Origin: Tunturibacter empetritectus
GTDB taxonomy: Bacteria; Acidobacteriota; Terriglobia; Terriglobales; Acidobacteriaceae
Reading direction: 5' to 3'
Assembly (NCBI RefSeq): GCF_040358985.1
Contig: NZ_CP132932.1
Span: forward strand, 4,154,001 to 4,218,000
Length of the DNA: 64,000 bases
Part shown: piece after piece, positions 1-64,000 of the stretch
How the letters are laid out: each line of letters opens with the position of its first letter
Numbering within the stretch: position 1 is the first letter of the stretch
Notes under the pieces: generated by a model
The model's database searches: none
What the model was told of the DNA's origin: nothing
Seen by the model: only the letters and a program-made list of their open reading frames with translations
Program-made: the position numbers and the translations under genes

Positions 1-57
1 TAAGACACGTCGAGCTGCGTCCGGCCAGCAGGGAAGCGGCCCATCAGGAGACCCCAC

Positions 58-1302
58 ATGCGATCCGTCACGCACCTTGGCTTGACCGCCCTCCTCACCC
101 TATCCGTCGCCGCGTGGTCCCAAACTCAAATCCCGACTCCATCCCAAGCCCCGGCCGGCAGCCCGCCACCCGCACAGTCGCCCACCCCAACCCCGACAAG
201 CACCCCCACGGCCACCATCCCATCCGACGTCCCCGCCGAGAAGCCCATCCCCGGCCACCCCACCGCCACGCCTAAAGAGAGCAAGGACGCCGCCGCAACC
301 GTCAAAGCCGAGAACAAAACCGACCGCCTCCCATCTCCCGGCGAGGACATGAAGACCAACATCAAGGCCGGTAGCGAAGATGACGTCAACTCCGTAGGCA
401 CCCGCAACATCGGCGGCCGCGGCATCGGCAACTGGTACTCCACTGACTGGGAGATCCGCACCGGCAAGCAATACTCCATGGAGATCGAGAAGTCCGCTCA
501 CATGGTCAACGACCCCGTTATCGTCGAGTACGTCAACCGCGTCGGCCAGAACATCGTCAAAAACTCCGACTGCAAAGTCCCCTTCACCATCAAGGTCATC
601 GACTCCGACGAGATCAACGCCATGGCTCTTCCCGGCGGCTTCTTCTACGTCAACTCCGGCCTCATCCTCGCCGCCGACGAAGAAGCCGAACTCGGCGGTG
701 TCATGGCCCACGAGATCGCCCACGTCTGCGCCCACCACGCCGCCCGCCAGATGACCAAGATGAACTACGCGCAGATCGGCTCCATCCCGCTCATCATCTT
801 CACCCAGGGCAGCTGGACCGGCTACGGCATCTATGAGGCCACCCAACTCGCCATCCCACTAAGTTTCCTGCAATTCTCACGCATGGACGAGGCCGAAGCC
901 GACTGGCTCGGCGTCCAGTACATGTACAAGTCCGGCTACGACCCCCAGGCCTTCGTCCAGTTCTTCGAGAAACTCGACGCCCTCGAGAAGCATAAACCCG
1001 GCACCCTCGCCAAGGTCTTCGCCGACCACCCCCAGACCCCCGACCGCATCATGCACTCTGAGGAAGAGATCGCCACCATCCTCCCCGCGCGTCCCGACTA
1101 CATGGTCACCACCTCGGAGTTTGACGACGTCAAGAGCCGCCTCGCCCGTCTCGAGAACAAACGCAAGATCAACGACGGCAAGGGCGGCAACAAGCCCACG
1201 CTCCGTCGCACCGCCAGCGGCAACGGCAACAACGACCCCAACAACCCGAACAACCCCTCTACCAGCACCGACGACCGCCCAACCCTGGGCCGCCGCAACT
1301 AG
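58..1302 (+). CDS. Exported M48-family zinc metalloprotease
   Basis: A 414-residue protein with an N-terminal signal peptide (about residues 1-21), a long Pro/Thr-rich low-complexity linker (about 25-90), and an M48 peptidase domain. The zinc motif HEIAH lies at residues 218-222, and the third ligand is probably a Glu in the DEAEAD stretch near 278-280. The C-terminus is Asn/Pro-rich and disordered. It resembles BepA/Oma1-like periplasmic proteases that act in envelope quality control. The ATG at 58 places the signal peptide directly at the N-terminus. The substrate is unknown; the family call is firm. Confidence 0.9.
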   Translation: MRSVTHLGLTALLTLSVAAWSQTQIPTPSQAPAGSPPPAQSPTPTPTSTPTATIPSDVPAEKPIPGHPTATPKESKDAAATVKAENKTDRLPSPGEDMKTNIKAGSEDDVNSVGTRNIGGRGIGNWYSTDWEIRTGKQYSMEIEKSAHMVNDPVIVEYVNRVGQNIVKNSDCKVPFTIKVIDSDEINAMALPGGFFYVNSGLILAADEEAELGGVMAHEIAHVCAHHAARQMTKMNYAQIGSIPLIIFTQGSWTGYGIYEATQLAIPLSFLQFSRMDEAEADWLGVQYMYKSGYDPQAFVQFFEKLDALEKHKPGTLAKVFADHPQTPDRIMHSEEEIATILPARPDYMVTTSEFDDVKSRLARLENKRKINDGKGGNKPTLRRTASGNGNNDPNNPNNPSTSTDDRPTLGRRN

Positions 1303-1325
1303 AACGCGACCAACGGGAGCAAAAG

Positions 1326-1378
1326 GGTATACCCGCCACGAAGTGGCCGCCTCGCGCGCAGCGGGCCCGTCCGGCAGG
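1326..1378 (+). repeat. 53-bp dispersed palindromic repeat, family A, copy 1
   Basis: This 53-bp element has same-length relatives at 5428-5480 and 11719-11771. It starts ggtatac and ends gtccggcagg. It contains two small hairpins: GCCAC-GAA-GTGGC, and a second 5-bp stem around the loop GCGCA. Compared with the other copies, the first stem carries a paired T-A to C-G exchange. It lies just downstream of the protease gene. Confidence 0.85.
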
Positions 1379-1502
1379 TTCCTCCTTCTCTTATACAAAG
1401 AGCATGAATCCCCCGCGCTCGACGGCGACTCTAAGCCCTAGCTCGAACCATCTGCAATCAATCGACCAAGCGATCGCACAACCGCTCTCATGGAGAATTA
1501 AC

Positions 1503-2063
1503 ATGAGTAATCTAGATACCTTGTTAGAACGCAACAAAGCCATCGCTGCTCAACAGTCTGCCGAAGGCACAACGATGCCCTCCCTTCTTGCCGCAAGCGG
1601 AAACCTGAAAGCCACGATCATCGGTTGCGCCGATATGCGCGTCGACCCGGCTCATATCCTGGGAATCAAACTGGGGGAAGCCCTCGTCATCCGTAACATC
1701 GGTGGCCGAATCACGCCAGTCTTGCTCGAGGAACTCGGTCTACTCGGACGAATCGGCCAGGTCCTCGGCGGAGCTCCCGCCGGAGGCGGAGAGTTTCACC
1801 TCATCGTTCTTCACCACACCGACTGCGGCATCACCCGCCTCGCAGGCGACCCCGACAAGCTCGCGCATTATTTTCAAATACCCGAGAGTGAAGTCAAAGC
1901 AAAAGCCGTCACTGACCCATACGCCGCGGTCGCTGCCGACGTAGCTCTACTCCGTGCAGTTCCCGCACTGCCCGCCAAATGGCTCCTCTCCGGCCTTGTC
2001 TATGACGTAGCGACCGGCCTGGTCAACACCGTCGTACCGCCTGCGCCGATTCGAACAAGTTAA
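1503..2063 (+). CDS. Small beta-class carbonic anhydrase
   Basis: A 186-residue cytoplasmic protein of the beta-carbonic anhydrase family, which interconverts CO2 and bicarbonate. Zinc-site residues are visible as C42 and D44 (CADMRVDP) and H105/C108 (HHTDCG), with the RNIGGR motif between them. CADMR differs from the canonical CSDSR and resembles the shorter mycobacterial Rv1284-type enzymes. I chose the ATG at 1503 because ggaga sits just upstream; an in-frame opening from 1404 would add an unconserved 33-residue tail. The substrate is inferred from the family. Confidence 0.85.
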   Translation: MSNLDTLLERNKAIAAQQSAEGTTMPSLLAASGNLKATIIGCADMRVDPAHILGIKLGEALVIRNIGGRITPVLLEELGLLGRIGQVLGGAPAGGGEFHLIVLHHTDCGITRLAGDPDKLAHYFQIPESEVKAKAVTDPYAAVAADVALLRAVPALPAKWLLSGLVYDVATGLVNTVVPPAPIRTS

Positions 2064-2118
2064 CTCCATCCCCGCCAATATCCCTGGTCGGGACCAGTTA
2101 GAATTGGCGAGGCAATCA

Positions 2119-3027
2119 ATGAACCTCTCACGAAGGCAATTCAACCAGCGAATAGGTGCGCTTGCAGCCATAGCTGTCTGTTCGCGCCAGAGCCTCGGCT
2201 TTGCGGAAAACAGACTCCGCCTTGGACTGAACACATGGAGTCTGCGCGCTCTCTCCCAACAGGAAGCGATTCCCATCATCATCCAAACGATGAAGCAGGC
2301 GAGACTGCAGGATTGTCAGATCCTGTTCACCCACGTAGAGCCTGCAAAGTTCAACCCTGTGTTTCCTGTCGGCGTCTTCAATCCGCCAAAATCATCTCCA
2401 ACACCCCAGCAGATAGAACAACAAAAGGCGACCGAGGCCGCACTGACGAACTGGCGACTCTCAGTTCCAATGAGTTACTTCGAAGACATCCGGTCCACCT
2501 TTGAAAAACAGGGCCTCAGAATAAAATCCTATTCGCTCAGATTCGGCAGCTCTGAGGCAGAGATCGACCGCCTGTTCCTGATGGCAAAAGCTCTCGGAGC
2601 AGACTCAATCGTTAACCGTCTCCCGGCAACATTGACAAATACGGTCGCGGCCGCAGCGGAAAAACATCAAATGATCGTCTGCCTTCAGTTCTCCGATCTG
2701 AACGAACTACACAAACAGCTCGCCGCCTCACAGTACTTCCGCATGGACCCCGACATAGGCGACCTGACCAAAGCAAAGATCGATGCATTGCAGTTCGTCC
2801 AAACCAACTATCTGTCCATGTACTCGTTCGATCTCAAGGATGCGGTGCCCGGAGGTTCCAGTGTTCCATTTGGAGAAGGCGCAGCGCACATGAAAGAAGT
2901 CCTCCAGTTCCTAAAGGAGAAGCAAGCTCCCATCACAGCCTACGTAGATTGCGACTATGCCGGAACCGGTCGTTCGCCCAAAGAAGTAGAGAAGTGTGCC
3001 TCGTATGCGAAAAGCATCATCGACTGA
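2119..3027 (+). CDS. Tat-exported sugar phosphate isomerase/epimerase-like TIM-barrel protein
   Basis: About 302 residues. The N-terminus NLSRRQFNQRIGALAAIAV has the twin-arginine signal layout, so export in folded form is likely. The rest resembles xylose-isomerase-like TIM-barrel proteins: an LGLNTWSLR start, then LRIKSYSLRFG and a YVDCDYAG-type C-terminal strand. The ATG at 2119 follows a ggcgagg ribosome site; a TTG at 2104 is the alternative. No substrate can be assigned. It follows the carbonic anhydrase by 55 bp and may be co-transcribed with it. Confidence 0.65.
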   Translation: MNLSRRQFNQRIGALAAIAVCSRQSLGFAENRLRLGLNTWSLRALSQQEAIPIIIQTMKQARLQDCQILFTHVEPAKFNPVFPVGVFNPPKSSPTPQQIEQQKATEAALTNWRLSVPMSYFEDIRSTFEKQGLRIKSYSLRFGSSEAEIDRLFLMAKALGADSIVNRLPATLTNTVAAAAEKHQMIVCLQFSDLNELHKQLAASQYFRMDPDIGDLTKAKIDALQFVQTNYLSMYSFDLKDAVPGGSSVPFGEGAAHMKEVLQFLKEKQAPITAYVDCDYAGTGRSPKEVEKCASYAKSIID

Positions 3028-3047
3028 GGTGCGAAGAATCGACCCAC

Positions 3048-4025
3048 TCAGATATCGAGACGGTGCGAAACAGTCAACACAATCTTCCCCTGAGCATGTC
3101 CTTCTGCCAGGTAGCGAAGCGCTTCTGCCGCCTCGCTCAACCGATAACGTCTGTCAATAACCGGCACAACTTTGCCGCTCTCCAGAAGATACTTCATAAA
3201 ATCCAGATCCTTCCGGGTTACCTTCGTCAAAAAGAAACCCATCTTCTTCCGCCCCATCCGCGATAGCACCGGCGCCAGGACAAACGCCTCGAAGATCTGA
3301 GGCAGACCGCCTCCCGCTGCGACATAAACTCCATCGTCGGCCAGCAACCTCCTGTAGGCGAAGATCGAATGATGAGCATTCGCCCCCAGGATCAGATCGT
3401 ACCGCTGTGCGTTCCGCGTGAAATCCTCTTTGCTGTAATCGATCACACGGTCTGCGCCAATCGAACGCGCTATCTCCACATTTCTCGTGCTGCACACCGC
3501 GGTCACGTCAGCCCCAAACGCTTTGGCGATCTGCACCGCAAAGGTGCCCACACCACCAGACGCCCCTTCCACCAGAACCTTAGACCCTGGCCGAACTCTC
3601 CCCTTATCGCGCAGACCCTGCAGCGCAGTAATAGCCGCCACCGGTACCGCCGCCGCTTCTTCAAACGTCAGGTTGTCTGGCTTCGGCCCCAAATTCTCCT
3701 CGGCGACACATACATACTCGGCAAATCCTTCTCCTTTGAAACCTGTGACCCCGAATACCTCATCCCCAACCTGAAACCCTTTTACCTCTTTGCCCACCGC
3801 TTCCACGCGGCCTGCCACATCGCAACCCAGGATCATCGGTCTTCGCCTCCGCAGTCCCGGCAACCGATCCCACGGCGCACCTTTCATCAGGTACAGGTCC
3901 AGCGGATTCACCGCTGCCGCGCAAAGCTTGATCAGGACCTCACGATCCCCAGGCACAGGTGTTGCGACCTCCGCGTACTGCAACAGGTCTGGTGGCCCGT
4001 ATTGTGTGCGTAAGATAGCCTTCAT
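3048..4025 (-). CDS. NAD(P)-dependent MDR-family oxidoreductase (quinone oxidoreductase-like)
   Basis: A 325-residue medium-chain dehydrogenase/reductase. The N-terminal GroES-like domain carries GCDVAGRVEAVG, and the nucleotide-binding motif GASGGVG lies near residues 154-160. The catalytic-zinc cysteine/histidine set of alcohol dehydrogenases is not seen, which fits the zinc-independent quinone-oxidoreductase branch. I chose the ATG at 4025 because ggaagag precedes it at normal spacing; the frame is open upstream to 4073 without an obvious site. The electron acceptor is not predictable. Confidence 0.8.
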   Translation of the reverse strand: MKAILRTQYGPPDLLQYAEVATPVPGDREVLIKLCAAAVNPLDLYLMKGAPWDRLPGLRRRRPMILGCDVAGRVEAVGKEVKGFQVGDEVFGVTGFKGEGFAEYVCVAEENLGPKPDNLTFEEAAAVPVAAITALQGLRDKGRVRPGSKVLVEGASGGVGTFAVQIAKAFGADVTAVCSTRNVEIARSIGADRVIDYSKEDFTRNAQRYDLILGANAHHSIFAYRRLLADDGVYVAAGGGLPQIFEAFVLAPVLSRMGRKKMGFFLTKVTRKDLDFMKYLLESGKVVPVIDRRYRLSEAAEALRYLAEGHAQGKIVLTVSHRLDI

Positions 4026-4152
4026 CGCGCTCTTCCAATCGCTTCCGCCAAGATGGATCGCAACAAGCGACAAGCCGTTGACCGGAAGTATAGGACGAAC
4101 TCAAAGTTAAGTCCCAACTAGCGAGCTCCCCCTCTGCGCGCACTTACCCCGC

Positions 4153-5289
4153 TCAGCCGACCAGATGACGCCGCAGATCCTCCGGGTGATAGCAGTGTGC
4201 AAACGCCGTCTCTCTCGAGATACGCCCAGCCCTCACAAGTTCCGTCAGCGACTGTTCCATCGTCAGCATCCCATCGGCGCGCCCAGTCTCAATGCTGGCC
4301 CGCAGTTGATGGTCGTCTCCACGTCGAATTAAATTCCGCGTCGCTCCCGTAGCCACAAGTATCTCCACTGCCGGATAGCGTCCGCCCCCATTCTCCGCCG
4401 ACAGCAGTTGTTGTGAGATCACCGCCAGCAGCGCCAGCGACAGTTGTTGTCTTATCTGCGACTGGTAACCTGTCGGAAACGTATCCAGAATGCGCGAAAC
4501 TGTCTGCGCCGCATCATTGGTATGCAGCGACGAGAGCACCAGGTGTCCCGTTTCGGCGGCTGTCAAGGCGGCAGCAATCGTTTCGCTATCCCGCATCTCG
4601 CCGATCATAATCACATCCGGATCCTGTCGAAGCACCGAACGCACAGCCTGGCCAAAGCTCAGCGTGTCGTGACCAAGTTCAATCTGCTCCACCAGAGAAT
4701 TGCGATTCACATGCTGATACTCAATCGGATCTTCAATCGTAATAATGTGGTCGTGCCGTTGCGCATTAATGCGATCAACCAACGCCGCAAGCGTGGAGGT
4801 CTTACCGCAGCCAGTCGGTCCGGTCAGAAGCACCAGCCCCTGACGCCGCTCCGCCAGCATCGCCAGTGCGGCCGGCAGATGAAGCGACTCAAGCGAAGGA
4901 ATCTGCTCAGGCAAAACACGCAGCGCTGCCGCAAGTGTGCCCCGTTGGTAGTGAAAATTGGCCCTGAATCTTCCAATCGAACTACGCACAAAGCAGAAGT
5001 CCAGGCACTTCTCTTTCTGCAGTTCGTTCAATTGAGCGGACGTAAGCAGTGGCAGCAAAATATCCCTAATATTCTCACCGGAGAGGGGCAGCCCCACGTC
5101 CGGAGTCAGACCTCCGTTCACTCTCAGCATCACCGGCGACCCGGCTATGAAGACCATATCGGACGCACTTCGCTGAAGAGCGTTGGTTAGAAAATGATCA
5201 AGGGTTCGTCTCTCACTGGATCTCGGATTTATCGCTGAACGGTTTAGTTGGTCGACCAGCTTCGACAGTTCGTTCTCGTACTCACCCAT
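4153..5289 (-). CDS. PilT/PilU-like type IV pilus retraction ATPase
   Basis: A 378-residue GspE/PilT-family secretion ATPase. It shows the Walker A GPTGCGKT (about 157-164), an Asp box around IEDPIEY (186-191), the Walker B IMIGEMRD (about 227-234) and the His box TGHLVLSSLHT (247-257). Size and domain order match PilT/PilU hexameric motors that pull back type IV pili. No other pilus genes are in the window, so it is an orphan here. Low-similarity residues 1-25 may be a lineage-specific extension. Confidence 0.85.
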   Translation of the reverse strand: MGEYENELSKLVDQLNRSAINPRSSERRTLDHFLTNALQRSASDMVFIAGSPVMLRVNGGLTPDVGLPLSGENIRDILLPLLTSAQLNELQKEKCLDFCFVRSSIGRFRANFHYQRGTLAAALRVLPEQIPSLESLHLPAALAMLAERRQGLVLLTGPTGCGKTSTLAALVDRINAQRHDHIITIEDPIEYQHVNRNSLVEQIELGHDTLSFGQAVRSVLRQDPDVIMIGEMRDSETIAAALTAAETGHLVLSSLHTNDAAQTVSRILDTFPTGYQSQIRQQLSLALLAVISQQLLSAENGGGRYPAVEILVATGATRNLIRRGDDHQLRASIETGRADGMLTMEQSLTELVRAGRISRETAFAHCYHPEDLRRHLVG

Positions 5290-5427
5290 TCAGCGCTGTC
5301 CTCATGGCACTTAGACGTAGTTCAAACAAAAAACAAATCACATTTTTTTATCGCGCAGCTAGCATCTGGAAGCAAGTCATCACACCGACCAAAGGGAGGA
5401 CCCAAGCAGTTAATCCTCACCAAACAA

Positions 5428-5480
5428 GGTATACAAGTCACGAAGTGACTGCGCCGCGCGCAGCGGGCTCGTCCGGCAGG
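5428..5480 (+). repeat. 53-bp dispersed palindromic repeat, family A, copy 2
   Basis: Second copy of the element at 1326-1378, again exactly 53 bp from ggtatac to gtccggcagg. The first hairpin is GTCAC-GAA-GTGAC. The second keeps four of five pairs around the GCGCA loop. It lies between the start of the pilT-like gene and the end of cbtA. Confidence 0.85.
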
Positions 5481-5495
5481 ACATAGCATTTAGCA

Positions 5496-6206
5496 TTACC
5501 GACGCGGCAACTCCCGCTCCGTCAGCCACCCAAATCCCAAACCGAGCGCCCCCCAAAGCACCGCCTGAATCTCCACCGCCGCCACGCGAAACTTCCACAT
5601 CAGCGTCACCGGAAACCCCGCCGGGACCTCATCCACCTCCGGCAAAAAGTGCGCCACTCCACTCACCACCACCACAAACAAACCAGCCGCCAGCAGGGAA
5701 CCATTCCACTCCCCAAACCGCCGCGCCAGCCGCCTCCGCATCTGCAACGAGAACACCATCGCCGATATCGAAACAGCAATTAGCAAAAAGTAAGCCCCGG
5801 TTCTCACCCCAATCGTCTCCGCACTCCCCACCGCCGGAGGATTCGCCGGATACTTCAACTGAGGCACCAGCACAATCGCCACAAACCCAAGCCCAGCCAG
5901 CACAGCCGCGAGCGCCCGCGGCCCCAGCCCCCCAATCCGCCCATAAGCAAACGCGAACACCAGCCCAAACAACCCACCCACCGCCGCACCATAAACCACC
6001 GCACCGGTAAGCAGCCCGGCACTCTTCTGCACACGGCGGCTCACCATCTCAGGCTCAGGAGCCTCGCCCTTGGCCTGATCCGCAGCCGTCTCAAACGCAA
6101 TCGCGCGCTCAACCTGCGGCTCGCCAATCCATCGTGCAAACGCAAAGACGAGCAGGCCCGCAACAACGCCCACCAGCATCCCGCGAAGGAGCAGAGTTCG
6201 AGTCAT
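5496..6206 (-). CDS. cbtA: Predicted cobalt transporter subunit CbtA
   Basis: A 236-residue integral membrane protein with about five or six hydrophobic segments, starting LLLRGMLVGVVAGLLVF. It matches the CbtA family, predicted to carry cobalt with the small subunit CbtB. It follows cbtB on the same strand with a 240-bp gap that holds a hairpin repeat. The ATG at 6206 is used; TTG at 6209 is adjacent. A cobalamin riboswitch upstream of cbtB supports the cobalt/B12 role, which is family-based and not experimentally general. Confidence 0.85.
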   Translation of the reverse strand: MTRTLLLRGMLVGVVAGLLVFAFARWIGEPQVERAIAFETAADQAKGEAPEPEMVSRRVQKSAGLLTGAVVYGAAVGGLFGLVFAFAYGRIGGLGPRALAAVLAGLGFVAIVLVPQLKYPANPPAVGSAETIGVRTGAYFLLIAVSISAMVFSLQMRRRLARRFGEWNGSLLAAGLFVVVVSGVAHFLPEVDEVPAGFPVTLMWKFRVAAVEIQAVLWGALGLGFGWLTERELPRR

Positions 6207-6281
6207 CAAAATCTTCTGCCCGGAGCGCGTCGCTCGCAGTTATAGGTGTGGATTTGGAACATCGACTAACCCCTATGACTC

Positions 6282-6330
6282 GTCATCCTGAGCGAAGTGG
6301 CTCACGGCACTTTGTGAGCCACACAGTCGA
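6282..6330 (+). repeat. Dispersed hairpin repeat, family C, copy 1
   Basis: The 16-bp head gtcatcctgagcgaag is followed by a perfect 8-bp stem (tggctcac / gtgagcca) and the tail cagtcga. The same head and tail surround a different stem at 9819-9873. It lies between cbtB and cbtA. Confidence 0.75.
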
Positions 6331-6448
6331 TTGCGGCCAAAACACTCAGTTGCCGCGAACCGATTCATGCTGCGGTATCCGTCAAGATACCCGAATTTCG
6401 TCTTTGTATCTGCGATTGCCTGCGCTTTACTTCAACGCAAAACCCGCC

Positions 6449-6676
6449 CTAGTGGCAGGGAAAGCCAAGAAGGTGGCGACCGTCATGCAAAAACTCATGC
6501 ACCATCGTCCCGCGAAACATCGAGGTAGCGCCCTGCTCCGCGCCGACAAAGTAAATCGCCAGCAGCAACAGCAGCCCACCGAACACCGCATACGGCAGAA
6601 TCTCGCGCAGCGGAACAACGGGTAGAGCGGGAAGGGAAACCGGCTGTGCAACGGAACCAAATACGGATTGAGCCAT
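6449..6676 (-). CDS. cbtB: Predicted cobalt transporter subunit CbtB
   Basis: A 75-residue protein with one transmembrane segment (about 26-44) and a histidine-rich C-terminus, VHEFLHDGRHLLGFPCH, with His at 60, 64, 68 and 75. This layout is diagnostic of CbtB, and the histidines are presumed metal ligands. The ATG at 6676 has a strong ggagg ribosome site. A cobalamin riboswitch and a promoter lie directly upstream on the same strand, so expression should fall when B12 is plentiful. It is the first gene of a cbtB-cbtA unit. Confidence 0.9.
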   Translation of the reverse strand: MAQSVFGSVAQPVSLPALPVVPLREILPYAVFGGLLLLLAIYFVGAEQGATSMFRGTMVHEFLHDGRHLLGFPCH

Positions 6677-6699
6677 TTGTAACCTCCAGGGATCGTGCG

Positions 6700-6822
6700 T
6701 CCCACGCATTGCTCATTCGAACGAGGAAGAAACGTCTGGCTCTCAACCCGAACTACAGGTCAATCACAGTGGCGCGACCGCACCGGACTTTCACCGGCTT
6801 CTTCCATCCTCATCAAAATCTA
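6700..6822 (-). ncRNA. Cobalamin riboswitch upstream of cbtB
   Basis: Read on the minus strand, this leader contains gccggtgaaagtccggtgcg, then gcgccactgtga (the B12-box core GCCACTG) and downstream gagagccagacg. These are the conserved core elements of the cobalamin riboswitch class. It starts where the predicted promoter at 6828-6856 would begin transcription and ends just before the cbtB ribosome site. The outer boundaries are approximate. It is shorter than the copy at 14441. Confidence 0.8.
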
Positions 6823-6827
6823 TCTCA

Positions 6828-6856
6828 ACCCTATGTGCCACAATCATCAAAGTCAA
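6828..6856 (-). promoter_or_regulatory. Predicted sigma-70-type promoter for cbtBA
   Basis: On the minus strand TTGACT (-35, 6851-6856) and TAGGGT (-10, 6828-6833) are 17 bp apart. Transcription would start near 6821, at the 5' edge of the riboswitch. The -10 box is weak. Confidence 0.45.
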
Positions 6857-6908
6857 GCTCGCGAACACTTTTACACATCCCCTTGCGAAGCATCACGGAG
6901 ACCAGCGC

Positions 6909-7514
6909 GTGCCAGCCCGCCTTTCACTCATAAGCCACGCCCCCACCTCCGCCACGCGGCTCTCTGCCTTTCCCTCCGACGAGCCCATCGAAGAACCCTC
7001 TATCGCCAAACTCACCACCATCAACTGGCAACCACCTCGCGCCCACCACATCCTCACCGCCCCCGAACTCCGCACCCAACAAACCGCCCGGGCCCTAAAC
7101 CTCACCGCAACACCAGCCAACGAACTCCGAGACCTGAACTACGGCATCTGGCAAGGCCGCACCCTCGCCGACCTACACGCCGAAGACTCCGCCTCCATTA
7201 CCCAATGGCTCACCGACCCAACCGCAGCCCCCCACCAAGGCGAATCCATCACCGCTCTCATCACGCGAGTCGGAGACTGGCTCACAACACTCACCGGCGA
7301 AGACACGAGCCACACCATAGCCATCACCCACCCCGCAGTCATCCGCGCCGCCATCCTCCACACCCTCGACGCCCCACCCCAATCCTTCTGGCGCATCGAC
7401 ATAGCCCCCCTCACCCTCACCGACCTCCGCCACAACGGCCGCACCTGGACCCTCCGCTCCGCCGCCATCCCACTAATCACCATCGGCGACAACAGCCAAT
7501 CAATCCTGGATTAG
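6909..7514 (+). CDS. Histidine phosphatase-family protein with altered RHG motif
   Basis: A 201-residue protein of the histidine phosphatase (phosphoglycerate mutase-like) fold. The usual N-terminal RHG is replaced by SHA (LISHAPTS), so the nucleophilic His is kept but the neighbouring Arg is lost. The TAPELRTQQTA motif and the second His (ITHPAVIRA) are present. It starts at GTG 6909 after cggag and is divergent from cbtBA. Histidine phosphatases such as CobC act in B12 nucleotide-loop assembly, so a B12 link is suggested by position only. Confidence 0.65.
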   Translation: MPARLSLISHAPTSATRLSAFPSDEPIEEPSIAKLTTINWQPPRAHHILTAPELRTQQTARALNLTATPANELRDLNYGIWQGRTLADLHAEDSASITQWLTDPTAAPHQGESITALITRVGDWLTTLTGEDTSHTIAITHPAVIRAAILHTLDAPPQSFWRIDIAPLTLTDLRHNGRTWTLRSAAIPLITIGDNSQSILD

Positions 7515-7555
7515 CAGTCATCTTGCTTTAGCTTCTTTCTCACATCGATAAATCG

Positions 7556-7614
7556 TCATCTCGACCGAAGCTGTTTACAGCCTCAGCGTGAACAGCGCAG
7601 CGGAGAGACCCCCG
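7556..7614 (+). repeat. Dispersed hairpin repeat, family C, divergent copy
   Basis: The head gtcatctcgaccgaag resembles the family C head. It is followed by a gctgtt / aacagc stem (7571-7576 and 7592-7597) and the tail gcagcggagagacccc. It lies between the phosphatase gene and queF. Confidence 0.6.
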
Positions 7615-7775
7615 CATCTTTGCTTTTGCGCTTGCATTTGTTTCACTTGTTGTCATCTCCAAAGGGATCTGCTGCAGCCTGCAACAAAAACGTCTTAGTG
7701 AATGGCAAGCCATTGGCCGCCATTGCGAGACCCAAACCCAACAAAAACCCACGCCAAACAAGCTAAAATAGAAGC

Positions 7776-8207
7776 ATGAGCACCGCCATCCTTCCCAACC
7801 CGCACACCACTGGCTACACCGACGACCACGCCAAGTCCGGCCTCGACGCCATCTTCCCCGCCATCGAAACCTGGCAGAACCAGTTCAAGGCCTACGAGAT
7901 CCTCGTCGACGACCCCGAGTTCACCTCCGTCTGCCCCAAGACCAGCCTCCCCGACTTCGGACGCATCAGCATCCGCTACATGCCCCGCGAGAGCTGCCTC
8001 GAACTGAAATCCCTCAAGGAATATCTCTTCACCTACCGCAACCTCGGCATCTTCCAGGAAAACATCGTCAACCAAATCCTCGACGACGTCGTCAAAGCCT
8101 GCAATCCCGTCTGGGCCGTAATCGTAGGCGACTTCCGCCCTCGCGGCGGCATCTCCACCGTAGTCACCGCCACCTACCCCCGCACAGAAACGCCCCCGCA
8201 AAAATAA
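7776..8207 (+). CDS. queF: NADPH-dependent 7-cyano-7-deazaguanine reductase (preQ1 synthase)
   Basis: A 143-residue short-form (unimodular) QueF, which reduces the nitrile of preQ0 to preQ1 in queuosine biosynthesis. The catalytic Cys53 lies in SVCPKTSLPDFG with Asp60, and the family motif ELKSLKEYLFTYR spans about residues 76-88. Length and motifs are normal for the YkvM-like branch. The ATG at 7776 lies seven bases after an A-rich stretch. No other queuosine gene is nearby. A terminator-like hairpin follows the stop codon. Confidence 0.95.
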   Translation: MSTAILPNPHTTGYTDDHAKSGLDAIFPAIETWQNQFKAYEILVDDPEFTSVCPKTSLPDFGRISIRYMPRESCLELKSLKEYLFTYRNLGIFQENIVNQILDDVVKACNPVWAVIVGDFRPRGGISTVVTATYPRTETPPQK

Positions 8208-8217
8208 ATCTCAAAAA

Positions 8218-8252
8218 GCTGGCGCACTTTTCGTCTCCGAAAAAGCGCCAGC
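8218..8252 (+). terminator. Hairpin after queF, probable terminator
   Basis: The arms gctggcgc and gcgccagc (8218-8225, 8245-8252) enclose further A/T pairs (cttttcg... cgaaaaag region). This makes a long stem 10 bp after the queF stop codon. No strong T-run follows. The hairpin is also one end of dispersed repeat B. Confidence 0.5.
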
Positions 8253-8307
8253 CAAAACACCACATCCACCACACAAACCACCACGTTCTCACCACCAATT
8301 CACCACA
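8218..8307 (-). repeat. 90-bp CACCAC-rich dispersed repeat, family B, copy 1
   Basis: On the minus strand it reads tgtggtg..tggtggtga..cgtggtg..tgtgtggtg..gtggtgtttt, then a hairpin-like end. It aligns without gaps over 90 bp with 39116-39205, including the spacing of every GTGGTG unit. It fills most of the gap between queF and the MFS gene. Confidence 0.75.
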
Positions 8308-8403
8308 ACAAAACACCTTAAATCTCAATATCCCCGAACAAAACCACCCTCCGCCCACGCCCCAAAAAAATCCTCGCAAGACACCTGCTATCCTTCCAGC
8401 GAG

Positions 8404-9711
8404 ATGGCCTCCTCGACTACAGAAAAGCCCAAACCCACACACGCACCCTCCGTCGCCGGAGCCACCACCGCCCTCGTCCTCCTCACCGCCCTAAACTTCG
8501 TCAACTACATCGACCGCTACATCCTCCCCGGCGTACAGGAGCAGGTCAAGCACGAGTTCCACCTCTCCGACGAGCACATCGGCCGCCTCACCTTCTGGTT
8601 CATGATCGCCTACATGTTCACCTCGCCCATCACCGGATGGCTAGGCGACCGCTTCCCCCGCAAGCCCATGATCGTCACCGCCGCCCTCTTCTGGGCCGCG
8701 ATCAACTTCCTCACCGCCACCGTCCACTCCTACGACTCGCTCAACCTCCGCCACGCAGCCCTCGGCGTAGGCGAAGCCAGCTTCGGCATCTTCGCCCCCT
8801 CTCTCCTCGCCGACTACTACGAGCCCGACCAGCGCAACCGCGTCCTCACCATCTTCAACGTAGCCATCCCCGTAGGTGCAGCCCTCGGCTACCTCGTCGG
8901 TGGCACCGTAGGCGAACACTACGGCTGGCGTATGTCTTTCATCGTCTCCGCCATTCCCGCCGCCATCCTCGCCATCCTCATCGCCATCTTCCTCAAGGAG
9001 CCAGCCCGCGGAGCCAGCGGAGATCCAGCCGCCAGTGGAGACGCAACCGCCGGCGAACACGGCAAGGCGAAACTCGAAAAGGGAGCCATCCTCTCCCTCA
9101 TCAAAAACCCCGCCTACCTCTGCTCCATCCTCGGCTACGCTGCCGTCACCTTCTCCCTCGGAGGCATCTCCTGGTGGATGCCCTCCTTCCTCCAGCGCAT
9201 CGACGGCCGCAGCCAATCCTCCGCCGCTTACATCATGGGAGCCATCACCGTAGTCGCCGGCCTCGGCGGCACCATCACCGGCGGCACCATCGCGCAAAAA
9301 TGGTCGCGCACCAATCCCAAAGCCCTCTATCTCGTCCCCGCTATCAGCGCCGCCATCGCCGTCCCGCCCGCGCTCCTCTGCTTCTTCGGCCCCCACAACC
9401 TCACGCTCTACGGCCTCGGCGCAGCCATCTTCCTCATCTTCCTCGGCACCGGCCCCGTCAACGCCGCCACCCTCAACGCTGTCCGTCCAGAGATCCGCGC
9501 CACCGCCATGGCTGGCCAACTCTTCATCATCCACGCCTTGGGCGACGCCATCTCCCCCCGCATCATCGGCGCCGTCAGCGACCGCTCCACCCTCAACCTC
9601 GGCCTCGGCTCCACCCTCATCACCCTGCTCCTCGCCTCGGTCATCTTCTTCCTCGGCTCCCGCTACGCCCCACCTTTGCATGACGAGATCCTCGCCGCTG
9701 CAAAGACATAA
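8404..9711 (+). CDS. MFS transporter, Spinster-like
   Basis: A 435-residue permease with about 12 hydrophobic helices. The N-terminal NFVNYIDRYILPG and the loop GWLGDRFPRKP (between helices 2 and 3) are typical of the major facilitator superfamily. The arrangement LGVGEASFGIFAPSLLADYY matches the Spinster-like branch. A cytoplasmic loop near 200-220 divides the two halves. The substrate is not predictable. The ATG at 8404 follows ccagcgag. Codon use is strongly C-ending, as in neighbouring genes. Confidence 0.85.
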   Translation: MASSTTEKPKPTHAPSVAGATTALVLLTALNFVNYIDRYILPGVQEQVKHEFHLSDEHIGRLTFWFMIAYMFTSPITGWLGDRFPRKPMIVTAALFWAAINFLTATVHSYDSLNLRHAALGVGEASFGIFAPSLLADYYEPDQRNRVLTIFNVAIPVGAALGYLVGGTVGEHYGWRMSFIVSAIPAAILAILIAIFLKEPARGASGDPAASGDATAGEHGKAKLEKGAILSLIKNPAYLCSILGYAAVTFSLGGISWWMPSFLQRIDGRSQSSAAYIMGAITVVAGLGGTITGGTIAQKWSRTNPKALYLVPAISAAIAVPPALLCFFGPHNLTLYGLGAAIFLIFLGTGPVNAATLNAVRPEIRATAMAGQLFIIHALGDAISPRIIGAVSDRSTLNLGLGSTLITLLLASVIFFLGSRYAPPLHDEILAAAKT

Positions 9712-9818
9712 GTCACACGCACGCGACGCAATGACAACCTTTCGTTAAGGGACAAAACCCGAAACTACTCTCAGTTCGCTTTAGTGTGTTCAGTTCAAAG
9801 TTCATTAGTAAATGAAGT

Positions 9819-9873
9819 GTCATCCTGAGCGAAGTTTGGCGCGTTCTTTGCGCCAAATGCAGTCGAAGGACCT
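9819..9873 (+). repeat. Dispersed hairpin repeat, family C, copy 2
   Basis: The head gtcatcctgagcgaag (9819-9834) is followed by a perfect 8-bp stem tttggcgc / gcgccaaa (9835-9842, 9850-9857) and the tail tgcagtcgaaggacct. The head equals that at 6282, but the stem sequence is different. The 231-bp gap between the MFS gene and the next gene holds nothing else I recognise. Confidence 0.75.
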
Positions 9874-9942
9874 GCGTTGTTAGGCGGCGAACTTTGGACT
9901 CACTACACTAGTACCATCGCCTAGAAGAAACAGGACGATTCC

Positions 9943-10407
9943 ATGAAGCGTTTCTCAAAAACAATATTCGGATTCTTGACTGTGATCGCCGTCCTGGGCG
10001 GCGGGTTGCAATGTCTCATCTGGTGGGGTCGATCCACGCCGTCACACCCCAAGAACTTGCCAACCAACGCAGTCTGGTTACGGCCTCCTACGGTAGTATT
10101 CGATTTCACTAGACGGGGCAACTGGGTTGGATGCAGTGTTGAGAGTCAAAATAATCGATGCGTAGTGACAGACGCTCGTGGCAACGTCGAGTACGACGAC
10201 CTCTTTTTGCCTATCGAGGGTATTGGTCCTGTACGGAAAGAACGACTCATTTACAGCGTAAGGAATTCCGGTTGTCTATGGGTCTATTTGAACCTAGGCA
10301 AGAAGAATGTTCCAGTCATTCACCTTCAGGATGGAACAGTTCTTCTCCCTCTGGAGGGTTATAACGAGTTGAAAAATTGGCTGGAAAAGATCGGGTCAAA
10401 TTGTTGA
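9943..10407 (+). CDS. Hypothetical membrane-anchored protein
   Basis: I do not recognise this 154-residue protein. It has a basic N-terminus and one hydrophobic segment (about 9-28), so it is probably an inner-membrane-anchored or exported protein with a periplasmic domain. The C-terminal half is predicted to be strand-rich (YLNLGKKNVPVIHLQDGTVLL). Base composition is lower in GC than the neighbouring MFS and glycosyltransferase genes. Its 3' end overlaps the predicted start of the next gene by up to 31 bp. Confidence 0.55.
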   Translation: MKRFSKTIFGFLTVIAVLGGGLQCLIWWGRSTPSHPKNLPTNAVWLRPPTVVFDFTRRGNWVGCSVESQNNRCVVTDARGNVEYDDLFLPIEGIGPVRKERLIYSVRNSGCLWVYLNLGKKNVPVIHLQDGTVLLPLEGYNELKNWLEKIGSNC

Positions 10408-11591
10408 ATGGTCGGCTCGATGTAATTCTCAAACTCTCCGCCTGGTTCATCGCACTCCTGTGGATATGGAAGGCCCTCACCTCCGCCGTCGGCCTCCGCC
10501 GCGTCCCCGACCTCACCACACCAGCTCACAATCGAACCCCACCTGATCGTCCCTCCATCGCCGTCATCATCCCCGCCTGCAACGAAGAAAAAAGCATCGC
10601 CGCATGCCTAACCTCTCTTCTCCAGCAGGACTACGCCGCCCTCCACCTCATCGCCGTCGACGACCGCTCCACCGACTCCACCGGCGCAATCATCAACGCC
10701 CTTGCCACCCAACATCCAGCTAAGCTCACCGCCCTCCGCATCACCGAACTCCCCACCGGCTGGCTCGGCAAAACCCACGCCATGGCCTTCGCCGCCCGCC
10801 ACGCCATCTCCCTCCACCACCCCGACTATCTCCTCTTCACCGACGCCGACATCTTCTTCCGCCCCGAGACCCTCCGCCTCGCGCTCGCCCAAACCGTCAC
10901 CACTCAGGCGGACCACTTCGTCCTCCTCCCCACCGCTACCATCAAATCCGCAGGCGAGGGCATGCTCCTCAGCTACCTGCAGGTCATGAGCCTCTGGGCC
11001 GTTCGCACCTGGCGCATCTCCGACCCCAAAGCCCTCCGCGACGCCGTCGGTGTAGGAGCCTTCAACCTCCTCCGTACTACTGTCTATCAGCAACTAGGCG
11101 GCTTCGAAGCCCTCCGCATGGAGATCGTCGAAGACCTCGCCCTCGGCACCCGAATCAAACGCCAGGGCTTCCGTCAGCGCATCGCCACCGGCCCCGGATT
11201 AGTCAACGTGCACTGGGCCAGCGGCGTCTCTGGCATCCTCAACGGCATGACAAAAAACTTCTTCGCCATCTTCCACTACAACCCCGCCCTCGTCCTTCTC
11301 TCCTGCCTCTCGATCACAGTCTTCTGCATAGCTCCCGTCTTCTTCGTCGCCCTCCCAAACACCCGCATCGCGGCGATTATTACTCTCGCCTCTGTAGCAC
11401 TCCTCTACGTTCTATCCAGCCGCAAGAGCAGAGTGTCCCCCTGGTACGCCGTTCTCTTTCCGGTTAGCGCCGCGCTCATCGTATCCTCCATCCTCCGTTC
11501 CATGCTCACCACCCTCAAGCAAGGCGGCGTCACCTGGCGTGGCACCTTCTACCCCCTCTCCGAACTCCGCAAGAAATCATCGCCCCGCTAG
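10377..11591 (+). CDS. Family 2 glycosyltransferase, membrane-associated
   Basis: About 404 residues. A hydrophobic N-terminal segment is followed by a GT-A domain: IAVIIPACNEEKSIAACL, the VDDRSTDST nucleotide-binding motif, the metal-binding DAD (LLFTDADIFF), and EIVEDLALGTRIKRQG near the catalytic region. Three or four C-terminal transmembrane helices follow. It resembles hopene-associated (HpnB-like) and other polyisoprenoid or lipid glycosyltransferases. The start is uncertain: TTG at 10377 opens the frame, and TTG codons at 10401 and 10404 are alternatives. The acceptor is unknown. Confidence 0.75.
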   Translation: MAGKDRVKLLNGRLDVILKLSAWFIALLWIWKALTSAVGLRRVPDLTTPAHNRTPPDRPSIAVIIPACNEEKSIAACLTSLLQQDYAALHLIAVDDRSTDSTGAIINALATQHPAKLTALRITELPTGWLGKTHAMAFAARHAISLHHPDYLLFTDADIFFRPETLRLALAQTVTTQADHFVLLPTATIKSAGEGMLLSYLQVMSLWAVRTWRISDPKALRDAVGVGAFNLLRTTVYQQLGGFEALRMEIVEDLALGTRIKRQGFRQRIATGPGLVNVHWASGVSGILNGMTKNFFAIFHYNPALVLLSCLSITVFCIAPVFFVALPNTRIAAIITLASVALLYVLSSRKSRVSPWYAVLFPVSAALIVSSILRSMLTTLKQGGVTWRGTFYPLSELRKKSSPR

Positions 11592-11718
11592 GTGCGTATT
11601 GGAATTCTGCTTTTGCTCAGGGGCACGGTTCCAGCCGTATCTTAATTTCAACAAATGTATCGAGCAGTCAACTCTTTCCGACCAACGGGAGGACCAGGCC
11701 GGTCCCCTCATCAAGACC

Positions 11719-11771
11719 GGTAGACACGTCACGAAGTGACCGCCCTCCGCGCAGGAGGCCCGTCCGGCAGG
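11719..11771 (+). repeat. 53-bp dispersed palindromic repeat, family A, copy 3
   Basis: Third 53-bp copy. The first hairpin is GTCAC-GAA-GTGAC. The second is CCTCC-GCGCA-GGAGG, where two base pairs differ from copy 1 with pairing kept on both. It lies 127 bp after the glycosyltransferase gene. The rest of the gap to 11960 shows nothing beyond a possible leader for the next gene. Confidence 0.85.
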
Positions 11772-11959
11772 ACGTTTCACCGTTGTCTCGTCCGCCTTTC
11801 GCACTAACGGGAAATCGAATTCCACAATTCTGCAACGAAGTGCATCCTCCTGAATTGTTTTATGAATTACAGCTAAACATTCCCGGTCATTGGGAATCTG
11901 CTCAACATCGGTGCACGTATGCGTGATGTACCACTAGAAATAAACTTTCCAGGAGCAAC

Positions 11960-12511
11960 ATGAAAAAGCCAGCGATGATCGTCTGTGGCCTCGCACTCGC
12001 GATGCTATCCTCTGCCTCGGCATTCGCCGATACGTTCTTCAACTTCAGCTTCACAGGAAACAGTAGCGTTACCGGACTTCCCGGTACACCCTTCTCCGGC
12101 TCTGGCCAGTTCGACGCCAAGGCCACAACCACCGCCGGCACATACAGGATCGTCGGCGTAACCGGCACGACCGACGGCGAAGCAATCTCCAGCATTCTTG
12201 CCCCGGGCAGCTTCGGCTTCAATGACAACCTTCTGTTCTTCTCCAGCGGAAACACCTCCGCTTCGCTCGACAACGCGGGCGTCTCCTACCAACTGGCGAA
12301 CGGCGTTGACGCCAATCTCTTCCTGGGCATTCCTTCGCAGTATCAGCAAAGCCTCTTCGGATTTCCAGGCAGTCTTGTCAGCGAAGATCAAACCGCGAAC
12401 GTGAGCATCACTCCGCTGGTCTCTGCAGTTCCGGAGCCAGCCACGTTCGCACTTTTGGGCACCGGTCTTCTGGGAATGATCGGTGGACTCCGCCGTAGAA
12501 TCATCGCCTGA
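11960..12511 (+). CDS. PEP-CTERM sorting-domain protein
   Basis: A 183-residue exported protein with a clear signal peptide (cleavage near SASAFA-D, residue 23) and a C-terminal VPEPATFALLGTGLLGMIGG helix ending in RRR. This is the PEP-CTERM sorting signal handled by exosortase. The middle is Gly/Ser/Thr-rich and strand-like, as usual for such matrix or surface proteins. The ATG at 11960 follows ccaggagc. Exosortase is not in the window. The PEP-CTERM call is firm, the function unknown. Confidence 0.9.
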   Translation: MKKPAMIVCGLALAMLSSASAFADTFFNFSFTGNSSVTGLPGTPFSGSGQFDAKATTTAGTYRIVGVTGTTDGEAISSILAPGSFGFNDNLLFFSSGNTSASLDNAGVSYQLANGVDANLFLGIPSQYQQSLFGFPGSLVSEDQTANVSITPLVSAVPEPATFALLGTGLLGMIGGLRRRIIA

Positions 12512-12543
12512 CACTGATCGTCGAATCCCGATTGACTTTATGG

Positions 12544-12571
12544 AAAGCTGCTCTGTATGCGCAGCTTTTCT
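12544..12571 (+). terminator. Rho-independent terminator after the PEP-CTERM gene
   Basis: Arms aaagctgc (12544-12551) and gcagcttt (12561-12568) are followed by a short T-rich tail, 33 bp after the stop codon. Confidence 0.7.
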
Positions 12572-12700
12572 ATTCCATTCAACGGTGGCTAAAACTGTGT
12601 CAAGTGTCGAATAGACGCAAGTTATTGCCCGGCAATCACTTCCGTCTGGCGTATTAGTTCCACTCCAACAGCTATACTTGTAACAAGATTAGAAAAACAT
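12572..12700. other. Intergenic stretch without a recognised feature
   Basis: Nothing gene-like is seen between the two terminators. Further right, 12730-12850 is AT-rich. It holds an imperfect inverted repeat (caataacc at about 12751 and ggttattg at about 12797) and a run of G close to ispG, but no coding potential. Confidence 0.5.
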
Positions 12701-12725
12701 CAGCCCCGGAGACACTCCGGGGCTG
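12701..12725 (-). terminator. Perfect 11-bp hairpin, terminator for ispG
   Basis: CAGCCCCGGAG and CTCCGGGGCTG flank a 3-base loop. On the minus strand the stem is followed by atgtttttctaatc, a T-run, which makes it an intrinsic terminator about 180 bp beyond the ispG stop codon. Confidence 0.75.
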
Positions 12726-12907
12726 ATTCATTGATAATAAGTATTTTAGCAATAACCCAATTGAAATGAATAGCTTGCGGACAATACCCACCTGCAGGTT
12801 ATTGAAAATAAGCATCTTATGTCCAAAATACCCCGGAGGGGGGAGGGGGGTACCTTGGCGAAAAGAAGCCACAAAAAGAATCGGTCAAGGCCATGAGTCG
12901 GGAGGGT

Positions 12908-14140
12908 CTAAGCCTCCACCAGCACCCGGCCATACCGCTTCTCGACATATTCATCGAGAATCACCTGAAACTCCTCGACGATCCGATCACCCTTCAACGT
13001 GGTGAACAGCTTGCCATCAACATAAACCGGAGCCTTAGGCTCCTCAAACGTACCCGGCAGCGAGATCCCGATGTTGGCATGCTTCGATTCCCCGGGCCCG
13101 TTGACGATGCAGCCCATCACCGCCAGCTTCAACTCCTCGACCCCCGGATACCGCTTCTTCCACTCCGGCATCGACGCCACAAGGTAGCCCTGAATCCGCT
13201 CCGCCAGCTCCTGGAAGTAGGTCGAAGTCGTCCGACCGCAACCTGGGCAGCTGGTCACCTGCGGCATAAAGCTGCGAATCCCAAGCGACTGCAGAATCTG
13301 CTGTCCGCAACGCACCTCCTCCGACCGGTCCCCACCGGGAGTAGGAGTCAAACTAACCCGGATCGTATCCCCAATCCCAGAGAGCAGCAAAGGAGCCAGA
13401 CCGGCAGCCGAAGCCACAACGCCCTTCATCCCCATGCCGGCCTCGGTCAGCCCAAGATGCAGCGCATAGTCGCAACGCTTCGCCAACTCGGTATAAACAT
13501 CAATCAGATCCCGCACCCCCGAGACCTTCGCACTCAAAATAATCTGATCTCGCCGCAGCCCATACCGCTCGGCAGCTGTCGCGTTATCCAGAGCCGACAC
13601 AACCATCGCCTCCATCATCACGTCGCGAGCGGGCAGGGGATTGGCTGACTTCGAATTTTCGTCCATCATCTTCGTCAGCAGCGCCTGGTCGAGCGAACCC
13701 CAGTTCACGCCGATTCGAACTGGCTTCTGATGCTCCACCGCAACCTCAACCATCGTCCGGAAGTTGTCATCATCCTTCCGACCGATCGACACATTACCCG
13801 GATTGATCCTGTACTTCGCCAGCGCTTTGGCCGTCTCGGGATACTTCTTCAGCAACAGGTGACCGTTGTAGTGAAAGTCGCCGATGATCGGAGTCGACCA
13901 GCCCTTCTTCGCCAGTTCCTCGACAATCGCCGGCACAGCCTTCGCCGACTCGTCGTTGTTGACCGTCACCCGCACCATCTCCGAGCCGGCGCGAGCCAGC
14001 GCCGCAATCTGCTGCACCGAACTCTCGACATCAGCCGTATCTGTATTGGTCATCGACTGCACCACGACCGGCGAATCCGACCCAACCCGAACCCCACCAA
14101 TATTCACCGTTACCGCACGTCGACGCTGTATCTCAGGCAT
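12908..14140 (-). CDS. ispG: 4-hydroxy-3-methylbut-2-en-1-yl diphosphate synthase
   Basis: A 410-residue IspG (GcpE), which converts MEcPP to HMBPP in the MEP isoprenoid pathway. It has the N-terminal TIM-barrel part ([18 protein letters not shown]) and the C-terminal [4Fe-4S] domain with the cysteines of TSCPGCGRT and [10 protein letters not shown]. The ATG at 14140 follows a ggtggagag ribosome site. The frame stays open upstream to 14290, but that extension would read through the tRNA gene on the other strand and is rejected. A perfect terminator lies downstream. Confidence 0.95.
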
Positions 14141-14205
14141 AAACTCTCCACCCCCAAGTTTACCACCGCACCACCAACAACCTACGCGATACACTACCGA
14201 GACGT

Positions 14206-14282
14206 GGCCCGGTAGCTCAGTTGCATAGAGCAGCGCACTCCTAACGCGAAGGTCGGCAGTTGGACTCTGCCCCGGGCCACCA
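14206..14282 (+). tRNA. tRNA-Arg(CCU), non-canonical
   Basis: A 77-nt cloverleaf with encoded CCA. The 7-bp acceptor stem (ggcccgg / ccgggcc), 4-bp D stem and 5-bp T stem (ggcag / ctgcc) are all perfect. The loop ctcctaa gives anticodon CCU for AGG. Three features are odd: the D loop has G18-C19 instead of GG; the T loop is TTGGACT, with G at position 56 instead of C; and the anticodon stem has G27-A43 and A31-C39 mismatches. The 19-56 change keeps complementarity. It may be a functional variant or a decaying gene. Confidence 0.8.
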
Positions 14283-14405
14283 CGCCACAAATGTCCGAAT
14301 CGCGCTTCGCGTCAGGACTCCTGCCCCAGGCGTTACTTCCAAACCAAATCCAAACATAACTCCGACAAAGCGTTGACATCTGCTTCTCACGGAAATTCAT
14401 CTCGT

Positions 14406-14434
14406 TTGTCCGGAATATTTATCTGATCTATACT
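14406..14434 (+). promoter_or_regulatory. Predicted sigma-70-type promoter of the cob operon
   Basis: TTGTCC (14406-14411) and TATACT (14429-14434) are 17 bp apart. Transcription would start around 14441, exactly at the 5' edge of the cobalamin riboswitch. TTGACA at about 14374 has no good -10 partner. Confidence 0.6.
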
Positions 14435-14440
14435 CGAAAC

Positions 14441-14612
14441 TGTTTCCGGTGGTTGCTTCAGAGAAGCCAACCAAAAGGGAATCCGGTGAGAGTCCGGAAC
14501 TGCCCCGCAGCGGTAATCAGGAACGAAAGCTCCAACAAGAGCACTGGTCTATTAGTGGACTGGGAAGCTGGAGCGATTAGGTAGCCTGTAAGTCCGAAGA
14601 CCTGCCGCAAAC
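14441..14612 (+). ncRNA. Cobalamin riboswitch upstream of the cob operon
   Basis: A full-length class I element. It contains ccggtggttgcttc, then aagggaatccggtgagagtc, then aactgccccgcagcggtaa (the core), a variable arm, and agtccgaagacctgcc at the 3' end. A small hairpin (gtgtccatagcggacac) and a GC-rich leader follow before cobG at 14730. Binding of adenosylcobalamin should reduce expression of the downstream genes. Confidence 0.93.
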
Positions 14613-14729
14613 AGTGTCCATAGCGGACACAATGACACACGCCTCCGAGGGGAAGGCCGGGTGGCCGCAGCCTATTCCGTCGCTGCGTTCCCGACCATCT
14701 TGCGGTGACAGGTCAAGAGAGAAAGTCGC

Positions 14730-16016
14730 ATGATGAGAGTTGGAGAGAGTTTCTGCCCTGGCATCCTTCACGCGGTCCAGGCGAAAGACGGTCTACTCAC
14801 GCGGGTAAGAGTGCCGGGTGGGATGATCACTCCCAGCCAACTCGTTGCTGTAGCCGAACTCTCAGCCTCGTTCGCTGACGGGCAAGTCGAAATTACTTCA
14901 CGTTCCAACTTGCAACTGCGAGCCATTCAACAGCAAGATCTGAATTCCGTGATCCAAGGGTTGGACTTCGCCGGCTTTCTTCCTTCTCCGGAGCACGACC
15001 GCGTACGCAATATCGTGACAAGCCCATTCGCTGGTTTAGGCTTGGGCGAGATTATAGATACACGGCCATTCGTTCAGAAATTAGATCGCCGCCTCATCGC
15101 GGATCAGGTACTGGCGGCCCTACCACCCAAGTTTAGTTTTTCCATAGATGGAGGTGGAGACTGGTTTGCTCGCGATAGCGATGATCTAACTTTGCGAGTA
15201 GTGAGTTTAGATAAAACGCATTCGTTTCAATTCGTCATAGGAGACACCTTATCCGGCTTTTGCGTGAGGATAGATGAGGCTTTGGACTGTGTACTCGAGG
15301 CCGCAAAGATATGTCTCAAGATTTCAAAGGAATTCCAAATACCGGCAAGAGGAAAGAAAATTGCGTCAGTACCTCAGGCGCTGGATCGATTATTAGATGG
15401 GTTGTCGAGTTTCCTTGTGGCTTGTCCTTCTCCCGACAGTTCAACCCTCGTTGCCCATATGCCGGTAGGAGTCTATGCAACTCACCAATCTGATTTCGCA
15501 AGCTTAGTCCCCTTAGTCCCTCTTGGACGACTAACCGCGGAACAAGTGCAGCGTATAGCCGTAGTCGCGAAAGAGTGCGATGGAGATATTCGGTTGGCCC
15601 CATGGCGGGGTGTCGTGCTCGCAGCTGTTCCTAAACGTTCGATTAGTCAAATTACTGAGCGCCTTGAGGCCGCGAGTTTGTCGTTCGATGCTAAAGATGG
15701 GTATCGCGGAATCGCCGCGTGTGCGGGAAGCTCCGGCTGCGATGCTTCTTTGGCTGATGTGAGACGCGATGCGTCTTCGTTGGTACGTCGCGTGGCCGGC
15801 CGCAATGCAAAGCCTGGTTGGACGGTCAACATTTCAGGATGTGAAAAACAATGTGCGATGCGGAATGGTGCGACTGCAGAGTTGATAGCAAGTTCTTCGG
15901 GTTACGGTTTGCGGATCAATGGACAATTGATTGCGTCAAACTGTTCGCTCGATTCTGCCATAGATAAGGTGGTGGCTGCATGTCAGGCAGAGGAGCCCTT
16001 TGAGGTTCATTTGTGA
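14730..16016 (+). CDS. cobG: Precorrin-3B synthase
   Basis: A 428-residue member of the nitrite/sulfite reductase ferredoxin-like family. CobG is the O2-dependent enzyme that makes precorrin-3B from precorrin-3A in the aerobic B12 pathway. The C-terminal cluster cysteines are visible in CAGSSGC and SGCEKQC, and N-terminal FCPGILHAVQAKDG is typical. It is the first gene behind the riboswitch; ATG 14730 or 14733 follows gagagaaag. Its end overlaps cobH by four bases (GTGA). Base composition is lower in GC than ispG and the genes to the left. Confidence 0.88.
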   Translation: MMRVGESFCPGILHAVQAKDGLLTRVRVPGGMITPSQLVAVAELSASFADGQVEITSRSNLQLRAIQQQDLNSVIQGLDFAGFLPSPEHDRVRNIVTSPFAGLGLGEIIDTRPFVQKLDRRLIADQVLAALPPKFSFSIDGGGDWFARDSDDLTLRVVSLDKTHSFQFVIGDTLSGFCVRIDEALDCVLEAAKICLKISKEFQIPARGKKIASVPQALDRLLDGLSSFLVACPSPDSSTLVAHMPVGVYATHQSDFASLVPLVPLGRLTAEQVQRIAVVAKECDGDIRLAPWRGVVLAAVPKRSISQITERLEAASLSFDAKDGYRGIAACAGSSGCDASLADVRRDASSLVRRVAGRNAKPGWTVNISGCEKQCAMRNGATAELIASSSGYGLRINGQLIASNCSLDSAIDKVVAACQAEEPFEVHL

Positions 16017-16642
16017 AGATGATTTATAAGAAAGACGCTCAGGATATTTACCGCGAATCTTTTGAGATCATTAGGGCGGAATCAGATCTATCCTCGTTCT
16101 CGCCTGTCCTGGCGCGCGTAGTGGTGCGGATGATTCATGCCTGCGGGATGACAGATCTGCCGCAATATGTTTCTGCATCACCGACCGCTACTGAAGTCGG
16201 CAAGCAGGCGCTTCTAGCTGGGATGCCCATACTTTGTGATGCAAATATGGTGGCAAATGGGATCACCCGGTCCAGACTTCCGAAGAACAACGAAGTGATC
16301 TGCACGCTGAGTGATCCACGTACCGCGGAACTAGCGAGAAGGTTCGAGACGACCCGCAGTGCTGCGGCGCTGGAGCTTTGGCGCGATAGACTTGGCGATT
16401 CTATTGTTGTGATCGGGAACGCACCGACGGCTTTGTTTCACCTGCTCGAGATGCTCGAAACAGGCGCAGCGGCTCCGGCCCTCATCATCGGCATTCCTGT
16501 TGGTTTCGTCGGGGCCGCGGAGTCAAAAGTAGCTCTTGAGACTAACCACCTTAATCTTCCTTATTTGACCGTTCGAGGGCGCCGTGGTGGAAGTGCCATC
16601 GCCGCGGCTGCCGTCAACGCTCTCGCAAGTGAGGAAGAATGA
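16013..16642 (+). CDS. cobH: Precorrin-8X methylmutase
   Basis: A 209-residue CobH/CbiC protein that moves a methyl group from C11 to C12 to give hydrogenobyrinate. The catalytic His lies in RMIHACGMTD near residue 42. PILCDANMVANGI and the PTALFHLLE / GIPVGFVGAAESK segments are typical. It starts at GTG 16013, overlapping the cobG stop, and ends four bases into cobIJ (ATGA), so translation is probably coupled. Confidence 0.93.
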   Translation: MKMIYKKDAQDIYRESFEIIRAESDLSSFSPVLARVVVRMIHACGMTDLPQYVSASPTATEVGKQALLAGMPILCDANMVANGITRSRLPKNNEVICTLSDPRTAELARRFETTRSAAALELWRDRLGDSIVVIGNAPTALFHLLEMLETGAAAPALIIGIPVGFVGAAESKVALETNHLNLPYLTVRGRRGGSAIAAAAVNALASEEE

Positions 16643-18150
16643 TCGAAGGCAATATGCCAGGAAGACTTTTCGGCGTTGGGCTAGGACCTGGCGATCCCGA
16701 GCTTATAACTCTTAAGGCTTTGCGTATCATCAAGCAGGCTCACGTTGTTGCTTATCCGACAGCCAAGCACGGCCAGAGTAACGCGCGCTGCATTGTGCGC
16801 TCAGAGTTGACACGCGAACAAATCGAGATGCCGATGATCTACCCACTCACGACAGAGTCGACAGATCACCCCGGCGGGTACGAGGCGATCATTGCTCAGT
16901 TTTATGATCAGATGGCGGAGCAAGTCGCAGCATATCTCCTGGAAGGTCTCGACGTTGCGGTTCTTTGCGAGGGCGACCCTTTTTTTTACGGGTCGTTTAT
17001 GTACCTTCACGACAGGCTGGCTCACCGTTTTTTCACGTCGGTGGTTCCTGGAATTCCATCTGTGATGGCCGCGGCAGCAAGGCTCGGCACCCCGCTCGTC
17101 AGAAGGGACTCAGAGCTAACCATACTTCCTGCAACTCTGTCGGAAGATGCCTTGACGGCCCGGCTAAATCCTCGTGATGCATTTGCGGTTATAAAACTTG
17201 GTCGCAACTTCACGAAGGTGAAAAACGCATTGTCGCGAGCCGGAGTTTTGAACAAGGCTCTCTACATCGAGCGTGCGACTATGAGCCAGGAACGGATAGT
17301 TCCACTAAGCGAAGTGGATTCGTCAAGCGTTCCTTATTTCTCGCTCATACTTGTCCCCGATTCCAGGCAAAGTCAGCAAGGCGATATCGTCAGTAGTCCA
17401 GGACAAATAACAGTTGTCGGACTGGGACCAGGGTCTGCCGAGTGGATTACGCCGGAGGCCCAGCAAGCCTTGGCTGAGGCGACCGATCTGGTTGGATATC
17501 AGCGATATCTGGATCGAGTCCCACTTCGATCCGGTCAGCGTCGTTTTGGTTCTGATAACAAGGTAGAGGCAGAACGCGCACGGCATGCTCTCTCTCTCGC
17601 GGAGTCCGGAAGGCGCGTATGTGTCGTTTCATCTGGAGATCCTGGTATTTTTGCAATGGCCTCCGCCGTGTTGGAGTCGGTTGATCAGGGGCCAGAAGCA
17701 TGGCGTTCTCTCGATATCCGGATTGTTCCTGGGGTATCGGCTATGCAGGCCGTAGCAGCTAGAATAGGTGCGCCTCTGGGGCACGATTTTTGTGTTCTCT
17801 CGCTATCGGATCGTCTAAAGCCATGGGAGGTCATCGTGAAGCGGTTGCACGCTGTTGCTTCTGCTGACTTCGCCCTCGCGATTTATAACCCCATCTCTTC
17901 TGAGCGGAAGTGGCAGCTCGTGGAGGCACAGGCGATTCTTGCAGGTTACCGAACCCCCGATACCCCGGTAGTACTAGCTCGCGCTGTCGGCAGATCAGAC
18001 GAAAAGATTGTGCTCACAGATCTTGCGCGATTCGATCCCTCATTGGCCGATATGCAGACGCTCATTCTTGTTGGGTCTTCAACCACTCGCAGCCTTCTGC
18101 TGTCGGATCATCGGGAGATGATTTACACTCCGCGAACCTATGGAGTTTAA
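16639..18150 (+). CDS. cobIJ: Fused precorrin-2 C20-methyltransferase / precorrin-3B C17-methyltransferase
   Basis: A 503-residue protein made of two tetrapyrrole methylase domains. Residues about 8-240 match CobI (GVGLGPGDPELITLKA, EGDPFFYGSFMYL), and about 255-500 match CobJ (VVGLGPGSAEWITPEA, SSGDPGIFAMASAV, YNPISSERKW). Both SAM-binding GxGPG motifs are intact, so both halves are probably active. Fusion joins non-consecutive steps: CobG acts between them. The ATG at 16639 overlaps the cobH stop. The separate enzymes are more common; fusions are known in some lineages. Confidence 0.92.
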   Translation: MIEGNMPGRLFGVGLGPGDPELITLKALRIIKQAHVVAYPTAKHGQSNARCIVRSELTREQIEMPMIYPLTTESTDHPGGYEAIIAQFYDQMAEQVAAYLLEGLDVAVLCEGDPFFYGSFMYLHDRLAHRFFTSVVPGIPSVMAAAARLGTPLVRRDSELTILPATLSEDALTARLNPRDAFAVIKLGRNFTKVKNALSRAGVLNKALYIERATMSQERIVPLSEVDSSSVPYFSLILVPDSRQSQQGDIVSSPGQITVVGLGPGSAEWITPEAQQALAEATDLVGYQRYLDRVPLRSGQRRFGSDNKVEAERARHALSLAESGRRVCVVSSGDPGIFAMASAVLESVDQGPEAWRSLDIRIVPGVSAMQAVAARIGAPLGHDFCVLSLSDRLKPWEVIVKRLHAVASADFALAIYNPISSERKWQLVEAQAILAGYRTPDTPVVLARAVGRSDEKIVLTDLARFDPSLADMQTLILVGSSTTRSLLLSDHREMIYTPRTYGV

Positions 18151-18152
18151 CA

Positions 18153-19403
18153 ATGCCGTTTCCTGAAATTGGAGCAGCGAGATCGGATGTTAAGGAACGC
18201 TGGTTGTCGATCATAGGCATCGGCGAAGATGGCTGGGAGGGACTTAGTTCGGCAGCGAAACAAGCTGTAGAGTCTGCTGAGTTTATTTACGGTGGCGTTC
18301 GCCATCTCGCCTATATCCCTAAGGTGCGTGCTGTCCAGATAGCGTGGCCCTCTCCCATGGCCATAGCGGTGCACGAGATTCTGACGCACCATCGAAGGCG
18401 GAGCAGAGTTTCAGTTTTAGCCAGCGGTGATCCGATGCTTTTTGGCGTTGGTGCAACGCTTACTCGCGAGTTGGCTCCCGCCGAATTTGTTGTTATACCG
18501 CAGGTCTCAGCATTCTCGCTCGCGTGTGCGCGTCTCGGTTGGGCAATTTCTGAGACAGTCCTGTTATCACTGGTCAATCGCCCAATTGAGCAAATACAGA
18601 GATATCTACATCCAGGCCAGCAGCTGATACTTTTCTCTGAAGACGGCACAACTCCTGCGACAGTCGCGAAATTTCTAACCGACAGCGGGTATGGATCGAG
18701 TCAATTCACCGTTTTTGAATATCTAGGTGGCTCTGCGGAGAGACGCCGGGACGACCGGGCAAATATCTGGTCGGTAAACCAATGTGGAGACTTGAATCTG
18801 ATTGCGGTTGTATGCGTTGCTGATCCTGAAGCGAAACGTTTGTCGGTTGTTCCGGGACTTCCGGACGATTTCTATGTAACAGACGGGCAACTGACAAAAC
18901 GTGAAGTTCGCGCCGCAACTCTATCGCGTTTAGCACCGTTGCCGGGCGAACAGTTATGGGATATTGGGGCGGGTACAGGAACGGTAGGTATCGAATGGAT
19001 GCGTTCTCATCCTTCATGCTCGTGCATTGCCTTTGAAGAACGCGAAGATAGGGCCGCAAGAATTTTAGTCAACGCAAAGAGACTTGGCGTCCCAACCCTA
19101 AAGGTAATCAAGGGAAGTGTACCGTCGACTCTCGACGGGTTGCAGCCGCCAGATGCAATTTTCATCGGAGGGGGAATTAGCGGGGACGGCTTATTCCAAG
19201 CTTGCTGGAACAAACTTACCAAAGGTGGTCGAATCGTTGCGAACGCAGTTACCATTGAAAGCGAGATAGCTGTCGCAACCTGGCAGAGATTGTACGGTGG
19301 CGAACTTGTGCGAATCCTCGTTGCTCGTGCAGAGCCCGTCGGCGGCGTCCTTGGATGGCGGCATCTGATGCCAATAACCCAATGGTCGGTGGTGAAGTCA
19401 TGA
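18153..19403 (+). CDS. cobL: Precorrin-6Y C5,15-methyltransferase (decarboxylating)
   Basis: A 416-residue two-domain CobL. The N-terminal CbiE-type methylase (SIIGIGEDGWEGLSSAA, VLASGDPMLFGVG) is followed by a C-terminal CbiT-type Rossmann methyltransferase (LWDIGAGTGTVGIEW, DAIFIGGGISG). It methylates C5 and C15 of precorrin-6B and decarboxylates the C12 acetate. I placed the start at ATG 18153, two bases after the cobIJ stop; the open frame to 17910 lies inside cobIJ. It ends overlapping cobE (ATGA). Confidence 0.92.
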   Translation: MPFPEIGAARSDVKERWLSIIGIGEDGWEGLSSAAKQAVESAEFIYGGVRHLAYIPKVRAVQIAWPSPMAIAVHEILTHHRRRSRVSVLASGDPMLFGVGATLTRELAPAEFVVIPQVSAFSLACARLGWAISETVLLSLVNRPIEQIQRYLHPGQQLILFSEDGTTPATVAKFLTDSGYGSSQFTVFEYLGGSAERRRDDRANIWSVNQCGDLNLIAVVCVADPEAKRLSVVPGLPDDFYVTDGQLTKREVRAATLSRLAPLPGEQLWDIGAGTGTVGIEWMRSHPSCSCIAFEEREDRAARILVNAKRLGVPTLKVIKGSVPSTLDGLQPPDAIFIGGGISGDGLFQACWNKLTKGGRIVANAVTIESEIAVATWQRLYGGELVRILVARAEPVGGVLGWRHLMPITQWSVVKS

Positions 19404-19765
19404 GTACCCCTTGTTCGATCGGCATTGGCTGCTCCTCTCGTGCGACAGCTTCGGATGTTATTCAGCTTATTCAAAAGTGTATGAGTGAAATCACTCCCGG
19501 CGGCTTCCTCGCAACGCTGGATCGGTGCTCAAATATCGGGGAAGCAGTCGCGACCGCCCTCAGACTGCAGTTGGTACTGTTTCCTGCCAGTGTTCTTGCG
19601 CAGGTTAGCGGAATCAAAATTCAGTCATTGTTGGCTGCATCGAAGCTTGGAACTCCCAGCGTCGCCGAAGCATCGGCTTTGGCTTCCCTCGGACCCGCGG
19701 CCCGTCTTATTTTACCGCGCCAGACGGGACGTTTCTGCACATGTGCTGTGGCGGTGCTGCCATGA
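19400..19765 (+). CDS. cobE: Cobalamin biosynthesis protein CobE (CbiG C-terminal domain)
   Basis: A 121-residue protein of the CobE/GbiG family, found as a separate gene in aerobic B12 clusters. It shows the start [19 protein letters not shown] and the later [15 protein letters not shown] and [10 protein letters not shown] motifs of this family. Its exact role is not settled; a chaperone or carrier role for corrin intermediates has been proposed. ATG 19400 overlaps the cobL stop, and its own stop overlaps cobM. Confidence 0.85.
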
Positions 19766-20550
19766 CTGTTCATTTCATTGGCGCAGGTCCTGGCGCTCCC
19801 GACTTGCTCACACTGCGGGGAAGAGATCTGATTAGCCGCTCCCCCGTGTGTCTGTATGCAGGCTCATTAGTACCGAAAGAAGTGATCGCACATGCTCCGT
19901 CGGGAGCTCGTATCGTTGATTCAGCCGAGATGAATCTTGATGAGATCATTGCAGAGATCTCGTCAGCTCATGAGAACGGACTCGACGTAGCTCGAATCCA
20001 TTCTGGGGATCTTTCAATCTGGAGCACGATGGCAGAGCAGATCCGCCGGCTCACCGCTCTCGGAATTCCTTACGACGTAACCCCCGGTGTCCCATCATTC
20101 GCCGCCGCCGCAGCAGCACTTAGTCAAGAACTAACTCTTCCTGAGGTAGCCCAGACCTTGATTCTGACAAGAACTTCCACTCGGTCAACCGCAATGCCAG
20201 AAGGTGAAGATCTCGTAACGCTAGGTCAATCGGGCGCGACAATGGCGATTCATCTCTCCATCATGAATCTTGAGATGGTAGCTTCACAGCTGTTGCCACT
20301 TTATGGTGCAGACTGTCCTGTAGTCGTCGTGTTCCGTGCGAGTTGGCCGGACGAAATTATTTTGCGCGGGACGCTATCGACAATCCAAGAGATCGTGGCT
20401 CAGTCAGGGATAGACAGGAACGCTCTGATTTTGGTTGGACGAACCCTTAGCCGTTCCAATTTTGGTGAGAGCTATCTCTACTCTGTTTCTAGAGAGCGCG
20501 AGCCGGAGGCACAGGGTGATTTTAAACCAGTATTCCCGGACGCAGATTGA
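19762..20550 (+). CDS. cobM: Precorrin-4 C11-methyltransferase
   Basis: A 262-residue tetrapyrrole methylase that turns precorrin-4 into precorrin-5. The SAM site [18 protein letters not shown] and the segment [12 protein letters not shown] are characteristic of CobM/CbiF, as is [17 protein letters not shown] 19762 overlaps the cobE stop. A frame opening at 19741 lies inside cobE. The gene is intact and of normal length. Confidence 0.93.
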
Positions 20551-20580
20551 TTGTATGGAATTCAAAACTAGGATGTTAAC

Positions 20581-21396
20581 TTGGCCGACCTCGATCCAAC
20601 ATCGGGTGAGATAAGAAGCGCACGCGGTCCTCAAAACTCACAACGAATACTGATTCTTGGTGGGACCGGAGAGGGGACTGAGCTTGCTTTACGTCTTGCA
20701 CATAGACCGGACCTATACATCATCTCTTCGTTGGCTGGTCGCGTAAGCGAGCCTAAGCGTCCCGAAGGCATCGTCAGGGTCGGAGGATTTGGTGGTGTTG
20801 ACGGGCTAGTCTCTTTCCTCGTGAAAGAGCGCATCGGGATGGTCGTTGATGTCACCCATCCCTTTGCCGTCCGAATCAGTCATAACGCAGAGCTTGCGTG
20901 CGCCAGATTGGGATTGTCACTTATTGCTTTCATAAGGCCACCCTGGACTAAGACAAAAGCGGATATTTGGCATGAAGTCAAAGATTTTAAAGAAGCAGCC
21001 AGTCTTGTTGATTTTCAGAAAAGACGTGTACTCCTGTCGATTGGTAGACAAGAGCTAAATTCGTTCGCTGCTTGTCACAATGCCTGGTTTCTGATCCGCG
21101 CCATAGAAGAACCAAACGGACCGCTACCGCGTTTTCATCAAATTCTATTGCAACGCGGCCCATTCGATCTTAGCGAAGAGTTGCGGTTACTAGAGAATCA
21201 CTCAATCAATTACGTTGTCTCCAAAAATAGTGGTGGGCCGGCAACATATACCAAAATTCAAGCCGCACAGCTACTCAAGATACCGGTAGTCATGGTGAAG
21301 CGGCCTGTCAAACACACGGCTTCAACAGTCGAAACACTCGAAGAAGTACTCATGGAAGTTGATCGCTTGATCCAGTTCAATCGAACAACACGATAA
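20581..21396 (+). CDS. cobK: Precorrin-6X (6A) reductase
   Basis: A 271-residue CobK/CbiJ, the NADPH-dependent enzyme that reduces precorrin-6A to precorrin-6B. It has the nucleotide-binding ILILGGTGEGTELALRL, then DVTHPFAVRIS and VVSKNSGGPATYTKI, which are family hallmarks. It starts at TTG 20581, 30 bp after cobM, without a clear ribosome site, so an internal start near QRILILGG cannot be excluded. An extension of about 20 residues precedes the conserved core. Confidence 0.9.
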   Translation: MADLDPTSGEIRSARGPQNSQRILILGGTGEGTELALRLAHRPDLYIISSLAGRVSEPKRPEGIVRVGGFGGVDGLVSFLVKERIGMVVDVTHPFAVRISHNAELACARLGLSLIAFIRPPWTKTKADIWHEVKDFKEAASLVDFQKRRVLLSIGRQELNSFAACHNAWFLIRAIEEPNGPLPRFHQILLQRGPFDLSEELRLLENHSINYVVSKNSGGPATYTKIQAAQLLKIPVVMVKRPVKHTASTVETLEEVLMEVDRLIQFNRTTR

Positions 21397-21457
21397 CGCT
21401 TGTCAACCTGGGCGCAGGTGTTGATGGCTTTATCTATCATTTAAAAGGGATGTCAAT

Positions 21458-22234
21458 ATGAGGAAGCTATACATCATTGGAATCGGTCCGGGTAATCCAG
21501 AGCAAGTCACAATTCAAGCGATTAAGGCTATAAACCAGGTTGACGTGTTCTTTGTTACTAACAAAGGAGAAACAAAAAGCGATCTCACGCAGTTTAGAAA
21601 AGAGATATGTGAACGATACATCGACGAGCCATCCTACAGAACTATCGAGATCATCGATCCAGGGCGCGACCCGACCATAGATTCTTATACCTCTCGAGTT
21701 GAGGCATGGCACCAGCAGCGGGCACTAATCTACGAAGATCTGATTAAGAACGAGTTGCAGGAGGATGAGTGTGGCGCGTTTCTCATCTGGGGAGATCCGT
21801 CACTTTATGACAGCACTCTGCGAGTGATTGATCAGATTGTTAGTCGAGGTCAAATTCATTTCGATTACGAAGTCATCCCTGGAATTACCAGCATTCAAGC
21901 TCTCGCGGCACGCCACAAAATAACCTTGAATGGTATCGGGGAGTCGATTTGCATCACAACGGGTCGTCAGCTATCGACTGATCTAGTTTCCAGCACAGAG
22001 AATGTTGTCGTCATGCTCGATGGAACGTGCTCATTCAAAGATGTACTAAACAAAGAGGTGGAGATCTACTGGGGGGCTTACGTGGGTAGTGATAAAGAGA
22101 TCCTCTTGTCTGGAACACTTGCCGAAATGCTTGAGAGTATCGAGGCGGCTCGAAGCGCGGCTCGGGAGAAAAATGGGTGGGTGATGGATACTTATCTGCT
22201 TCGGAATCTATCTGCACGCCGTCTTGACAAGTAG
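21458..22234 (+). CDS. cobF: Precorrin-6A synthase (deacetylating)
   Basis: A 258-residue CobF, found only in the aerobic pathway. It methylates C1 and removes acetate to form precorrin-6A. It has the methylase motif IIGIGPGNPEQVTIQA, plus LIWGDPSLYDSTLRV and IPGITSIQALAARH. ATG 21458 follows aaaaggga. It is the last gene of the cluster. With cobI, G, J, M, K, L and H it completes the ring-synthesis set; cobA, cobB, cobNST and later genes are not in the window. Confidence 0.93.
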   Translation: MRKLYIIGIGPGNPEQVTIQAIKAINQVDVFFVTNKGETKSDLTQFRKEICERYIDEPSYRTIEIIDPGRDPTIDSYTSRVEAWHQQRALIYEDLIKNELQEDECGAFLIWGDPSLYDSTLRVIDQIVSRGQIHFDYEVIPGITSIQALAARHKITLNGIGESICITTGRQLSTDLVSSTENVVVMLDGTCSFKDVLNKEVEIYWGAYVGSDKEILLSGTLAEMLESIEAARSAAREKNGWVMDTYLLRNLSARRLDK

Positions 22235-22372
22235 CTCTGTGACATGTGCGATCTACTGTAGGGGTCAAGTAGGCGTCGTCAAAAAACTAATGTTGCATTT
22301 CGACCATTTTCGAAGCGGTGGATGTCTATAATTTTTAAGAGAAATTAGGACGGTAGTATCAAAGTTTGCCAA

Positions 22373-23137
22373 CTAGTTTCTGGATCTATCAATATTTCCT
22401 TCGCCTAGTTTGCGGTGGAAGAAGTCAAAGACAAGGCCGTAGAGGTTGTAGGCGAGTTCGGGGTCGTAGCGTATGCCCTCGTCGCGCATGAAGGCGTGGG
22501 CTCCGTTGACCTCGTGCCAGCTGAACTTCTTCTGGAGTTCGTTAAGCCGGGCGAGGACGGCCATGCGGCCTTCGAGAGGGATGTGCGGGTCCTGGCGTCC
22601 CCAGATCATCAGGAGCTCACCCCGGATGTTTTTTGCGCGTTTGAGAGAGTCGTCTCCGCCTTTGACGAGGGAGCCTTTGTGGATGTCGGTGGCGTAGAAG
22701 CAGGCGGTGGCGAGGACGTCGGGGTTCATGGCGGCGCGGAAGGCGAGGTGGCCGCCGATGCAGATGCCCATCGCACCTAGATGGCCGGTGCAGTCGGGGC
22801 GGGTGGCAAGGTGGTCGAGGACGGCTCGGGCGTCGGCGTCGTAGCTGCTGAGTTCTTTGGTGGTCTTGAGGACGTTGCCGCGGTCGGAGCCGGCCTGGTC
22901 GTAGGCGAAGACGGTGCCGGCAGGTTCAAACTCGTGGTAGATCTCGGGCATGGCGACGATGTAGCCGTGGCCGGCGAGCATGGCGGCGGTGCGGCGGATG
23001 GGGGCGGTGATCTGGAAGATCTCGGAGTAGAAGACGATGCCGGGGTAGCGGCCGGGGGCGGCGGGGCGGACGATGTGGGTCCGCATGGGGCCTTTGGGGG
23101 TGTCGAGTGTGACGTACTCGTCGTTGATGATGATCAT
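22373..23137 (-). CDS. Dienelactone hydrolase-family protein
   Basis: About 254 residues, alpha/beta-hydrolase fold. The nucleophile is Cys in GICIGGH, as in dienelactone hydrolases, with Asp in WGRQDPHIP and His in NGAHAFMRD completing the triad. ATG 23137 has the ribosome site gaggaaa; the open frame to 23170 adds 11 residues without support. The natural substrate is unknown, because many members are not involved in chlorocatechol breakdown. The gap of 138 bp to cobF holds nothing recognisable. Confidence 0.85.
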   Translation of the reverse strand: MIIINDEYVTLDTPKGPMRTHIVRPAAPGRYPGIVFYSEIFQITAPIRRTAAMLAGHGYIVAMPEIYHEFEPAGTVFAYDQAGSDRGNVLKTTKELSSYDADARAVLDHLATRPDCTGHLGAMGICIGGHLAFRAAMNPDVLATACFYATDIHKGSLVKGGDDSLKRAKNIRGELLMIWGRQDPHIPLEGRMAVLARLNELQKKFSWHEVNGAHAFMRDEGIRYDPELAYNLYGLVFDFFHRKLGEGNIDRSRN

Positions 23138-23246
23138 GTTTCCTCGAATCTCAGATTGTGGATGGCTCACTTGCGGGAACGCGCGGTGTCTATCTTATTC
23201 TGGTTGAGAGTGGTTTGGGGTTTAGGCTGCAGGTACGAGGTGAGGG

Positions 23247-23879
23247 ATGTATATTCCACGGGCGAATGAAGAGCGGCGGGTGCCGGTGCTGCACTCGCTG
23301 ATGAGGGCGGAGCCGCTGGCGGCGTTGGTGACGTTGAGTTCGTCGGGGCTGGTGGCTTCTCATATTCCGATGGTGCTTGAGGAGGACGGTTCGCCGCTGG
23401 GGGTGCTGCGGGGCCACGTCTCGCGGGCGAATTCGCAGTGGCGCGATCTGGAGGCTTCGGTGGAAGCCCTGGCCATCTTCTCCGGCCCGCAGCACTACAT
23501 CTCGCCGACCTGGTATCCGGGGAAGGTGGAGCATGGGAGAGAGGTTCCGACGTGGAATTATGTTGTGGTTCATGCGTACGGATCGCTGAAGGTGATGGAC
23601 GATAAGGGCTGGATGAGAGCACACCTTGAGAGAGTGACGAATGAGAACGAAGCCGAGACAGCGATGCCGTGGAAGGTGAGCGATGCACCCGAGGAGTTTA
23701 TCGACACAATGATGAAAGGGATTGTGGGGCTGGAGCTGCCGATCAGCCGCCTGGAGGGGAAGTGGAAGGTCAGTCAAAACCGTACGGTGCGGGATCGAGA
23801 GGGAGTGCTGGAGGGGCTAAGCAAAGAGGGTACGCCGGAGAGCCTGATGATGAAGAGGCTGGTTGAAGACGCTATGTAA
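23247..23879 (+). CDS. PaiB-like FMN-binding protein
   Basis: A 210-residue protein of the PaiB family (FMN-binding split-barrel, often labelled negative transcriptional regulator). It starts MYIPRANEERR and shows ALVTLSSSGLVASHIPM, YISPTWYPGK, VPTWNYVVVHAYG and VSQNRTVRDREGV, all typical. In Bacillus, PaiB affects sporulation and protease genes, but most homologues are uncharacterised flavoproteins, so DNA binding should not be assumed. It is divergent from the hydrolase gene. Confidence 0.85.
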   Translation: MYIPRANEERRVPVLHSLMRAEPLAALVTLSSSGLVASHIPMVLEEDGSPLGVLRGHVSRANSQWRDLEASVEALAIFSGPQHYISPTWYPGKVEHGREVPTWNYVVVHAYGSLKVMDDKGWMRAHLERVTNENEAETAMPWKVSDAPEEFIDTMMKGIVGLELPISRLEGKWKVSQNRTVRDREGVLEGLSKEGTPESLMMKRLVEDAM

Positions 23880-23971
23880 ATGTCGGCTGGGGGATTGGAT
23901 GAAGTGGTGAGGATGCCAGGCGGTTTCGCGTGATTCTCGTGGATTGCGTGGGTGTCAGGAGAAACCAGATC

Positions 23972-24606
23972 TCAGGACGGAGATGCGGAGTGCTTGGCTT
24001 TGGCGATTTCGCCGACGAGGAAGCGGAGGGGGCGGTCGGCGGCTTTGCTGATGCCGATGCGTGGGGTGGTTTGGATTTCGGTGGGACGGTGGCCGTCGTC
24101 GGCGATTTGGATTGCGGAGGTGGGTGAGGTTACGTCGAGGCCGTTGGAGTTGTTGCGGGTGATGTCGAGAGCCTGACAGAGACGGCCGGGGCCTCCGGTG
24201 AGGAGCTTGGGTTTGGCGTTGTGGGGAAGACCGCGGAGAGCGGCCATGGTTTCGAGGCCGTCGATTGGATCGAGGGCTCGGATGAGGACTCCTCCGGCTT
24301 CGCCGGGAAGATGCGAGGCGACGTTGAGACAGTAGTACATGCCGTAGATGAAGTAGACGTAGGCGTGTCCGGATGGGCCGAAGAGGATTGCGTTGCTGGG
24401 AGTGAGTCCGCGGGCTGCGTGAGATGCCGGTCGATGAGGCCGAGGTAGGCTTCGACTTCGGTGATGCGGGCGGTGAGGCGTTTGCCTTGCAGGTCGCGGA
24501 TGAGAAGCTTGCCGAGGAGCGCTCGGGCTACGATGTTGGGGGAGGGGGAGTAGAACCGCCTTGGGAGGAGTTTCGCGGTGTGGCCACTTTGTCGGAGTGT
24601 GCTCAT
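23972..24606 (-). pseudogene. DNA-3-methyladenine glycosylase (MPG/AAG family), frameshifted
   Basis: Two overlapping frames together give a normal-length (about 211-residue) alkyladenine glycosylase. The N-terminal part reads LPRRFYSPSPNIVARALLGK and TEVEAYLGLID. The rest (SHAARGLTPSNA, GMYYCLNV, GGVLIRALDP, GGPGRLCQALDI) lies one base out of phase. The break lies at about 24427-24431, where a missing C in gacc(c)ggca would restore DPASHA. Everything else is intact, so the mutation is recent or is a sequencing error. If real, base-excision repair of alkylated purines by this protein is lost. Confidence 0.85.
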
Positions 24607-24731
24607 ATTCTTTTGTGAATTTTTGTACTTACAGCCTATCCCCTCATGGGTGTGCAAATGCGCGGTACGTTCATACATTTCCGAGTTGCAAGAGGAAGAT
24701 TTGTACGCGTGCGTCCACCCATCCAAATAGG

Positions 24732-25775
24732 TCAGAAAAGTTTTGGATTTTCTTCGGATATTTCAAATCGAAATGTTCCCGCTTTCAGGTATTCCTCGAC
24801 AGCTTCACCGGCGATCCACCTTCGCTCTAATTTTTCGGCGACTGCCCCGGTTGTAAGTGAGCCCCCAAAGGGATCGAACACCAGGTCGTTTGGCTCTGTA
24901 AGCATCTTGATAAAGAATTTGGGTAACGCGGAAGGAAACCGAGCAGGATGGATCTTTATGCCCTCCGCTTTGCAGCGAAGGGTATATTGGTCGTTGGCTG
25001 AATTGTTGCCCATTTTCATCATGCTCTCGGGACTTTCAAGGTCCCAACCGCTCTCCACAACATTCGAAGGTATAGCCCCACCGGGGTGAAGTTTGGTGAA
25101 AGACTCGCGAATCACATGACCAGATGGCCGAGTCGTTTCTCTTAGGTTTCGTTTGTTCAACCGGATCATATCCGCGCTGTAATCCCTGAGAACCTTGAGA
25201 TTCGACGCTTTGGGATGGGGTGTCTTGGAGAACCACCAAACATATTCCACGGAGTCACGAACGCGAATGCGTCGCACAGTCACCCATTCAGCAGGGACGG
25301 GCATTTTGGCTGGATTATGCCAAAAGCATTCCTGCGCTAAGAAAAAACCAATCTCGTCGACCAGAGCGAGCAAGAGTCTAAAGTGGTAGAGGGATCTTGT
25401 AGGTGTCCCCTTGTTATAGCTTCCCCCAATATTAAGTACAAAACTGCCGTCTTGCGCCAACACTCGGAAAATCTCCCGCGCGAATGGCAGGAACCACTCA
25501 ACGTATTGCTCTTTTGTCTCGTTGCCGTATTCTTTTTTAAAGTGAAGAGCATAAGGAGGAGAGGTTACCACTAGATTTACGCAACCACTTGGTAGTGTAC
25601 GCAGTACTTCTAAAGAATCACCGAGGTATGCGGCCCCGTAACGTGACGAAAAATAAGGTTCTTTCGCAATAAGTTTGGCGGGATTCTCTATCGCCAAGTC
25701 CCCAATCGGTTGTTCAACCGAATTGCGATCTTCAACTGGCACGGATTGGAGCTTCACAGACACTGATGTAGTCAT
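24732..25775 (-). CDS. PvuII-like DNA (cytosine-N4-) methyltransferase
   Basis: A 347-residue type II methyltransferase of the beta-class layout. The catalytic motif IV TSPPY (71-75) precedes the SAM-binding motif [10 protein letters not shown] (near 310). It resembles M.PvuII throughout as I recall that sequence: [48 protein letters not shown] and MLTEP. PvuII recognises CAGCTG; the target here is not certain. The gene is divergent from an HTH gene and a candidate nuclease. AT content and codon use differ from uvrB, suggesting transfer. Confidence 0.88.
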
Positions 25776-25819
25776 AGTACGCGACCCCTCAGTGTTGAAC
25801 GTAATGGAATGGGTTTACT

Positions 25820-26041
25820 TTGTCAACCAATTTATTTAATCCGGATGATTGGGTCTCTCAAGCCGAAGCAGCCCGCATACGCGGAGTGTCTAGGCAAGCG
25901 ATCGCTCGATTAGTAAAGAAAGGAAGGCTCCACGTATGGCCGGTCGGAGGACGCACACTTGTGCGCAGAGTTGAGATTGAGACCTTTGAACCCGAGCCAG
26001 CAGGCAGGAGACCGAATGACCGAGCAGATAGAAGAGATTGA
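25820..26041 (+). CDS. Small helix-turn-helix (excisionase/MerR-like) protein
   Basis: A 73-residue protein. WVSQAEAARIRGVSRQAIARL is a helix-turn-helix, followed by a wing-like GRLHVWPVGGRTLVRRVEIE, as in excisionase or MerR-type domains rather than the Xre-type fold of classical C proteins. It starts at TTG 25820, only 44 bp from the methyltransferase start on the other strand, and overlaps the downstream gene by 26 bp. It probably controls this restriction-modification unit, by inference from position. Confidence 0.65.
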   Translation: MSTNLFNPDDWVSQAEAARIRGVSRQAIARLVKKGRLHVWPVGGRTLVRRVEIETFEPEPAGRRPNDRADRRD

Positions 26042-26777
26042 AAAGCTCATAGCTGAATGCAGTACTGATGAGCAAAAAGTCTTGAAGCAACGCCTTAGTA
26101 CTCTCGTTCCTCATCCCTTAGAAAAAGAATGGGGCATAGACGCGGAGACGATCCTCACTGCGATCAGACGATCTTCTGACCTCACCAAGCGTGGTGTCCG
26201 AGGGATTATCGCGGAGGCCGTTTTTGAAAACTCTGTTAGTCCGTCTGTAGAGCAATACGGATGGAGGCCAACCGTACTCGTAGGTGATCTGTCGTATGAT
26301 GCTCAGCTGAAAAAGGGCGTTACGTCAGCTCGAATACAAATCAAACTCCAGCGGCTTGAGAAGGGCATGCCCAAACTCTACTACCCGAGGCACTACGATG
26401 AAGGCTCGCTCTACGTAGTTGAGGTGCAGAAAACGCGAAGCGGTGAAAAGACTACAAAACAGATCCTGCAAGGGAGCGACACGACTCTTGAAACCCCTGA
26501 TTCGATTACATTGCAAACGCGGCCCTATCGGTTCGGCGATTTCGATATTCTCGCTGTGAACATGCATCCATCATCTGGAGATTGGAAGAACTTCCGCTAC
26601 ACCGTCGCATCCTGGCTTCTGCCTCGCCTTAAAGATGAGAACCTGATTGAAATCTTTCAACCAGTCGCCGCTGTTCCAAACGATGTTTGGACTGATGATC
26701 TTGCTACCTGTCTTGGCTGGTTCGAGTCCGGTGAGAAACATAGAGTATTGACTGATCTGCTCCACCTTTCAAGGTAG
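26016..26777 (+). CDS. Candidate type II restriction endonuclease
   Basis: A 253-residue protein with no firm family match. Position and layout suggest the nuclease partner of the PvuII-like methyltransferase. A possible PD-(D/E)XK core is Asp95 (DLSYDAQL), then IQIK (107-110), followed by a strand FGDFDILAVN (173-182). The canonical Glu would be Gln108, as in some divergent nucleases. It is not like the 157-residue R.PvuII. ATG 26016 lies inside the HTH gene, implying coupled translation. Function is inferred. Confidence 0.55.
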   Translation: MTEQIEEIEKLIAECSTDEQKVLKQRLSTLVPHPLEKEWGIDAETILTAIRRSSDLTKRGVRGIIAEAVFENSVSPSVEQYGWRPTVLVGDLSYDAQLKKGVTSARIQIKLQRLEKGMPKLYYPRHYDEGSLYVVEVQKTRSGEKTTKQILQGSDTTLETPDSITLQTRPYRFGDFDILAVNMHPSSGDWKNFRYTVASWLLPRLKDENLIEIFQPVAAVPNDVWTDDLATCLGWFESGEKHRVLTDLLHLSR

Positions 26778-26802
26778 ATTACAAAGATTAAGTAACTAAG
26801 CG

Positions 26803-28791
26803 TTAGCTGAAGAGGAATTCTTTGGTGCGGAGTTCTTTTACCGTGTCGCGGAGTTTGGCGGCTTTTTCGAATTCGAATTTTTTGGCGGCTTCGCGCATGT
26901 CGGATTCTAGTTTGCCGATGTAGACGTCTAGTTCCTGCTGGGTGGAGAAGTCGGGCATGCCTTCGGCTTCGTCGGTGAGGTCGGCGTAGTCGGCTTTGAG
27001 GATGCCGGCTAGGCCCATCTCGATGGGGCGGATGATGCTAGCGGGAGTGATGCCGTTTTCTTCGTTGTAGGCGACTTGTTTTTCGCGGCGGCGGTCGGTC
27101 TCGTTGATGGCGCGCTGCATGGAGTCGGTCATCTTATCCGCATAAAGAATTGCCCGGCCTTCGACGTGACGGGCAGCGCGGCCGATGGTCTGGATGAGTG
27201 ATCCCTGGGAGCGGAGGAAGCCTTCCTTGTCGGCGTCCAGGATTGCTACCAACGAGACCTCCGGTAGGTCGAGTCCTTCGCGGAGTAGGTTGATGCCGAT
27301 GAGGACGTCGTACTCGCCTTTGCGGAGGTCGCGGAGGAGCTTGATGCGTTCGAGGGTTTCGATCTCGGAGTGCATGTAGCGGCAGCGGACGCCGACTTCG
27401 GTGTAGTAGCTGGCGAGGTCTTCGGACATGCGCTTGGTGAGGGTGGTGACGAGGACGCGTTGGTTCTTCGCGGTGCGGTCGCGGATCTCGGCGAGTAGGT
27501 CGTCGATCTGGCCTTTGATGGGGCGAATCTCGACTTGAGGATCGATCAGGCCCGTGGGACGAATGATCTGTTCAACGACTACGCCTGCGGATTTTGTCAG
27601 CTCGTAGGCGCCGGGGGTGGCGGAGACGTAGATGATCTGGCCGGTGCGGGACTCGAACTCTTCAAAGCGGAGGGGGCGGTTGTCCATTGCGGAGGGGAGT
27701 CGGAAGCCATAGTCGACGAGGTTTTGTTTGCGGCTGCGATCGCCGTGCCACATGCCGTGGAGTTGCGGGACGGTGACGTGGGACTCGTCGATGAAGAGGA
27801 GGTAGTCCTGGGGGAAGTAGTCGAGGAGCGTGGGCGGCGGTTCGCCGGGGAGACGCGAGGAGAAGTGGCGGGAGTAGTTTTCGATGCCGTGGCAGAAGCC
27901 AACGGACTTGATCATCTCGAGGTCGAAGCGGGTGCGCTGGTGGATGCGTTGGGACTCGACTAAGCGGCCCTGGTTTTCGAGTTCTTTCTCCCACCACTCC
28001 ATCTCTTCGAGGATAGAGTTGACGGCGGTGGTCTTGCGTTCGGGTTGGACGACGTAGTGGGACTTGGGATAGATGGGGAGGCGGGAGTATTTTTGCCTGA
28101 CGGTGCCGAAGAGAGGGTCTATTTGCGACAGGCTGTCGATCTCGTCGCCGAAGAGCTCTATACGGTAGGCGTTTTCGTCGTAGGTGGGGTAGACCTCGAT
28201 GATGTCGCCGCGGACGCGGAAGGTGCCGCGGCGGAAGTCTACATCGTTGCGCTCGTAGAGGATCTCGACGAGGCGGCGGGTGATGTCTTCGCGCTTGATC
28301 TTCTGACCTTTTTCAAGGAGCATCAACATGCCGTAGTAGGCTTCGGGCGAGCCGAGGCCGTAGATGCAGGAGACGGAGGAGACGATGATGGCGTCGCGCC
28401 GCTCGAAGAGGCTGCGGGTGGCGGCGAGGCGGAGTTTATCTAATTCTTCATTGATGGTTGACTCCTTTTCAATAAAGAGATCGCCGGCGGGGATGTAGGC
28501 TTCGGGTTGGTAGTAGTCGTAGTAGGAGACGAAGTACTCGACGGCGTTCGAGGGGAAGAAGGTTTTGAACTCGTGGTAGAGCTGGGCGGCGAGGGTTTTG
28601 TTGTGCGCGAGGATGAGGGCGGGGCGTTGCAGCTCTTCGATGACCTTGGCCATGGTGAAGGTTTTTCCGGAGCCGGTGACGCCGAGGAGGACTTGATCTT
28701 TTTCGCCGGCGTGGATGCCGGAGATGAGCTCAGCGATGGCGCGAGGCTGATCGCCCTGAGGCTTGTAGGTGGTCGAGAGCTGGAAGTCCAT
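26803..28791 (-). CDS. uvrB: UvrABC system protein B
   Basis: A 662-residue UvrB, the damage-verifying helicase of nucleotide excision repair. It has Walker A GVTGSGKT (about 38-45), the [13 protein letters not shown] beta-hairpin region, the DEAD-like IDESH, the helicase motif QTIGRAARH and the C-terminal UVR domain ([18 protein letters not shown]) that contacts UvrC. The full family length is present. I saw no copy of the direct repeat found before lexA upstream of it. Confidence 0.98.
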
Positions 28792-28826
28792 CTCTATAGG
28801 ATAGTTTATTTAGAACGGAGGATGCG

Positions 28827-29414
28827 ATGAGTGTTGGAACTGAGTTGTGGCTGGTGCGGCATGGGGAGACGGAGTGGAGTTTGAGTGGAGCGCATACGAG
28901 CCGGACGGATATTCCGCTGACCGACCATGGACGGAAGCGGGCGGAGGAGTTGCGGGATTATTTGAAGGGGACGAAGTTCGATGCGGTGTTTGAGAGTCCG
29001 ATGCAGCGGGCGCGGGAGACCTGCGCGATTGCGGGATTTGGCGACCAGGCTGTGGTGGAGAACGGGTTGAAGGAGTGGAACTATGGCGTGTATGAAGGCA
29101 AGACGACTAAGGAGATCCAGGCGGAGATTCCGGGGTGGTCGGTGTGGAAGAACGAGATTGTCGGCGGCGAGACGGTGGAGCATGTGGGGGAGCGCGCGGA
29201 TGGAGTGATCGCCCGAGCGCTGGCGGCTGCTCCGCAGGGTGGGAAGGTGGCGCTGTTTGCGCATGCGCATATTTTGCGGATTCTGGCGGCGCGGTGGATC
29301 GGTTTGCCGGCGACCGGCGGGAGTTTGCTGGCGCTGGGGACGGGAAGCGTGAGTGTGATGGGGTGGGAGCGGGAGACGCGCGTGATCTCGAGCTGGAATC
29401 GCGGGTTTGAGTAG
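28827..29414 (+). CDS. Histidine phosphatase-family protein
   Basis: A 195-residue phosphatase of the phosphoglycerate mutase-like superfamily. It has an intact WLVRHGETEWS, the SPMQRARETC motif and the second His in ALFAHAHILR. It resembles cytosolic SixA/GpmB-type phosphatases and lacks features that would fix a substrate. The ribosome site cggagg precedes ATG 28827. Compare the protein at 6909, where RHG is changed to SHA. Confidence 0.88.
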   Translation: MSVGTELWLVRHGETEWSLSGAHTSRTDIPLTDHGRKRAEELRDYLKGTKFDAVFESPMQRARETCAIAGFGDQAVVENGLKEWNYGVYEGKTTKEIQAEIPGWSVWKNEIVGGETVEHVGERADGVIARALAAAPQGGKVALFAHAHILRILAARWIGLPATGGSLLALGTGSVSVMGWERETRVISSWNRGFE

Positions 29415-29417
29415 AGG

Positions 29418-30635
29418 CTAGAAGTCTTTGATGTGCTGGGGCTGGAGTCCTACTCCTACGAAGCGGGCGGGCAAGTTCTGGAACCCCGGGATGCTTGTGA
29501 GGATGCGTAGTGCGAGGGGCGGGTGGATGGGGCCGGGATTGTGGAGGACTCGATTGAGAATGCGATGGGCGAAGACTTGTACGCGCTGGGTGTTGCGGAC
29601 GGCGCCTTCGCGGTAGTGCTGTACCTGAGCGAGATTGTGCGGGCTGAGGGTGTTCGAGAGCAGCGCTTCGGTGAGAATGTTAGCGGTGGCTACGGCGTCC
29701 TGAATCGCAATGTTGATGCCGATGCCTCCGACAGGCGACATGGCGTGGGCCGCATCGCCGATGCAGAGAAGGCCGGGCGACGACCACTCGATGAGGCGGT
29801 TGACCTGGATGGTGAGCAGCTTCACCTTGTCCCAGGAGTCTATCTCGGAGGTGCGGCCAGCGAGAAAGGGCACGATGCGCTCGATACTTTGTTGAAAGGC
29901 GGGGATGCCTTCCTGCTGGATGGCGGGAAAGGTGCCTTTGGCGATAATGTAGCCGATCTGAAAGTAGTCGTTGCGGTTGATAAGGATGATGAGGCGGCCG
30001 TAGTTGATGTAGCCGAGAGCGTTTTCGGGATCGGAGGGCTGGCGGGCGATCTTGAGCCAGAGAACATCGACGGGAACCCCGACGTCTTGCAGTTGTAGGT
30101 GGCCCGCATCGCGGGAGATGGCGTGGCGGCCGTCGCAGCCAATGGTGAGAGTGGCTGGGATTTCGACAGGACCTTCTGGTGTATTAGCGCGGACACCGGT
30201 GGTGACGTCGTTTTGACGGATGAGGCCGGTAGCCTCCCAGCCCATTCGCAAGGTGAAGGCGGGCAAACGGCTGGCTTCGTTTGAGAGGAAGTCAAGGAAG
30301 TCCCACTGGGGCATGAGGGCGATGAACTTGCAGTGGGTGGGGACGTGCGAGAAGTCGGCTATTGGAAAGCGATGACCACCAACAATGGCGGAGAGCGCGG
30401 CAACCTGGGAGTGGGGGACTTCGAGGAACTTTTCGAGCAGGCCGAGTTCATAGAGAAGGTCAAGAGTGGAGGGGTGGATGGTGTCTCCGCGGAAGTCGCG
30501 GAAGAAGTCTTTGTGCTTTTCGAGGACTGTAACTTTTACGCCGGCACGGGCGAGGAGAAAGCCCAGCATGATGCCTGCCGGACCACCTCCAATTACGCAG
30601 CAGGTGGTTGCGAGCGGGTTTGAGGTGGCAGTCAT
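29418..30635 (-). CDS. FAD-dependent monooxygenase (PHBH/UbiH-like)
   Basis: A 405-residue flavoprotein. The N-terminal GGGPAGIMLGFLLARAG is the FAD-binding Rossmann motif, TIGCDGRHAISR is the DG motif, and LCIGDAAHAMSPVGGIGIN is the second FAD motif. Together these define class A aromatic hydroxylase-type monooxygenases. The substrate is unknown; the family includes ubiquinone hydroxylases and aromatic ring hydroxylases. It faces the phosphatase gene tail to tail with only 3 bp between the stop codons. Confidence 0.85.
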   Translation of the reverse strand: MTATSNPLATTCCVIGGGPAGIMLGFLLARAGVKVTVLEKHKDFFRDFRGDTIHPSTLDLLYELGLLEKFLEVPHSQVAALSAIVGGHRFPIADFSHVPTHCKFIALMPQWDFLDFLSNEASRLPAFTLRMGWEATGLIRQNDVTTGVRANTPEGPVEIPATLTIGCDGRHAISRDAGHLQLQDVGVPVDVLWLKIARQPSDPENALGYINYGRLIILINRNDYFQIGYIIAKGTFPAIQQEGIPAFQQSIERIVPFLAGRTSEIDSWDKVKLLTIQVNRLIEWSSPGLLCIGDAAHAMSPVGGIGINIAIQDAVATANILTEALLSNTLSPHNLAQVQHYREGAVRNTQRVQVFAHRILNRVLHNPGPIHPPLALRILTSIPGFQNLPARFVGVGLQPQHIKDF

Positions 30636-30671
30636 AGTTGCCGATGAGGATAGTCGGACGTCAGGGAGGCG

Positions 30672-31385
30672 TCAAAAGGTTTGTTGGGGATTGACGAGGA
30701 AGGCAAGCCAGTCGGCGGGGGTGTGGGCGAGGTGGTCAGGCGGAGCGTCTTCGAGGGAGTGGGGCTTGAGGCCGAAAGTGCAGCCGATGCTGTGGGCGCC
30801 GCAGTTGCGGGCGGTAAGAACGTCGATGTCGGTGTCGCCTACCATGATGGTTTCGGCGGGAGTGATGGCGTGGCCAGCGAGGGTGGAGGCTTCGGCGATC
30901 AGGGCTTCTAGACCGTGGGGGTCGGGTTTTTTGGTGTGAAAGCTGTTGCCGCCGTAGTTCTGAAAGAAGAAGGGCGATAGGCCGAAGTGATCGCAGATGT
31001 CGCGGGAGGGATGGACAGGTTTGTTGGTGAGTACCGCCATGAGAGTTTGGGGGTGTGTATAGCGAATAGCTTGGAGGGCTTCGAGGACGCCGGGGTAGAC
31101 GTAGGTGTAGTCGAGTTTGTGAATACGGTAGTAGTCGAGGAAGAATGTGAGTGCTTGGGTTACATATTGCTCGTCTGTGATGTCGCCTTCCGGGTCGCCG
31201 ATGGCGCGGCGAACGAGCATGGAAGCTCCATCGCCGATGTAGCCGGAGATGACAGCCTCGGGGAGGGTGGGTTTGCCGAGCTGGGCCAAGGTGGCGTTGA
31301 CGGAGTTGCAGAGATCGACGCGGGAGTCGATGAGGGTGCCGTCGAGATCGAAGACGATGAGGCGGGGTGGGGAGGCGAGAGGCAT
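30672..31385 (-). CDS. gph: HAD-family phosphoglycolate phosphatase
   Basis: A 237-residue HAD hydrolase. Motif I is VFDLDGTLIDSR (nucleophile Asp14 or nearby), motif II is LTNKP, Lys lies in HTKKPDP, and motif IV is MVGDTDIDVLTAR. The helical cap lies between motif I and II. It matches Gph/PGP enzymes that remove 2-phosphoglycolate formed in DNA repair and oxygenation reactions; related sugar-phosphate specificity cannot be excluded. It starts 36 bp after the monooxygenase start region on the same strand side. Confidence 0.8.
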   Translation of the reverse strand: MPLASPPRLIVFDLDGTLIDSRVDLCNSVNATLAQLGKPTLPEAVISGYIGDGASMLVRRAIGDPEGDITDEQYVTQALTFFLDYYRIHKLDYTYVYPGVLEALQAIRYTHPQTLMAVLTNKPVHPSRDICDHFGLSPFFFQNYGGNSFHTKKPDPHGLEALIAEASTLAGHAITPAETIMVGDTDIDVLTARNCGAHSIGCTFGLKPHSLEDAPPDHLAHTPADWLAFLVNPQQTF

Positions 31386-31444
31386 GGTTTAAGGGTAAAC
31401 GACGGGGCTGGTATAAGCTTTGTGGCAACAAGGGAGACTATGCG

Positions 31445-32122
31445 ATGAGTGCTGAAGGAAAGTGGACACGGAGGCGGTTTGTCGCGGGAACGATAGCAGC
31501 TGGCGCCACGGCGGAGGTTGCGGGTTTTGGTCGATTAGCGCTGGCGCAGACCGGAATGACGGGCGAGACGGCAATGAAAGAGCTGATGGCGGGAAATGAG
31601 CGATACATTGCAGGAAAGATTACTTCGTTTCCTGAGGATCTAAAGATCTTGCAGGAAAAGACGGTTTTGAAGCAGGAGCCTTTTGCTGCGGTACTTTCGT
31701 GCGCCGACTCGCGCGTGCCGGTGGAGATATTGTTTGATCAGAGCATCGGGCATGTGTTCGTGACAAGGGTGGCAGGAAATATTGTGACACCCGAGGTGAT
31801 GGCAAGCCTGGAGTATGGCGTGGGGGTGTTAGGGTTGAAGGCGGTTCTAATTCTTGGACATACGAACTGCGGAGCGATCGCTGCAGCGGTACAGGGCAAA
31901 GAGGTTCCGGGGCAGATCAGCGTACTCTACCAGCACCTGATGCCGGCAGTGCAGGATGCGCATGGAGATGTGGTGCAGGCGGTGAAGGCAAATGTTGTGT
32001 TTCAGACGAGACTGGTGCGGGAGAGTTCTACCTTGATTGCCAAAGCCATGAAAGAAAGCGGAGTGAAGGTGGCCGGTGGAGTTTATGACCTGGAGAATGG
32101 GCGCGTGAACATCATCGCTTAG
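31445..32122 (+). CDS. Tat-exported beta-carbonic anhydrase
   Basis: A 225-residue protein. The N-terminus KWTRRRFVAGTIAAGATA is a twin-arginine signal, so the enzyme is probably folded in the cytoplasm and exported. The beta-carbonic anhydrase core has the zinc ligands in CADSRVPVE and GHTNCGA, with the SLEYGVGVLGLK motif between. I placed the start at ATG 31445; an opening at 31367 would hide the signal. It could equilibrate CO2 and bicarbonate in the periplasm. It is distinct from the small enzyme at 1503. Confidence 0.9.
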   Translation: MSAEGKWTRRRFVAGTIAAGATAEVAGFGRLALAQTGMTGETAMKELMAGNERYIAGKITSFPEDLKILQEKTVLKQEPFAAVLSCADSRVPVEILFDQSIGHVFVTRVAGNIVTPEVMASLEYGVGVLGLKAVLILGHTNCGAIAAAVQGKEVPGQISVLYQHLMPAVQDAHGDVVQAVKANVVFQTRLVRESSTLIAKAMKESGVKVAGGVYDLENGRVNIIA

Positions 32123-32144
32123 CATCGGATGACTTAAATAAAAA

Positions 32145-32177
32145 ACGGTGGCTGCGGTTGGTTCCCGCGGCCACCGT
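32145..32177. terminator. Bidirectional terminator
   Basis: acggtggc-gcgg pairs with ccgc-gccaccgt around the loop ttggttc, with one bulged base on each side. Runs of A upstream and T-rich sequence downstream serve both convergent genes, the carbonic anhydrase and the TGSG-repeat protein. Confidence 0.8.
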
Positions 32178-32197
32178 CTCTCTTGTTTAGGGGAGGA

Positions 32198-33058
32198 CTA
32201 CTGGATGGAGATGTCGCCGGAGCCAGTGCCGATGCGGAGCGTGGGTCCGCCGCCGCCTACGACCGCGCTGACGTGGTGACGGTTGAGGCTACCCTGCATG
32301 GTCATGGGCTGCGCGACACTGATGTTTCCGGAACCGGTGTCGGCGTCGAGGTTGAAGTGGGCGCTGCCAACCGTGAGATGAACGTTGCCGCTGCCGGTCG
32401 AGAGCTTCCAGTCGCTGGCGGGCTGGCCTTCAGCAGTGATGTCGCCGGAGCCAGTGCTGGCTTTGAGGGCTCCGTTGAGGCCGTGAAGCTGGATATTGCC
32501 AGAGCCCGTTTCGGCCTTAACATCGCCTGGACCGGTCTGCTGAAGTTCGATATCGCCGGAGCCTGTGCCAAGGGTGGTCATGCCCTGGACGCCGCGAACG
32601 TGGACGTTGCCAGAGCCGCTCTGCGCTTTGACAGAGGCTCCAACGTCCTGAATATCGACGTCGCCTGAACCGGTGGTGGAGTTGATGGTGGAGGCGCGTG
32701 GGAGGGTAATGTCGTAGTCGATGGAGATGTTGCGGAAGAGGTCGTTGTTGTGGCGTTCGCCGATGGTGATGTCATTGCCGCTCTGGACGATGGGCGGATT
32801 GCTGATAATCTGCTGGATGCGGCTGTCGGTGTCGGAGCCTCCACTCATCCAACCGTGGCTGGAGTGGAGGTGTGCGACGATGTGGACCTGATCTACGGAG
32901 CCGGGATGGAGACGAATCTGGCCGGAGCCGGTAGAGACAGAGACATTGGGGGAGCTGCCGGCGCTGAGGGTGCGCTCAAAGTTGCCGTCGGCAGCGAAGG
33001 CTGTGGCTGCAGCTAGTGTGAGCATTGCGGCGGTGGAGGCGAAGACTGTCATCTTCAT
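32198..33058 (-). CDS. Exported DUF4097-like beta-helix repeat protein
   Basis: A 286-residue protein with a signal peptide (about 1-22). It has about ten TGSG[DNQ]-type repeats at a period near 18-20 residues (for example TTGSGDVDI, QSGSGNVHV, ETGSGNIQL, DTGSGNISV). This pattern is typical of DUF4097/head-GIN-type adhesin-like proteins that form a right-handed beta-helix. It is probably periplasmic or surface-exposed. The role is unknown. ATG 33058 follows ggaacgccc. Confidence 0.85.
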   Translation of the reverse strand: MKMTVFASTAAMLTLAAATAFAADGNFERTLSAGSSPNVSVSTGSGQIRLHPGSVDQVHIVAHLHSSHGWMSGGSDTDSRIQQIISNPPIVQSGNDITIGERHNNDLFRNISIDYDITLPRASTINSTTGSGDVDIQDVGASVKAQSGSGNVHVRGVQGMTTLGTGSGDIELQQTGPGDVKAETGSGNIQLHGLNGALKASTGSGDITAEGQPASDWKLSTGSGNVHLTVGSAHFNLDADTGSGNISVAQPMTMQGSLNRHHVSAVVGGGGPTLRIGTGSGDISIQ

Positions 33059-33176
33059 GGGCGTTCCTTTTTTCGACTCTGGGTAACTGCGATTTGGATG
33101 TTAGCTCGTCGGGTGGAGATTGCGATCAGTGTCTGCTCAACTGGCAGACTTTGGTTCATATCACTGGTCTTACAGG

Positions 33177-34385
33177 TTATTGCTGAAGGATGACGGTGTC
33201 GCCGGGGTTGAGGCCGGCAAGGATCTCGGTTTTGGTGCCGTTGGAGATGCCGGCCTTAATGTCGATCTTTTTGCGGCCGGTCTTTTGTTTGGGGTCCGGG
33301 ACTTCGACGGAGGCGTTGCGGTCTTTGTCGTAGAGAACGGCCTGCTCGGGTACAGTGAGGACGTTTTTGTGCTCTTCGAGGAGGATCTCGGCGTTGGCGG
33401 TCATGTTGGCTTTGAGTTCGCCGCCTGGATTGTCGATGGAGACGCGGACCTCGAAGGTCGTGACGTTATCCTTTTCTACGCCGAGGGGTGCGATCTTGGT
33501 GACTTTGCCGAGAAAGGTCTTGTCCTTGAACGACTCGACTTTGATGCGGGCGGCCTGACCCATGTAGACCTTGCCGATGTCGGACTCGTCGACCTTACCC
33601 TGGACGTAGACCTGGTTGGTATCGCCGATAGTCATGACGAGGGTGGCTGTTGAGCCGAGGACGAGGATGGAGCTGACAGCGTCGCCGATCTCCACGTCGC
33701 GGGAGAGGATGGTGCCGTCCATAGGGGAGATGACGGTGGTGTAGCCGAGCTGCTCTTCGAGTTGCTTCAGAGACGCCTTGTTCTGGGCTACCTGGGCCTC
33801 TGCCTGGCGAAGTTTCGAGGAGTCGACCGAGATTTGCGAGACGGCCTTATCACGGGTGTTGGCGGCAGAGAGGTACTTCTGCTGAGCGTCGTCGAGCGCC
33901 TGCTGGGAGACCACACCCTCTTTGGACATCTGGAGGTTGCGATCGTACGTGTGTTTGTACATCGGCAGATCGGGCGCTTCAGCGTTAACCTTGTCGTACT
34001 GGATGGAGGCTTCGGCGGCGCGAGCGTTTGATTCGGCTGCGGCGAGTTGGGCCTTCTGTGCGGCGACCTGATCGAGGATCTCCTGCTGGTCGAGTTGGGC
34101 GAGAACCTGGCCCTGATGGACGTGGGCATTGATGTCGGTGTCGAGGCGAGTGACGATTCCTGAGGCTTTGGATTTGACCTCTACCTTAGTGATGGGCTGA
34201 ACCTTGCCGGTGGCGACGACGGAGCGGGCGATGTCTCCACGCTCTACCTTGGCTAGCTGCGAGGGCTCAAACTTTGTGGTGTTGCCGCGGGCGGCTGCGA
34301 CCACGCCGAGAACGACGGCTAAGACCAGGACGCTGAGGCCGACCCAAAGCCATGTCTTCCGTTTGTTTTTACGCTGCGTGGCCAA
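33177..34385 (-). CDS. HlyD/MacA-like membrane fusion protein
   Basis: A 402-residue RND/ABC periplasmic adaptor. It has one N-terminal membrane anchor (about 11-31), a lipoyl domain split around a long coiled coil (KSKASGIVTRLDTDINAHVHQG and YTTVISPMDGTILSRDV), a beta-barrel and a C-terminal membrane-proximal domain. It closely resembles MacA-type adaptors. No ABC permease, ATPase or outer-membrane channel is adjacent in the window, so its partner is unknown. The start is TTG 34385 with gggag upstream; no ATG fits. Confidence 0.85.
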   Translation of the reverse strand: MATQRKNKRKTWLWVGLSVLVLAVVLGVVAAARGNTTKFEPSQLAKVERGDIARSVVATGKVQPITKVEVKSKASGIVTRLDTDINAHVHQGQVLAQLDQQEILDQVAAQKAQLAAAESNARAAEASIQYDKVNAEAPDLPMYKHTYDRNLQMSKEGVVSQQALDDAQQKYLSAANTRDKAVSQISVDSSKLRQAEAQVAQNKASLKQLEEQLGYTTVISPMDGTILSRDVEIGDAVSSILVLGSTATLVMTIGDTNQVYVQGKVDESDIGKVYMGQAARIKVESFKDKTFLGKVTKIAPLGVEKDNVTTFEVRVSIDNPGGELKANMTANAEILLEEHKNVLTVPEQAVLYDKDRNASVEVPDPKQKTGRKKIDIKAGISNGTKTEILAGLNPGDTVILQQ

Positions 34386-34566
34386 TGGCTTGCTCCCGTT
34401 GGTGCTGGTGATATGAGTCTTCGGAGTGTGGTTACGCAGGAATGCGCTCCGCGGTTCCGTCGACTACGAAAAAGTTTACGTGGCGGCGTGCCGATGTTGC
34501 AGAGTCGACGTTTAGACGAGGGAGTTGGGAGGGAGGAAGCAGTGGGACAGGCGGACGGCTGCGAAT

Positions 34567-35172
34567 TTATGCGTACTTTCGAAGAACCCCAAGGACCTTG
34601 CCCTGGATGCTGACATTGGCGGCTGGAGCGTAGATGGGAGACATCTCGGTATTGGAGGGTTGGAGGCGGATCATGCTGCCCTCGCGGTAGAAGCGCTTGA
34701 GGGTTGCGTCGGAGCCGTCGATCAGAGCGACGATGATCTCGCCCTCGCGAGCGGTACGGGTGCGCTCGACCAGAACGTAGTCGCCGGAGACGATGTGTTC
34801 GTCGCGCATGGAGTCGCCTCGGACTTCGAGAGCAAAGACCTCGCGGTTGCCGATGATGTCTGAGAGGGAGATGCTCTCAGCGCTCTCGATCGCTTCTACA
34901 GGCTTGCCAGCGGCGATGCGGCCCAGCAACGGGAGGCGGTCGGAGCCCTTTTTACTGCTGCGCGCGGGAAGGACGTCGATCGAACGGCTGCGATTGTGCG
35001 CGCGCTGGAGGAGGCCCTTATTCTGGAGGTTGGTGATGTGTTTATGGACGGTGGCGAGGGAGCTGAGGCCCAGACCGCTGGCGATCTCCTCGTAGGAGGG
35101 CGAGTAGCCATTCTTCTGGGTGAAGCCGGAAAGAAAGTCAATGACCTCTTTTTGTCGCCGTGTAATTGCCAT
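34567..35172 (-). CDS. lexA: LexA repressor
   Basis: A 201-residue SOS repressor with an N-terminal winged helix (RRQKEVIDFLSGFTQKNGYS, LSSLATVHKHI) and a C-terminal autopeptidase. The cleavage site is Ala-Gly in RIAAGKP. The catalytic Ser is in RGDSMRDEHI and the Lys in DATLKRFYR. All residues for RecA-stimulated self-cleavage are present. The start is ATG 35172. A direct repeat just upstream (35186-35202) is a candidate operator for self-regulation. Confidence 0.96.
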   Translation of the reverse strand: MAITRRQKEVIDFLSGFTQKNGYSPSYEEIASGLGLSSLATVHKHITNLQNKGLLQRAHNRSRSIDVLPARSSKKGSDRLPLLGRIAAGKPVEAIESAESISLSDIIGNREVFALEVRGDSMRDEHIVSGDYVLVERTRTAREGEIIVALIDGSDATLKRFYREGSMIRLQPSNTEMSPIYAPAANVSIQGKVLGVLRKYA

Positions 35173-35185
35173 GCGGATGATTGTA

Positions 35186-35202
35186 GCGAATAAAAAGCGA
35201 AT
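35186..35202 (-). promoter_or_regulatory. Candidate LexA operator, direct-repeat type
   Basis: ATTCGC occurs twice, 11 bp apart (one helical turn), 14 bp before the lexA start codon. LexA in many lineages regulates itself, and alphaproteobacterial LexA sites are also direct repeats. I found no second copy before uvrB. Confidence 0.35.
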
Positions 35203-35312
35203 TGCAAGGAGATCTTTCGAGTTAATTTTATCGAGGGGGATTCGAGGAGCACTCGCGATAGAGAGAGCGGAGATGGAGATGGAGATGATGAGGATATGGA
35301 TATGCTGATTCC

Positions 35313-36359
35313 ATGAAAACTTCTAAGAAGCTGGTTCGCCTCTTCGGGTTAGTGATGGCCTTGGTGCTCTTTGTGCCCGCGGGGTGGGCGGAGGAGGCAC
35401 AGAAGATTGCCGAGTTGGGAAGCTGCACTTTGGAAAACGGTAACGTGGTGTTGGATTGCAGGGTTGGGTATCGCACCTTTGGCACCTTAAACGCGGATGG
35501 GTCGAATGTCGTGGTGATGCCTTCCTGGCTGAATGGACGGAGTGAGGATCTGGTGCCTCTCTTCGGGAATGACGAGACCGGGCACCGGCTGGTGGATACG
35601 TCGCGGTTCTTCGGGGTGGCCTTCGATGCGTTCGGGGATGGGGTTTCTTCGTCGCCATCGAATAGCAAAAAGCAGCATGGGCCGGAGTTTCCGGTGTTCA
35701 CGATGGAGGACATGGTGCGTGCGCAGTATCGCGTGTTGACCGAGGTGCTGCATGTGCGGCATGCGCACGCGGTGGTAGGGCTGTCGATGGGCGCAGAGCA
35801 GGTGTTTGCGTGGGCGGTCCTGTATCCGAAGTTCGTCGATCTTGCGGTGCCGATTGTGGGGACCCCACAGGTAACGAGCTTTGATCTGCTGTCGAAACAG
35901 ATCGTGATCGATGCGATCGAGTCGGACCCCGACTACAAGGATGGGCGGTATGTGACGGAGCCGCAGTTGAAGCTTGCCAATGCGATCGGGACGATGATTG
36001 TGAGCGCGCCACAGTATCGGAATGCTGAGGTTCCCAAAGCGCAGTTTGCACAATGGTTGAAGACGGTCGAGTCCCCGCAACGACAGGACGCGAATGACAG
36101 GGTGTGGCAGGCGAAGGCGATCATGCATCACGATGTGCTGCATGGAAGAACGATCGGCGAGGTTGCGCGGGAAGTGCCTGTGAAGTTCCTGGTAATTGTG
36201 GCGGCGGAGGATCGCATGGTGACTCCGCAGCCTGCGCTGCAGTGGGCGAAAGCTGTGGGGGCAGAGACGTACATTTCGGCGGGAAGCTGCGCGCATCTGA
36301 TCATGAACTGCGACGCTGAAGCTGTGTCGTCGCGCGTGGAGCGGTTTTTGGCGAGGTAA
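35313..36359 (+). CDS. Exported MetX-like alpha/beta-hydrolase
   Basis: A 348-residue protein with a signal peptide (about 1-26) and a homoserine acetyltransferase-like alpha/beta-hydrolase domain. Early GYRTFGTLN and SWLNGRSEDL are followed by the nucleophile elbow GLSMGAEQVFAW, Asp in AAEDRMVTP and His in GSCAHLIMNCD. True MetX enzymes are cytoplasmic, so export argues against methionine synthesis; a hydrolase or acyltransferase in the periplasm is more likely. The substrate is unknown. Confidence 0.75.
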   Translation: MKTSKKLVRLFGLVMALVLFVPAGWAEEAQKIAELGSCTLENGNVVLDCRVGYRTFGTLNADGSNVVVMPSWLNGRSEDLVPLFGNDETGHRLVDTSRFFGVAFDAFGDGVSSSPSNSKKQHGPEFPVFTMEDMVRAQYRVLTEVLHVRHAHAVVGLSMGAEQVFAWAVLYPKFVDLAVPIVGTPQVTSFDLLSKQIVIDAIESDPDYKDGRYVTEPQLKLANAIGTMIVSAPQYRNAEVPKAQFAQWLKTVESPQRQDANDRVWQAKAIMHHDVLHGRTIGEVAREVPVKFLVIVAAEDRMVTPQPALQWAKAVGAETYISAGSCAHLIMNCDAEAVSSRVERFLAR

Positions 36360-36520
36360 TGCGAAAATTCCCGTTTTGAAATTGTCCCCAAAAAAGACTG
36401 TGAAGAACTCTTGTCAGGATGAGCAGGATGCACCAAGGTAATAACACGCCACCGAAACGGTAACGCAATTTCGGTTGGACGGTGTGACCTGAACAACTTG
36501 ATTGTGCCTTGGGAGACGAA
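36360..36520. other. Short intergenic region with hairpin before the response regulator
   Basis: 160 bp with a perfect 7-bp inverted repeat accgaaa (36451-36457) / tttcggt (36469-36475), no T-run after it, and the ribosome site gggag before 36521. It could be an operator or RNA structure; no promoter is convincing. Confidence 0.35.
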
Positions 36521-37264
36521 ATGCGAGTTCTGATTGTGGAAGATGATGCAGCTTTAGGGTTGTTTCTCCAGAAGGGTTTAAAGCTGGAGGGACACCAAGT
36601 GGATTGGGTGTGCGATGGCGAGGCTGGGTTGCGGCATGCGGAGGAACATCGTCCGGACCTGATCGTCCTGGACCTGAGTCTTCCGCGAAAAGATGGAACC
36701 GAAGTGCTGGCGGAGATGAGCGGGCGCTTCGATGAGACCTCGGTGCTTGTGCTGACTGGCCGCAGCTCGGTGGAAGAGCGGATCAAATGTTTGAACCTGG
36801 GCGCGGATGACTGTCTGCTGAAACCTTTCAGTTTTCATGAACTGACTGCGCGTTGCCGGGCATTACTGCGGCGGCGGGAGCAGTTCGCCGACCCGGTGCT
36901 CCGGCATGGCGACGTCGAGCTGAACCGGATGGAGCGCAAGGTAATGCGGAACGGTCAGCTGGTGGACCTGACGGTAAAGGAGTTTAGCCTGCTGGAGTTT
37001 TTGCTGAAGCGGGGCGGGCAGTGCTCCAGCCGGAGTGAGTTGCTGCGAGATGTGTGGCAGATGTCTCCCGATGCCGGGACCAATGTGGTGGATGTGTACA
37101 TCAACTATCTGCGACGGAAGCTGGCGGTGGCGAGTATAGATGGCGACCTGGGGTACTCGGTCATCGAGACAGTGCGAGGAGAAGGTTACCGGATGAGCAG
37201 CGGGCGTAAGAGTGCGGGCCGGGTTGACCTGCTTCCGGCGAGTGCGGCGTATGCCGGTGCGTGA
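36521..37264 (+). CDS. OmpR-family response regulator
   Basis: A 247-residue two-domain regulator. The receiver domain has the acidic pair in VEDDAA, the phospho-Asp in IVLDLSLPRKDG (near residue 51), Thr in LVLTGRSS and Lys in LLKPFSF. The winged helix follows (LTVKEFSLLEFLLKRGGQ, VVDVYINYLRRKL, TVRGEGYRM). ATG 36521 follows gggag. It is the first gene of a three-gene module with a HisKA-like small protein and a sigma-54 activator. The last 13 bases overlap the next gene. Confidence 0.9.
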   Translation: MRVLIVEDDAALGLFLQKGLKLEGHQVDWVCDGEAGLRHAEEHRPDLIVLDLSLPRKDGTEVLAEMSGRFDETSVLVLTGRSSVEERIKCLNLGADDCLLKPFSFHELTARCRALLRRREQFADPVLRHGDVELNRMERKVMRNGQLVDLTVKEFSLLEFLLKRGGQCSSRSELLRDVWQMSPDAGTNVVDVYINYLRRKLAVASIDGDLGYSVIETVRGEGYRMSSGRKSAGRVDLLPASAAYAGA

Positions 37265-37514
37265 GCTGGCACCACAGGCAGGTCCTGCAGATTTCGTGGA
37301 GCGCCTTGACGTCGCGCTGCACGACCTTTGTCAGCCGCTGACGGTGTTGCAGTGCAGGCTGGCGATGGGCGAGATGATCGGAGAGCCGGATGCAATGCTG
37401 GAGGCGATTCGAGAAGCTTTGAAAGAGTGTGTGCGGTTGAACCAGACGGTTGGAACGATGCGAACGATGTTGCAGCAGGTAAAGGAAGATACGAACGACG
37501 AGAGGATAGGGTGA
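37251..37514 (+). CDS. Stand-alone HisKA-like small protein
   Basis: An 87-residue protein. [20 protein letters not shown] (22-41) looks like the H-box of histidine kinase dimerisation domains, with His24, followed by a second helix (about 46-78). There is no ATP-binding domain and no sensor. It could receive or pass on phosphate like a phosphotransfer protein, or bind a receiver domain. ATG 37251 overlaps the response regulator and GTGA overlap joins it to the activator gene. Function is inferred. Confidence 0.6.
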
Positions 37515-38929
37515 CGGAGATGGGCATGGGACGGGAGTCGGTGATGAACTCAGTGTCAAACATGGACGCAGCCGAGGTGGCTGCTGTGCGGACGGTGGTA
37601 TTGGCCAGTGCGGATGCGGGGTTGAGGCAGCGTCTGCGTGCCTCTCTTACGGGGCTGCGGTGGCAGGTTCGCGAGGCCAGTGGTGGGGCGGAGGCGATGG
37701 CGCAGCTTGAGGACGCACGGTCGGAGGCGCTGCTGGTGGATAGCTGGCTGCCGGATCTTGAGGTGGGTGAGTTTGCGAGCGTGATCCGGATGATGTATCC
37801 GGCCATGGAACTGCTTCGGGTGGATGGCGGCGCAGATGGTGGAGCGCGAAGTCCGCGGCGTAATGAGTTGCTGCACGCGCTGCGCGAGGCCCAGAATACT
37901 CCGGTGCACGCTCCGGTGAACGATACCGCGGCGTGGGCTGCGGCTCCGGTTTCGGTGCCAGTGCCTGCGGCCACCACCGCTTCTGCTGCAGGAGCGAGGG
38001 GGCCGATTCGGATGCCTTCTCCAGTACGAAAAGATGTGGACCAGAGCGAGGCTCGGGAGAGAGAAGAGCAGGTTCGGCTGGAGTCGACGCGGCAGGCGCT
38101 TGCGGTTCTGCTGGGGCGGGAGGAGACAACGCGGCCTGCAGCAAAGACCGAGGCGATGTTGCCTGAGATGATTGGCACGAGCGAGCCGATGCGCGAACTG
38201 ACGCGGTTGATCCGGCTGGTGGCTCCTCGGTCAACGACGGTGCTGATCGAAGGGGAGACGGGAACCGGAAAAGAGGTCGCGGCGCGAGCTTTGCATCGCT
38301 TGAGTGAGCGGGCGGGGAAGCCGTTTGCGGTGTTGAACTGCGCGGCGATTCCTGAGGCTCTGCTGGAGGCTGAACTGTTTGGACATACGCGCGGAGCCTT
38401 TACTGGCGCGGTGCAGTCACGAACCGGGCGGATCGAAGCCGCGCATGGGGGAACGCTCTTCCTGGATGAGATTGGGGAGATGCCGATGGCGTTGCAGGCG
38501 AAGATGTTGCGGTTTCTGGAGTGCGGCGAGTTGCAGCGGGTAGGCGATAACGAGACGATGCGCGTGGATGTGCGGGTAATCGCGGCGACGCATCAACCGT
38601 TGGAGAAGCTGGCCACGAGCACTGGCGCGGAGAGGACGTTCCGGTTGGATCTCTATCACCGGCTAGCTGTCTTTCCGGTGGAGGTGCCGGCGTTGCGGGA
38701 TCGGATGGACGATCTTGGACTGCTGGCGGAGCACATCCTGGAGCAGATGGGGCAGGAGATGCCGCGCAAGCGATTGACCGTTAAGGCAGAGGCGAAGCTC
38801 TACGAACACAGCTGGCCAGGCAATGTGCGGGAGCTGATGCACGTGCTGGAGCGTGGCGCAATTCTGGCAGCAGAGAAGATGGAGATTGGGGAGGAAGAGA
38901 TTCGTTTCCGGCGGGCCACTCGGAGTTAA
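37511..38929 (+). CDS. Sigma-54-dependent activator lacking a DNA-binding domain
   Basis: A 472-residue NtrC-family protein. It has an N-terminal receiver-like domain (about 25-105, candidate Asp77 in [11 protein letters not shown]; the acidic pair looks incomplete), an Ala/Pro-rich linker, and an AAA+ domain with Walker A GETGTGKE (248-255), the sigma-54 contact loop GAFTGA (295-300), [13 protein letters not shown] and the arginine finger region. The chain stops right after the AAA+ subdomain, with no Fis-type helix-turn-helix. It probably controls flagellar genes, by its position before flgB. GTG 37511 overlaps the previous stop codon. Confidence 0.85.
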
Positions 38930-39382
38930 GACGAGTGGCCTGGGAGTAGGGAGGGTGGACTGGAGCCAGGATGTCGTTTGGAGTCGAGGGCTGTTGGCCG
39001 AAGCCAGGTTGGCTGGCTTTAAGTCGAGGCTGCTGGCCGTGCTCGTCTAAAAATCACGGATTGAGATCATCTAAGATGAGACGAAGTCGAGCTCGCCTAA
39101 AAAATAGTTGAAAATCGTGGCGTATTTTTAGTCAGGCAAAGAGTGGATGCTAAAACACCACCTTCACCACACATCTCACCACGTCTTCACCACCAAAACA
39201 CCACAGCCAAAACCATGTTTTCTCGGAAAACCCCTGCAAAATCCATCTAAATACCAGACGAAAAAAACTTCATACAATCCCCCAAACTTCGAACCCCGAT
39301 CTCTGATTTTTTAAACGATCATGATTCCGAATTTTCAGGCAATCTGTGGGTGATGGACAGTTCGGGATCGGAAGTTGATAAG
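38930..39382. other. Long intergenic region before the flagellar operon
   Basis: It holds degenerate direct repeats (gccgaagccaggttggctgg and similar, 38995-39040), the family B repeat (39116-39205) and an AT-rich part (39230-39330). No coding frame is convincing. I searched by eye for a sigma-54 site with GG and GC ten bases apart and for a sigma-28 site and found neither. Confidence 0.5.
39116..39205 (-). repeat. 90-bp CACCAC-rich dispersed repeat, family B, copy 2
   Basis: It aligns base for base in spacing with 8218-8307. The GTGGTG units (minus strand) are conserved, while the hairpin at the far end has degenerated here (tggcgtattttta / no clean partner). Confidence 0.75.
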
Positions 39383-39413
39383 AGCGCTCTCATTTGAGGG
39401 CGCTTTTGTTTGG
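39383..39413 (+). terminator. Intrinsic terminator or attenuator 50 bp before flgB
   Basis: A 9-bp stem (agcgctctc / gagggcgct with one G-T pair) with loop attt is followed by ttttgtttgg. It stands between the activator gene and flgB, so it either ends the regulatory transcript or acts as an attenuator for the operon. Confidence 0.7.
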
Positions 39414-39454
39414 TCGTAGGACTGCATAGATCATGGCGTGGAGGGGAAGGACCT

Positions 39455-39823
39455 ATGCAGACGACGACAGCGATGGGCGACGCTTTGGGACGGTATCTGG
39501 ATCTGACCAGTCAGCAGATGCAGGTGACCGCCAGGAATATGGCGAATGTGGATACGCCTGGGTTCAAGACGCAGGGGTTCGATTTCGAAGGGGTGTTTGC
39601 GCAGCAGTTGAACGATGGCGCGGGCGCGGCGGGTCTTGAGGGTATGCAGGCTCCGATGCAGGATGTGGATGGCCTGGTGGCGCGGCCGGATGGAAATAAC
39701 GTGTCCATGGATCGCGAGGGCCTGCAATTGGCCAAGGCGCAGATGCAGTTCAAGCTGGGGACGCAGCTTTTGAAGAGCGAGTTTTCAACGGTGATGAGTG
39801 CAATTCATATGGATTCGAAATAA
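39455..39823 (+). CDS. flgB: Flagellar basal-body rod protein FlgB
   Basis: A 122-residue proximal rod subunit, exported by the flagellar type III system and assembled across the periplasm. The N-terminal rod motif ARNMANVDTPGFKTQGF and the C-terminal amphipathic helix (QLAKAQMQFKLGTQLLKSEF) are as expected. ATG 39455 follows gaggggaagg. It is the first gene of a long operon, with flgC starting 3 bp after its stop. Confidence 0.95.
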   Translation: MQTTTAMGDALGRYLDLTSQQMQVTARNMANVDTPGFKTQGFDFEGVFAQQLNDGAGAAGLEGMQAPMQDVDGLVARPDGNNVSMDREGLQLAKAQMQFKLGTQLLKSEFSTVMSAIHMDSK

Positions 39824-39826
39824 GCC

Positions 39827-40354
39827 ATGAATATCTTCGGAGTAATGGATGTGAGCGGTTCGGCCTTGAAGGCCGAGCGGGTACGGGCTGAGGTGGTGGC
39901 TTCGAATATGGCCAACGCCGAGACGACACGGACGCCTGATGGCGGGCCGTATCAGCGGCACCATGTGGTGTTTGAAGCTCAGAATGGCGGGACGTTTCAG
40001 GAGTCGATGGCGAACCAGTTGGGAGGTGGCTCGAGCGTTGGTGCTGGGAACGGCTTCAAAAATATCTACACCGGTGGGATCAGTGGTGGTTTGAGCGGTG
40101 ACTTGACGGCTGCCAATCCGACACCGGGCGGAGTTGAAGTGACTGGCGTGATCGCGGATGCAAGTAAGCCGCTGCAGCGCTATGACCCCTCGCATCCGGA
40201 TGCGGGCCCGGATGGATTTGTAGCGTATCCCGATATCAATCCTCTGACGGAGATGGTGGATCTGATGGGTGCGACGCGATCGTATGGGATGAATGCGTCG
40301 GCGATTACGGCGGAGAAGAGCATCTTCAACTCTTCGCTTGATCTTTTGAAGTAG
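39827..40354 (+). CDS. flgC: Flagellar basal-body rod protein FlgC
   Basis: A 175-residue proximal rod subunit. It has N-terminal SNMANAETTRTPDGGPYQR, a Gly-rich middle longer than in enteric FlgC, PDGFVAYPDINPLTEMVDLM, and the C-terminal GMNASAITAEKSIF helix. It assembles on FlgB. Normal gene, three bases from flgB. Confidence 0.95.
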   Translation: MNIFGVMDVSGSALKAERVRAEVVASNMANAETTRTPDGGPYQRHHVVFEAQNGGTFQESMANQLGGGSSVGAGNGFKNIYTGGISGGLSGDLTAANPTPGGVEVTGVIADASKPLQRYDPSHPDAGPDGFVAYPDINPLTEMVDLMGATRSYGMNASAITAEKSIFNSSLDLLK

Positions 40355-40398
40355 AGCGATGGTGCAGGGCGCGACATAGGAAAAGCGGAGGAGGGATT

Positions 40399-40734
40399 GT
40401 GGTCGGATTGCCTGTTGGTTCTGGAGTGATGAACAGAGTAGGGACGGGAGGCCTCGATGATGGCTTCCTGAGTGACGTGGGGGTGGCGGCGTCGAACACA
40501 GGGGGCGCGAGCAGCGTGCCGTTTGCGGGGGTGTTGCAGTCGATGATGAAGGAGACGACGAAGCTCGACCAGAAGGCGTCTGAGGCCGTGACCGGGTTGT
40601 TGAATGGCTCGGGGGTTGAGGTGCACGACGCAATGATTGCGACGCAGAAGGCGAATATGGCGTTCGAGCTGGCGCTGCAGGTGCGGAACAAGGCAGTAGG
40701 CGCTTATCAGCAGATGATGGGCATGCAGTTCTAA
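40399..40734 (+). CDS. fliE: Flagellar hook-basal body complex protein FliE
   Basis: A 111-residue adaptor between the MS ring and the rod. The conserved C-terminal half reads VHDAMIATQKANMAFELALQ and QVRNKAVGAYQQMMGMQ. It starts at GTG 40399 with ggagga upstream. The variable N-terminal 40 residues are Gly/Ser-rich. Placed between flgC and fliF as in most flagellar operons. Confidence 0.93.
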   Translation: MVGLPVGSGVMNRVGTGGLDDGFLSDVGVAASNTGGASSVPFAGVLQSMMKETTKLDQKASEAVTGLLNGSGVEVHDAMIATQKANMAFELALQVRNKAVGAYQQMMGMQF

Positions 40735-40766
40735 GAACTTAGGGTTCAGAAAGACACCGGGGCGAG

Positions 40767-42563
40767 ATGGCTGAGACAGAACAGGTTGGCGGGGCGGGGA
40801 TGCAACGAGCGGGAGAAGCCGGCGCTGGTGTGGCTGGCGGTACACCGCTCGAGAAGACGCAGGCGATGGTCACGGCGATGCGTGAGCAGCTGATGGCGAT
40901 GCCTGCTGCGAAGAGGACGTGGCTGATCGCGGCTGGAGTTTTTCTGGCGGCTGTGTGCGCTGGGATGGTCTGGTTCGCCGGGCGTCCAGATTGGCGCGTG
41001 CTGTTCAGCGGGTTGGATGGGAAGGACGTGCAGCAGGTTTCGCAGGAGCTTGCAGCCGCGGGAATTCCATATGAGACGACGGCGGATGGTGCAGGGGTGC
41101 AGGTGCCGTCGGATATGTTGGATAAGGCTCGGATGGAGGTCGCGGCGAAGGGGATGCCGCAGACGGGGCGACTGGGCTTTGAGTTGTTCGATAAGCCGAA
41201 CTGGGTGGGAAGCGAGTTCGATGAGCGAGTGAACTATCAACGGGCTCTGGAGGGTGAACTCGAACACACGATTGGGACGCTGGGTGTGGTGAAGTCGGCG
41301 CGGGTGCACCTAGTACTGCCACAGCCTTCGCTGTTTACCGCTGAAGAGAAGGTGGCGAAGGCTTCGGTGGTGTTGAAGCTTAAGAGGGATGCGCTCAATC
41401 CTGAGCAAGCAGATGCGATTCGTAGTCTCGTTGCGGGATCAGTGGAGAACCTGAGCACAGACCAGGTGACGCTGGTGGATGCAGATGGGCGCGTGAACTT
41501 CAAGCCGCATTCGAGCAATGCGTCTGAAGCGGATGCAGAGCAGGCAATGGAGGCGAAGCTGGTTGCGATGCTGGAGCCCCTGGCTGGGCGTAACAATGTG
41601 CGCGCCACAGTGAATGTGAGTTACGACGAGGGGAGTGAGGAGCGGACCGACGAGGTCTACGACCCGACGGAGGTGGCGACGCTGAGTATGCAGAAGAGCG
41701 AACAGACTTCGACAGGACGGGGAGGGCCTTCAGGTGTGCCTGGGACGGCAAGTAACTCGCCTGGCGCGTCGCCTGAGGGTGCGGTGGCAGGATCGCAGGT
41801 GGCCGCCGCGCCGGGTACTCCGCCGCTGCTGCAGAAGCAGGGTCAGTCGCTGCCGGTGTATCCGCAGCAGAGTGGAGCCCAGGGACAGAGCATTCACCAG
41901 GAGAATGAAACCTATGGAGTTACAAAACATCTGATGCATATGGAGAAGGGTCCGGGCCGGGTGCGGCGTGTGTCGGCTGCGGTGGTGGTGAACGATCGGA
42001 GCATAACTGAAGGTGCGGGCAAGTTGGAGCATGTGGTGTGGAAGCCGCGGAGTGCGGAGGAGATGCATCGGCTGGAGGAGCTGGCGCAGGCTGCGGTTGG
42101 CTACGATGCGCGACGCGGCGACCAGGTGGTAATGCAGAACGTGAGCTTCAGCACGAACACGCCTGAGGTAAAGCCGCCGACGATGGACAGGTTGATGGAC
42201 CAGGTACGCGGGTTTCTGCACACGCAGCCAGGACTGATGCGAACGGCGGTGATTGGGCTCTGCGGCGTGCTGCTGGTGCTGTTTGTGCTGCGGCCAGTTG
42301 CGACACAGATGACTGCGGCGTTGCGTGAACCGATGTTGCTGCCAACCGAGGCCGGACACGTTGGGATCAACGCAGTCGATGAGGAGCAACTTCTGCCGCC
42401 GAGCGAATCGATCGATGAGAGGTCTCTACCGCGAGTGAGGAATAAGACCTATCAACTACAGCAGGGAATCTTTGAGCAGGTGTCGGAGCACATTCGACGG
42501 GAGCCGGGGCAGAGCACGCGGTTGATTGAGGCATGGATTGGGACGTCTGAGGAGAGGTCGTAA
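40767..42563 (+). CDS. fliF: Flagellar M-ring protein FliF
   Basis: A 598-residue MS-ring subunit. It has an N-terminal transmembrane helix (about 50-72), YscJ/FliF ring-building domains (DWRVLFSGLDGKDVQQV, FELFDKPNWVGSEFDERVNY), a Gly/Gln-rich insert near 310-380, a second transmembrane helix (near 493-513) and a cytoplasmic tail that binds FliG. The stop and the next ATG overlap as TAATG, so fliG translation is probably coupled. Confidence 0.96.
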   Translation: MAETEQVGGAGMQRAGEAGAGVAGGTPLEKTQAMVTAMREQLMAMPAAKRTWLIAAGVFLAAVCAGMVWFAGRPDWRVLFSGLDGKDVQQVSQELAAAGIPYETTADGAGVQVPSDMLDKARMEVAAKGMPQTGRLGFELFDKPNWVGSEFDERVNYQRALEGELEHTIGTLGVVKSARVHLVLPQPSLFTAEEKVAKASVVLKLKRDALNPEQADAIRSLVAGSVENLSTDQVTLVDADGRVNFKPHSSNASEADAEQAMEAKLVAMLEPLAGRNNVRATVNVSYDEGSEERTDEVYDPTEVATLSMQKSEQTSTGRGGPSGVPGTASNSPGASPEGAVAGSQVAAAPGTPPLLQKQGQSLPVYPQQSGAQGQSIHQENETYGVTKHLMHMEKGPGRVRRVSAAVVVNDRSITEGAGKLEHVVWKPRSAEEMHRLEELAQAAVGYDARRGDQVVMQNVSFSTNTPEVKPPTMDRLMDQVRGFLHTQPGLMRTAVIGLCGVLLVLFVLRPVATQMTAALREPMLLPTEAGHVGINAVDEEQLLPPSESIDERSLPRVRNKTYQLQQGIFEQVSEHIRREPGQSTRLIEAWIGTSEERS

Positions 42564-43651
42564 TGGGGACAGCGATGCAGTTTTCAGGGGCAGAGACGAT
42601 GCGGCAGAATCCGTTGCTGTTGACACCGGAGTCGGGGTTTATGCCGGCAGATATTCCAGGGCTGCGTAAGGCTGCGATTCTTATGGTAGCGATCGGAGAT
42701 GAGCTGGCGAAGACACTCTTTCAGAGCCTTTCTGAGAACGATGTTCGCCGGGTGACTGAAGAGATCACGCGGTTGGGAGACGTCCCGGCGGCGCAGTTAA
42801 CACAGGTGCTGACGGAGTTCTATGGGCTGCTGGAGACTCAGCAGTATATGGTCCGCGGTGGTCCGGAGTATGCGCTGAAGCTGCTGACGGAGGCCTTTGG
42901 CGCAATGCGCGCGGAGGAACTGCTGCTACAGGTGAAGAAGATTCGCGAGCGCACGAACGGCGACATGGCGATGCTGCAGAGCATGGACGCGCAACACCTG
43001 AGCAAGTTTCTGGAGAATGAACACTCGCAGACGGTCGCGCTGGTGCTGGCGCATCTGGATGCCAAGCGAGGCTCGACGGTGTTGATGAATCTGCACGGCG
43101 CAATGCGCGTGGATGTGGTGCGGCGGCTGGCGGAGATGCGGCAGTTCTCGCCGGAGATGGCGCAGACGGTTGCGATGGCGCTGCATAAGCGGATGGAGAA
43201 GATGGGGTCGAGCGGACGGAAGTCGTACTCGGGCTTCAAGGCGGTCGCTGAGCTGTTGAATCGTCTGGACCAGGGCGAGAGCCGCGAGATTCTGGAAGAG
43301 ATTGAACAGAACGAGCCGAAGGTGGCGATTGGAATACGGGAGCTGATGTTTGTGTTCGAAGATCTTTGCACGGTGCCGGCGGAGAGCATTCGCGAGTTTG
43401 TAAGCTCGGCCGACAAAAAGGTGCTTGCGATGGCGCTGAAGGGCGGAAAGGACAATGTGAAGGCTCATTTGCTCAAGGCGATGAGTTCGCGCGCCGTCGA
43501 TATGTTGAAGGAGGACATGGAGGTGATGGGACCGGTGCGGATGCGAGACGTCAACGCGGCCCAGCAGGAATTGCTGGCTCTGGCGAGGCAGCTCGAGAGC
43601 GAGGGCAGGATGATTCTGAAGATGGAGGTGGATGATGATCTCGCCGTCTGA
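42563..43651 (+). CDS. fliG: Flagellar motor switch protein FliG
   Basis: A 362-residue C-ring subunit with three armadillo-like domains: an N-terminal FliF-binding part (GLRKAAILMVAIGDELAKTL), a middle part with EHSQTVALVLAHL (the EHPQ-type FliM site) and a C-terminal torque domain ending in charged helix VLAMALKGGKDNVKAHLLKA. The last 20 bp overlap fliH. Full-length and ordinary. Confidence 0.96.
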   Translation: MGTAMQFSGAETMRQNPLLLTPESGFMPADIPGLRKAAILMVAIGDELAKTLFQSLSENDVRRVTEEITRLGDVPAAQLTQVLTEFYGLLETQQYMVRGGPEYALKLLTEAFGAMRAEELLLQVKKIRERTNGDMAMLQSMDAQHLSKFLENEHSQTVALVLAHLDAKRGSTVLMNLHGAMRVDVVRRLAEMRQFSPEMAQTVAMALHKRMEKMGSSGRKSYSGFKAVAELLNRLDQGESREILEEIEQNEPKVAIGIRELMFVFEDLCTVPAESIREFVSSADKKVLAMALKGGKDNVKAHLLKAMSSRAVDMLKEDMEVMGPVRMRDVNAAQQELLALARQLESEGRMILKMEVDDDLAV

Positions 43652-44372
43652 GAACACTGGCGCAGAGGCTGGCCGCAGCACTGCGGTGGGGTTGCCCGAG
43701 AGGTTGATGAAACCCGGTGCGAGAAACGTGTCGCGACTTGAGTTTTATCCGTTAGATCGGCTGGAGCCCGTTGCGGAGATCGTGGCAGAGGACAAGATTG
43801 TTGATGTAGAGGCTTTGCTGAAGGAAGAAGAGGCACTCGACGGACGGCTGCGATCGCACGCGGAGCAGGTGTCGGCACAGGTTGAAGAAGCGCGGAGTGA
43901 GGCGGTGGCTGAGGCTCGTCTTGTGTGGGGGGCCGAGCTTGACAAGAGGATTGCGCAGGAGCGTTCGCGGCTGCAAAAGATTGAAGAGGAGTTTCGCCAG
44001 GAACGGACGAGATACTTTGCCGGGGTGGAGGGCGAGGTGGTTCGGTTGGCGCTGGCTGTCGCTGCGCGGGTGCTGCATCGCGAGGTGAAGCTCGATCCAC
44101 TTCTGTTGACGGGTGTAGTAAGAGTGGCGCTCGAGAAGGTTGCAAAGGATAGTGCGGTGGTGCTGCGCGTCCCTGTGGACGAGATTGAGATGTGGCAGGG
44201 GACGTTTGCTGCGCATCAGGGTGCCGCTATGAAGCTGGTGGAAGATGAGCGGCTAAAGGCTGGCGAGTGCGTGCTCGAAACGAATGTTGGCAGAGTGGAG
44301 CTGGGTGTAAGCGCGCAGTTGGGGGAAATTGAGCGAGGCTTCTTCGATCTAATGCAGCAGAGGCCGGCATGA
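43632..44372 (+). CDS. fliH: Flagellar assembly protein FliH
   Basis: A 246-residue negative regulator of the export ATPase FliI. It has a long central coiled coil rich in Glu/Ala/Arg (about 60-130) and a C-terminal globular domain (VEGEVVRLALAVAARVLHRE), as in FliH/YscL. ATG 43632 or 43635 can start translation, both inside the end of fliG. It overlaps fliI by four bases (ATGA). Confidence 0.88.
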   Translation: MMISPSENTGAEAGRSTAVGLPERLMKPGARNVSRLEFYPLDRLEPVAEIVAEDKIVDVEALLKEEEALDGRLRSHAEQVSAQVEEARSEAVAEARLVWGAELDKRIAQERSRLQKIEEEFRQERTRYFAGVEGEVVRLALAVAARVLHREVKLDPLLLTGVVRVALEKVAKDSAVVLRVPVDEIEMWQGTFAAHQGAAMKLVEDERLKAGECVLETNVGRVELGVSAQLGEIERGFFDLMQQRPA

Positions 44373-45709
44373 GCGACGACTTACAGGGTGCGATAGGTGG
44401 GAACGCGAACGGGCTGGGGACTTACATGACGCAGCTGGCGAATCGTCCGGCGTGGCGGTGGAGCGGGCGCGTGGTGGAGGCGAATGGACAGACGTTGGAG
44501 GCTGAGGGACCGCTGTGTTCGGTGGGGGAGTGCTGCGAGATTGTTGACAGCGAGGGGCAGAGACACAGGGCGGAGGTGATCGGATTTCGCGGGCGGCATG
44601 TGCTGGCGATGCCTTTGAAGGAGACGCAGGGAATTCGATATGGAGACGCGGTGCTTGCAATGGGGGTAACACCGCAGATTGCTGTGGGGACGGAGATGGA
44701 GGGAAGGATCGTCGATGCGCTGGGGGATCCCCTTGATGGCTTGCCGACGCTTAGGGCAGTTGAGATGTGGCCGCTTGATGGCACAGTGCCACACCCGATG
44801 GAGCGTGAACCTATTCGAGAGTCGCTGCAGACAGGGCTTCGGGTGCTGGATGGGATGCTGACGGTTGGGCGCGGGCAGAGGGTGGGAATCTTTGGTGGCT
44901 CGGGTGTGGGCAAGAGCACTTTGATCGGGATGATGACGCGGAATACGGCGGCTGATATTACGGTGGTTGGGCTGGTGGGAGAGCGCGGGCGCGAGGTGCG
45001 GGAGTTTATGGAGGACTCGCTGGGAGAGGAAGGACGCAAGCGATCGGTGGTAGTGGTTTCGACTTCGGATCAGAGCCCGCTACTGCGGATGCGGGCGGCG
45101 ATGGCGGCGACTGCGGTGGCGGAGTTCTACGCTGCGCAGGGGAAGCATGTTCTGCTGGTGCTGGATTCGTTGATGCGGTATGCGATGGCGGCGCGAGAGC
45201 TTGGGCTTGCGGCGGGGGAGCCACCGGCGAGCAAAGGGTATACGCCGTCGGTGTTTGCCAAGCTGGCGAAGCTGGTGGAGCGGGCGGGGAACTTTCGCAA
45301 GGGTAGCATCACGGCGTTCTACACAGTGCTGATGGAGGGCGACGATCAGCAGGATCCGGTGGTGGACGCGGTGCGATCGCTGCTCGATGGGCATGTGGTG
45401 CTGTCTCGGTCGATGGCGGCGAGTGGATGGTATCCACCGGTGAACGTGCTGGATTCGCTGAGCCGGTTGATGCCTGCGGTGACGATGCCGGAGCATCGGG
45501 CACAGGCTTCGACGGTGCGGAGACTGCTGGCGGCTTATGCGCGGTCGGAGGATCTGATTCGTATTGGAGCTTACAAGCCGGGGACAGATGAAGATCTGGA
45601 TCGGGCTATGCGGGCGATGCCTGTGCTGCGCGCGTTTCTTGAGCAGGGAAGCGACGAGCGCGTGACGATGCAGGAGAGTGTGGCACGACTGAATGCGATG
45701 GAGTTATAG
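44369..45709 (+). CDS. fliI: Flagellum-specific ATP synthase FliI
   Basis: A 446-residue ATPase of the flagellar type III export gate, homologous to F1-beta. Walker A is FGGSGVGKST (about 170-179) and Walker B is LLVLDSLMRYA. The signature VGLVGERGREVREF, the ATPase segment ASKGYTPSVFAKLAKLVERAG and the C-terminal helical domain are present. Coupled start at ATG 44369 overlapping the fliH stop. Confidence 0.97.
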   Translation: MSDDLQGAIGGNANGLGTYMTQLANRPAWRWSGRVVEANGQTLEAEGPLCSVGECCEIVDSEGQRHRAEVIGFRGRHVLAMPLKETQGIRYGDAVLAMGVTPQIAVGTEMEGRIVDALGDPLDGLPTLRAVEMWPLDGTVPHPMEREPIRESLQTGLRVLDGMLTVGRGQRVGIFGGSGVGKSTLIGMMTRNTAADITVVGLVGERGREVREFMEDSLGEEGRKRSVVVVSTSDQSPLLRMRAAMAATAVAEFYAAQGKHVLLVLDSLMRYAMAARELGLAAGEPPASKGYTPSVFAKLAKLVERAGNFRKGSITAFYTVLMEGDDQQDPVVDAVRSLLDGHVVLSRSMAASGWYPPVNVLDSLSRLMPAVTMPEHRAQASTVRRLLAAYARSEDLIRIGAYKPGTDEDLDRAMRAMPVLRAFLEQGSDERVTMQESVARLNAMEL

Positions 45710-45712
45710 AGA

Positions 45713-46195
45713 ATGTCGACACGGTTAGAGACGCTGCAGCGATTGATGAATCTGTATACCGCAGTCGAGCAGATGCACTCGACGGAGCTGCAAAGGTTGA
45801 CGACGGCGGTTCGCGAGGCGCAGCAGGCGATTGCCGTCGAGCAGAGTGCGGCGGAGGTAGCCCGTATCGATGGGCGTAAGGCATTAACGGAGGGCGATCG
45901 CGTGGTCTGGATGATGTCCGAGACGCAACAAGAGACCGCGGGGTGGAGGCGACAGAAGCTGGAAGAGGTTCGGATGGATCGCCAGGAATTGAGCGATGCG
46001 GCGAGAGAACAGTATGTTGCGAGCCGGTTGAAGAAGGAACAGATGAAACGTGTCTTCGAGGAGATGGAGGCACGGGTGCAGATGGAAGAGGGGAGAAGAA
46101 TGCAGTCCTCCTCCGATGATCTCTTTCTATCGCGACGGCGATGGACCGATGCGAAGGAGAAGACAGAAGAGCGGGAACAGATGAAGGCTTCCTAA
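45713..46195 (+). CDS. fliJ: Flagellar export protein FliJ
   Basis: A 160-residue protein that is almost wholly helical, with heptad-like coiled coil and many Glu, Arg and Gln residues (for example WRRQKLEEVRMDRQELSDAA). FliJ proteins have low sequence conservation; the call rests on size, coiled-coil character and position directly after fliI, three bases from its stop. It acts as a stalk-like partner of the FliI hexamer. Confidence 0.8.
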   Translation: MSTRLETLQRLMNLYTAVEQMHSTELQRLTTAVREAQQAIAVEQSAAEVARIDGRKALTEGDRVVWMMSETQQETAGWRRQKLEEVRMDRQELSDAAREQYVASRLKKEQMKRVFEEMEARVQMEEGRRMQSSSDDLFLSRRRWTDAKEKTEEREQMKAS

Positions 46196-46264
46196 TCGTT
46201 TCGTCGCATGTTTTGGAATGGTACTTGCTATTGCACTAGTCGCAGGAGATGGGCGAGGACCGAG

Positions 46265-48082
46265 ATGATGAGTACGGCGATTCTGATGGCAATGGGCGCA
46301 GAGCAGAGCGGGAAGCAGTTGGTAGCCCTCGACGTAGAAAATTTCGACCGGCCCACGTTCGCGCAGACTCTCGATGCTCGTGTGGGGACCTCTCCGGCGA
46401 TTTTGGAGAAGGACTTGGGGAGAAACTCCAAGGTTGCGACTCTGCCTGAGGCGGCGAATGGAAAGACCGAAGCGACTACGAAGAATCTTGTTGATGCGCC
46501 TGATCTGGCGGCTGGTGTCAAGGCGAAGATATTCGCTGGCCAGTTGACGCCAGCTCAGGTCGAGAGCAAAGAGATCAACCTCGCAAAGATTGCGCTATTG
46601 CAGCCTGCAATCGTGGCGGGAACAAAGATTCAGAAGAAGACGGAAGAGGCAGAGACGTGGGTTGCTGAACCGGTCGGGAACATAGAAGAGAACCAGACAG
46701 ACACTCCCGTGGTCGCTCAGGTTGCGCCGATCGCCAGCTTGCAGACGGAGACAGGGATACCACTGGAGCAGCAGGCGGAAGGAAATCAGATTCAGCTGCC
46801 TCGGTTCCAGACGCCAGTGAGTCAGAGAGAGGCTTTAGCAACGGGCAAGGCGCTGGAGGCCGCTCCCGAGAAGAAGACAACAACGAAGACGCAAGCGGGG
46901 TATGCTAGCCAGCCGGTTGTGACTGCGAAGAGCGGGACAGTCACAATGGCTGCGGTGGCTGATGAGACGAAGTCGACGCACGGAGTTGGTGTCCAGGTTG
47001 TTGTCCAGATGGCCAATCCGATCCCGGCACATACAGCTGCGACGCCTGCTTTGCCGGTTGAGGTCGCCGCGTCTGCTACGCCTGCTAAGTGTGTTGCGAT
47101 GGCTGCGTCTGGTATGCCTGCTGTGCCTATTGCTGCTTCGAATGTTGCACTCAATGTGGTGAGTGGCCAGAGCGGAGTTGGCTCTGGCGCTGCTTCTTTG
47201 TCTGGAGGTACATCGTCGGGCGTCGGGTTTGTGGCTGCCGAGGTTTCGGGCAGCAATAGGAATGCTGTGCATGGCGCGAAAACCTCTATTTCGGATCGTG
47301 AGACTACACAGGCAGCTCAAGGAGATTTGGCTGCCCCAGCAAAGCCTGACGCGAAGGAAGAGAGATCGCAGGTGGCGGCGAATGCAGGTAGTGACAGTGA
47401 TACGAAGACCCGCACGACTAGCGACACTCCTGTCGCGGTGGTCCATGCTGTCGCGTCAGGCGGCGAGGTTACGGCAGGATCTGCAGCGCCGGCTATCGCG
47501 GGATTGACGAAGCTATCCGGTGGTGAGACGGGCATCTCAACCGCCGGTTCGTCGAATGGGCTGAGAGAGCAGGATGGCTCGGACGGTGTGGTGCGGTCTA
47601 TGGAGCCCATGGAGCCGATGCCGCGAACTCTGTCGGCGACTCCAACGGCTCTCGAGGTTGGTATCCCGGATGGAACGCACGGGTGGTTGAAGGTTCGGGC
47701 GGAGATCTCCGATGGCGGCGTGGTGAACGCATCGGTGTCGGCGGCTTCGCTGGCGAGTCAGGAGATGCTGCATCGGGAGCTGCCTTCGCTGACGGCCTAT
47801 CTCCAGTCGGAGAAGGTTGCGGTGAACACGGTTGTCGTTCATCCGGCGGCGAGCGCGGGAGCGGAGTCTCGAAGCAACTCTGCTGGACCGGAGAGCGGAG
47901 GTAGCGGACAGGCACCACGGCAGAGCCATGAAGGAGGGCAACAACAGAGTTCGGTCAAGACAGCCGCGGAGGTTGCGGAAGGCGTCACGAGTTATAGAGG
48001 TTTGCACGGAGTTGATGAGGATGGGATGTCACCGCTGGCGAGTTATGGAAGCGGCGGAAGCTGGTTAAGCGTCAGGGCATAA
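46265..48082 (+). CDS. fliK: Flagellar hook-length control protein FliK
   Basis: About 605 residues. The long N-terminal and middle part is low complexity (Ala, Val, Thr, Ser), as in molecular-ruler proteins. The C-terminal domain (about 475-560) shows GTHGWLKVRAEISDGGVVNA and MLHRELPSLTAYLQSEKVAV, matching the FliK substrate-specificity switch domain. ATG 46265 or 46268 follows ggcgagg. It is longer than enteric FliK (about 400). Confidence 0.82.
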   Translation: MMSTAILMAMGAEQSGKQLVALDVENFDRPTFAQTLDARVGTSPAILEKDLGRNSKVATLPEAANGKTEATTKNLVDAPDLAAGVKAKIFAGQLTPAQVESKEINLAKIALLQPAIVAGTKIQKKTEEAETWVAEPVGNIEENQTDTPVVAQVAPIASLQTETGIPLEQQAEGNQIQLPRFQTPVSQREALATGKALEAAPEKKTTTKTQAGYASQPVVTAKSGTVTMAAVADETKSTHGVGVQVVVQMANPIPAHTAATPALPVEVAASATPAKCVAMAASGMPAVPIAASNVALNVVSGQSGVGSGAASLSGGTSSGVGFVAAEVSGSNRNAVHGAKTSISDRETTQAAQGDLAAPAKPDAKEERSQVAANAGSDSDTKTRTTSDTPVAVVHAVASGGEVTAGSAAPAIAGLTKLSGGETGISTAGSSNGLREQDGSDGVVRSMEPMEPMPRTLSATPTALEVGIPDGTHGWLKVRAEISDGGVVNASVSAASLASQEMLHRELPSLTAYLQSEKVAVNTVVVHPAASAGAESRSNSAGPESGGSGQAPRQSHEGGQQQSSVKTAAEVAEGVTSYRGLHGVDEDGMSPLASYGSGGSWLSVRA

Positions 48083-48128
48083 CCGAGGGGAATTCATTTC
48101 AACGGCATAAGACACGAGGAGGGGAACA

Positions 48129-48623
48129 ATGGATTGGTCAAACATAACTTCGATTGTAGGGGCAGGTGTAGGGTCCGGGAGTTCAGCGGCGGGAACGGTG
48201 GCTTCGGCACTGGCTCCGCGAAACGCAGCGGTAAAAGCGACACCAAAGGCAGACAGCAGCAGTCCGGCGAGCGGGAGCAACAGCAGTTCCGCGGCTAACT
48301 CGGATATTACGTCGCAGGACTTTCTCACTCTGCTGGTGAGCGAGCTGCAGAACCAGGATCCTACGCAGCCTACGGATCCGAACCAGTACATCACGCAGCT
48401 GGCACAGGTTAATAGCCTTGAACAGTTGATCTCGATTAACCAGGGAATCGGGACTCTTGATGGTGCAGTGTCTCCGAGTTCTAGTTCAGGCTCTTCAGGA
48501 TCCGGTTCAGGGTCTGGGGCGAGTTCGAATGCAGTGGCTGCGGTTGCGAGTGCGAACGTTGCAACGAGTTTGCAGTCGATTCGAGGACAGAACGCGATAT
48601 GGGGCGGCTCGGCTACAAGCTAA
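48129..48623 (+). CDS. flgD: Short hook-capping protein FlgD
   Basis: A 164-residue FlgD. The conserved capping segment ITSQDFLTLLVSELQNQDPT (60-79) and QYITQLAQVNSLEQL are clear. It stops soon after in a Ser/Gly-rich tail and lacks the C-terminal FlgD Ig-like and tudor domains of longer homologues (about 220-230 residues). It scaffolds hook assembly under the cap. Short forms are known; whether the missing domain matters is not visible. Confidence 0.88.
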   Translation: MDWSNITSIVGAGVGSGSSAAGTVASALAPRNAAVKATPKADSSSPASGSNSSSAANSDITSQDFLTLLVSELQNQDPTQPTDPNQYITQLAQVNSLEQLISINQGIGTLDGAVSPSSSSGSSGSGSGSGASSNAVAAVASANVATSLQSIRGQNAIWGGSATS

Positions 48624-48706
48624 GACAAACATTGGCAGTCCGTAGAGTTGCTTGAGAGCGGACCGCAATCAACAGAACGATCAATAGAAAGAACGAGGAG
48701 AAGACG

Positions 48707-49942
48707 ATGGGAAATTTTTCGATTGCACTGTCAGGATTGGAAGCCGATACGACGGCGCTGAACACGATTGGCAACAATCTGGCAAACCTTAACACAACCG
48801 CCTACAAAGGACAGACGACTTCGTTTGAAGATCTGTTCCACCAGCAGCTTGGGGAGTCAGGTGCGGGCGATCCGATCCAGGTTGGATCAGGAACGAAGGT
48901 TGGTTCGACGTCGACTGATTTTAGTGAAGGAACACTTTTGCCAGATGCGAATGGAAACACGAGCGATATGGCTCTGGATGGAAATGGCTTTTTCATTGTG
49001 GAGCAGAACGGTCAACAGTCTCTGACCAGAGCCGGTAACTTTACGGTTGGCAATAGCGGCAGTCTGACTACGCAGGACGGTCAATTTGTGCTGGGCTATC
49101 CGGCCGTAAACGGAGTGGTGAACACGAACACCAATCCACAGCCGATCACACTTCCAGTAGGCGCAACCGAGGGAGCACAGGCAACGCAGAATTTTTCGGT
49201 GACAGCAAATCTGAATTCAGGAGCGACTGTCGGCACAACCTTTTCAACTCCGCTGGAGGTATTCGATTCCCTTGGACAGAGCCATCAGGCGACGATCACC
49301 TATGATAAGACCGCGACCAATTCATGGAGTTACTCGATTGCGCTACCCGCCGGTGATGCGACCGGAACTCCAGTGAACAATACGGGGACATTGACCTTCG
49401 ATTCCAGCGGAAATCTGACGTCACCGACCAACACAGTGAGTGGGATCAGCTTCCCAGGAATGGCAGATGGGGCAGCGAATCTTACCTTCAACTGGAACCT
49501 GAATGGAAGTGGGTCAAGCCCGTTGGTCACGCAGCTGGCTTCGGCGAGCAGCAATGGCAATACCCCGCAGGACGGCTTCGCGAGTGGAAACTATACGGGA
49601 TTCACTGTTGATCCCAGCGGGGTGATCCAAGCCAAGTTTAGCAACGGCAACTCGGAGACAATCGGCCAGGTGGCGGTGGCGAACGTTGCCAACGTGCAGG
49701 GATTAGTATCGGTCGGGGGGAATAACTTCCAGACGACTGGGGCTTCGGGGCAGGCGGTTGCAGGAGTGGCCGGAACTGGTGGGCGCGGCGTGGTCGATGA
49801 CAGTACGCTCGAGCAGTCCAATGTCAACATCTCAACAGAGTTCTCTAATCTGATTGTCGCGCAAAGGGCGTTTGAGGCCAACTCGAAGACGGTGACGACC
49901 TTCGATACGATCTCGCAGGATGTGATTGCAATGGTTCGGTAA
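48707..49942 (+). CDS. flgE: Flagellar hook protein FlgE
   Basis: A 411-residue hook subunit. The N-terminal LSGLEADTTALNTIGNNLAN is followed by TTAYKGQTTSFEDLF, the middle domains carry GNGFFIVEQNGQQSLTRAGN, and the C-terminus has SNVNISTEFSNLIVAQRAFE and SKTVTTFDTISQDV. These are standard for the FlgE/FlgG family; its place after flgD favours FlgE. The following gap (49943-50142, 200 bp) holds nothing I recognise. Confidence 0.93.
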   Translation: MGNFSIALSGLEADTTALNTIGNNLANLNTTAYKGQTTSFEDLFHQQLGESGAGDPIQVGSGTKVGSTSTDFSEGTLLPDANGNTSDMALDGNGFFIVEQNGQQSLTRAGNFTVGNSGSLTTQDGQFVLGYPAVNGVVNTNTNPQPITLPVGATEGAQATQNFSVTANLNSGATVGTTFSTPLEVFDSLGQSHQATITYDKTATNSWSYSIALPAGDATGTPVNNTGTLTFDSSGNLTSPTNTVSGISFPGMADGAANLTFNWNLNGSGSSPLVTQLASASSNGNTPQDGFASGNYTGFTVDPSGVIQAKFSNGNSETIGQVAVANVANVQGLVSVGGNNFQTTGASGQAVAGVAGTGGRGVVDDSTLEQSNVNISTEFSNLIVAQRAFEANSKTVTTFDTISQDVIAMVR

Positions 49943-50142
49943 CATCTCCTGAATCTGGATGAGGCGGCTTAGCGGGTGCGGGACCTAGAAGATCGGTCCT
50001 ACCGGCTGGCCGCCCTTAGCTGCTCTTTGTTGTATTTGTATGGGTCGGCGGCGCTGGGATGAGCCTCATGGGGCGATCCTGAAGATTCGCTAATGTTCGC
50101 GAACGCTTGACTGGCCACTTGTTTGCATTCTCTCAAGGCATC

Positions 50143-50730
50143 ATGGCTACTTCACCTACAGTACTTGCCGGCGCCTCTTCTGCGGCTCCTCCGGATTCCT
50201 CTCCCGCTTCGGTAGCGGCTCCGGTGGAAGCCAAGTTTCCGCTCATTCCCTTATTGATCGCTGTGGTGGTGGGAGTTCTCGTCGCTACGTTGGCTGTCAG
50301 CGGGGTTGGGTACTACCTGGCGCGGACTGGGCGACTCTCGGGGCGAGAGGGTGCGGCTCTTAAGACTGAAGTTGCTGCTCCGATTGCGACTCATTCGATG
50401 GTGCTGGAGCCGCTGCTGGTGAACCTGGCGGATGCGAGTGGGAGTTCCTACCTGCGGGTGGCGATGACTCTGCGAGTGGCTGACGCCACGGAGGGCAAAG
50501 AGGCCAAGCCCACGGAAGAGAAGCCCAAAGAAGGCAAGGAGAACAGTGGCGACGTAGCCGCGGTGCGCGACACGATGCTGACGGTGTTGGGGAGACAGAC
50601 GGCGGATCGGTTGTTGGCTGTCGATGGAAAGGAACAGCTAAAGGCCGAGTTGAAAGCTGCGTTGGCAGAACACAACGCTGATTTGAAGGTGATGGATGTA
50701 TTCTTCACCGATTTTCTGGTTCAGCGCTAA
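50143..50730 (+). CDS. fliL: Flagellar basal-body-associated protein FliL
   Basis: A 195-residue single-pass membrane protein with a transmembrane segment (about 29-52: LIPLLIAVVVGVLVATLAVS) and a periplasmic FliL domain (EPLLVNLADASGSSYLRVAM, LKAELKAALAEHNADLKVMD, VFFTDFLVQ). It stabilises stator units. ATG 50143 has aagg five bases before it; a TTG at 50107 would add 12 residues. An unusual Lys/Glu-rich insert (GKEAKPTEEKPKEG) lies mid-domain. Confidence 0.88.
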   Translation: MATSPTVLAGASSAAPPDSSPASVAAPVEAKFPLIPLLIAVVVGVLVATLAVSGVGYYLARTGRLSGREGAALKTEVAAPIATHSMVLEPLLVNLADASGSSYLRVAMTLRVADATEGKEAKPTEEKPKEGKENSGDVAAVRDTMLTVLGRQTADRLLAVDGKEQLKAELKAALAEHNADLKVMDVFFTDFLVQR

Positions 50731-50771
50731 GCAAGATTGGGACCGTTGCAGAGAAGAGAGAGGGGGAGACG

Positions 50772-51110
50772 ATGACGGGGACGGAGCTTGCGGTACTTGG
50801 TGCAGAGGGGGTGGGGATGACGGGTCTGGGTCTGGTAAAGACGACGCCGGCCGCACCGTGGATGGCACGGATTGAGACACATCCCTCATGGGAGACGCTG
50901 TCGCAGCTGCGGATCGCGATGCGGGTTGGAGTGGCTTTGAACCGATTCAGGGTGCGGGACCTGCTGACATTGAAGGTGGGGCAGGTCCTTGAAAGCGTCT
51001 CGCCTGAGACCGAAGACGTGCCGCTGATGGTTGGTCAGGTGCAACTGGGTTGGAGCGAGTTCGAGGTCGTCGATCAGCGTATGGGACTTCGATTGACTCG
51101 GCTTGGATAA
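50772..51110 (+). CDS. Divergent FliN/SpoA-domain protein
   Basis: A 112-residue protein with a C-terminal SpoA-like domain (VGVALNRFRVRDLLTLKVGQ, LMVGQVQLGWSEFEVVDQRM). It resembles FliN but is more divergent than the second copy at 58939. It sits between fliL and fliO, the usual fliN position. It may be a second C-ring component or a specialised export-related SpoA protein. Confidence 0.75.
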   Translation: MTGTELAVLGAEGVGMTGLGLVKTTPAAPWMARIETHPSWETLSQLRIAMRVGVALNRFRVRDLLTLKVGQVLESVSPETEDVPLMVGQVQLGWSEFEVVDQRMGLRLTRLG

Positions 51111-51197
51111 GGCCGTGAGGGAAGAGTAACGGACATCGAGTGCAAGCGATCATGCGGATTTTTAGCACAGAACAAAGTATTAGAACGGGGAGTTGAG

Positions 51198-51506
51198 ATG
51201 CGGCTTTGGCAGGGTGTGAGACCGGGAAGTTTGGAGGGAGCGTCGGTACCCGAGGTGGCTGGGCTTGCGGGATGGTTGCTGGCGCTAGTGCATGGGTGGC
51301 GTGGACAAGGAGAGTGTAAGCAGAAGCAGCTTCAGCTGGTGGAGACGTTGTCGCTTGGCGGAAAGCGGCAGCTGATGCTGGTGAGGTGTGCGGGGGAGAG
51401 CTTTCTGGTTGGAGGCAGCTTCGATAGCGTGGAGATGATCGTGCGGTTGAGGGCTGAGACATCGCCAGACCATACGACGGACAGGATGGAGGAGCGATGC
51501 GTGTAG
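51198..51506 (+). CDS. fliO: Flagellar protein FliO
   Basis: A 102-residue FliO-like protein. A short hydrophobic stretch (AGLAGWLLALVHGW) precedes the conserved LQLVETLSLGGKRQLMLVRC, AGESFLVGGSFDSVEM. FliO helps assemble the FliP ring of the export gate. ATG 51198 follows ggggagttgag, and the gene overlaps fliP by 10 bp. Confidence 0.82.
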   Translation: MRLWQGVRPGSLEGASVPEVAGLAGWLLALVHGWRGQGECKQKQLQLVETLSLGGKRQLMLVRCAGESFLVGGSFDSVEMIVRLRAETSPDHTTDRMEERCV

Positions 51507-52423
51507 TGAGCCGATTTCGTTGGCTGGGGTTGGCTCTGGCCGGGTTGGCGATGGCTTTGCCTGCAGTTCATGCTCGCGCAGAGAGCTCGATGATAGTGGC
51601 TGCTGTTATGGCGCCGGAGTCATTCTGGGTCAAGAAGCCCGCAGGAGGCTCGACTGCGGGGCATGACCAGTCTGCTTCAAAGAGTGGCAGAACTGGTGTG
51701 AAGGCGCACGGGCTGGGTTCGAGTGCGAATGTGGGTGTAGCTTCGGGGGCGAAGAAGAACGATTCGATTACGTCGGAGCTTGCGGGAGGCAAGAGCGTTC
51801 CGTGGTCGATCGTGGTTGGGCTGACGTTGTTGACGCTGCTGCCAGCACTGCTTTTGTCGATGACACCGATGGTGCGGCTGCTGGTGGTGTTTCACTTTTT
51901 GCGGCAGGCGCTGGGGACACAGACAGCGCCTTCTAACCAGATCCTAATGGGGCTGGCGCTGATGATGACGTGGTTCCTTATGCAGCCAGTTTTGCTGGAG
52001 GTAGAGCAGAGTGCGGTTGCTCCTTACAGTGCGGGGACTATTACGGGCGAGCAGGCACTGGATCTCGGCGTCGCTCCGGTGAAGCGTTACATGCTCCGTT
52101 ATGCGCGGGAGAAAGATCTTGCGGTGTTTGCCTCTGCAGGGATGGCTGTGCGGCCGAACAAGAGAGAGGACCTGCCGATTCAGGTGGTGATTCCGGCTTA
52201 CATCTTGAGCGAGTTGAAGGCTGGATTTCAGATTGGCGCGATCTTGTTTTTACCGTTCCTGCTGGTGGACTTGGTGGTGGCGAGCATTACGACCTCAATC
52301 GGCATGATGCAGTTGCCGCCGGTTGTGATCTCGACGCCGTTGAAGATTCTGCTCTTCGTGATGATCGACGGTTGGAGTCTGCTGGCAGATCAGCTGATTA
52401 AGAGTTTTAGGGTGGCGCGTTAG
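51497..52423 (+). CDS. fliP: Flagellar biosynthesis protein FliP
   Basis: A 308-residue export-gate subunit. It has a cleavable signal (about 1-30), an Ala/Ser-rich spacer, and the FliP core (LLTLLPALLLSMTPMVRLLV, FHFLRQALGTQTAPSNQILM, VVIPAYILSELKAGFQIGA, TPLKILLFVMIDGWSLLADQ). FliP forms the pore with FliQ and FliR. Confidence 0.96.
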   Translation: MRVVSRFRWLGLALAGLAMALPAVHARAESSMIVAAVMAPESFWVKKPAGGSTAGHDQSASKSGRTGVKAHGLGSSANVGVASGAKKNDSITSELAGGKSVPWSIVVGLTLLTLLPALLLSMTPMVRLLVVFHFLRQALGTQTAPSNQILMGLALMMTWFLMQPVLLEVEQSAVAPYSAGTITGEQALDLGVAPVKRYMLRYAREKDLAVFASAGMAVRPNKREDLPIQVVIPAYILSELKAGFQIGAILFLPFLLVDLVVASITTSIGMMQLPPVVISTPLKILLFVMIDGWSLLADQLIKSFRVAR

Positions 52424-52440
52424 TAGCGATTGGAGCAGTG

Positions 52441-52710
52441 ATGGGGCCGGACCAGACAGTTGAGATTATGCGGCGGGTGTTGATTGAGGCGATGCTTCTG
52501 AGCACGCCGTTGCTGGTGACGGCGGCTCTGGTGAGCCTTGCGGTGAGTTTGCTTCAGACGCTCACCAGCGTGCAGGAGCAGACGCTGACCGCAGTTCCGA
52601 GATTGGTGGTGGTCTTTGTCATCACCGTAGCGGTGCTGCCGTGGATGGTGCATCGGCTGGTGGGCTTCACGGTGCGTTTGTTCACCGACTTTCACAGGTA
52701 CCTGGGATAG
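52441..52710 (+). CDS. fliQ: Flagellar biosynthesis protein FliQ
   Basis: An 89-residue export-gate subunit with two transmembrane helices. The conserved QTVEIMRRVLIEAMLLSTPL opens it, with SLLQTLTSVQEQTLTAVPR as the family signature. ATG 52441 lies directly after a possible GTG at 52438. The short spacing to fliP (17 bp) and fliR (8 bp) suits one transcript. Confidence 0.95.
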   Translation: MGPDQTVEIMRRVLIEAMLLSTPLLVTAALVSLAVSLLQTLTSVQEQTLTAVPRLVVVFVITVAVLPWMVHRLVGFTVRLFTDFHRYLG

Positions 52711-52718
52711 AGGCCGCT

Positions 52719-53501
52719 ATGAAACGTGAAGTAAGTGGGTTGATGGCGGATTGGCCGCAGTACCTGTCGGCGGCGGTTCTGGTGATGGTGCGGTTGAGCG
52801 GGCTGATGGTCTTCGCTCCCGTGTTCTCCTCTTCGGCGATTGCGCCTCGGATCAAGGCTGGGTTTGTGTTTGCGATGACGATTCTGCTGGCGCCCGCGGT
52901 GGCGACGGTTCCGGGCGCACGTGCCGTGCTTGATGGAAGGGCGCTGCTGGGTGAGTTGAGCGTGGGTCTGCTGTTTGGACTTTCGCTGATGTTGTTGAAC
53001 GAGGCGTTGACCTTTGCGGGAACGCTGCTGGGGTTGCAGTTCAGCTTCTCGCTGGTGAATCTGCTGGACCCGAACTCGATGATTGAGACCGCGGTATTGG
53101 GGCAGATGCTGAGCTGGCTCGGGGTGCTTGTGATCATCGGCTCGGGTCTTGACCGGAGCCTGCTGGCCGCAGTGGTGAGGAGCTTTTCTGCGGTTCCTGT
53201 GGGACAGGCCGTAATGCAGGCAAAGACCGGAGTGGCACTGGCCATGATGGCGAGTGGAATCTTTCTGGCTGGGGTGCAGTTGGCTGCTCCTGTGATGGCT
53301 GCTGCGTTGGCAGTGGAGGTAACTATTGCACTGGTGGCACGGCTGTCGCCGCAGTTGCCTTCGATTGTGATCAGTGTCCCGATCAAGACGATGGTGTCGT
53401 ATGTGGTCTTGATCGCGAGCCTTGCGGTATGGCCCGGATGGATTGAGCGGCACTTCACGGCGCTGCTGGATGCGGCGGCAAAGATGCTGGTGCGGGCATG
53501 A
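52719..53501 (+). CDS. fliR: Flagellar biosynthesis protein FliR
   Basis: A 260-residue membrane protein with about six helices. FSSSAIAPRIKAGFVFAMTI and the segment LNEALTFAGTLLGLQFSFSL, DPNSMIETAVLGQMLSWLGV match FliR. ATG 52719 starts right after a spacer of 8 bp; the open frame to 52641 runs inside fliQ. It completes the PQR gate complex. Confidence 0.94.
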   Translation: MKREVSGLMADWPQYLSAAVLVMVRLSGLMVFAPVFSSSAIAPRIKAGFVFAMTILLAPAVATVPGARAVLDGRALLGELSVGLLFGLSLMLLNEALTFAGTLLGLQFSFSLVNLLDPNSMIETAVLGQMLSWLGVLVIIGSGLDRSLLAAVVRSFSAVPVGQAVMQAKTGVALAMMASGIFLAGVQLAAPVMAAALAVEVTIALVARLSPQLPSIVISVPIKTMVSYVVLIASLAVWPGWIERHFTALLDAAAKMLVRA

Positions 53502-53554
53502 GCGTCATGATGGCGTTTGAGAAACAATGGCGTGCTGCATGAGAGGGAACCTTC

Positions 53555-54745
53555 ATGGCAGATAAAGGCACAGAGCAGGCTACGCCACTACGAAAGAAGA
53601 AGGCAAAGGAGAAGGGCGACAGCGTTCATAGCCGGGAGTTGTTGTCGGCGATGGCGATGCTGGGCGGGGTGGTCATGCTTGGGGCGATGTCGAATGGGTT
53701 TGTTGCCAGCTGGGGCAAGGTGTATCAGGAGAGCCTGCGCTCGGCTACGACGAACGCGAGCGGCTTGAACGGGCAGAACGGCGAGCAGCTTTTTAATGTG
53801 GCGGTGCGGCGAATCCTTGTGCCCTCTCTTCTGCCGGTGGGGTTGGTGATGGCGGCGAGCTTCGCCGGGGCTCTGGTGTCGGGAGTGGCTCAGAGCGGAG
53901 GGGTGCAGATCTATACGAGTGCGGTTGAGTTCAAGTTTTCGAAGTTGAATCCGATTACGAATTTGGGGAACCTGCTCAGCTTGCGATCTGCGACGCGGTT
54001 GGTTAAGTCGTTGGTGCCGGCGTCGGTGATGGTGGTGTTGGGGTGGGGAGCCTTGAAGGCGTTGATGATTCCGATGCCTGTGATGAGCCTGCTGCGGCTG
54101 CCGGCTACGTTTTCTGCCGCGTATGGGCTGGCGCTCGATGCAGCGTGGGTCACGCTGGCGTGGTCCGCGCTGGACTACGCGATCGAGTGGAGGAGTTGGA
54201 ATCAGCGCCTGAAGATGAGCAAGCAGGAGATGCGCGAAGAGATGCGCGATGCGATGGGCAATCCGCAGATCAAGGCGAAGATCAGGCAGATTCAGCGGGC
54301 GATGCGCAAGCGCAAGGTGAAGGCGGATATGTCGCGCGCGAGTGTGGTGATTACCAATCCCACGCACTATGCGGTGGCGTTGGAGTTCAGCTTCGAGACG
54401 ATGTCGGCGCCGACGGTGCTGGCCAAGGGGCGCGATCTGCTGGCAGCGGAGATTCGCGAAGAGGCGCGGTGGGCGGGGGTTCCGATCATTGAGAATCCGC
54501 CGCTGGCGCGGAGTTTATACAAGATGGTCGAGCCGGGGCAGTCGATTCCATTCGATCTGTATGCGGCGGTGGCTGGAATTCTGGCTTTTCTGTATCGGCA
54601 GAAGGTTGAGGAGCGGGTGCGGCAGGATCGCCAGGCGAAAGAGCGCGAGCAGAAGGCTCAGCTTGTGGGAAAGCTGCTTGACGGGAGAGGCAATGTGGGA
54701 GCGACTGGGATGGTTGGAATGCGTGGCTTTGGAGGTGGGATGTGA
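53555..54745 (+). CDS. flhB: Flagellar biosynthesis protein FlhB
   Basis: A 396-residue export-switch protein. It begins TEQATPLRKKKAKEKGDSVH, has four transmembrane helices, and carries the autocleavage site NPTHY (about 270-274) that changes export from hook to filament substrates. The C-terminal domain (IENPPLARSLYKMVEPGQSI) is intact. It overlaps flhA by four bases (GTGA). Confidence 0.96.
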   Translation: MADKGTEQATPLRKKKAKEKGDSVHSRELLSAMAMLGGVVMLGAMSNGFVASWGKVYQESLRSATTNASGLNGQNGEQLFNVAVRRILVPSLLPVGLVMAASFAGALVSGVAQSGGVQIYTSAVEFKFSKLNPITNLGNLLSLRSATRLVKSLVPASVMVVLGWGALKALMIPMPVMSLLRLPATFSAAYGLALDAAWVTLAWSALDYAIEWRSWNQRLKMSKQEMREEMRDAMGNPQIKAKIRQIQRAMRKRKVKADMSRASVVITNPTHYAVALEFSFETMSAPTVLAKGRDLLAAEIREEARWAGVPIIENPPLARSLYKMVEPGQSIPFDLYAAVAGILAFLYRQKVEERVRQDRQAKEREQKAQLVGKLLDGRGNVGATGMVGMRGFGGGM

Positions 54746-56865
54746 GTGAAACAACGATAAAGAAAAATAGTGGCTTCCAGATGGCGAAGCTGCAGACGTT
54801 GATGCTGCCGGTGGCTGCGATCAGCATAGTGTTCGTCATGATTATCCCGGTACCGAGTGTGATGCTGGATATTCTGCTGGCTGCCTCCATTACGGCTTCA
54901 GTGATTGTGTTCTTGACGGCGGTGCAGGTGCGGAGAGCGGTGGACTTCTCCGTGTTTCCTACGCTGCTTTTGCTGCTGACACTATTTCGGCTGTCGTTGA
55001 ATCTGGCTTCGAGCCGCAGGATTCTGCTGCATGGACAGGAGGGAACGCACGCGGCTGGCTCGGTGATTGAGGCGTTTGGGCAGTTTGTAGTGGGCGGAAA
55101 CTATGTCGTCGGGCTGGTGCTGTTTCTTGCGCTGATCGCAATTCAGTTTCTTGTGGTGAGCCACGGGGCGGTGAGAACTGCGGAGGTTACGGCGCGGTTC
55201 ACCCTCGATGCTCTGCCGGGTAAGCAGATGGCGATCGATGCGGATATGAACGCCGGCCTGATAGATGAGCAGGGAGCGAGGAAGCGAAGACAGGCCATTG
55301 CGCGGGAGGCTGAGTTCTACGGCGCGATGGACGGTGCGGCGAAGTTCAATCAGCGGGACTCGCTGGCGACGATCTTGATTACGGCGATCAACATTGTGGC
55401 GGGATTGTTGATCGGTGTGCTGCAGCATGGCACAGATCTCGCCACCGCTGTGAAGACTTACACCATTCTGACAGTGGGCGATGGCCTGGTGACGATGATT
55501 CCCAGCCTGCTGGTTTCGATTGCGGGCGGCATGGTGTTGACGCGGGCTTCGTCTGCGGGGTCGCTTGATGAAGAGCTGGGAACGCAGCTTTTGAAGGGGC
55601 GCAACACGCTTTGGATCGCTTGTGGCGTGTTGCTTGGATTGGCTCTAATTCCCGGACTGCCGAAGCTGTCGTTTGTGTTGCTGGCGGTTGGGGTTGGGTT
55701 GATTGCGCGGCGGCTGCCTGCGGCGAAGGAGGCCTCTCTGTTGTTGGCGGAGGAGGCGGCTGAAGCGAATGTGAAGGGCGATAAGGCGAAGGCGGGGGAT
55801 GCGGCGAAGGGCGAGAATCTGGCTTCGTTGCTGAAAATGGATGACCTGACGCTGGAGATTGGATTCCAGCTGATTCCGATGGTGGATGAGAAGCAAGGGG
55901 GACAAATGCTCAACCGCGTTCGTGCACTGCGTAGGCATCTGGCGACCGAGCTTGGGTTTATCGTTCCGCCGATTCATATCACGGACAACCTGCGGCTGAA
56001 GCCTCGGGAGTATGTGGTGAGTCTTCGCGGGATTGAGATTGCGCGTTGGCAGACGGAGCAGAACTGGTTGCTGGCTGTGAACTCGGATCCGAAGGCGCGG
56101 GTGCTGCCTGGTGTGGAGACGAAGGAGCCGGCGTTTGGCGTGCAGGCGCGGTGGATTCAGCCGGGGCTGGAAGAGCAGGCTCTGGCTGCGGGCTACTCGG
56201 TGGTGGACCAGACGACAGTGATTGGGACGCACCTGGGCGAGCTGATCCGCAGACATGCTCATGAGCTGCTGGGACGGCAGGAGGTGAAGCGTCTGCTTGA
56301 CAGCCTCAACGAGAGTCATCCGAAGCTGGTGGAAGAGTTGGTGCCGAAGCTGATGACGCTCGGCGAGGTGCAGCGTGTGCTACAGCAGCTGCTTCGCGAG
56401 CAGGTTTCGATCCGCGACCTGGGGGCGATCCTCGAGATTTTGGTGGAGGCCGCGCAGCAGTCGAAGAACGTGGTGCACCTGGTGGAGAGTGTGCGGCAGT
56501 CGTTGGGGAAAGGGCTGGTGCACTCTCTGCTGGATAACGAGGGCGGCCTGAAGGTGCTGGTGCTTGATCCGGAGTTGGAGAGCGAGTTGCAGCAGACCTT
56601 TGATCCCCAGGGAGCGGGGTTGCTGCTGGGAGATGGTGCGCGCCCAGCGGGGATGCGATCGGACTTTTTGAAACGCCTGGTGGAATCTGTGAAACGCCTA
56701 ACCGGAGGAGCCTCGACCTCGGCACTCCCCGTGCTTCTATGTCCGAGTCCGGCCCGTTATCACGTGCGGCGTTGGCTGGAGCCGTTTCTGCCCAAGGTGA
56801 CGGTGTTGGCACCGGGAGAAATTCCTCCGGAGATTCGGGTTCGGAGCATTGGCACGGTTGGGTAG
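54742..56865 (+). CDS. flhA: Flagellar biosynthesis protein FlhA
   Basis: A 707-residue export-gate protein with about eight N-terminal transmembrane helices (FPTLLLLLTLFRLSLNLASS, the FHIPEP-type region GKQMAIDADMNAGLIDEQGA) and a large cytoplasmic domain that receives substrate-chaperone pairs. Starts at GTG 54742, overlapping the flhB stop. In many bacteria flhF and flhG follow; here fliA does, and neither is in the window. Confidence 0.96.
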   Translation: MSETTIKKNSGFQMAKLQTLMLPVAAISIVFVMIIPVPSVMLDILLAASITASVIVFLTAVQVRRAVDFSVFPTLLLLLTLFRLSLNLASSRRILLHGQEGTHAAGSVIEAFGQFVVGGNYVVGLVLFLALIAIQFLVVSHGAVRTAEVTARFTLDALPGKQMAIDADMNAGLIDEQGARKRRQAIAREAEFYGAMDGAAKFNQRDSLATILITAINIVAGLLIGVLQHGTDLATAVKTYTILTVGDGLVTMIPSLLVSIAGGMVLTRASSAGSLDEELGTQLLKGRNTLWIACGVLLGLALIPGLPKLSFVLLAVGVGLIARRLPAAKEASLLLAEEAAEANVKGDKAKAGDAAKGENLASLLKMDDLTLEIGFQLIPMVDEKQGGQMLNRVRALRRHLATELGFIVPPIHITDNLRLKPREYVVSLRGIEIARWQTEQNWLLAVNSDPKARVLPGVETKEPAFGVQARWIQPGLEEQALAAGYSVVDQTTVIGTHLGELIRRHAHELLGRQEVKRLLDSLNESHPKLVEELVPKLMTLGEVQRVLQQLLREQVSIRDLGAILEILVEAAQQSKNVVHLVESVRQSLGKGLVHSLLDNEGGLKVLVLDPELESELQQTFDPQGAGLLLGDGARPAGMRSDFLKRLVESVKRLTGGASTSALPVLLCPSPARYHVRRWLEPFLPKVTVLAPGEIPPEIRVRSIGTVG

Positions 56866-56921
56866 AGACGGTTCGTAGGACGACGGTAAGGGAGTAGCGG
56901 CAGATGAGGAATGGAGGAAGT

Positions 56922-57851
56922 ATGAACACAGACAGTTCGATTCCGGTGCAGGTAGGGCAGAAGTTGTCGAAGGGGAAGCTGACGGGCGAGCAGTGGACGT
57001 CTTTGGAGGCTGCACGGTTTGACGAGGTGATGGGTATTGCGGAGGCGGGGATATTCGCTCCGTTTACCGGGGAGGCGCTGGTAGCACAAGTGGATGGCAG
57101 TGCCACGGAGCGGGACTTGCTTTTGATGGAGCATCTGCCGACGGTGCGTTACCTGGCGCGACGCATCCATGAACGTCTGCCTCAGCATGTGGAGTTGGAC
57201 GACCTCGTCTCGGCCGGTGTCGTAGGTTTGATCGATGCCTTCACGAAGTTTGACCACAAGAAGAAGGTGCAGTTCAAGAGCTATGCGCAGTTCAGAATTC
57301 GCGGTGCGATTCTTGATTCGTTGCGGACGCTGGATTGGAGCCCGAGGGATCTGCGGCGGAAGGGCAGGGCGGTCGAAGAAGCGATTCGCGCAGTGACGCA
57401 GCGGGTTGGGCGAGCGCCATCGGAGCAGGAGATTGCGCGGGAGATGGTGTTGACGCTGGCAGAGTACCAGGCATTGCTAGGCGATCTGAAGGGGCTCGAG
57501 ATTGGAAGCCTGCACATGGAGCGGTCGGAGGACTCTGGTGATGAGGAGCTTGCGTATGTTCCTGGTGCGCCGGAGGACGACCCGCTGTTTCGCTGCTTGA
57601 AGGGGGAGATGAAGCAGAGGCTTGCGGATGCGATCGATGAGCTTCCGGAGAAAGAGCGCATGGTGTTAACGCTTTACTACTACGAAGAGCTGACGATGAA
57701 AGAGATTGGGCTGACGCTGGGCGTGGTGGAGTCGAGGGTCTCTCAGATCCACTCTTCGGCGGTGCTGAGGCTGAGGGCGTCTCTTGCGAGTCTGCGGCCA
57801 GGCGACTCTGTCGGGGTTGTGAAGGCTAAGGCTTCGAAGCGCAATTGCTGA
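56922..57851 (+). CDS. fliA: RNA polymerase sigma factor FliA (sigma-28)
   Basis: About 309 residues, FliA/WhiG-type sigma. Region 2 reads YLARRIHERLPQHVELDDLV and KSYAQFRIRGAILDSLRTLD; region 3 follows (RRKGRAVEEAIRAVTQRVGR); region 4 is PEKERMVLTLYYYEELTMKE with the HTH LTLGVVESRVSQIHSS. An N-terminal extension of about 70 residues is longer than usual. ATG 56922 has ggaggaag; ATG 56904 is an alternative. It should direct late flagellar genes. No anti-sigma FlgM is in the window. Confidence 0.92.
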   Translation: MNTDSSIPVQVGQKLSKGKLTGEQWTSLEAARFDEVMGIAEAGIFAPFTGEALVAQVDGSATERDLLLMEHLPTVRYLARRIHERLPQHVELDDLVSAGVVGLIDAFTKFDHKKKVQFKSYAQFRIRGAILDSLRTLDWSPRDLRRKGRAVEEAIRAVTQRVGRAPSEQEIAREMVLTLAEYQALLGDLKGLEIGSLHMERSEDSGDEELAYVPGAPEDDPLFRCLKGEMKQRLADAIDELPEKERMVLTLYYYEELTMKEIGLTLGVVESRVSQIHSSAVLRLRASLASLRPGDSVGVVKAKASKRNC

Positions 57852-57910
57852 AGCACGTTGATGCTCTGATCCGATCATTATGAGAGATCTCTAACCGAAG
57901 AAAGGGATGC

Positions 57911-58924
57911 ATGGGAAAGCAGCTTGGGCAGGGAGATATTGATGCGCTGTTTGCGGCGGCTGGGGCGAATGCTTCGGCGAAACCTGAAGGAGCCGAGGGG
58001 GAGGTGGTGCTGGAGCGGTATGACTTCAGCAGCGCGGGGCAGATCAGCAACGATCAGATGCGGGCGATCAGTTCGGTGAACGACTTGTTTGCGAGGAATT
58101 TGATGCACACCTTGGGGGCGTGGTTGAGGACTCCATTCAAGATGAAGCTGGTCGCAGGGGAGCAGCTCCCATTCAGCGAATTTCTGGAACGGCTCTCCTC
58201 TCCGAATTACATCTGTTCGATTCGGCTGGAGCCACTGGGAGCTGTTGGGTTGCTGGAGCTGGAGCTGGCGTTGGCATCACCAATCGTGGATGTTCTGCTG
58301 GGCGGGGTGGGGCGAGCGTGGCCAGCGCGAGAGTTGACCGATATTGAAGATGCGATTCTGACGTCGGTTGTGCAGATGACGGTGCAGGAGCTGAACCTGG
58401 CTTGGCAGTCGGTCGGGCTGGAGTTCGTCTTTGAGAAGCGCGAGTCAGAGGCGGCGGTGGCCCGGATGTTGACTTCTGGAGAAAAGACGCTGTGCGTGAG
58501 CTTCGAGGCGCGTATGCCTGAGGCTCAGGGCGCGATGAATCTCTGTCTGCCGGCGGTTGTGCTGAATGCGATTCTGCGGCGTTTGATCTCTGAAGGGGAT
58601 CGTCCCAAGAGGCGATCGAAGGAGGCGCAGGCAAGGGTGCGGCAATTGATGGGCGAGGTAAAGTTCGGCGCTGCCTTGCAGTTTCCTTCGATGAGACTTC
58701 GAGCGAGTGAGCTAGCGGCTCTGGAACCGGGGATGGTCCTGCGTCTGCCGTTGGCGAAACACGCTATCTCCGAGTTGCGGGTTGGCGGCTTGCAGCTGGG
58801 AAGAGCGCACCCGGTGAGGACCGGTGAACACCGTGGGGCTCAGCTAGAGGGCGCGATCGAGAGTGAAGACCTAAGCGGCGTTTTGGAGACTCAGAGCGCA
58901 GCCGAAACGATGAGTGTGAACTAA
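57911..58924 (+). CDS. fliM: Flagellar motor switch protein FliM
   Basis: A 337-residue C-ring protein. The N-terminal GQGDIDALFAAAG is the CheY-binding motif, so the motor probably responds to phospho-CheY. The middle CheC-like domain (LLGGVGRAWPARELTDIEDA) and the C-terminal SpoA domain (LMGEVKFGAALQFPSMRLRA) follow. It is placed after fliA, apart from fliL, unlike the common fliL-fliM-fliN order. Confidence 0.95.
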   Translation: MGKQLGQGDIDALFAAAGANASAKPEGAEGEVVLERYDFSSAGQISNDQMRAISSVNDLFARNLMHTLGAWLRTPFKMKLVAGEQLPFSEFLERLSSPNYICSIRLEPLGAVGLLELELALASPIVDVLLGGVGRAWPARELTDIEDAILTSVVQMTVQELNLAWQSVGLEFVFEKRESEAAVARMLTSGEKTLCVSFEARMPEAQGAMNLCLPAVVLNAILRRLISEGDRPKRRSKEAQARVRQLMGEVKFGAALQFPSMRLRASELAALEPGMVLRLPLAKHAISELRVGGLQLGRAHPVRTGEHRGAQLEGAIESEDLSGVLETQSAAETMSVN

Positions 58925-58938
58925 GAGAGGGACGAGAC

Positions 58939-59247
58939 ATGGAGAAGGTGACGGGTTCGGATGGGATTACAGGAATTGATGCTGGGATGGGACTGTTGTG
59001 TGACATTGAGCTGGATGCGACCTTGCAGTTCGGTTCGCGTGATATGTCGCTGCGAGAGGTACTGGAGCTTGGACCGGGAGACGTGGTGGAGCTGGACCGT
59101 CATGTGTCCGAACCGGTGGACCTTGTAGTGGGAGACAGAATCGTGGCTCGGGGCGAGGTGGTTGTCGTCAGCGGCAACTTCGCGCTGCGCATCACGGAAG
59201 TGGCTACGCCGCAGTTGAGACTGGAGAGCATTCGATGCCTTTTCTAA
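58939..59247 (+). CDS. fliN: Flagellar motor switch protein FliN
   Basis: A 102-residue canonical FliN. Its SpoA domain reads LDATLQFGSRDMSLREVLEL, GPGDVVELDRHVSEPVDLVV and ARGEVVVVSGNFALRITEV. It is the better FliN of the two in the window and lies 14 bp after fliM. It overlaps the next gene by 13 bp. Confidence 0.94.
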   Translation: MEKVTGSDGITGIDAGMGLLCDIELDATLQFGSRDMSLREVLELGPGDVVELDRHVSEPVDLVVGDRIVARGEVVVVSGNFALRITEVATPQLRLESIRCLF

Positions 59248-60242
59248 CGAAGAAGACGGGAGCGATGAAGGTGAGCGCGCTGATGCCGAGTGCCTTGAGA
59301 GTAGGGAACGGGGTGGCCTGGCAGGAGGATGAGTACAGGCCGTCGAAGGAGCTTGTGGGATTTGAAGGGTATGGTCTTCCGGCTTCTGCTGGGAAGACGC
59401 CGCAGCGGAGGATATGCGAAAACTCCGAGTGTGAGAGTGGTTGGACGATGCCCTGGCGCAATCGACGCCGACCGATCTTCGAAGGACAGTGGGGATGCAG
59501 CGGACGGTGCGTGCTCGCGATTGTGCAGGCGGCAGTGCGTCGCGAGCTGCGAGATGGAGGGGCGTCGGCAGATTTGTCTCCGCATCGGCATCGAGTTCCA
59601 CTTGGCCTGCTGATGCTGGCGCAGGGGTGGATTACTCACCCCCAGCTTCAGAGGGCGTTGGCGGCACAAAGAGAGAACGGGACAGGGAAGATCGGCGAAT
59701 GGCTCCTGAGCGAGTGCGGCGTGGAGGCTGAGCAGATTACTCGTGGATTGAGCATGCAGTGGGGGTGTCCGGTGCTGACGACCGAGGGATTTTCTCCAGA
59801 GGCGATGGCTTTGGTGATGCCCAGGGTATTCGTTGAAAAGTTCGGTCTGCTGCCGTTGAGAGTTGCGGGCTCACGAATTTTGTACATCGGCTTCGCGGAT
59901 CATCTGGATGCGTCGTCCGCACTGGCGATGGAGCAGATGACTGGATTGAAGGTTGAGAGCGGAGTGGTGGAGGGGGCCCAGTTCGAGGCTGCTCGAAGCA
60001 GGCTTCTTGCGTGCGAAGGAGTGGAGGCAAAACTGGAGACTGCTGCGGATAAGAATTCGATGGCGGCGCGGATTACCGCGGTGTTAGAACAAAAGCAACC
60101 AGTGGCGGCTCGCCTAGTACGACTTCATCAGGACTATTGGTTGAGGATGTGGCTGGAAAGCGGCACAGTGGGAAGAGCGGGTAATCTGCCGGTGTCACAT
60201 GAGGACGTGAAAGACCACGTCTTTACCATCCGGATTCAGTAG
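59235..60242 (+). CDS. GspE N-terminal-domain protein with a possible zinc site
   Basis: A 335-residue protein, the last gene of the flagellar operon. Residues 118-180 (LGLLMLAQGWITHPQLQRAL, GKIGEWLLSECGVEAEQITR) match the N-terminal domain of GspE/MshE-type ATPases, a fold that binds c-di-GMP in MshE. Four cysteines at 61, 66, 88 and 92 may bind zinc. The ATPase domain is absent. ATG 59235 lies inside fliN with ggagag upstream. A c-di-GMP or structural role is inferred only. Confidence 0.65.
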   Translation: MPFLTKKTGAMKVSALMPSALRVGNGVAWQEDEYRPSKELVGFEGYGLPASAGKTPQRRICENSECESGWTMPWRNRRRPIFEGQWGCSGRCVLAIVQAAVRRELRDGGASADLSPHRHRVPLGLLMLAQGWITHPQLQRALAAQRENGTGKIGEWLLSECGVEAEQITRGLSMQWGCPVLTTEGFSPEAMALVMPRVFVEKFGLLPLRVAGSRILYIGFADHLDASSALAMEQMTGLKVESGVVEGAQFEAARSRLLACEGVEAKLETAADKNSMAARITAVLEQKQPVAARLVRLHQDYWLRMWLESGTVGRAGNLPVSHEDVKDHVFTIRIQ

Positions 60243-60274
60243 CAACAACGTATGCGAGTCTCGTCGAAAGGAAA

Positions 60275-60297
60275 GAGAGCCGATTGGCCCTCTTTTT
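60275..60297 (+). terminator. Terminator at the end of the flagellar operon
   Basis: gagagcc-gatt-ggccctc forms a stem with one mismatch and is followed by ttttt, 33 bp after the last stop codon. It probably ends a transcript of more than 20 kb. Confidence 0.75.
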
Positions 60298-60311
60298 GTG
60301 TGAGCGAATGT

Positions 60312-60731
60312 TTATCGCTTCATGAAACCTGAGGTTGGAGATACACCGGAGACAGTCATTGCAGAGGTTCCGTTCGTCACCTTGGAACTCTGTTCGGGTC
60401 CGAGACCGAGCTTGATGATGGCTCGGGAGTCGGGGATCAACTTTGTCTGCCAGCCGTTATCTTCCTGAAATTTCTGCATTGCTGATTGCGTCTGGGAGTC
60501 CCAATGGCCTGATGCCTCGCCGGAGAGATAGCCGGACTTGATCAGGGAAGTCTGGATCTGGGTGGCTCGCGCATCGTCGATGGTTCGCTGACCCACTGGC
60601 TTTGCGGATTTAGAATGTTTGCTCGACACCTTGTGCGATGTGGGGCCACGACGCGGGTGAGTCAACGCCAGGCATGGGAGTGCCGTTGCCAGAAGTAACG
60701 TCGAGGTGAGAAGTTGTTTGCCAAACTGCAT
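60312..60731 (-). CDS. Exported peptidoglycan-binding-domain protein
   Basis: A 139-residue protein with a signal peptide (about 1-22), a basic Ser/Lys-rich linker and a PG_binding_1-like repeat (IQTSLIKSGYLSGEASGHWD, QTQSAMQKFQEDNGW). No catalytic domain is attached, so it is likely a small cell-wall-binding protein. It faces the flagellar operon tail to tail, with a terminator between. Confidence 0.75.
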   Translation of the reverse strand: MQFGKQLLTSTLLLATALPCLALTHPRRGPTSHKVSSKHSKSAKPVGQRTIDDARATQIQTSLIKSGYLSGEASGHWDSQTQSAMQKFQEDNGWQTKLIPDSRAIIKLGLGPEQSSKVTNGTSAMTVSGVSPTSGFMKR

Positions 60732-60956
60732 AGTTAGAACACCACCTTGGAGTAGATCGGTAGTGGATACCCGATACGGCCGTCGATGTTGACAGTAGAG
60801 TATCCCGATAGTAACGCGCTGCGCAACAAAAAGGTTGACTAATGGGAATACATCTTTTTTGTGGGCTATTTGTGTAGTTCATCGGGCGATGAAGCAGGAG
60901 TGAGGCTGAGATCTATCAGGACACTCCTTCTTCTGCAGTTTCGATGAGAGGAACAG
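60732..60956. other. Intergenic region between the wall-binding protein and htrA-like gene
   Basis: 225 bp containing the promoter region of the peptidoglycan-binding gene. I see no RNA gene, repeat or coding frame. Confidence 0.4.
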
Positions 60957-62624
60957 CTACGGCAGCGTGCCGCCTACGTAGGAGTTGAGGTTTTTCTGGG
61001 TGGCAGACTGAATGACAAACACTACGTCGTCTTTAGATTTGAGGGTGGAGACGATGGCACGATAGCTGGCCTCATCTGTCACGGGTTTGCGATTGATTGC
61101 GGTAATGATCGTTCCTTTGCCGAGACCAATCTCATCAGCGAAGGAGCCGGGGCGGACGTTGGTGACGATGACGCCACCCTTGATTCCCACCTTGGCTGCT
61201 AAGGAGGCCGGGATCACCGAGACGGTAATGCCAAGCTTGCCCTCTCCTGCATCAGCCTCCTGCGGGGTAGAGGTGTCGTCGGGCTGGCCGGTGATGTCGG
61301 CATAAGTCTTGGCACGATCACCGATGACTACATTCGCGGTGTTCTGCTTGCCGTCGCGGAGGTAGCCTAGCTTTACAGTTGAGCCGACATGGCGGGCTGA
61401 GATGTCATTGACCAGATCATCGCCATCTTTGATGTTCCGGCCATCGATCGAGACGATGACGTCGCCTGCTTGAATGCCGGCCTTTGCTGCGCCGCCATTG
61501 GGTGTGACGACGCCAACGATAACGCCGCTCGAGAAGCCATACACCCGGTTGACAGCAGAAGACTGTGCGACCTGGAACTGAATGCCGATGGAGCCACGAA
61601 CCACCTTATGTTCGGGTCCGATGAGCATGTTGTAGACGGTGGCGATGATGTTGGCGGGCATGGCGAATCCGACACCTTGCGAGCCCATGGACTGGGTGTA
61701 GATGGCGGTGTTCATGCCGACGACCTGGCCTGCCATGTCGACGAGCGGGCCGCCGGAGTTGCCGGGATTGATGGCGGCGTCAGTCTGGATGAAGCGCTGG
61801 AACTGGGTTTGAGAGACGCCGTTGGGGCTAGGCTCGTCGATGCTGCGGTTCTTGGCGGAGATGATGCCGGCGGTCACGGTCTTTGAGAGGGCGAAGGGGC
61901 TGCCGATGGCGAGGACCCAGTCGCCGACCTGTGCGCCGTCGGAGTTGCCGAGCTTGACGGTGGGGAGCGGCTCTTTGGTGTCGATCTTGATAACAGCGAT
62001 GTCGGTGTCTTTGTCGACGCCGATCACGGTGGCATGACGGCCTTCGTCACCGGGACCGCCGTCCGGGTCGGTGGAGAGCTTTACGTAGATCTTGTCGGCT
62101 TTATCGACGACGTGGTTGTTGGTGATGATGTAGCCGCGAGGATCGACGATGAAGCCGGAGCCGAGCGCGCGGCGTTCGCCCGCAGCACCACCGTCGCCAT
62201 CGTCGCCACCCTGGCCGCCTCCGAAGAAGCGGTTGAAGAAGTCCTGCATATCGCCTGGGGACTGCTGGCTGTCATCGTCCCCGTTGGGGTCGCTCGGCTG
62301 GGGTGTTTTCTGCGTGCCGCGTCTGCCACGTCTGCTGGTTGATGGCTTGGGTAGCTCTTCAGTATTGATATTGACGACGGCGGGTCCGACCTGTTTGACG
62401 ATCTGGGAGAAGCCATTGGAGAGCGCGACCGGAGAGGGAATGACGAGCGGTTTGGCGTCGCTGGAGTTGACCTCAGACTGCTCTTTGCCGCTGACATTGC
62501 GCGTGAGAATTGAACCTGCGAGTATGCCGACCGACAATGTGGCGAGAAGGGTGAACGTCGTGGCGAGGCGATGGGTTCGGACGCGTTCGAGCAAGGTGGA
62601 GGATGTGTTCTTCGGTGTATCCAT
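60957..62624 (-). CDS. HtrA/DegP-like serine endoprotease
   Basis: A 555-residue Do-family protease anchored by an N-terminal helix (about 22-40). The catalytic triad is His in ITNNHVVDKAD, Asp in DKDTDIAVIKI and Ser in NPGNSGGPLVDMAG. Two PDZ domains follow (PNGGAAKAGIQAGDVIVSIDG; GIKGGVIVTNVRPGSF). A disordered Gly/Asp-rich insert (about 100-150) lies before the protease core. It probably degrades or refolds misfolded periplasmic proteins. The family is firm; whether it is DegP, DegQ or DegS is open. Confidence 0.9.
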   Translation of the reverse strand: MDTPKNTSSTLLERVRTHRLATTFTLLATLSVGILAGSILTRNVSGKEQSEVNSSDAKPLVIPSPVALSNGFSQIVKQVGPAVVNINTEELPKPSTSRRGRRGTQKTPQPSDPNGDDDSQQSPGDMQDFFNRFFGGGQGGDDGDGGAAGERRALGSGFIVDPRGYIITNNHVVDKADKIYVKLSTDPDGGPGDEGRHATVIGVDKDTDIAVIKIDTKEPLPTVKLGNSDGAQVGDWVLAIGSPFALSKTVTAGIISAKNRSIDEPSPNGVSQTQFQRFIQTDAAINPGNSGGPLVDMAGQVVGMNTAIYTQSMGSQGVGFAMPANIIATVYNMLIGPEHKVVRGSIGIQFQVAQSSAVNRVYGFSSGVIVGVVTPNGGAAKAGIQAGDVIVSIDGRNIKDGDDLVNDISARHVGSTVKLGYLRDGKQNTANVVIGDRAKTYADITGQPDDTSTPQEADAGEGKLGITVSVIPASLAAKVGIKGGVIVTNVRPGSFADEIGLGKGTIITAINRKPVTDEASYRAIVSTLKSKDDVVFVIQSATQKNLNSYVGGTLP

Positions 62625-62786
62625 TAGTAGGTCTTGACCTCAGTATTATGTGTTGCTGTGTGCCGGATCGTGTGCGCGGCGTAAAGTTTAAGTATAGTCG
62701 CTGCGGTGTTTTGTGCTTTGGCCTGAGGTGAGGTCAGCTTCACAATCTCATTAGACGCAAAAAGAAGACGAAAGTCTGCGTAAAGC

Positions 62787-63713
62787 TCAGGCCGGGTAGG
62801 TAGGGATTGGAGCTTCCGAGGGAAAGGTCTCGATGAAGGCGATCCCAGAGAGAATGAGAGCAGCTCCCAGGAGAGAACGGCGGCCTAGATGTTCGTGCAG
62901 GACGAAGAATGAGGTAAGGCAGGCGAAGATGGGCTCGAGAGTGAGGAGGATCGCGGTGTGGGTGGGGGGTAGGTGCTGCTGCGCCCAGCTTTGGATGGTG
63001 AAGGCTGCGGCTGTCGCAAGGAGGCTGGTAATGGCGAGCGCTGTGACTAACCGAAGCGTGAGGGTGAGATGAGGCCTTCCGCCTAAGGGTAGGGTAATGG
63101 CCATCAGGAATGCAGCTGCTCCGATCTGGAGAGCGGCGAGCTGGGCGGTTGGGACCTTGCGGGAGGTATGAGCCAACGACAGGAGATGGGCGGCGAAGGC
63201 TATGGAGCAACCCAGTGTGAGTAGATCTCCCGCACCGATGCTGCTGGAGAGATTCCGCCAGGATGTTCCGGCGGGCGTAGTGAGTAGGAGAAGCCCGGCG
63301 AAGGCGAGGATGGCTCCGATGGCGGATGTCCAGCGGGGAGGTGGTGTTCCTTGCGGGCGAATCGCAGGGATGAGGGTGAAGAGGGGGACGAAGACTACGA
63401 CCAAACCGGTGATCAGGGCGGACTTCGCCGCGGTGGTGCGGGCTAGGCCGGTGGTTTGGAACTGGTATCCAGCGGCGAGGAAGAGTCCGACGATGACGCC
63501 GGACACTATGGTTTCGCGGTTAATGTCGCGGAGTTGACGATAGTTCACGATGGCTAGGGCGATGAAGGCAAGAGCCATTCTGAACAGATTGAATAGCAGG
63601 GGTGAGATGTCCTGGAGCGCATCTTTTACTAAAACGAAGGTGGCCCCCCAGATGATGACGACCGCGAGAAGTAAGAGGTGGGCCAGGGTGGTGGGGCTTA
63701 GTTGGCGTGGCAA
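62787..63713 (-). CDS. EamA/DMT-family permease
   Basis: A 308-residue carrier with about ten transmembrane helices and two EamA repeats (IWGATFVLVKDALQDISPLL; TSLLATAAAFTIQSWAQQHL, PTHTAILLTLEPIFACLTSF). DMT carriers export metabolites such as amino acids; the substrate is unknown. It starts at TTG 63713 right after the stop codon of the upstream gene, so the two are translated in tandem. Confidence 0.85.
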   Translation of the reverse strand: MPRQLSPTTLAHLLLLAVVIIWGATFVLVKDALQDISPLLFNLFRMALAFIALAIVNYRQLRDINRETIVSGVIVGLFLAAGYQFQTTGLARTTAAKSALITGLVVVFVPLFTLIPAIRPQGTPPPRWTSAIGAILAFAGLLLLTTPAGTSWRNLSSSIGAGDLLTLGCSIAFAAHLLSLAHTSRKVPTAQLAALQIGAAAFLMAITLPLGGRPHLTLTLRLVTALAITSLLATAAAFTIQSWAQQHLPPTHTAILLTLEPIFACLTSFFVLHEHLGRRSLLGAALILSGIAFIETFPSEAPIPTYPA

Positions 63714-64000
63714 CTAGTTGCTCGCTCCGGCGTTGGGCTTCGGTGACGAGTAGACCGTTTTGCCGTTCACGATGGTGCGAAGGATCGTGGTGTGGAGGAG
63801 TTGCTGCGGGGTTGCGGTGGTGATGTCGCGGTCTAGAACGATGAGGTCGGCGAGGTATCCGGGTTCGAGACGGCCCTTCTGGTGTTCGCGAAACTCGGCG
63901 AAGGCGGAGGCCTGGGTGTAGGCGTAGAGGGCCTCGTTGAGGGAGATTTTTTCCTGTGGCTGGAAGGTCTGGGTGCCGGCTTCGTTCTGGCGGGTGATGG
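63714..64000 (-). CDS. Amidohydrolase-family protein, 3' part only
   Basis: Truncated by the window edge. The visible C-terminal 95 residues include EALYAYTQASAFAEFREHQK and the closing strand LEPGYLADLIVLDRDI, typical of amidohydrolase family 3 (YtcJ-like) enzymes. No catalytic metal residues are in this part. The stop codon at 63714 abuts the TTG start of the EamA permease gene, so they form an operon. Confidence 0.75.
   Translation of the reverse strand, partial: ITRQNEAGTQTFQPQEKISLNEALYAYTQASAFAEFREHQKGRLEPGYLADLIVLDRDITTATPQQLLHTTILRTIVNGKTVYSSPKPNAGASN

Follow-up and report, generated by a model that had tools for sequence, protein, structure and literature searches.

A three-hairpin repeat family in Edaphobacter read as REPIN-like mobile DNA

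Three copies of a 53-bp repeat lie in the window, the whole stretch of 64,000 nucleotides analysed here, and their stems change on both arms at once. The initial annotation took selection on structure as the simplest explanation, as in a mobile RNA element, a terminator-like element or a conserved small RNA. We examined the extent of the unit, its pairing and its spread.

Extent, half types and distribution of the repeat

The sequences at 1326-1378, 5428-5480 and 11719-11771 (copies 1, 2 and 3) were as first described. The two-arm change in hairpin 1 (H1) was borne out: copy 1 has GCCAC/GTGGC, whereas copies 2 and 3 have GTCAC/GTGAC. In hairpin 2 (H2), copies 2 and 3 covaried around GCGCA (C-G versus T-A and G-C versus C-G), and the reported CCTCC/GGAGG pairing was present in copy 3. 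The first description lacked a T.G wobble in H2 of copy 1. It also lacked a third hairpin (H3), GTCC-GGCA-GGAC, which was damaged in copy 1 and intact in the other two. The copies had been given the same length and the same ends. They were real, but their coordinates were too narrow. The conserved head CGACCAACGGGAG, or a near-match, began 19, 42 and 40 bp upstream of copies 1, 2 and 3, respectively, and the element terminus was GGACA, damaged in copy 1. A complete half-unit measures about 72-100 bp and contains three hairpins; the 53-bp unit is its outer portion.

We derived a covariance model of 60 nt (R1) from 51 copies in the window's genome. At E ≤ 1 it found these three copies in the window and no other (75.0, 80.1 and 82.8 bits); since copies 1 and 3 were among the 51 training copies, only copy 2 was an independent test there. 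All three half-units are on the plus strand. Copy 1 (1306..1381) has a short head (shortened type A). Its H1 (GCCAC-GAA-GTGGC) is at 1335..1347, its H2 with loop GCGCA and one wobble at 1349..1366, and its damaged H3 (GTCC-GGCA-GGTT) at 1369..1380. It sits 3 bp behind the stop codon of an M48-type peptidase gene (58-1302), and this site was also filled in two other genomes (G002 and G014). Copy 2 (5385..5483) has a long, type B-like head, with H1 (GTCAC-GAA-GTGAC) at 5437..5449, H2 at 5451..5468 and H3 (GTCC-GGCA-GGAC) at 5471..5482; 12 bp separate its outer end from the stop codon of a minus-strand gene (5496-6209). Copy 3 (11678..11774), with a long type B head, was located between the co-directional genes 10377-11591 and 11960-12511. 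Its H1, H2 (CCTCC-GCGCA-GGAGG) and H3 are at 11728..11740, 11742..11759 and 11762..11773. Rfam models also placed a tRNA gene (14206-14279) and a cobalamin riboswitch (14430-14623, 116.8 bits) on the plus strand of the window.

The exact core pattern occurred 212 times in the window's genome, G000 (105 forward and 107 reverse), and the reversed control did not occur. The repeat is far beyond chance. The half-unit ran from the head CGACCAACGGGAG to the sharp end GGACA, after which the next three positions were random (108 halves). Type A heads were short and type B heads long. In type C, H1 was replaced by GGCGTGCGAACGCC after an A-rich stretch, and in the direction of transcripts entering via the tail this half read GGCGTTCGCACGCCTTTTT, a terminator-like hairpin with a U-tract. 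We sampled 126 stretches picked around copies (418 kb, 8.5% of the chromosome contig). They held 188 halves, namely 88 B, 65 A, 26 C and 9 unclassed. Head-to-head inverted dimers of 167-235 bp numbered 49 (18 AC, 17 AB, 8 BB, 3 BC and 3 others). The remaining 90 of the 139 units were single halves, an upper figure because diverged partners were missed.

Copy number was patchy among 17 genomes selected for carrying copies. Besides the window's genome, exact cores numbered 276 in G028, 206 in G032, 203 in G025, 179 in G014, 91 in G002, 70 in G029 and 66 in G005, with only 1-3 in G001, G006, G021 and G023. R1 found diverged copies missed by the exact cores, 19 in G006 and 17 in G021. Under strict filters, with which weak matches are lost, R1 matched 25 of 61 genomes (the window's own included), all 25 within the 37 of the genus and none among the 24 outside it. 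Under similarly strict filters, 9 of 200 genomes drawn from the family matched, and 3 of these (G107, G164 and G219) belong to two other genera. Judged by these matches, the family is also present in two other genera, in diverged or single-copy form. Loci with the gene adjoining copy 1 were compared in named genomes; 4 of 45 had an R1 match, all in E. lichenicola, and the other 41, some incomplete at their ends, had none. G164 held 55 exact cores of a diverged version, apparently without H3, and several of its copies (L169, L174, L179 and L185) passed from H2 into a T-rich stretch. The single copy in G219 lay near the 3' end of a gene that looked amidohydrolase-like by eye.

Stem pairing and loop sequences

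Of the 749 stem cells in the window's genome, 98.8% were paired (734 Watson-Crick and 6 G-U, with 3 A-C and 6 other). Cells changed on both sides numbered 68 against 19.3 in shuffles that ignore descent, a value reached by none of 500. The 5 pairs with two-sided change were not unusual (reached by 133 of 500 shuffles), and the 11 pair types were fewer than the shuffles' 13.0. The cross-genome alignment comprised 111 matches at 71 loci, some overlapping, from other genomes of the genus and family, with 103 distinct rows. Here 98.1% of 1455 cells were paired, and two-sided change occurred in 13 of 15 pairs. The two-sided cells numbered 188 against 36.5 in shuffles (0 of 500), in an alignment that was fitted to the model and with shuffles that again ignore descent. 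H3 was near-constant at home and covaried between genomes (GTCC/GGAC, GGCC/GGCC and GCGC/GCGC, loop GGCA). G-U pairs took up 37 of the 1455 cells, 13 of them in one pair. Conserved structure was strongly supported, and the proposed selection on structure was supported.

Two-sided changes alone are no proof of selection, because template switching and exchange between copies also make them. Inter-copy exchange, in-place inversion and replication template switching can each yield two-arm changes. Template switching has been proposed as a source of compensatory changes in the portion of PMC8794818 that was accessible, and such changes are called common in REPINs in the accessible text of PMC3116915. 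Within-genome compensatory changes are by themselves no evidence for RNA.

The head-to-tail strand carried the consensus loops c-GAA-g, c-GCGNA-g and c-GGCA-g. Only the count of the H2 loop was unbiased, because the H1 and H3 loops were required or preferred in the copy searches. The H2 loop was GCGNA in 170 of 173 cases and was inverted in none, so loop sequence and orientation look selected. Loops of the d(GCGAAGC) and d(cGNNAg) types are unusually stable in DNA. The consensus c-GAA-g and c-GGCA-g loops fit these motifs. GCGAAGC is given as a stable DNA loop motif in the available part of PMC10527192, and cGNNAg in that of PMC9969394. Since G-U pairs were rare and the loops resemble stable DNA loops, DNA hairpins fit better than RNA. 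The few wobbles also fit RNA made from both strands.

The suggestion of an RNA element or small RNA was not upheld by the loops, the few G-U pairs or the comparison with Rfam. The unit in the window had no match at the gathering score in Rfam 15. Across six loci at E ≤ 5, two matches overlapped the unit, both below the gathering score (mir-81, E 4.9e-5, 34.6 bits versus 54.5; Bp1_684, E 3.9).

Mobility, gene context and rival explanations

Mobility, which had been raised for an RNA element, was supported for the repeat because dimers occurred at unrelated sites, sites were empty in relatives and copy number was patchy. The dimer of one locus matched elements at many other places in several genomes, across the same stretch of about 195 bp and with up to 92% identity. 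At the L069 site, gaps without the element measured 3, 28 and 22 bp (G033, G024 and G063), and gaps with it 177-224 bp in six genomes; 30 loci were examined, and 21 without one of the two genes in place were left uncounted. No target duplication was found, as none of 49 dimers shared 3 bp (0.76 expected) and one shared 6 bp. The dimer flanks had no extra palindrome in the target.

The bases at +4 to +8 beyond the end preferred YCTTT. Of 188 flanks, 53 had CT at +5/+6 (background 5.5%), at an offset picked after the composition had been seen. The pyrimidine motif looks like target choice because it did not differ between transcribed and untranscribed sides (T 0.41 at 119 ends versus 0.39 at 55). 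For the same reason, the idea that a U-tract reflects selection for termination was rejected. TnpA-REP of E. coli and Stenotrophomonas cuts at CT according to the accessible part of PMC8266576, and by this analogy the CT near the ends hints at related chemistry. Searches with one exact pattern and one dimer gave no match for carriage by phages or plasmids. A source gene was sought in few-copy genomes, and the neighbours found did not look like a mover. In G023 (L086) and G001 (L090), a dimer lay directly behind the same gene, terminase large subunit-like by eye.

These results suggest that the repeat is probably the outer portion, with three hairpins, of one arm in a non-autonomous REPIN-like mobile DNA with a putative HUH-like mover. 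The mobile unit would most likely be the head-to-head inverted dimer of about 180 or 195 bp (range 167-235). A putative single-strand nuclease, HUH-like and acting in trans or since lost, would recognise the hairpins in single-stranded DNA and then copy or move the dimer. Pairing of the stems would persist because copies that pair are the only ones to spread, with template switching and the swapping of hairpin alleles among copies contributing. Survival would be best for insertions behind stop codons, and a dimer there could serve as a 3'-end or terminator element. The 90 single units are more than mobility of dimers alone predicts, although diverged partners were missed. Counting against mobile hairpins, four single halves folded little or no better than shuffles on both strands (z -2.04 to +1.74). 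The best of them was copy 2, for which three of four tests had 6-8 equally good shuffles out of 200. The whole dimer folded far better than shuffles (z about -18), as expected of any long inverted repeat.

It is somewhat unlikely that DNA template switching and inter-copy exchange were the main source of the two-sided changes, with individual copies under little selection, but several observations point that way. A few H2 alleles were common among 70 distinct 18-nt blocks (the top eight made up 28, 14, 13, 11, 11, 9, 9 and 8 of 188 rows), and the common ones were paired in the inner four positions. At a shared site (L061), the right-hand cores of G000 and G032 differed in both H2 arms (CCTCC/GGAGG versus CCCAC/GTGGG) and otherwise at two positions in 60 nt. 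At window copy 1, and likewise at L057, both sides of the H1 pair differed from genome to genome. At L063, short and long heads were swapped between G000/G032 and G025/G014/G002, as if the middle of the dimer had been inverted in place. Switching can invert loops, yet no H2 loop was inverted; switching within a strand need not do so, according to the portion of PMC8794818 available. Copy number and placement would be left unexplained by such switching. An identical H2 allele in both halves was rejected as a rule, since it occurred in only 10 of 49 dimers against 5.5 in mispaired sets (26 of 1000 reached it). Canonical REPINs mobilised by a RAYT, a Y1 transposase, are very unlikely here. They would fit inverted dimers behind stop codons, the lack of a target duplication and the CT near the ends, and RAYT genes were present in some copy-bearing genomes (G000, G003, G025, G032 and G061). 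However, PF01797 had no match at E ≤ 0.001 in the copy-rich G002, G014, G028 and G029. NF047646 at E ≤ 1 had none in G014 and G029 and gave only weak values in G002 (E 0.605), G028 (E 0.11) and G005 (within 0.11-0.61); G005 had one strong PF01797 match. G012 and G036 had RAYT genes and no R1 match. R1 found no copy at any of the 39 Y1 loci examined (34 genes when told apart by position, flanks of about 1.5 kb where the contig allows), a minority of the Y1 matches, most others being outside the locus set. By eye, the consensus also had no GTAG tag at a hairpin foot. A RAYT link, looked for with these two families and at the 39 loci, was not found. No known mover can be assigned, because no Y1 gene examined was flanked by copies and several copy-rich genomes had no detectable one. 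Two Y1 transposase-like (RAYT) genes of the window's genome (G000:C1:464378-464632 and 617956-618234) had no copy of the present repeat in their flanks of about 1.5 kb. A DDE-type MITE with terminal inverted repeats is extremely improbable. It would share the inverted ends, the length of about 195 bp and the high copy number, but the missing target duplication, arms made of three paired hairpins and heads swapped between genomes at one site all argue against it.

We consider it unlikely that the elements are chiefly bidirectional 3'-end or terminator elements useful to the host, with pairing kept by selection on transcripts and spread secondary. Gene context was taken from a home-made gene model. 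The dimers lay in 20 convergent, 18 co-directional and 6 divergent gaps, with 5 at an edge and none inside genes; element-free gaps were convergent in 19, co-directional in 110 and divergent in 32 cases. Convergent gaps were enriched, as they held 20 of the 44 placed dimers but made up only 19 of the 161 element-free gaps (Fisher p 3e-6), which favours a terminator, and divergent gaps were not significantly depleted of dimers (p 0.39). An end lay within 16 bp of a stop codon in 33 of the 44, and both ends did so in 12 of the 20 convergent dimers, again in its favour. Placed tails (n = 179) faced a stop codon in 118 cases and a start in 61; 86 of the 118 were within 25 bp, most commonly at 6-7 bp (30 of 86). 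Rare G-U pairs would also be expected if both strands were transcribed. The type C half, with GGCGTTCGCACGCCTTTTT toward transcripts entering through the tail, fits this role as well. Convergent and co-directional gaps scored as terminators in at least one direction in 18 of 19 cases with a C half and in 17 of 96 without. On the other side, neither type A nor type B has its own U-tract, the pyrimidine motif is independent of transcription, and in 8 co-directional dimers with a C half the upstream gene was faced by the A half in 5 and by the C half in only 3.

Sites common to several genomes were compared. In the convergent gap L063, five genomes had the dimer filling the gap and no other terminator, and a bidirectional terminator was present in 13 of 13 intact gaps without the dimer; G028 had both dimer and terminator, and of the 30 loci examined 11 without the second gene adjoining were uncounted. 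The five filled genomes, however, probably derive from a single insertion event. At L071, 4 filled gaps had no terminator, but only 13 of 20 unfilled gaps had one in at least one direction and 3 in both; 3 of these 20 exceeded 1 kb, L258 and L265 hold an element remnant, and 6 further loci were uncounted. At L069, none of 3 unfilled gaps had a terminator, and one filled gap (L221) scored inside the element. At this last site in G002 (L222), both H3 were lost and TCTTT or TTTAT now adjoins H2; it looks like a decaying copy becoming a plain terminator, and the terminator scan gave no score. In the window's genome, gaps with an element had a terminator outside it in 8 of 57 convergent and 7 of 58 co-directional cases; for element-free gaps the figures were 4 of 14 and 19 of 80. 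Genome-wide, terminators are only somewhat rarer in element gaps, and the difference is small. Of the early suggestion of a terminator-like element, the terminator-like hairpin of the type C half and the terminator loss beside the element at one locus held up; elsewhere the case was weaker. A terminator role is plausible at individual loci, and at some sites the element may have replaced the gene's normal transcription stop signal. It is quite unlikely that hairpins spread without any known transposase, via single-stranded DNA with template switching or gene conversion, that dimers act as bidirectional terminators of convergent genes and that swappable heads tune termination. REPIN-like mobile DNA remains the reading that we prefer.

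Comparison with known systems

Intrinsic bidirectional terminators share with the element a hairpin between convergent stop codons, and the type C half has both hairpin and U-tract. In contrast to them, the elements are repeated and look mobile, and their A and B halves lack a U-tract.

A repeat in Acidobacteria is shared with TIRYT, the TIR families of acidobacterial Y1 genes treated in the accessible part of PMC3733652. There, TIRYT repeats flank Y1 genes, some share GGGGWSAS, and one Koribacter TIR belongs to a repeat family. The present repeat, with no R1 match at the Y1 loci, was set apart from them by description. The CGTC-tagged REPs of the same portion of PMC3733652 also form head-to-head dimers and have no dedicated transposase known. 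They have one stem of 8-9 bp starting with AT pairs and a CCA-like tail, whereas the present stems are 4-6 bp long and CGTC overlaps that of H3. By eye, the unpaired tag, the single AT-first stem and the CCA-like tail were absent from the consensus. Acidobacteria are not among the five CGTC phyla given in that portion of the paper.

The element resembles REPINs and BIMEs, as far as the accessible parts of PMC3116915 and PMC3733652 describe them. Shared features were many intergenic palindromic copies, head-to-head dimers, compensatory changes, positions behind stop codons in convergent and co-directional gaps, and uneven numbers between related genomes. The high-copy intergenic palindromes in head-to-head dimers that mark REPs and REPINs were thus found here, with 90 of 139 units as single halves. 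Theirs is one palindrome of 20-40 bp, whereas the half here is about 72-100 bp with three hairpins. The element also differs in having three types of head (A, B and C), one of them bearing a terminator-like hairpin, and no linked RAYT was found. By eye, the GTAG/GTGG tetranucleotide at the palindrome foot was absent from the consensus, which was drawn from 30 A-type and 19 B-type halves. No earlier description of this repeat family was found in the parts of the open-access literature covered.

On sequence grounds, we read the repeat as a REPIN-like mobile DNA family in Edaphobacter with a new, larger, modular build. REPIN-like mobile DNA would thereby extend to a three-hairpin modular design in Acidobacteria. 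It would be another case of REPIN-like repeats without a linked RAYT, and CGTC-REPs pose the same question. Sites common to Edaphobacter genomes make the replacement of terminators by repeats directly testable.
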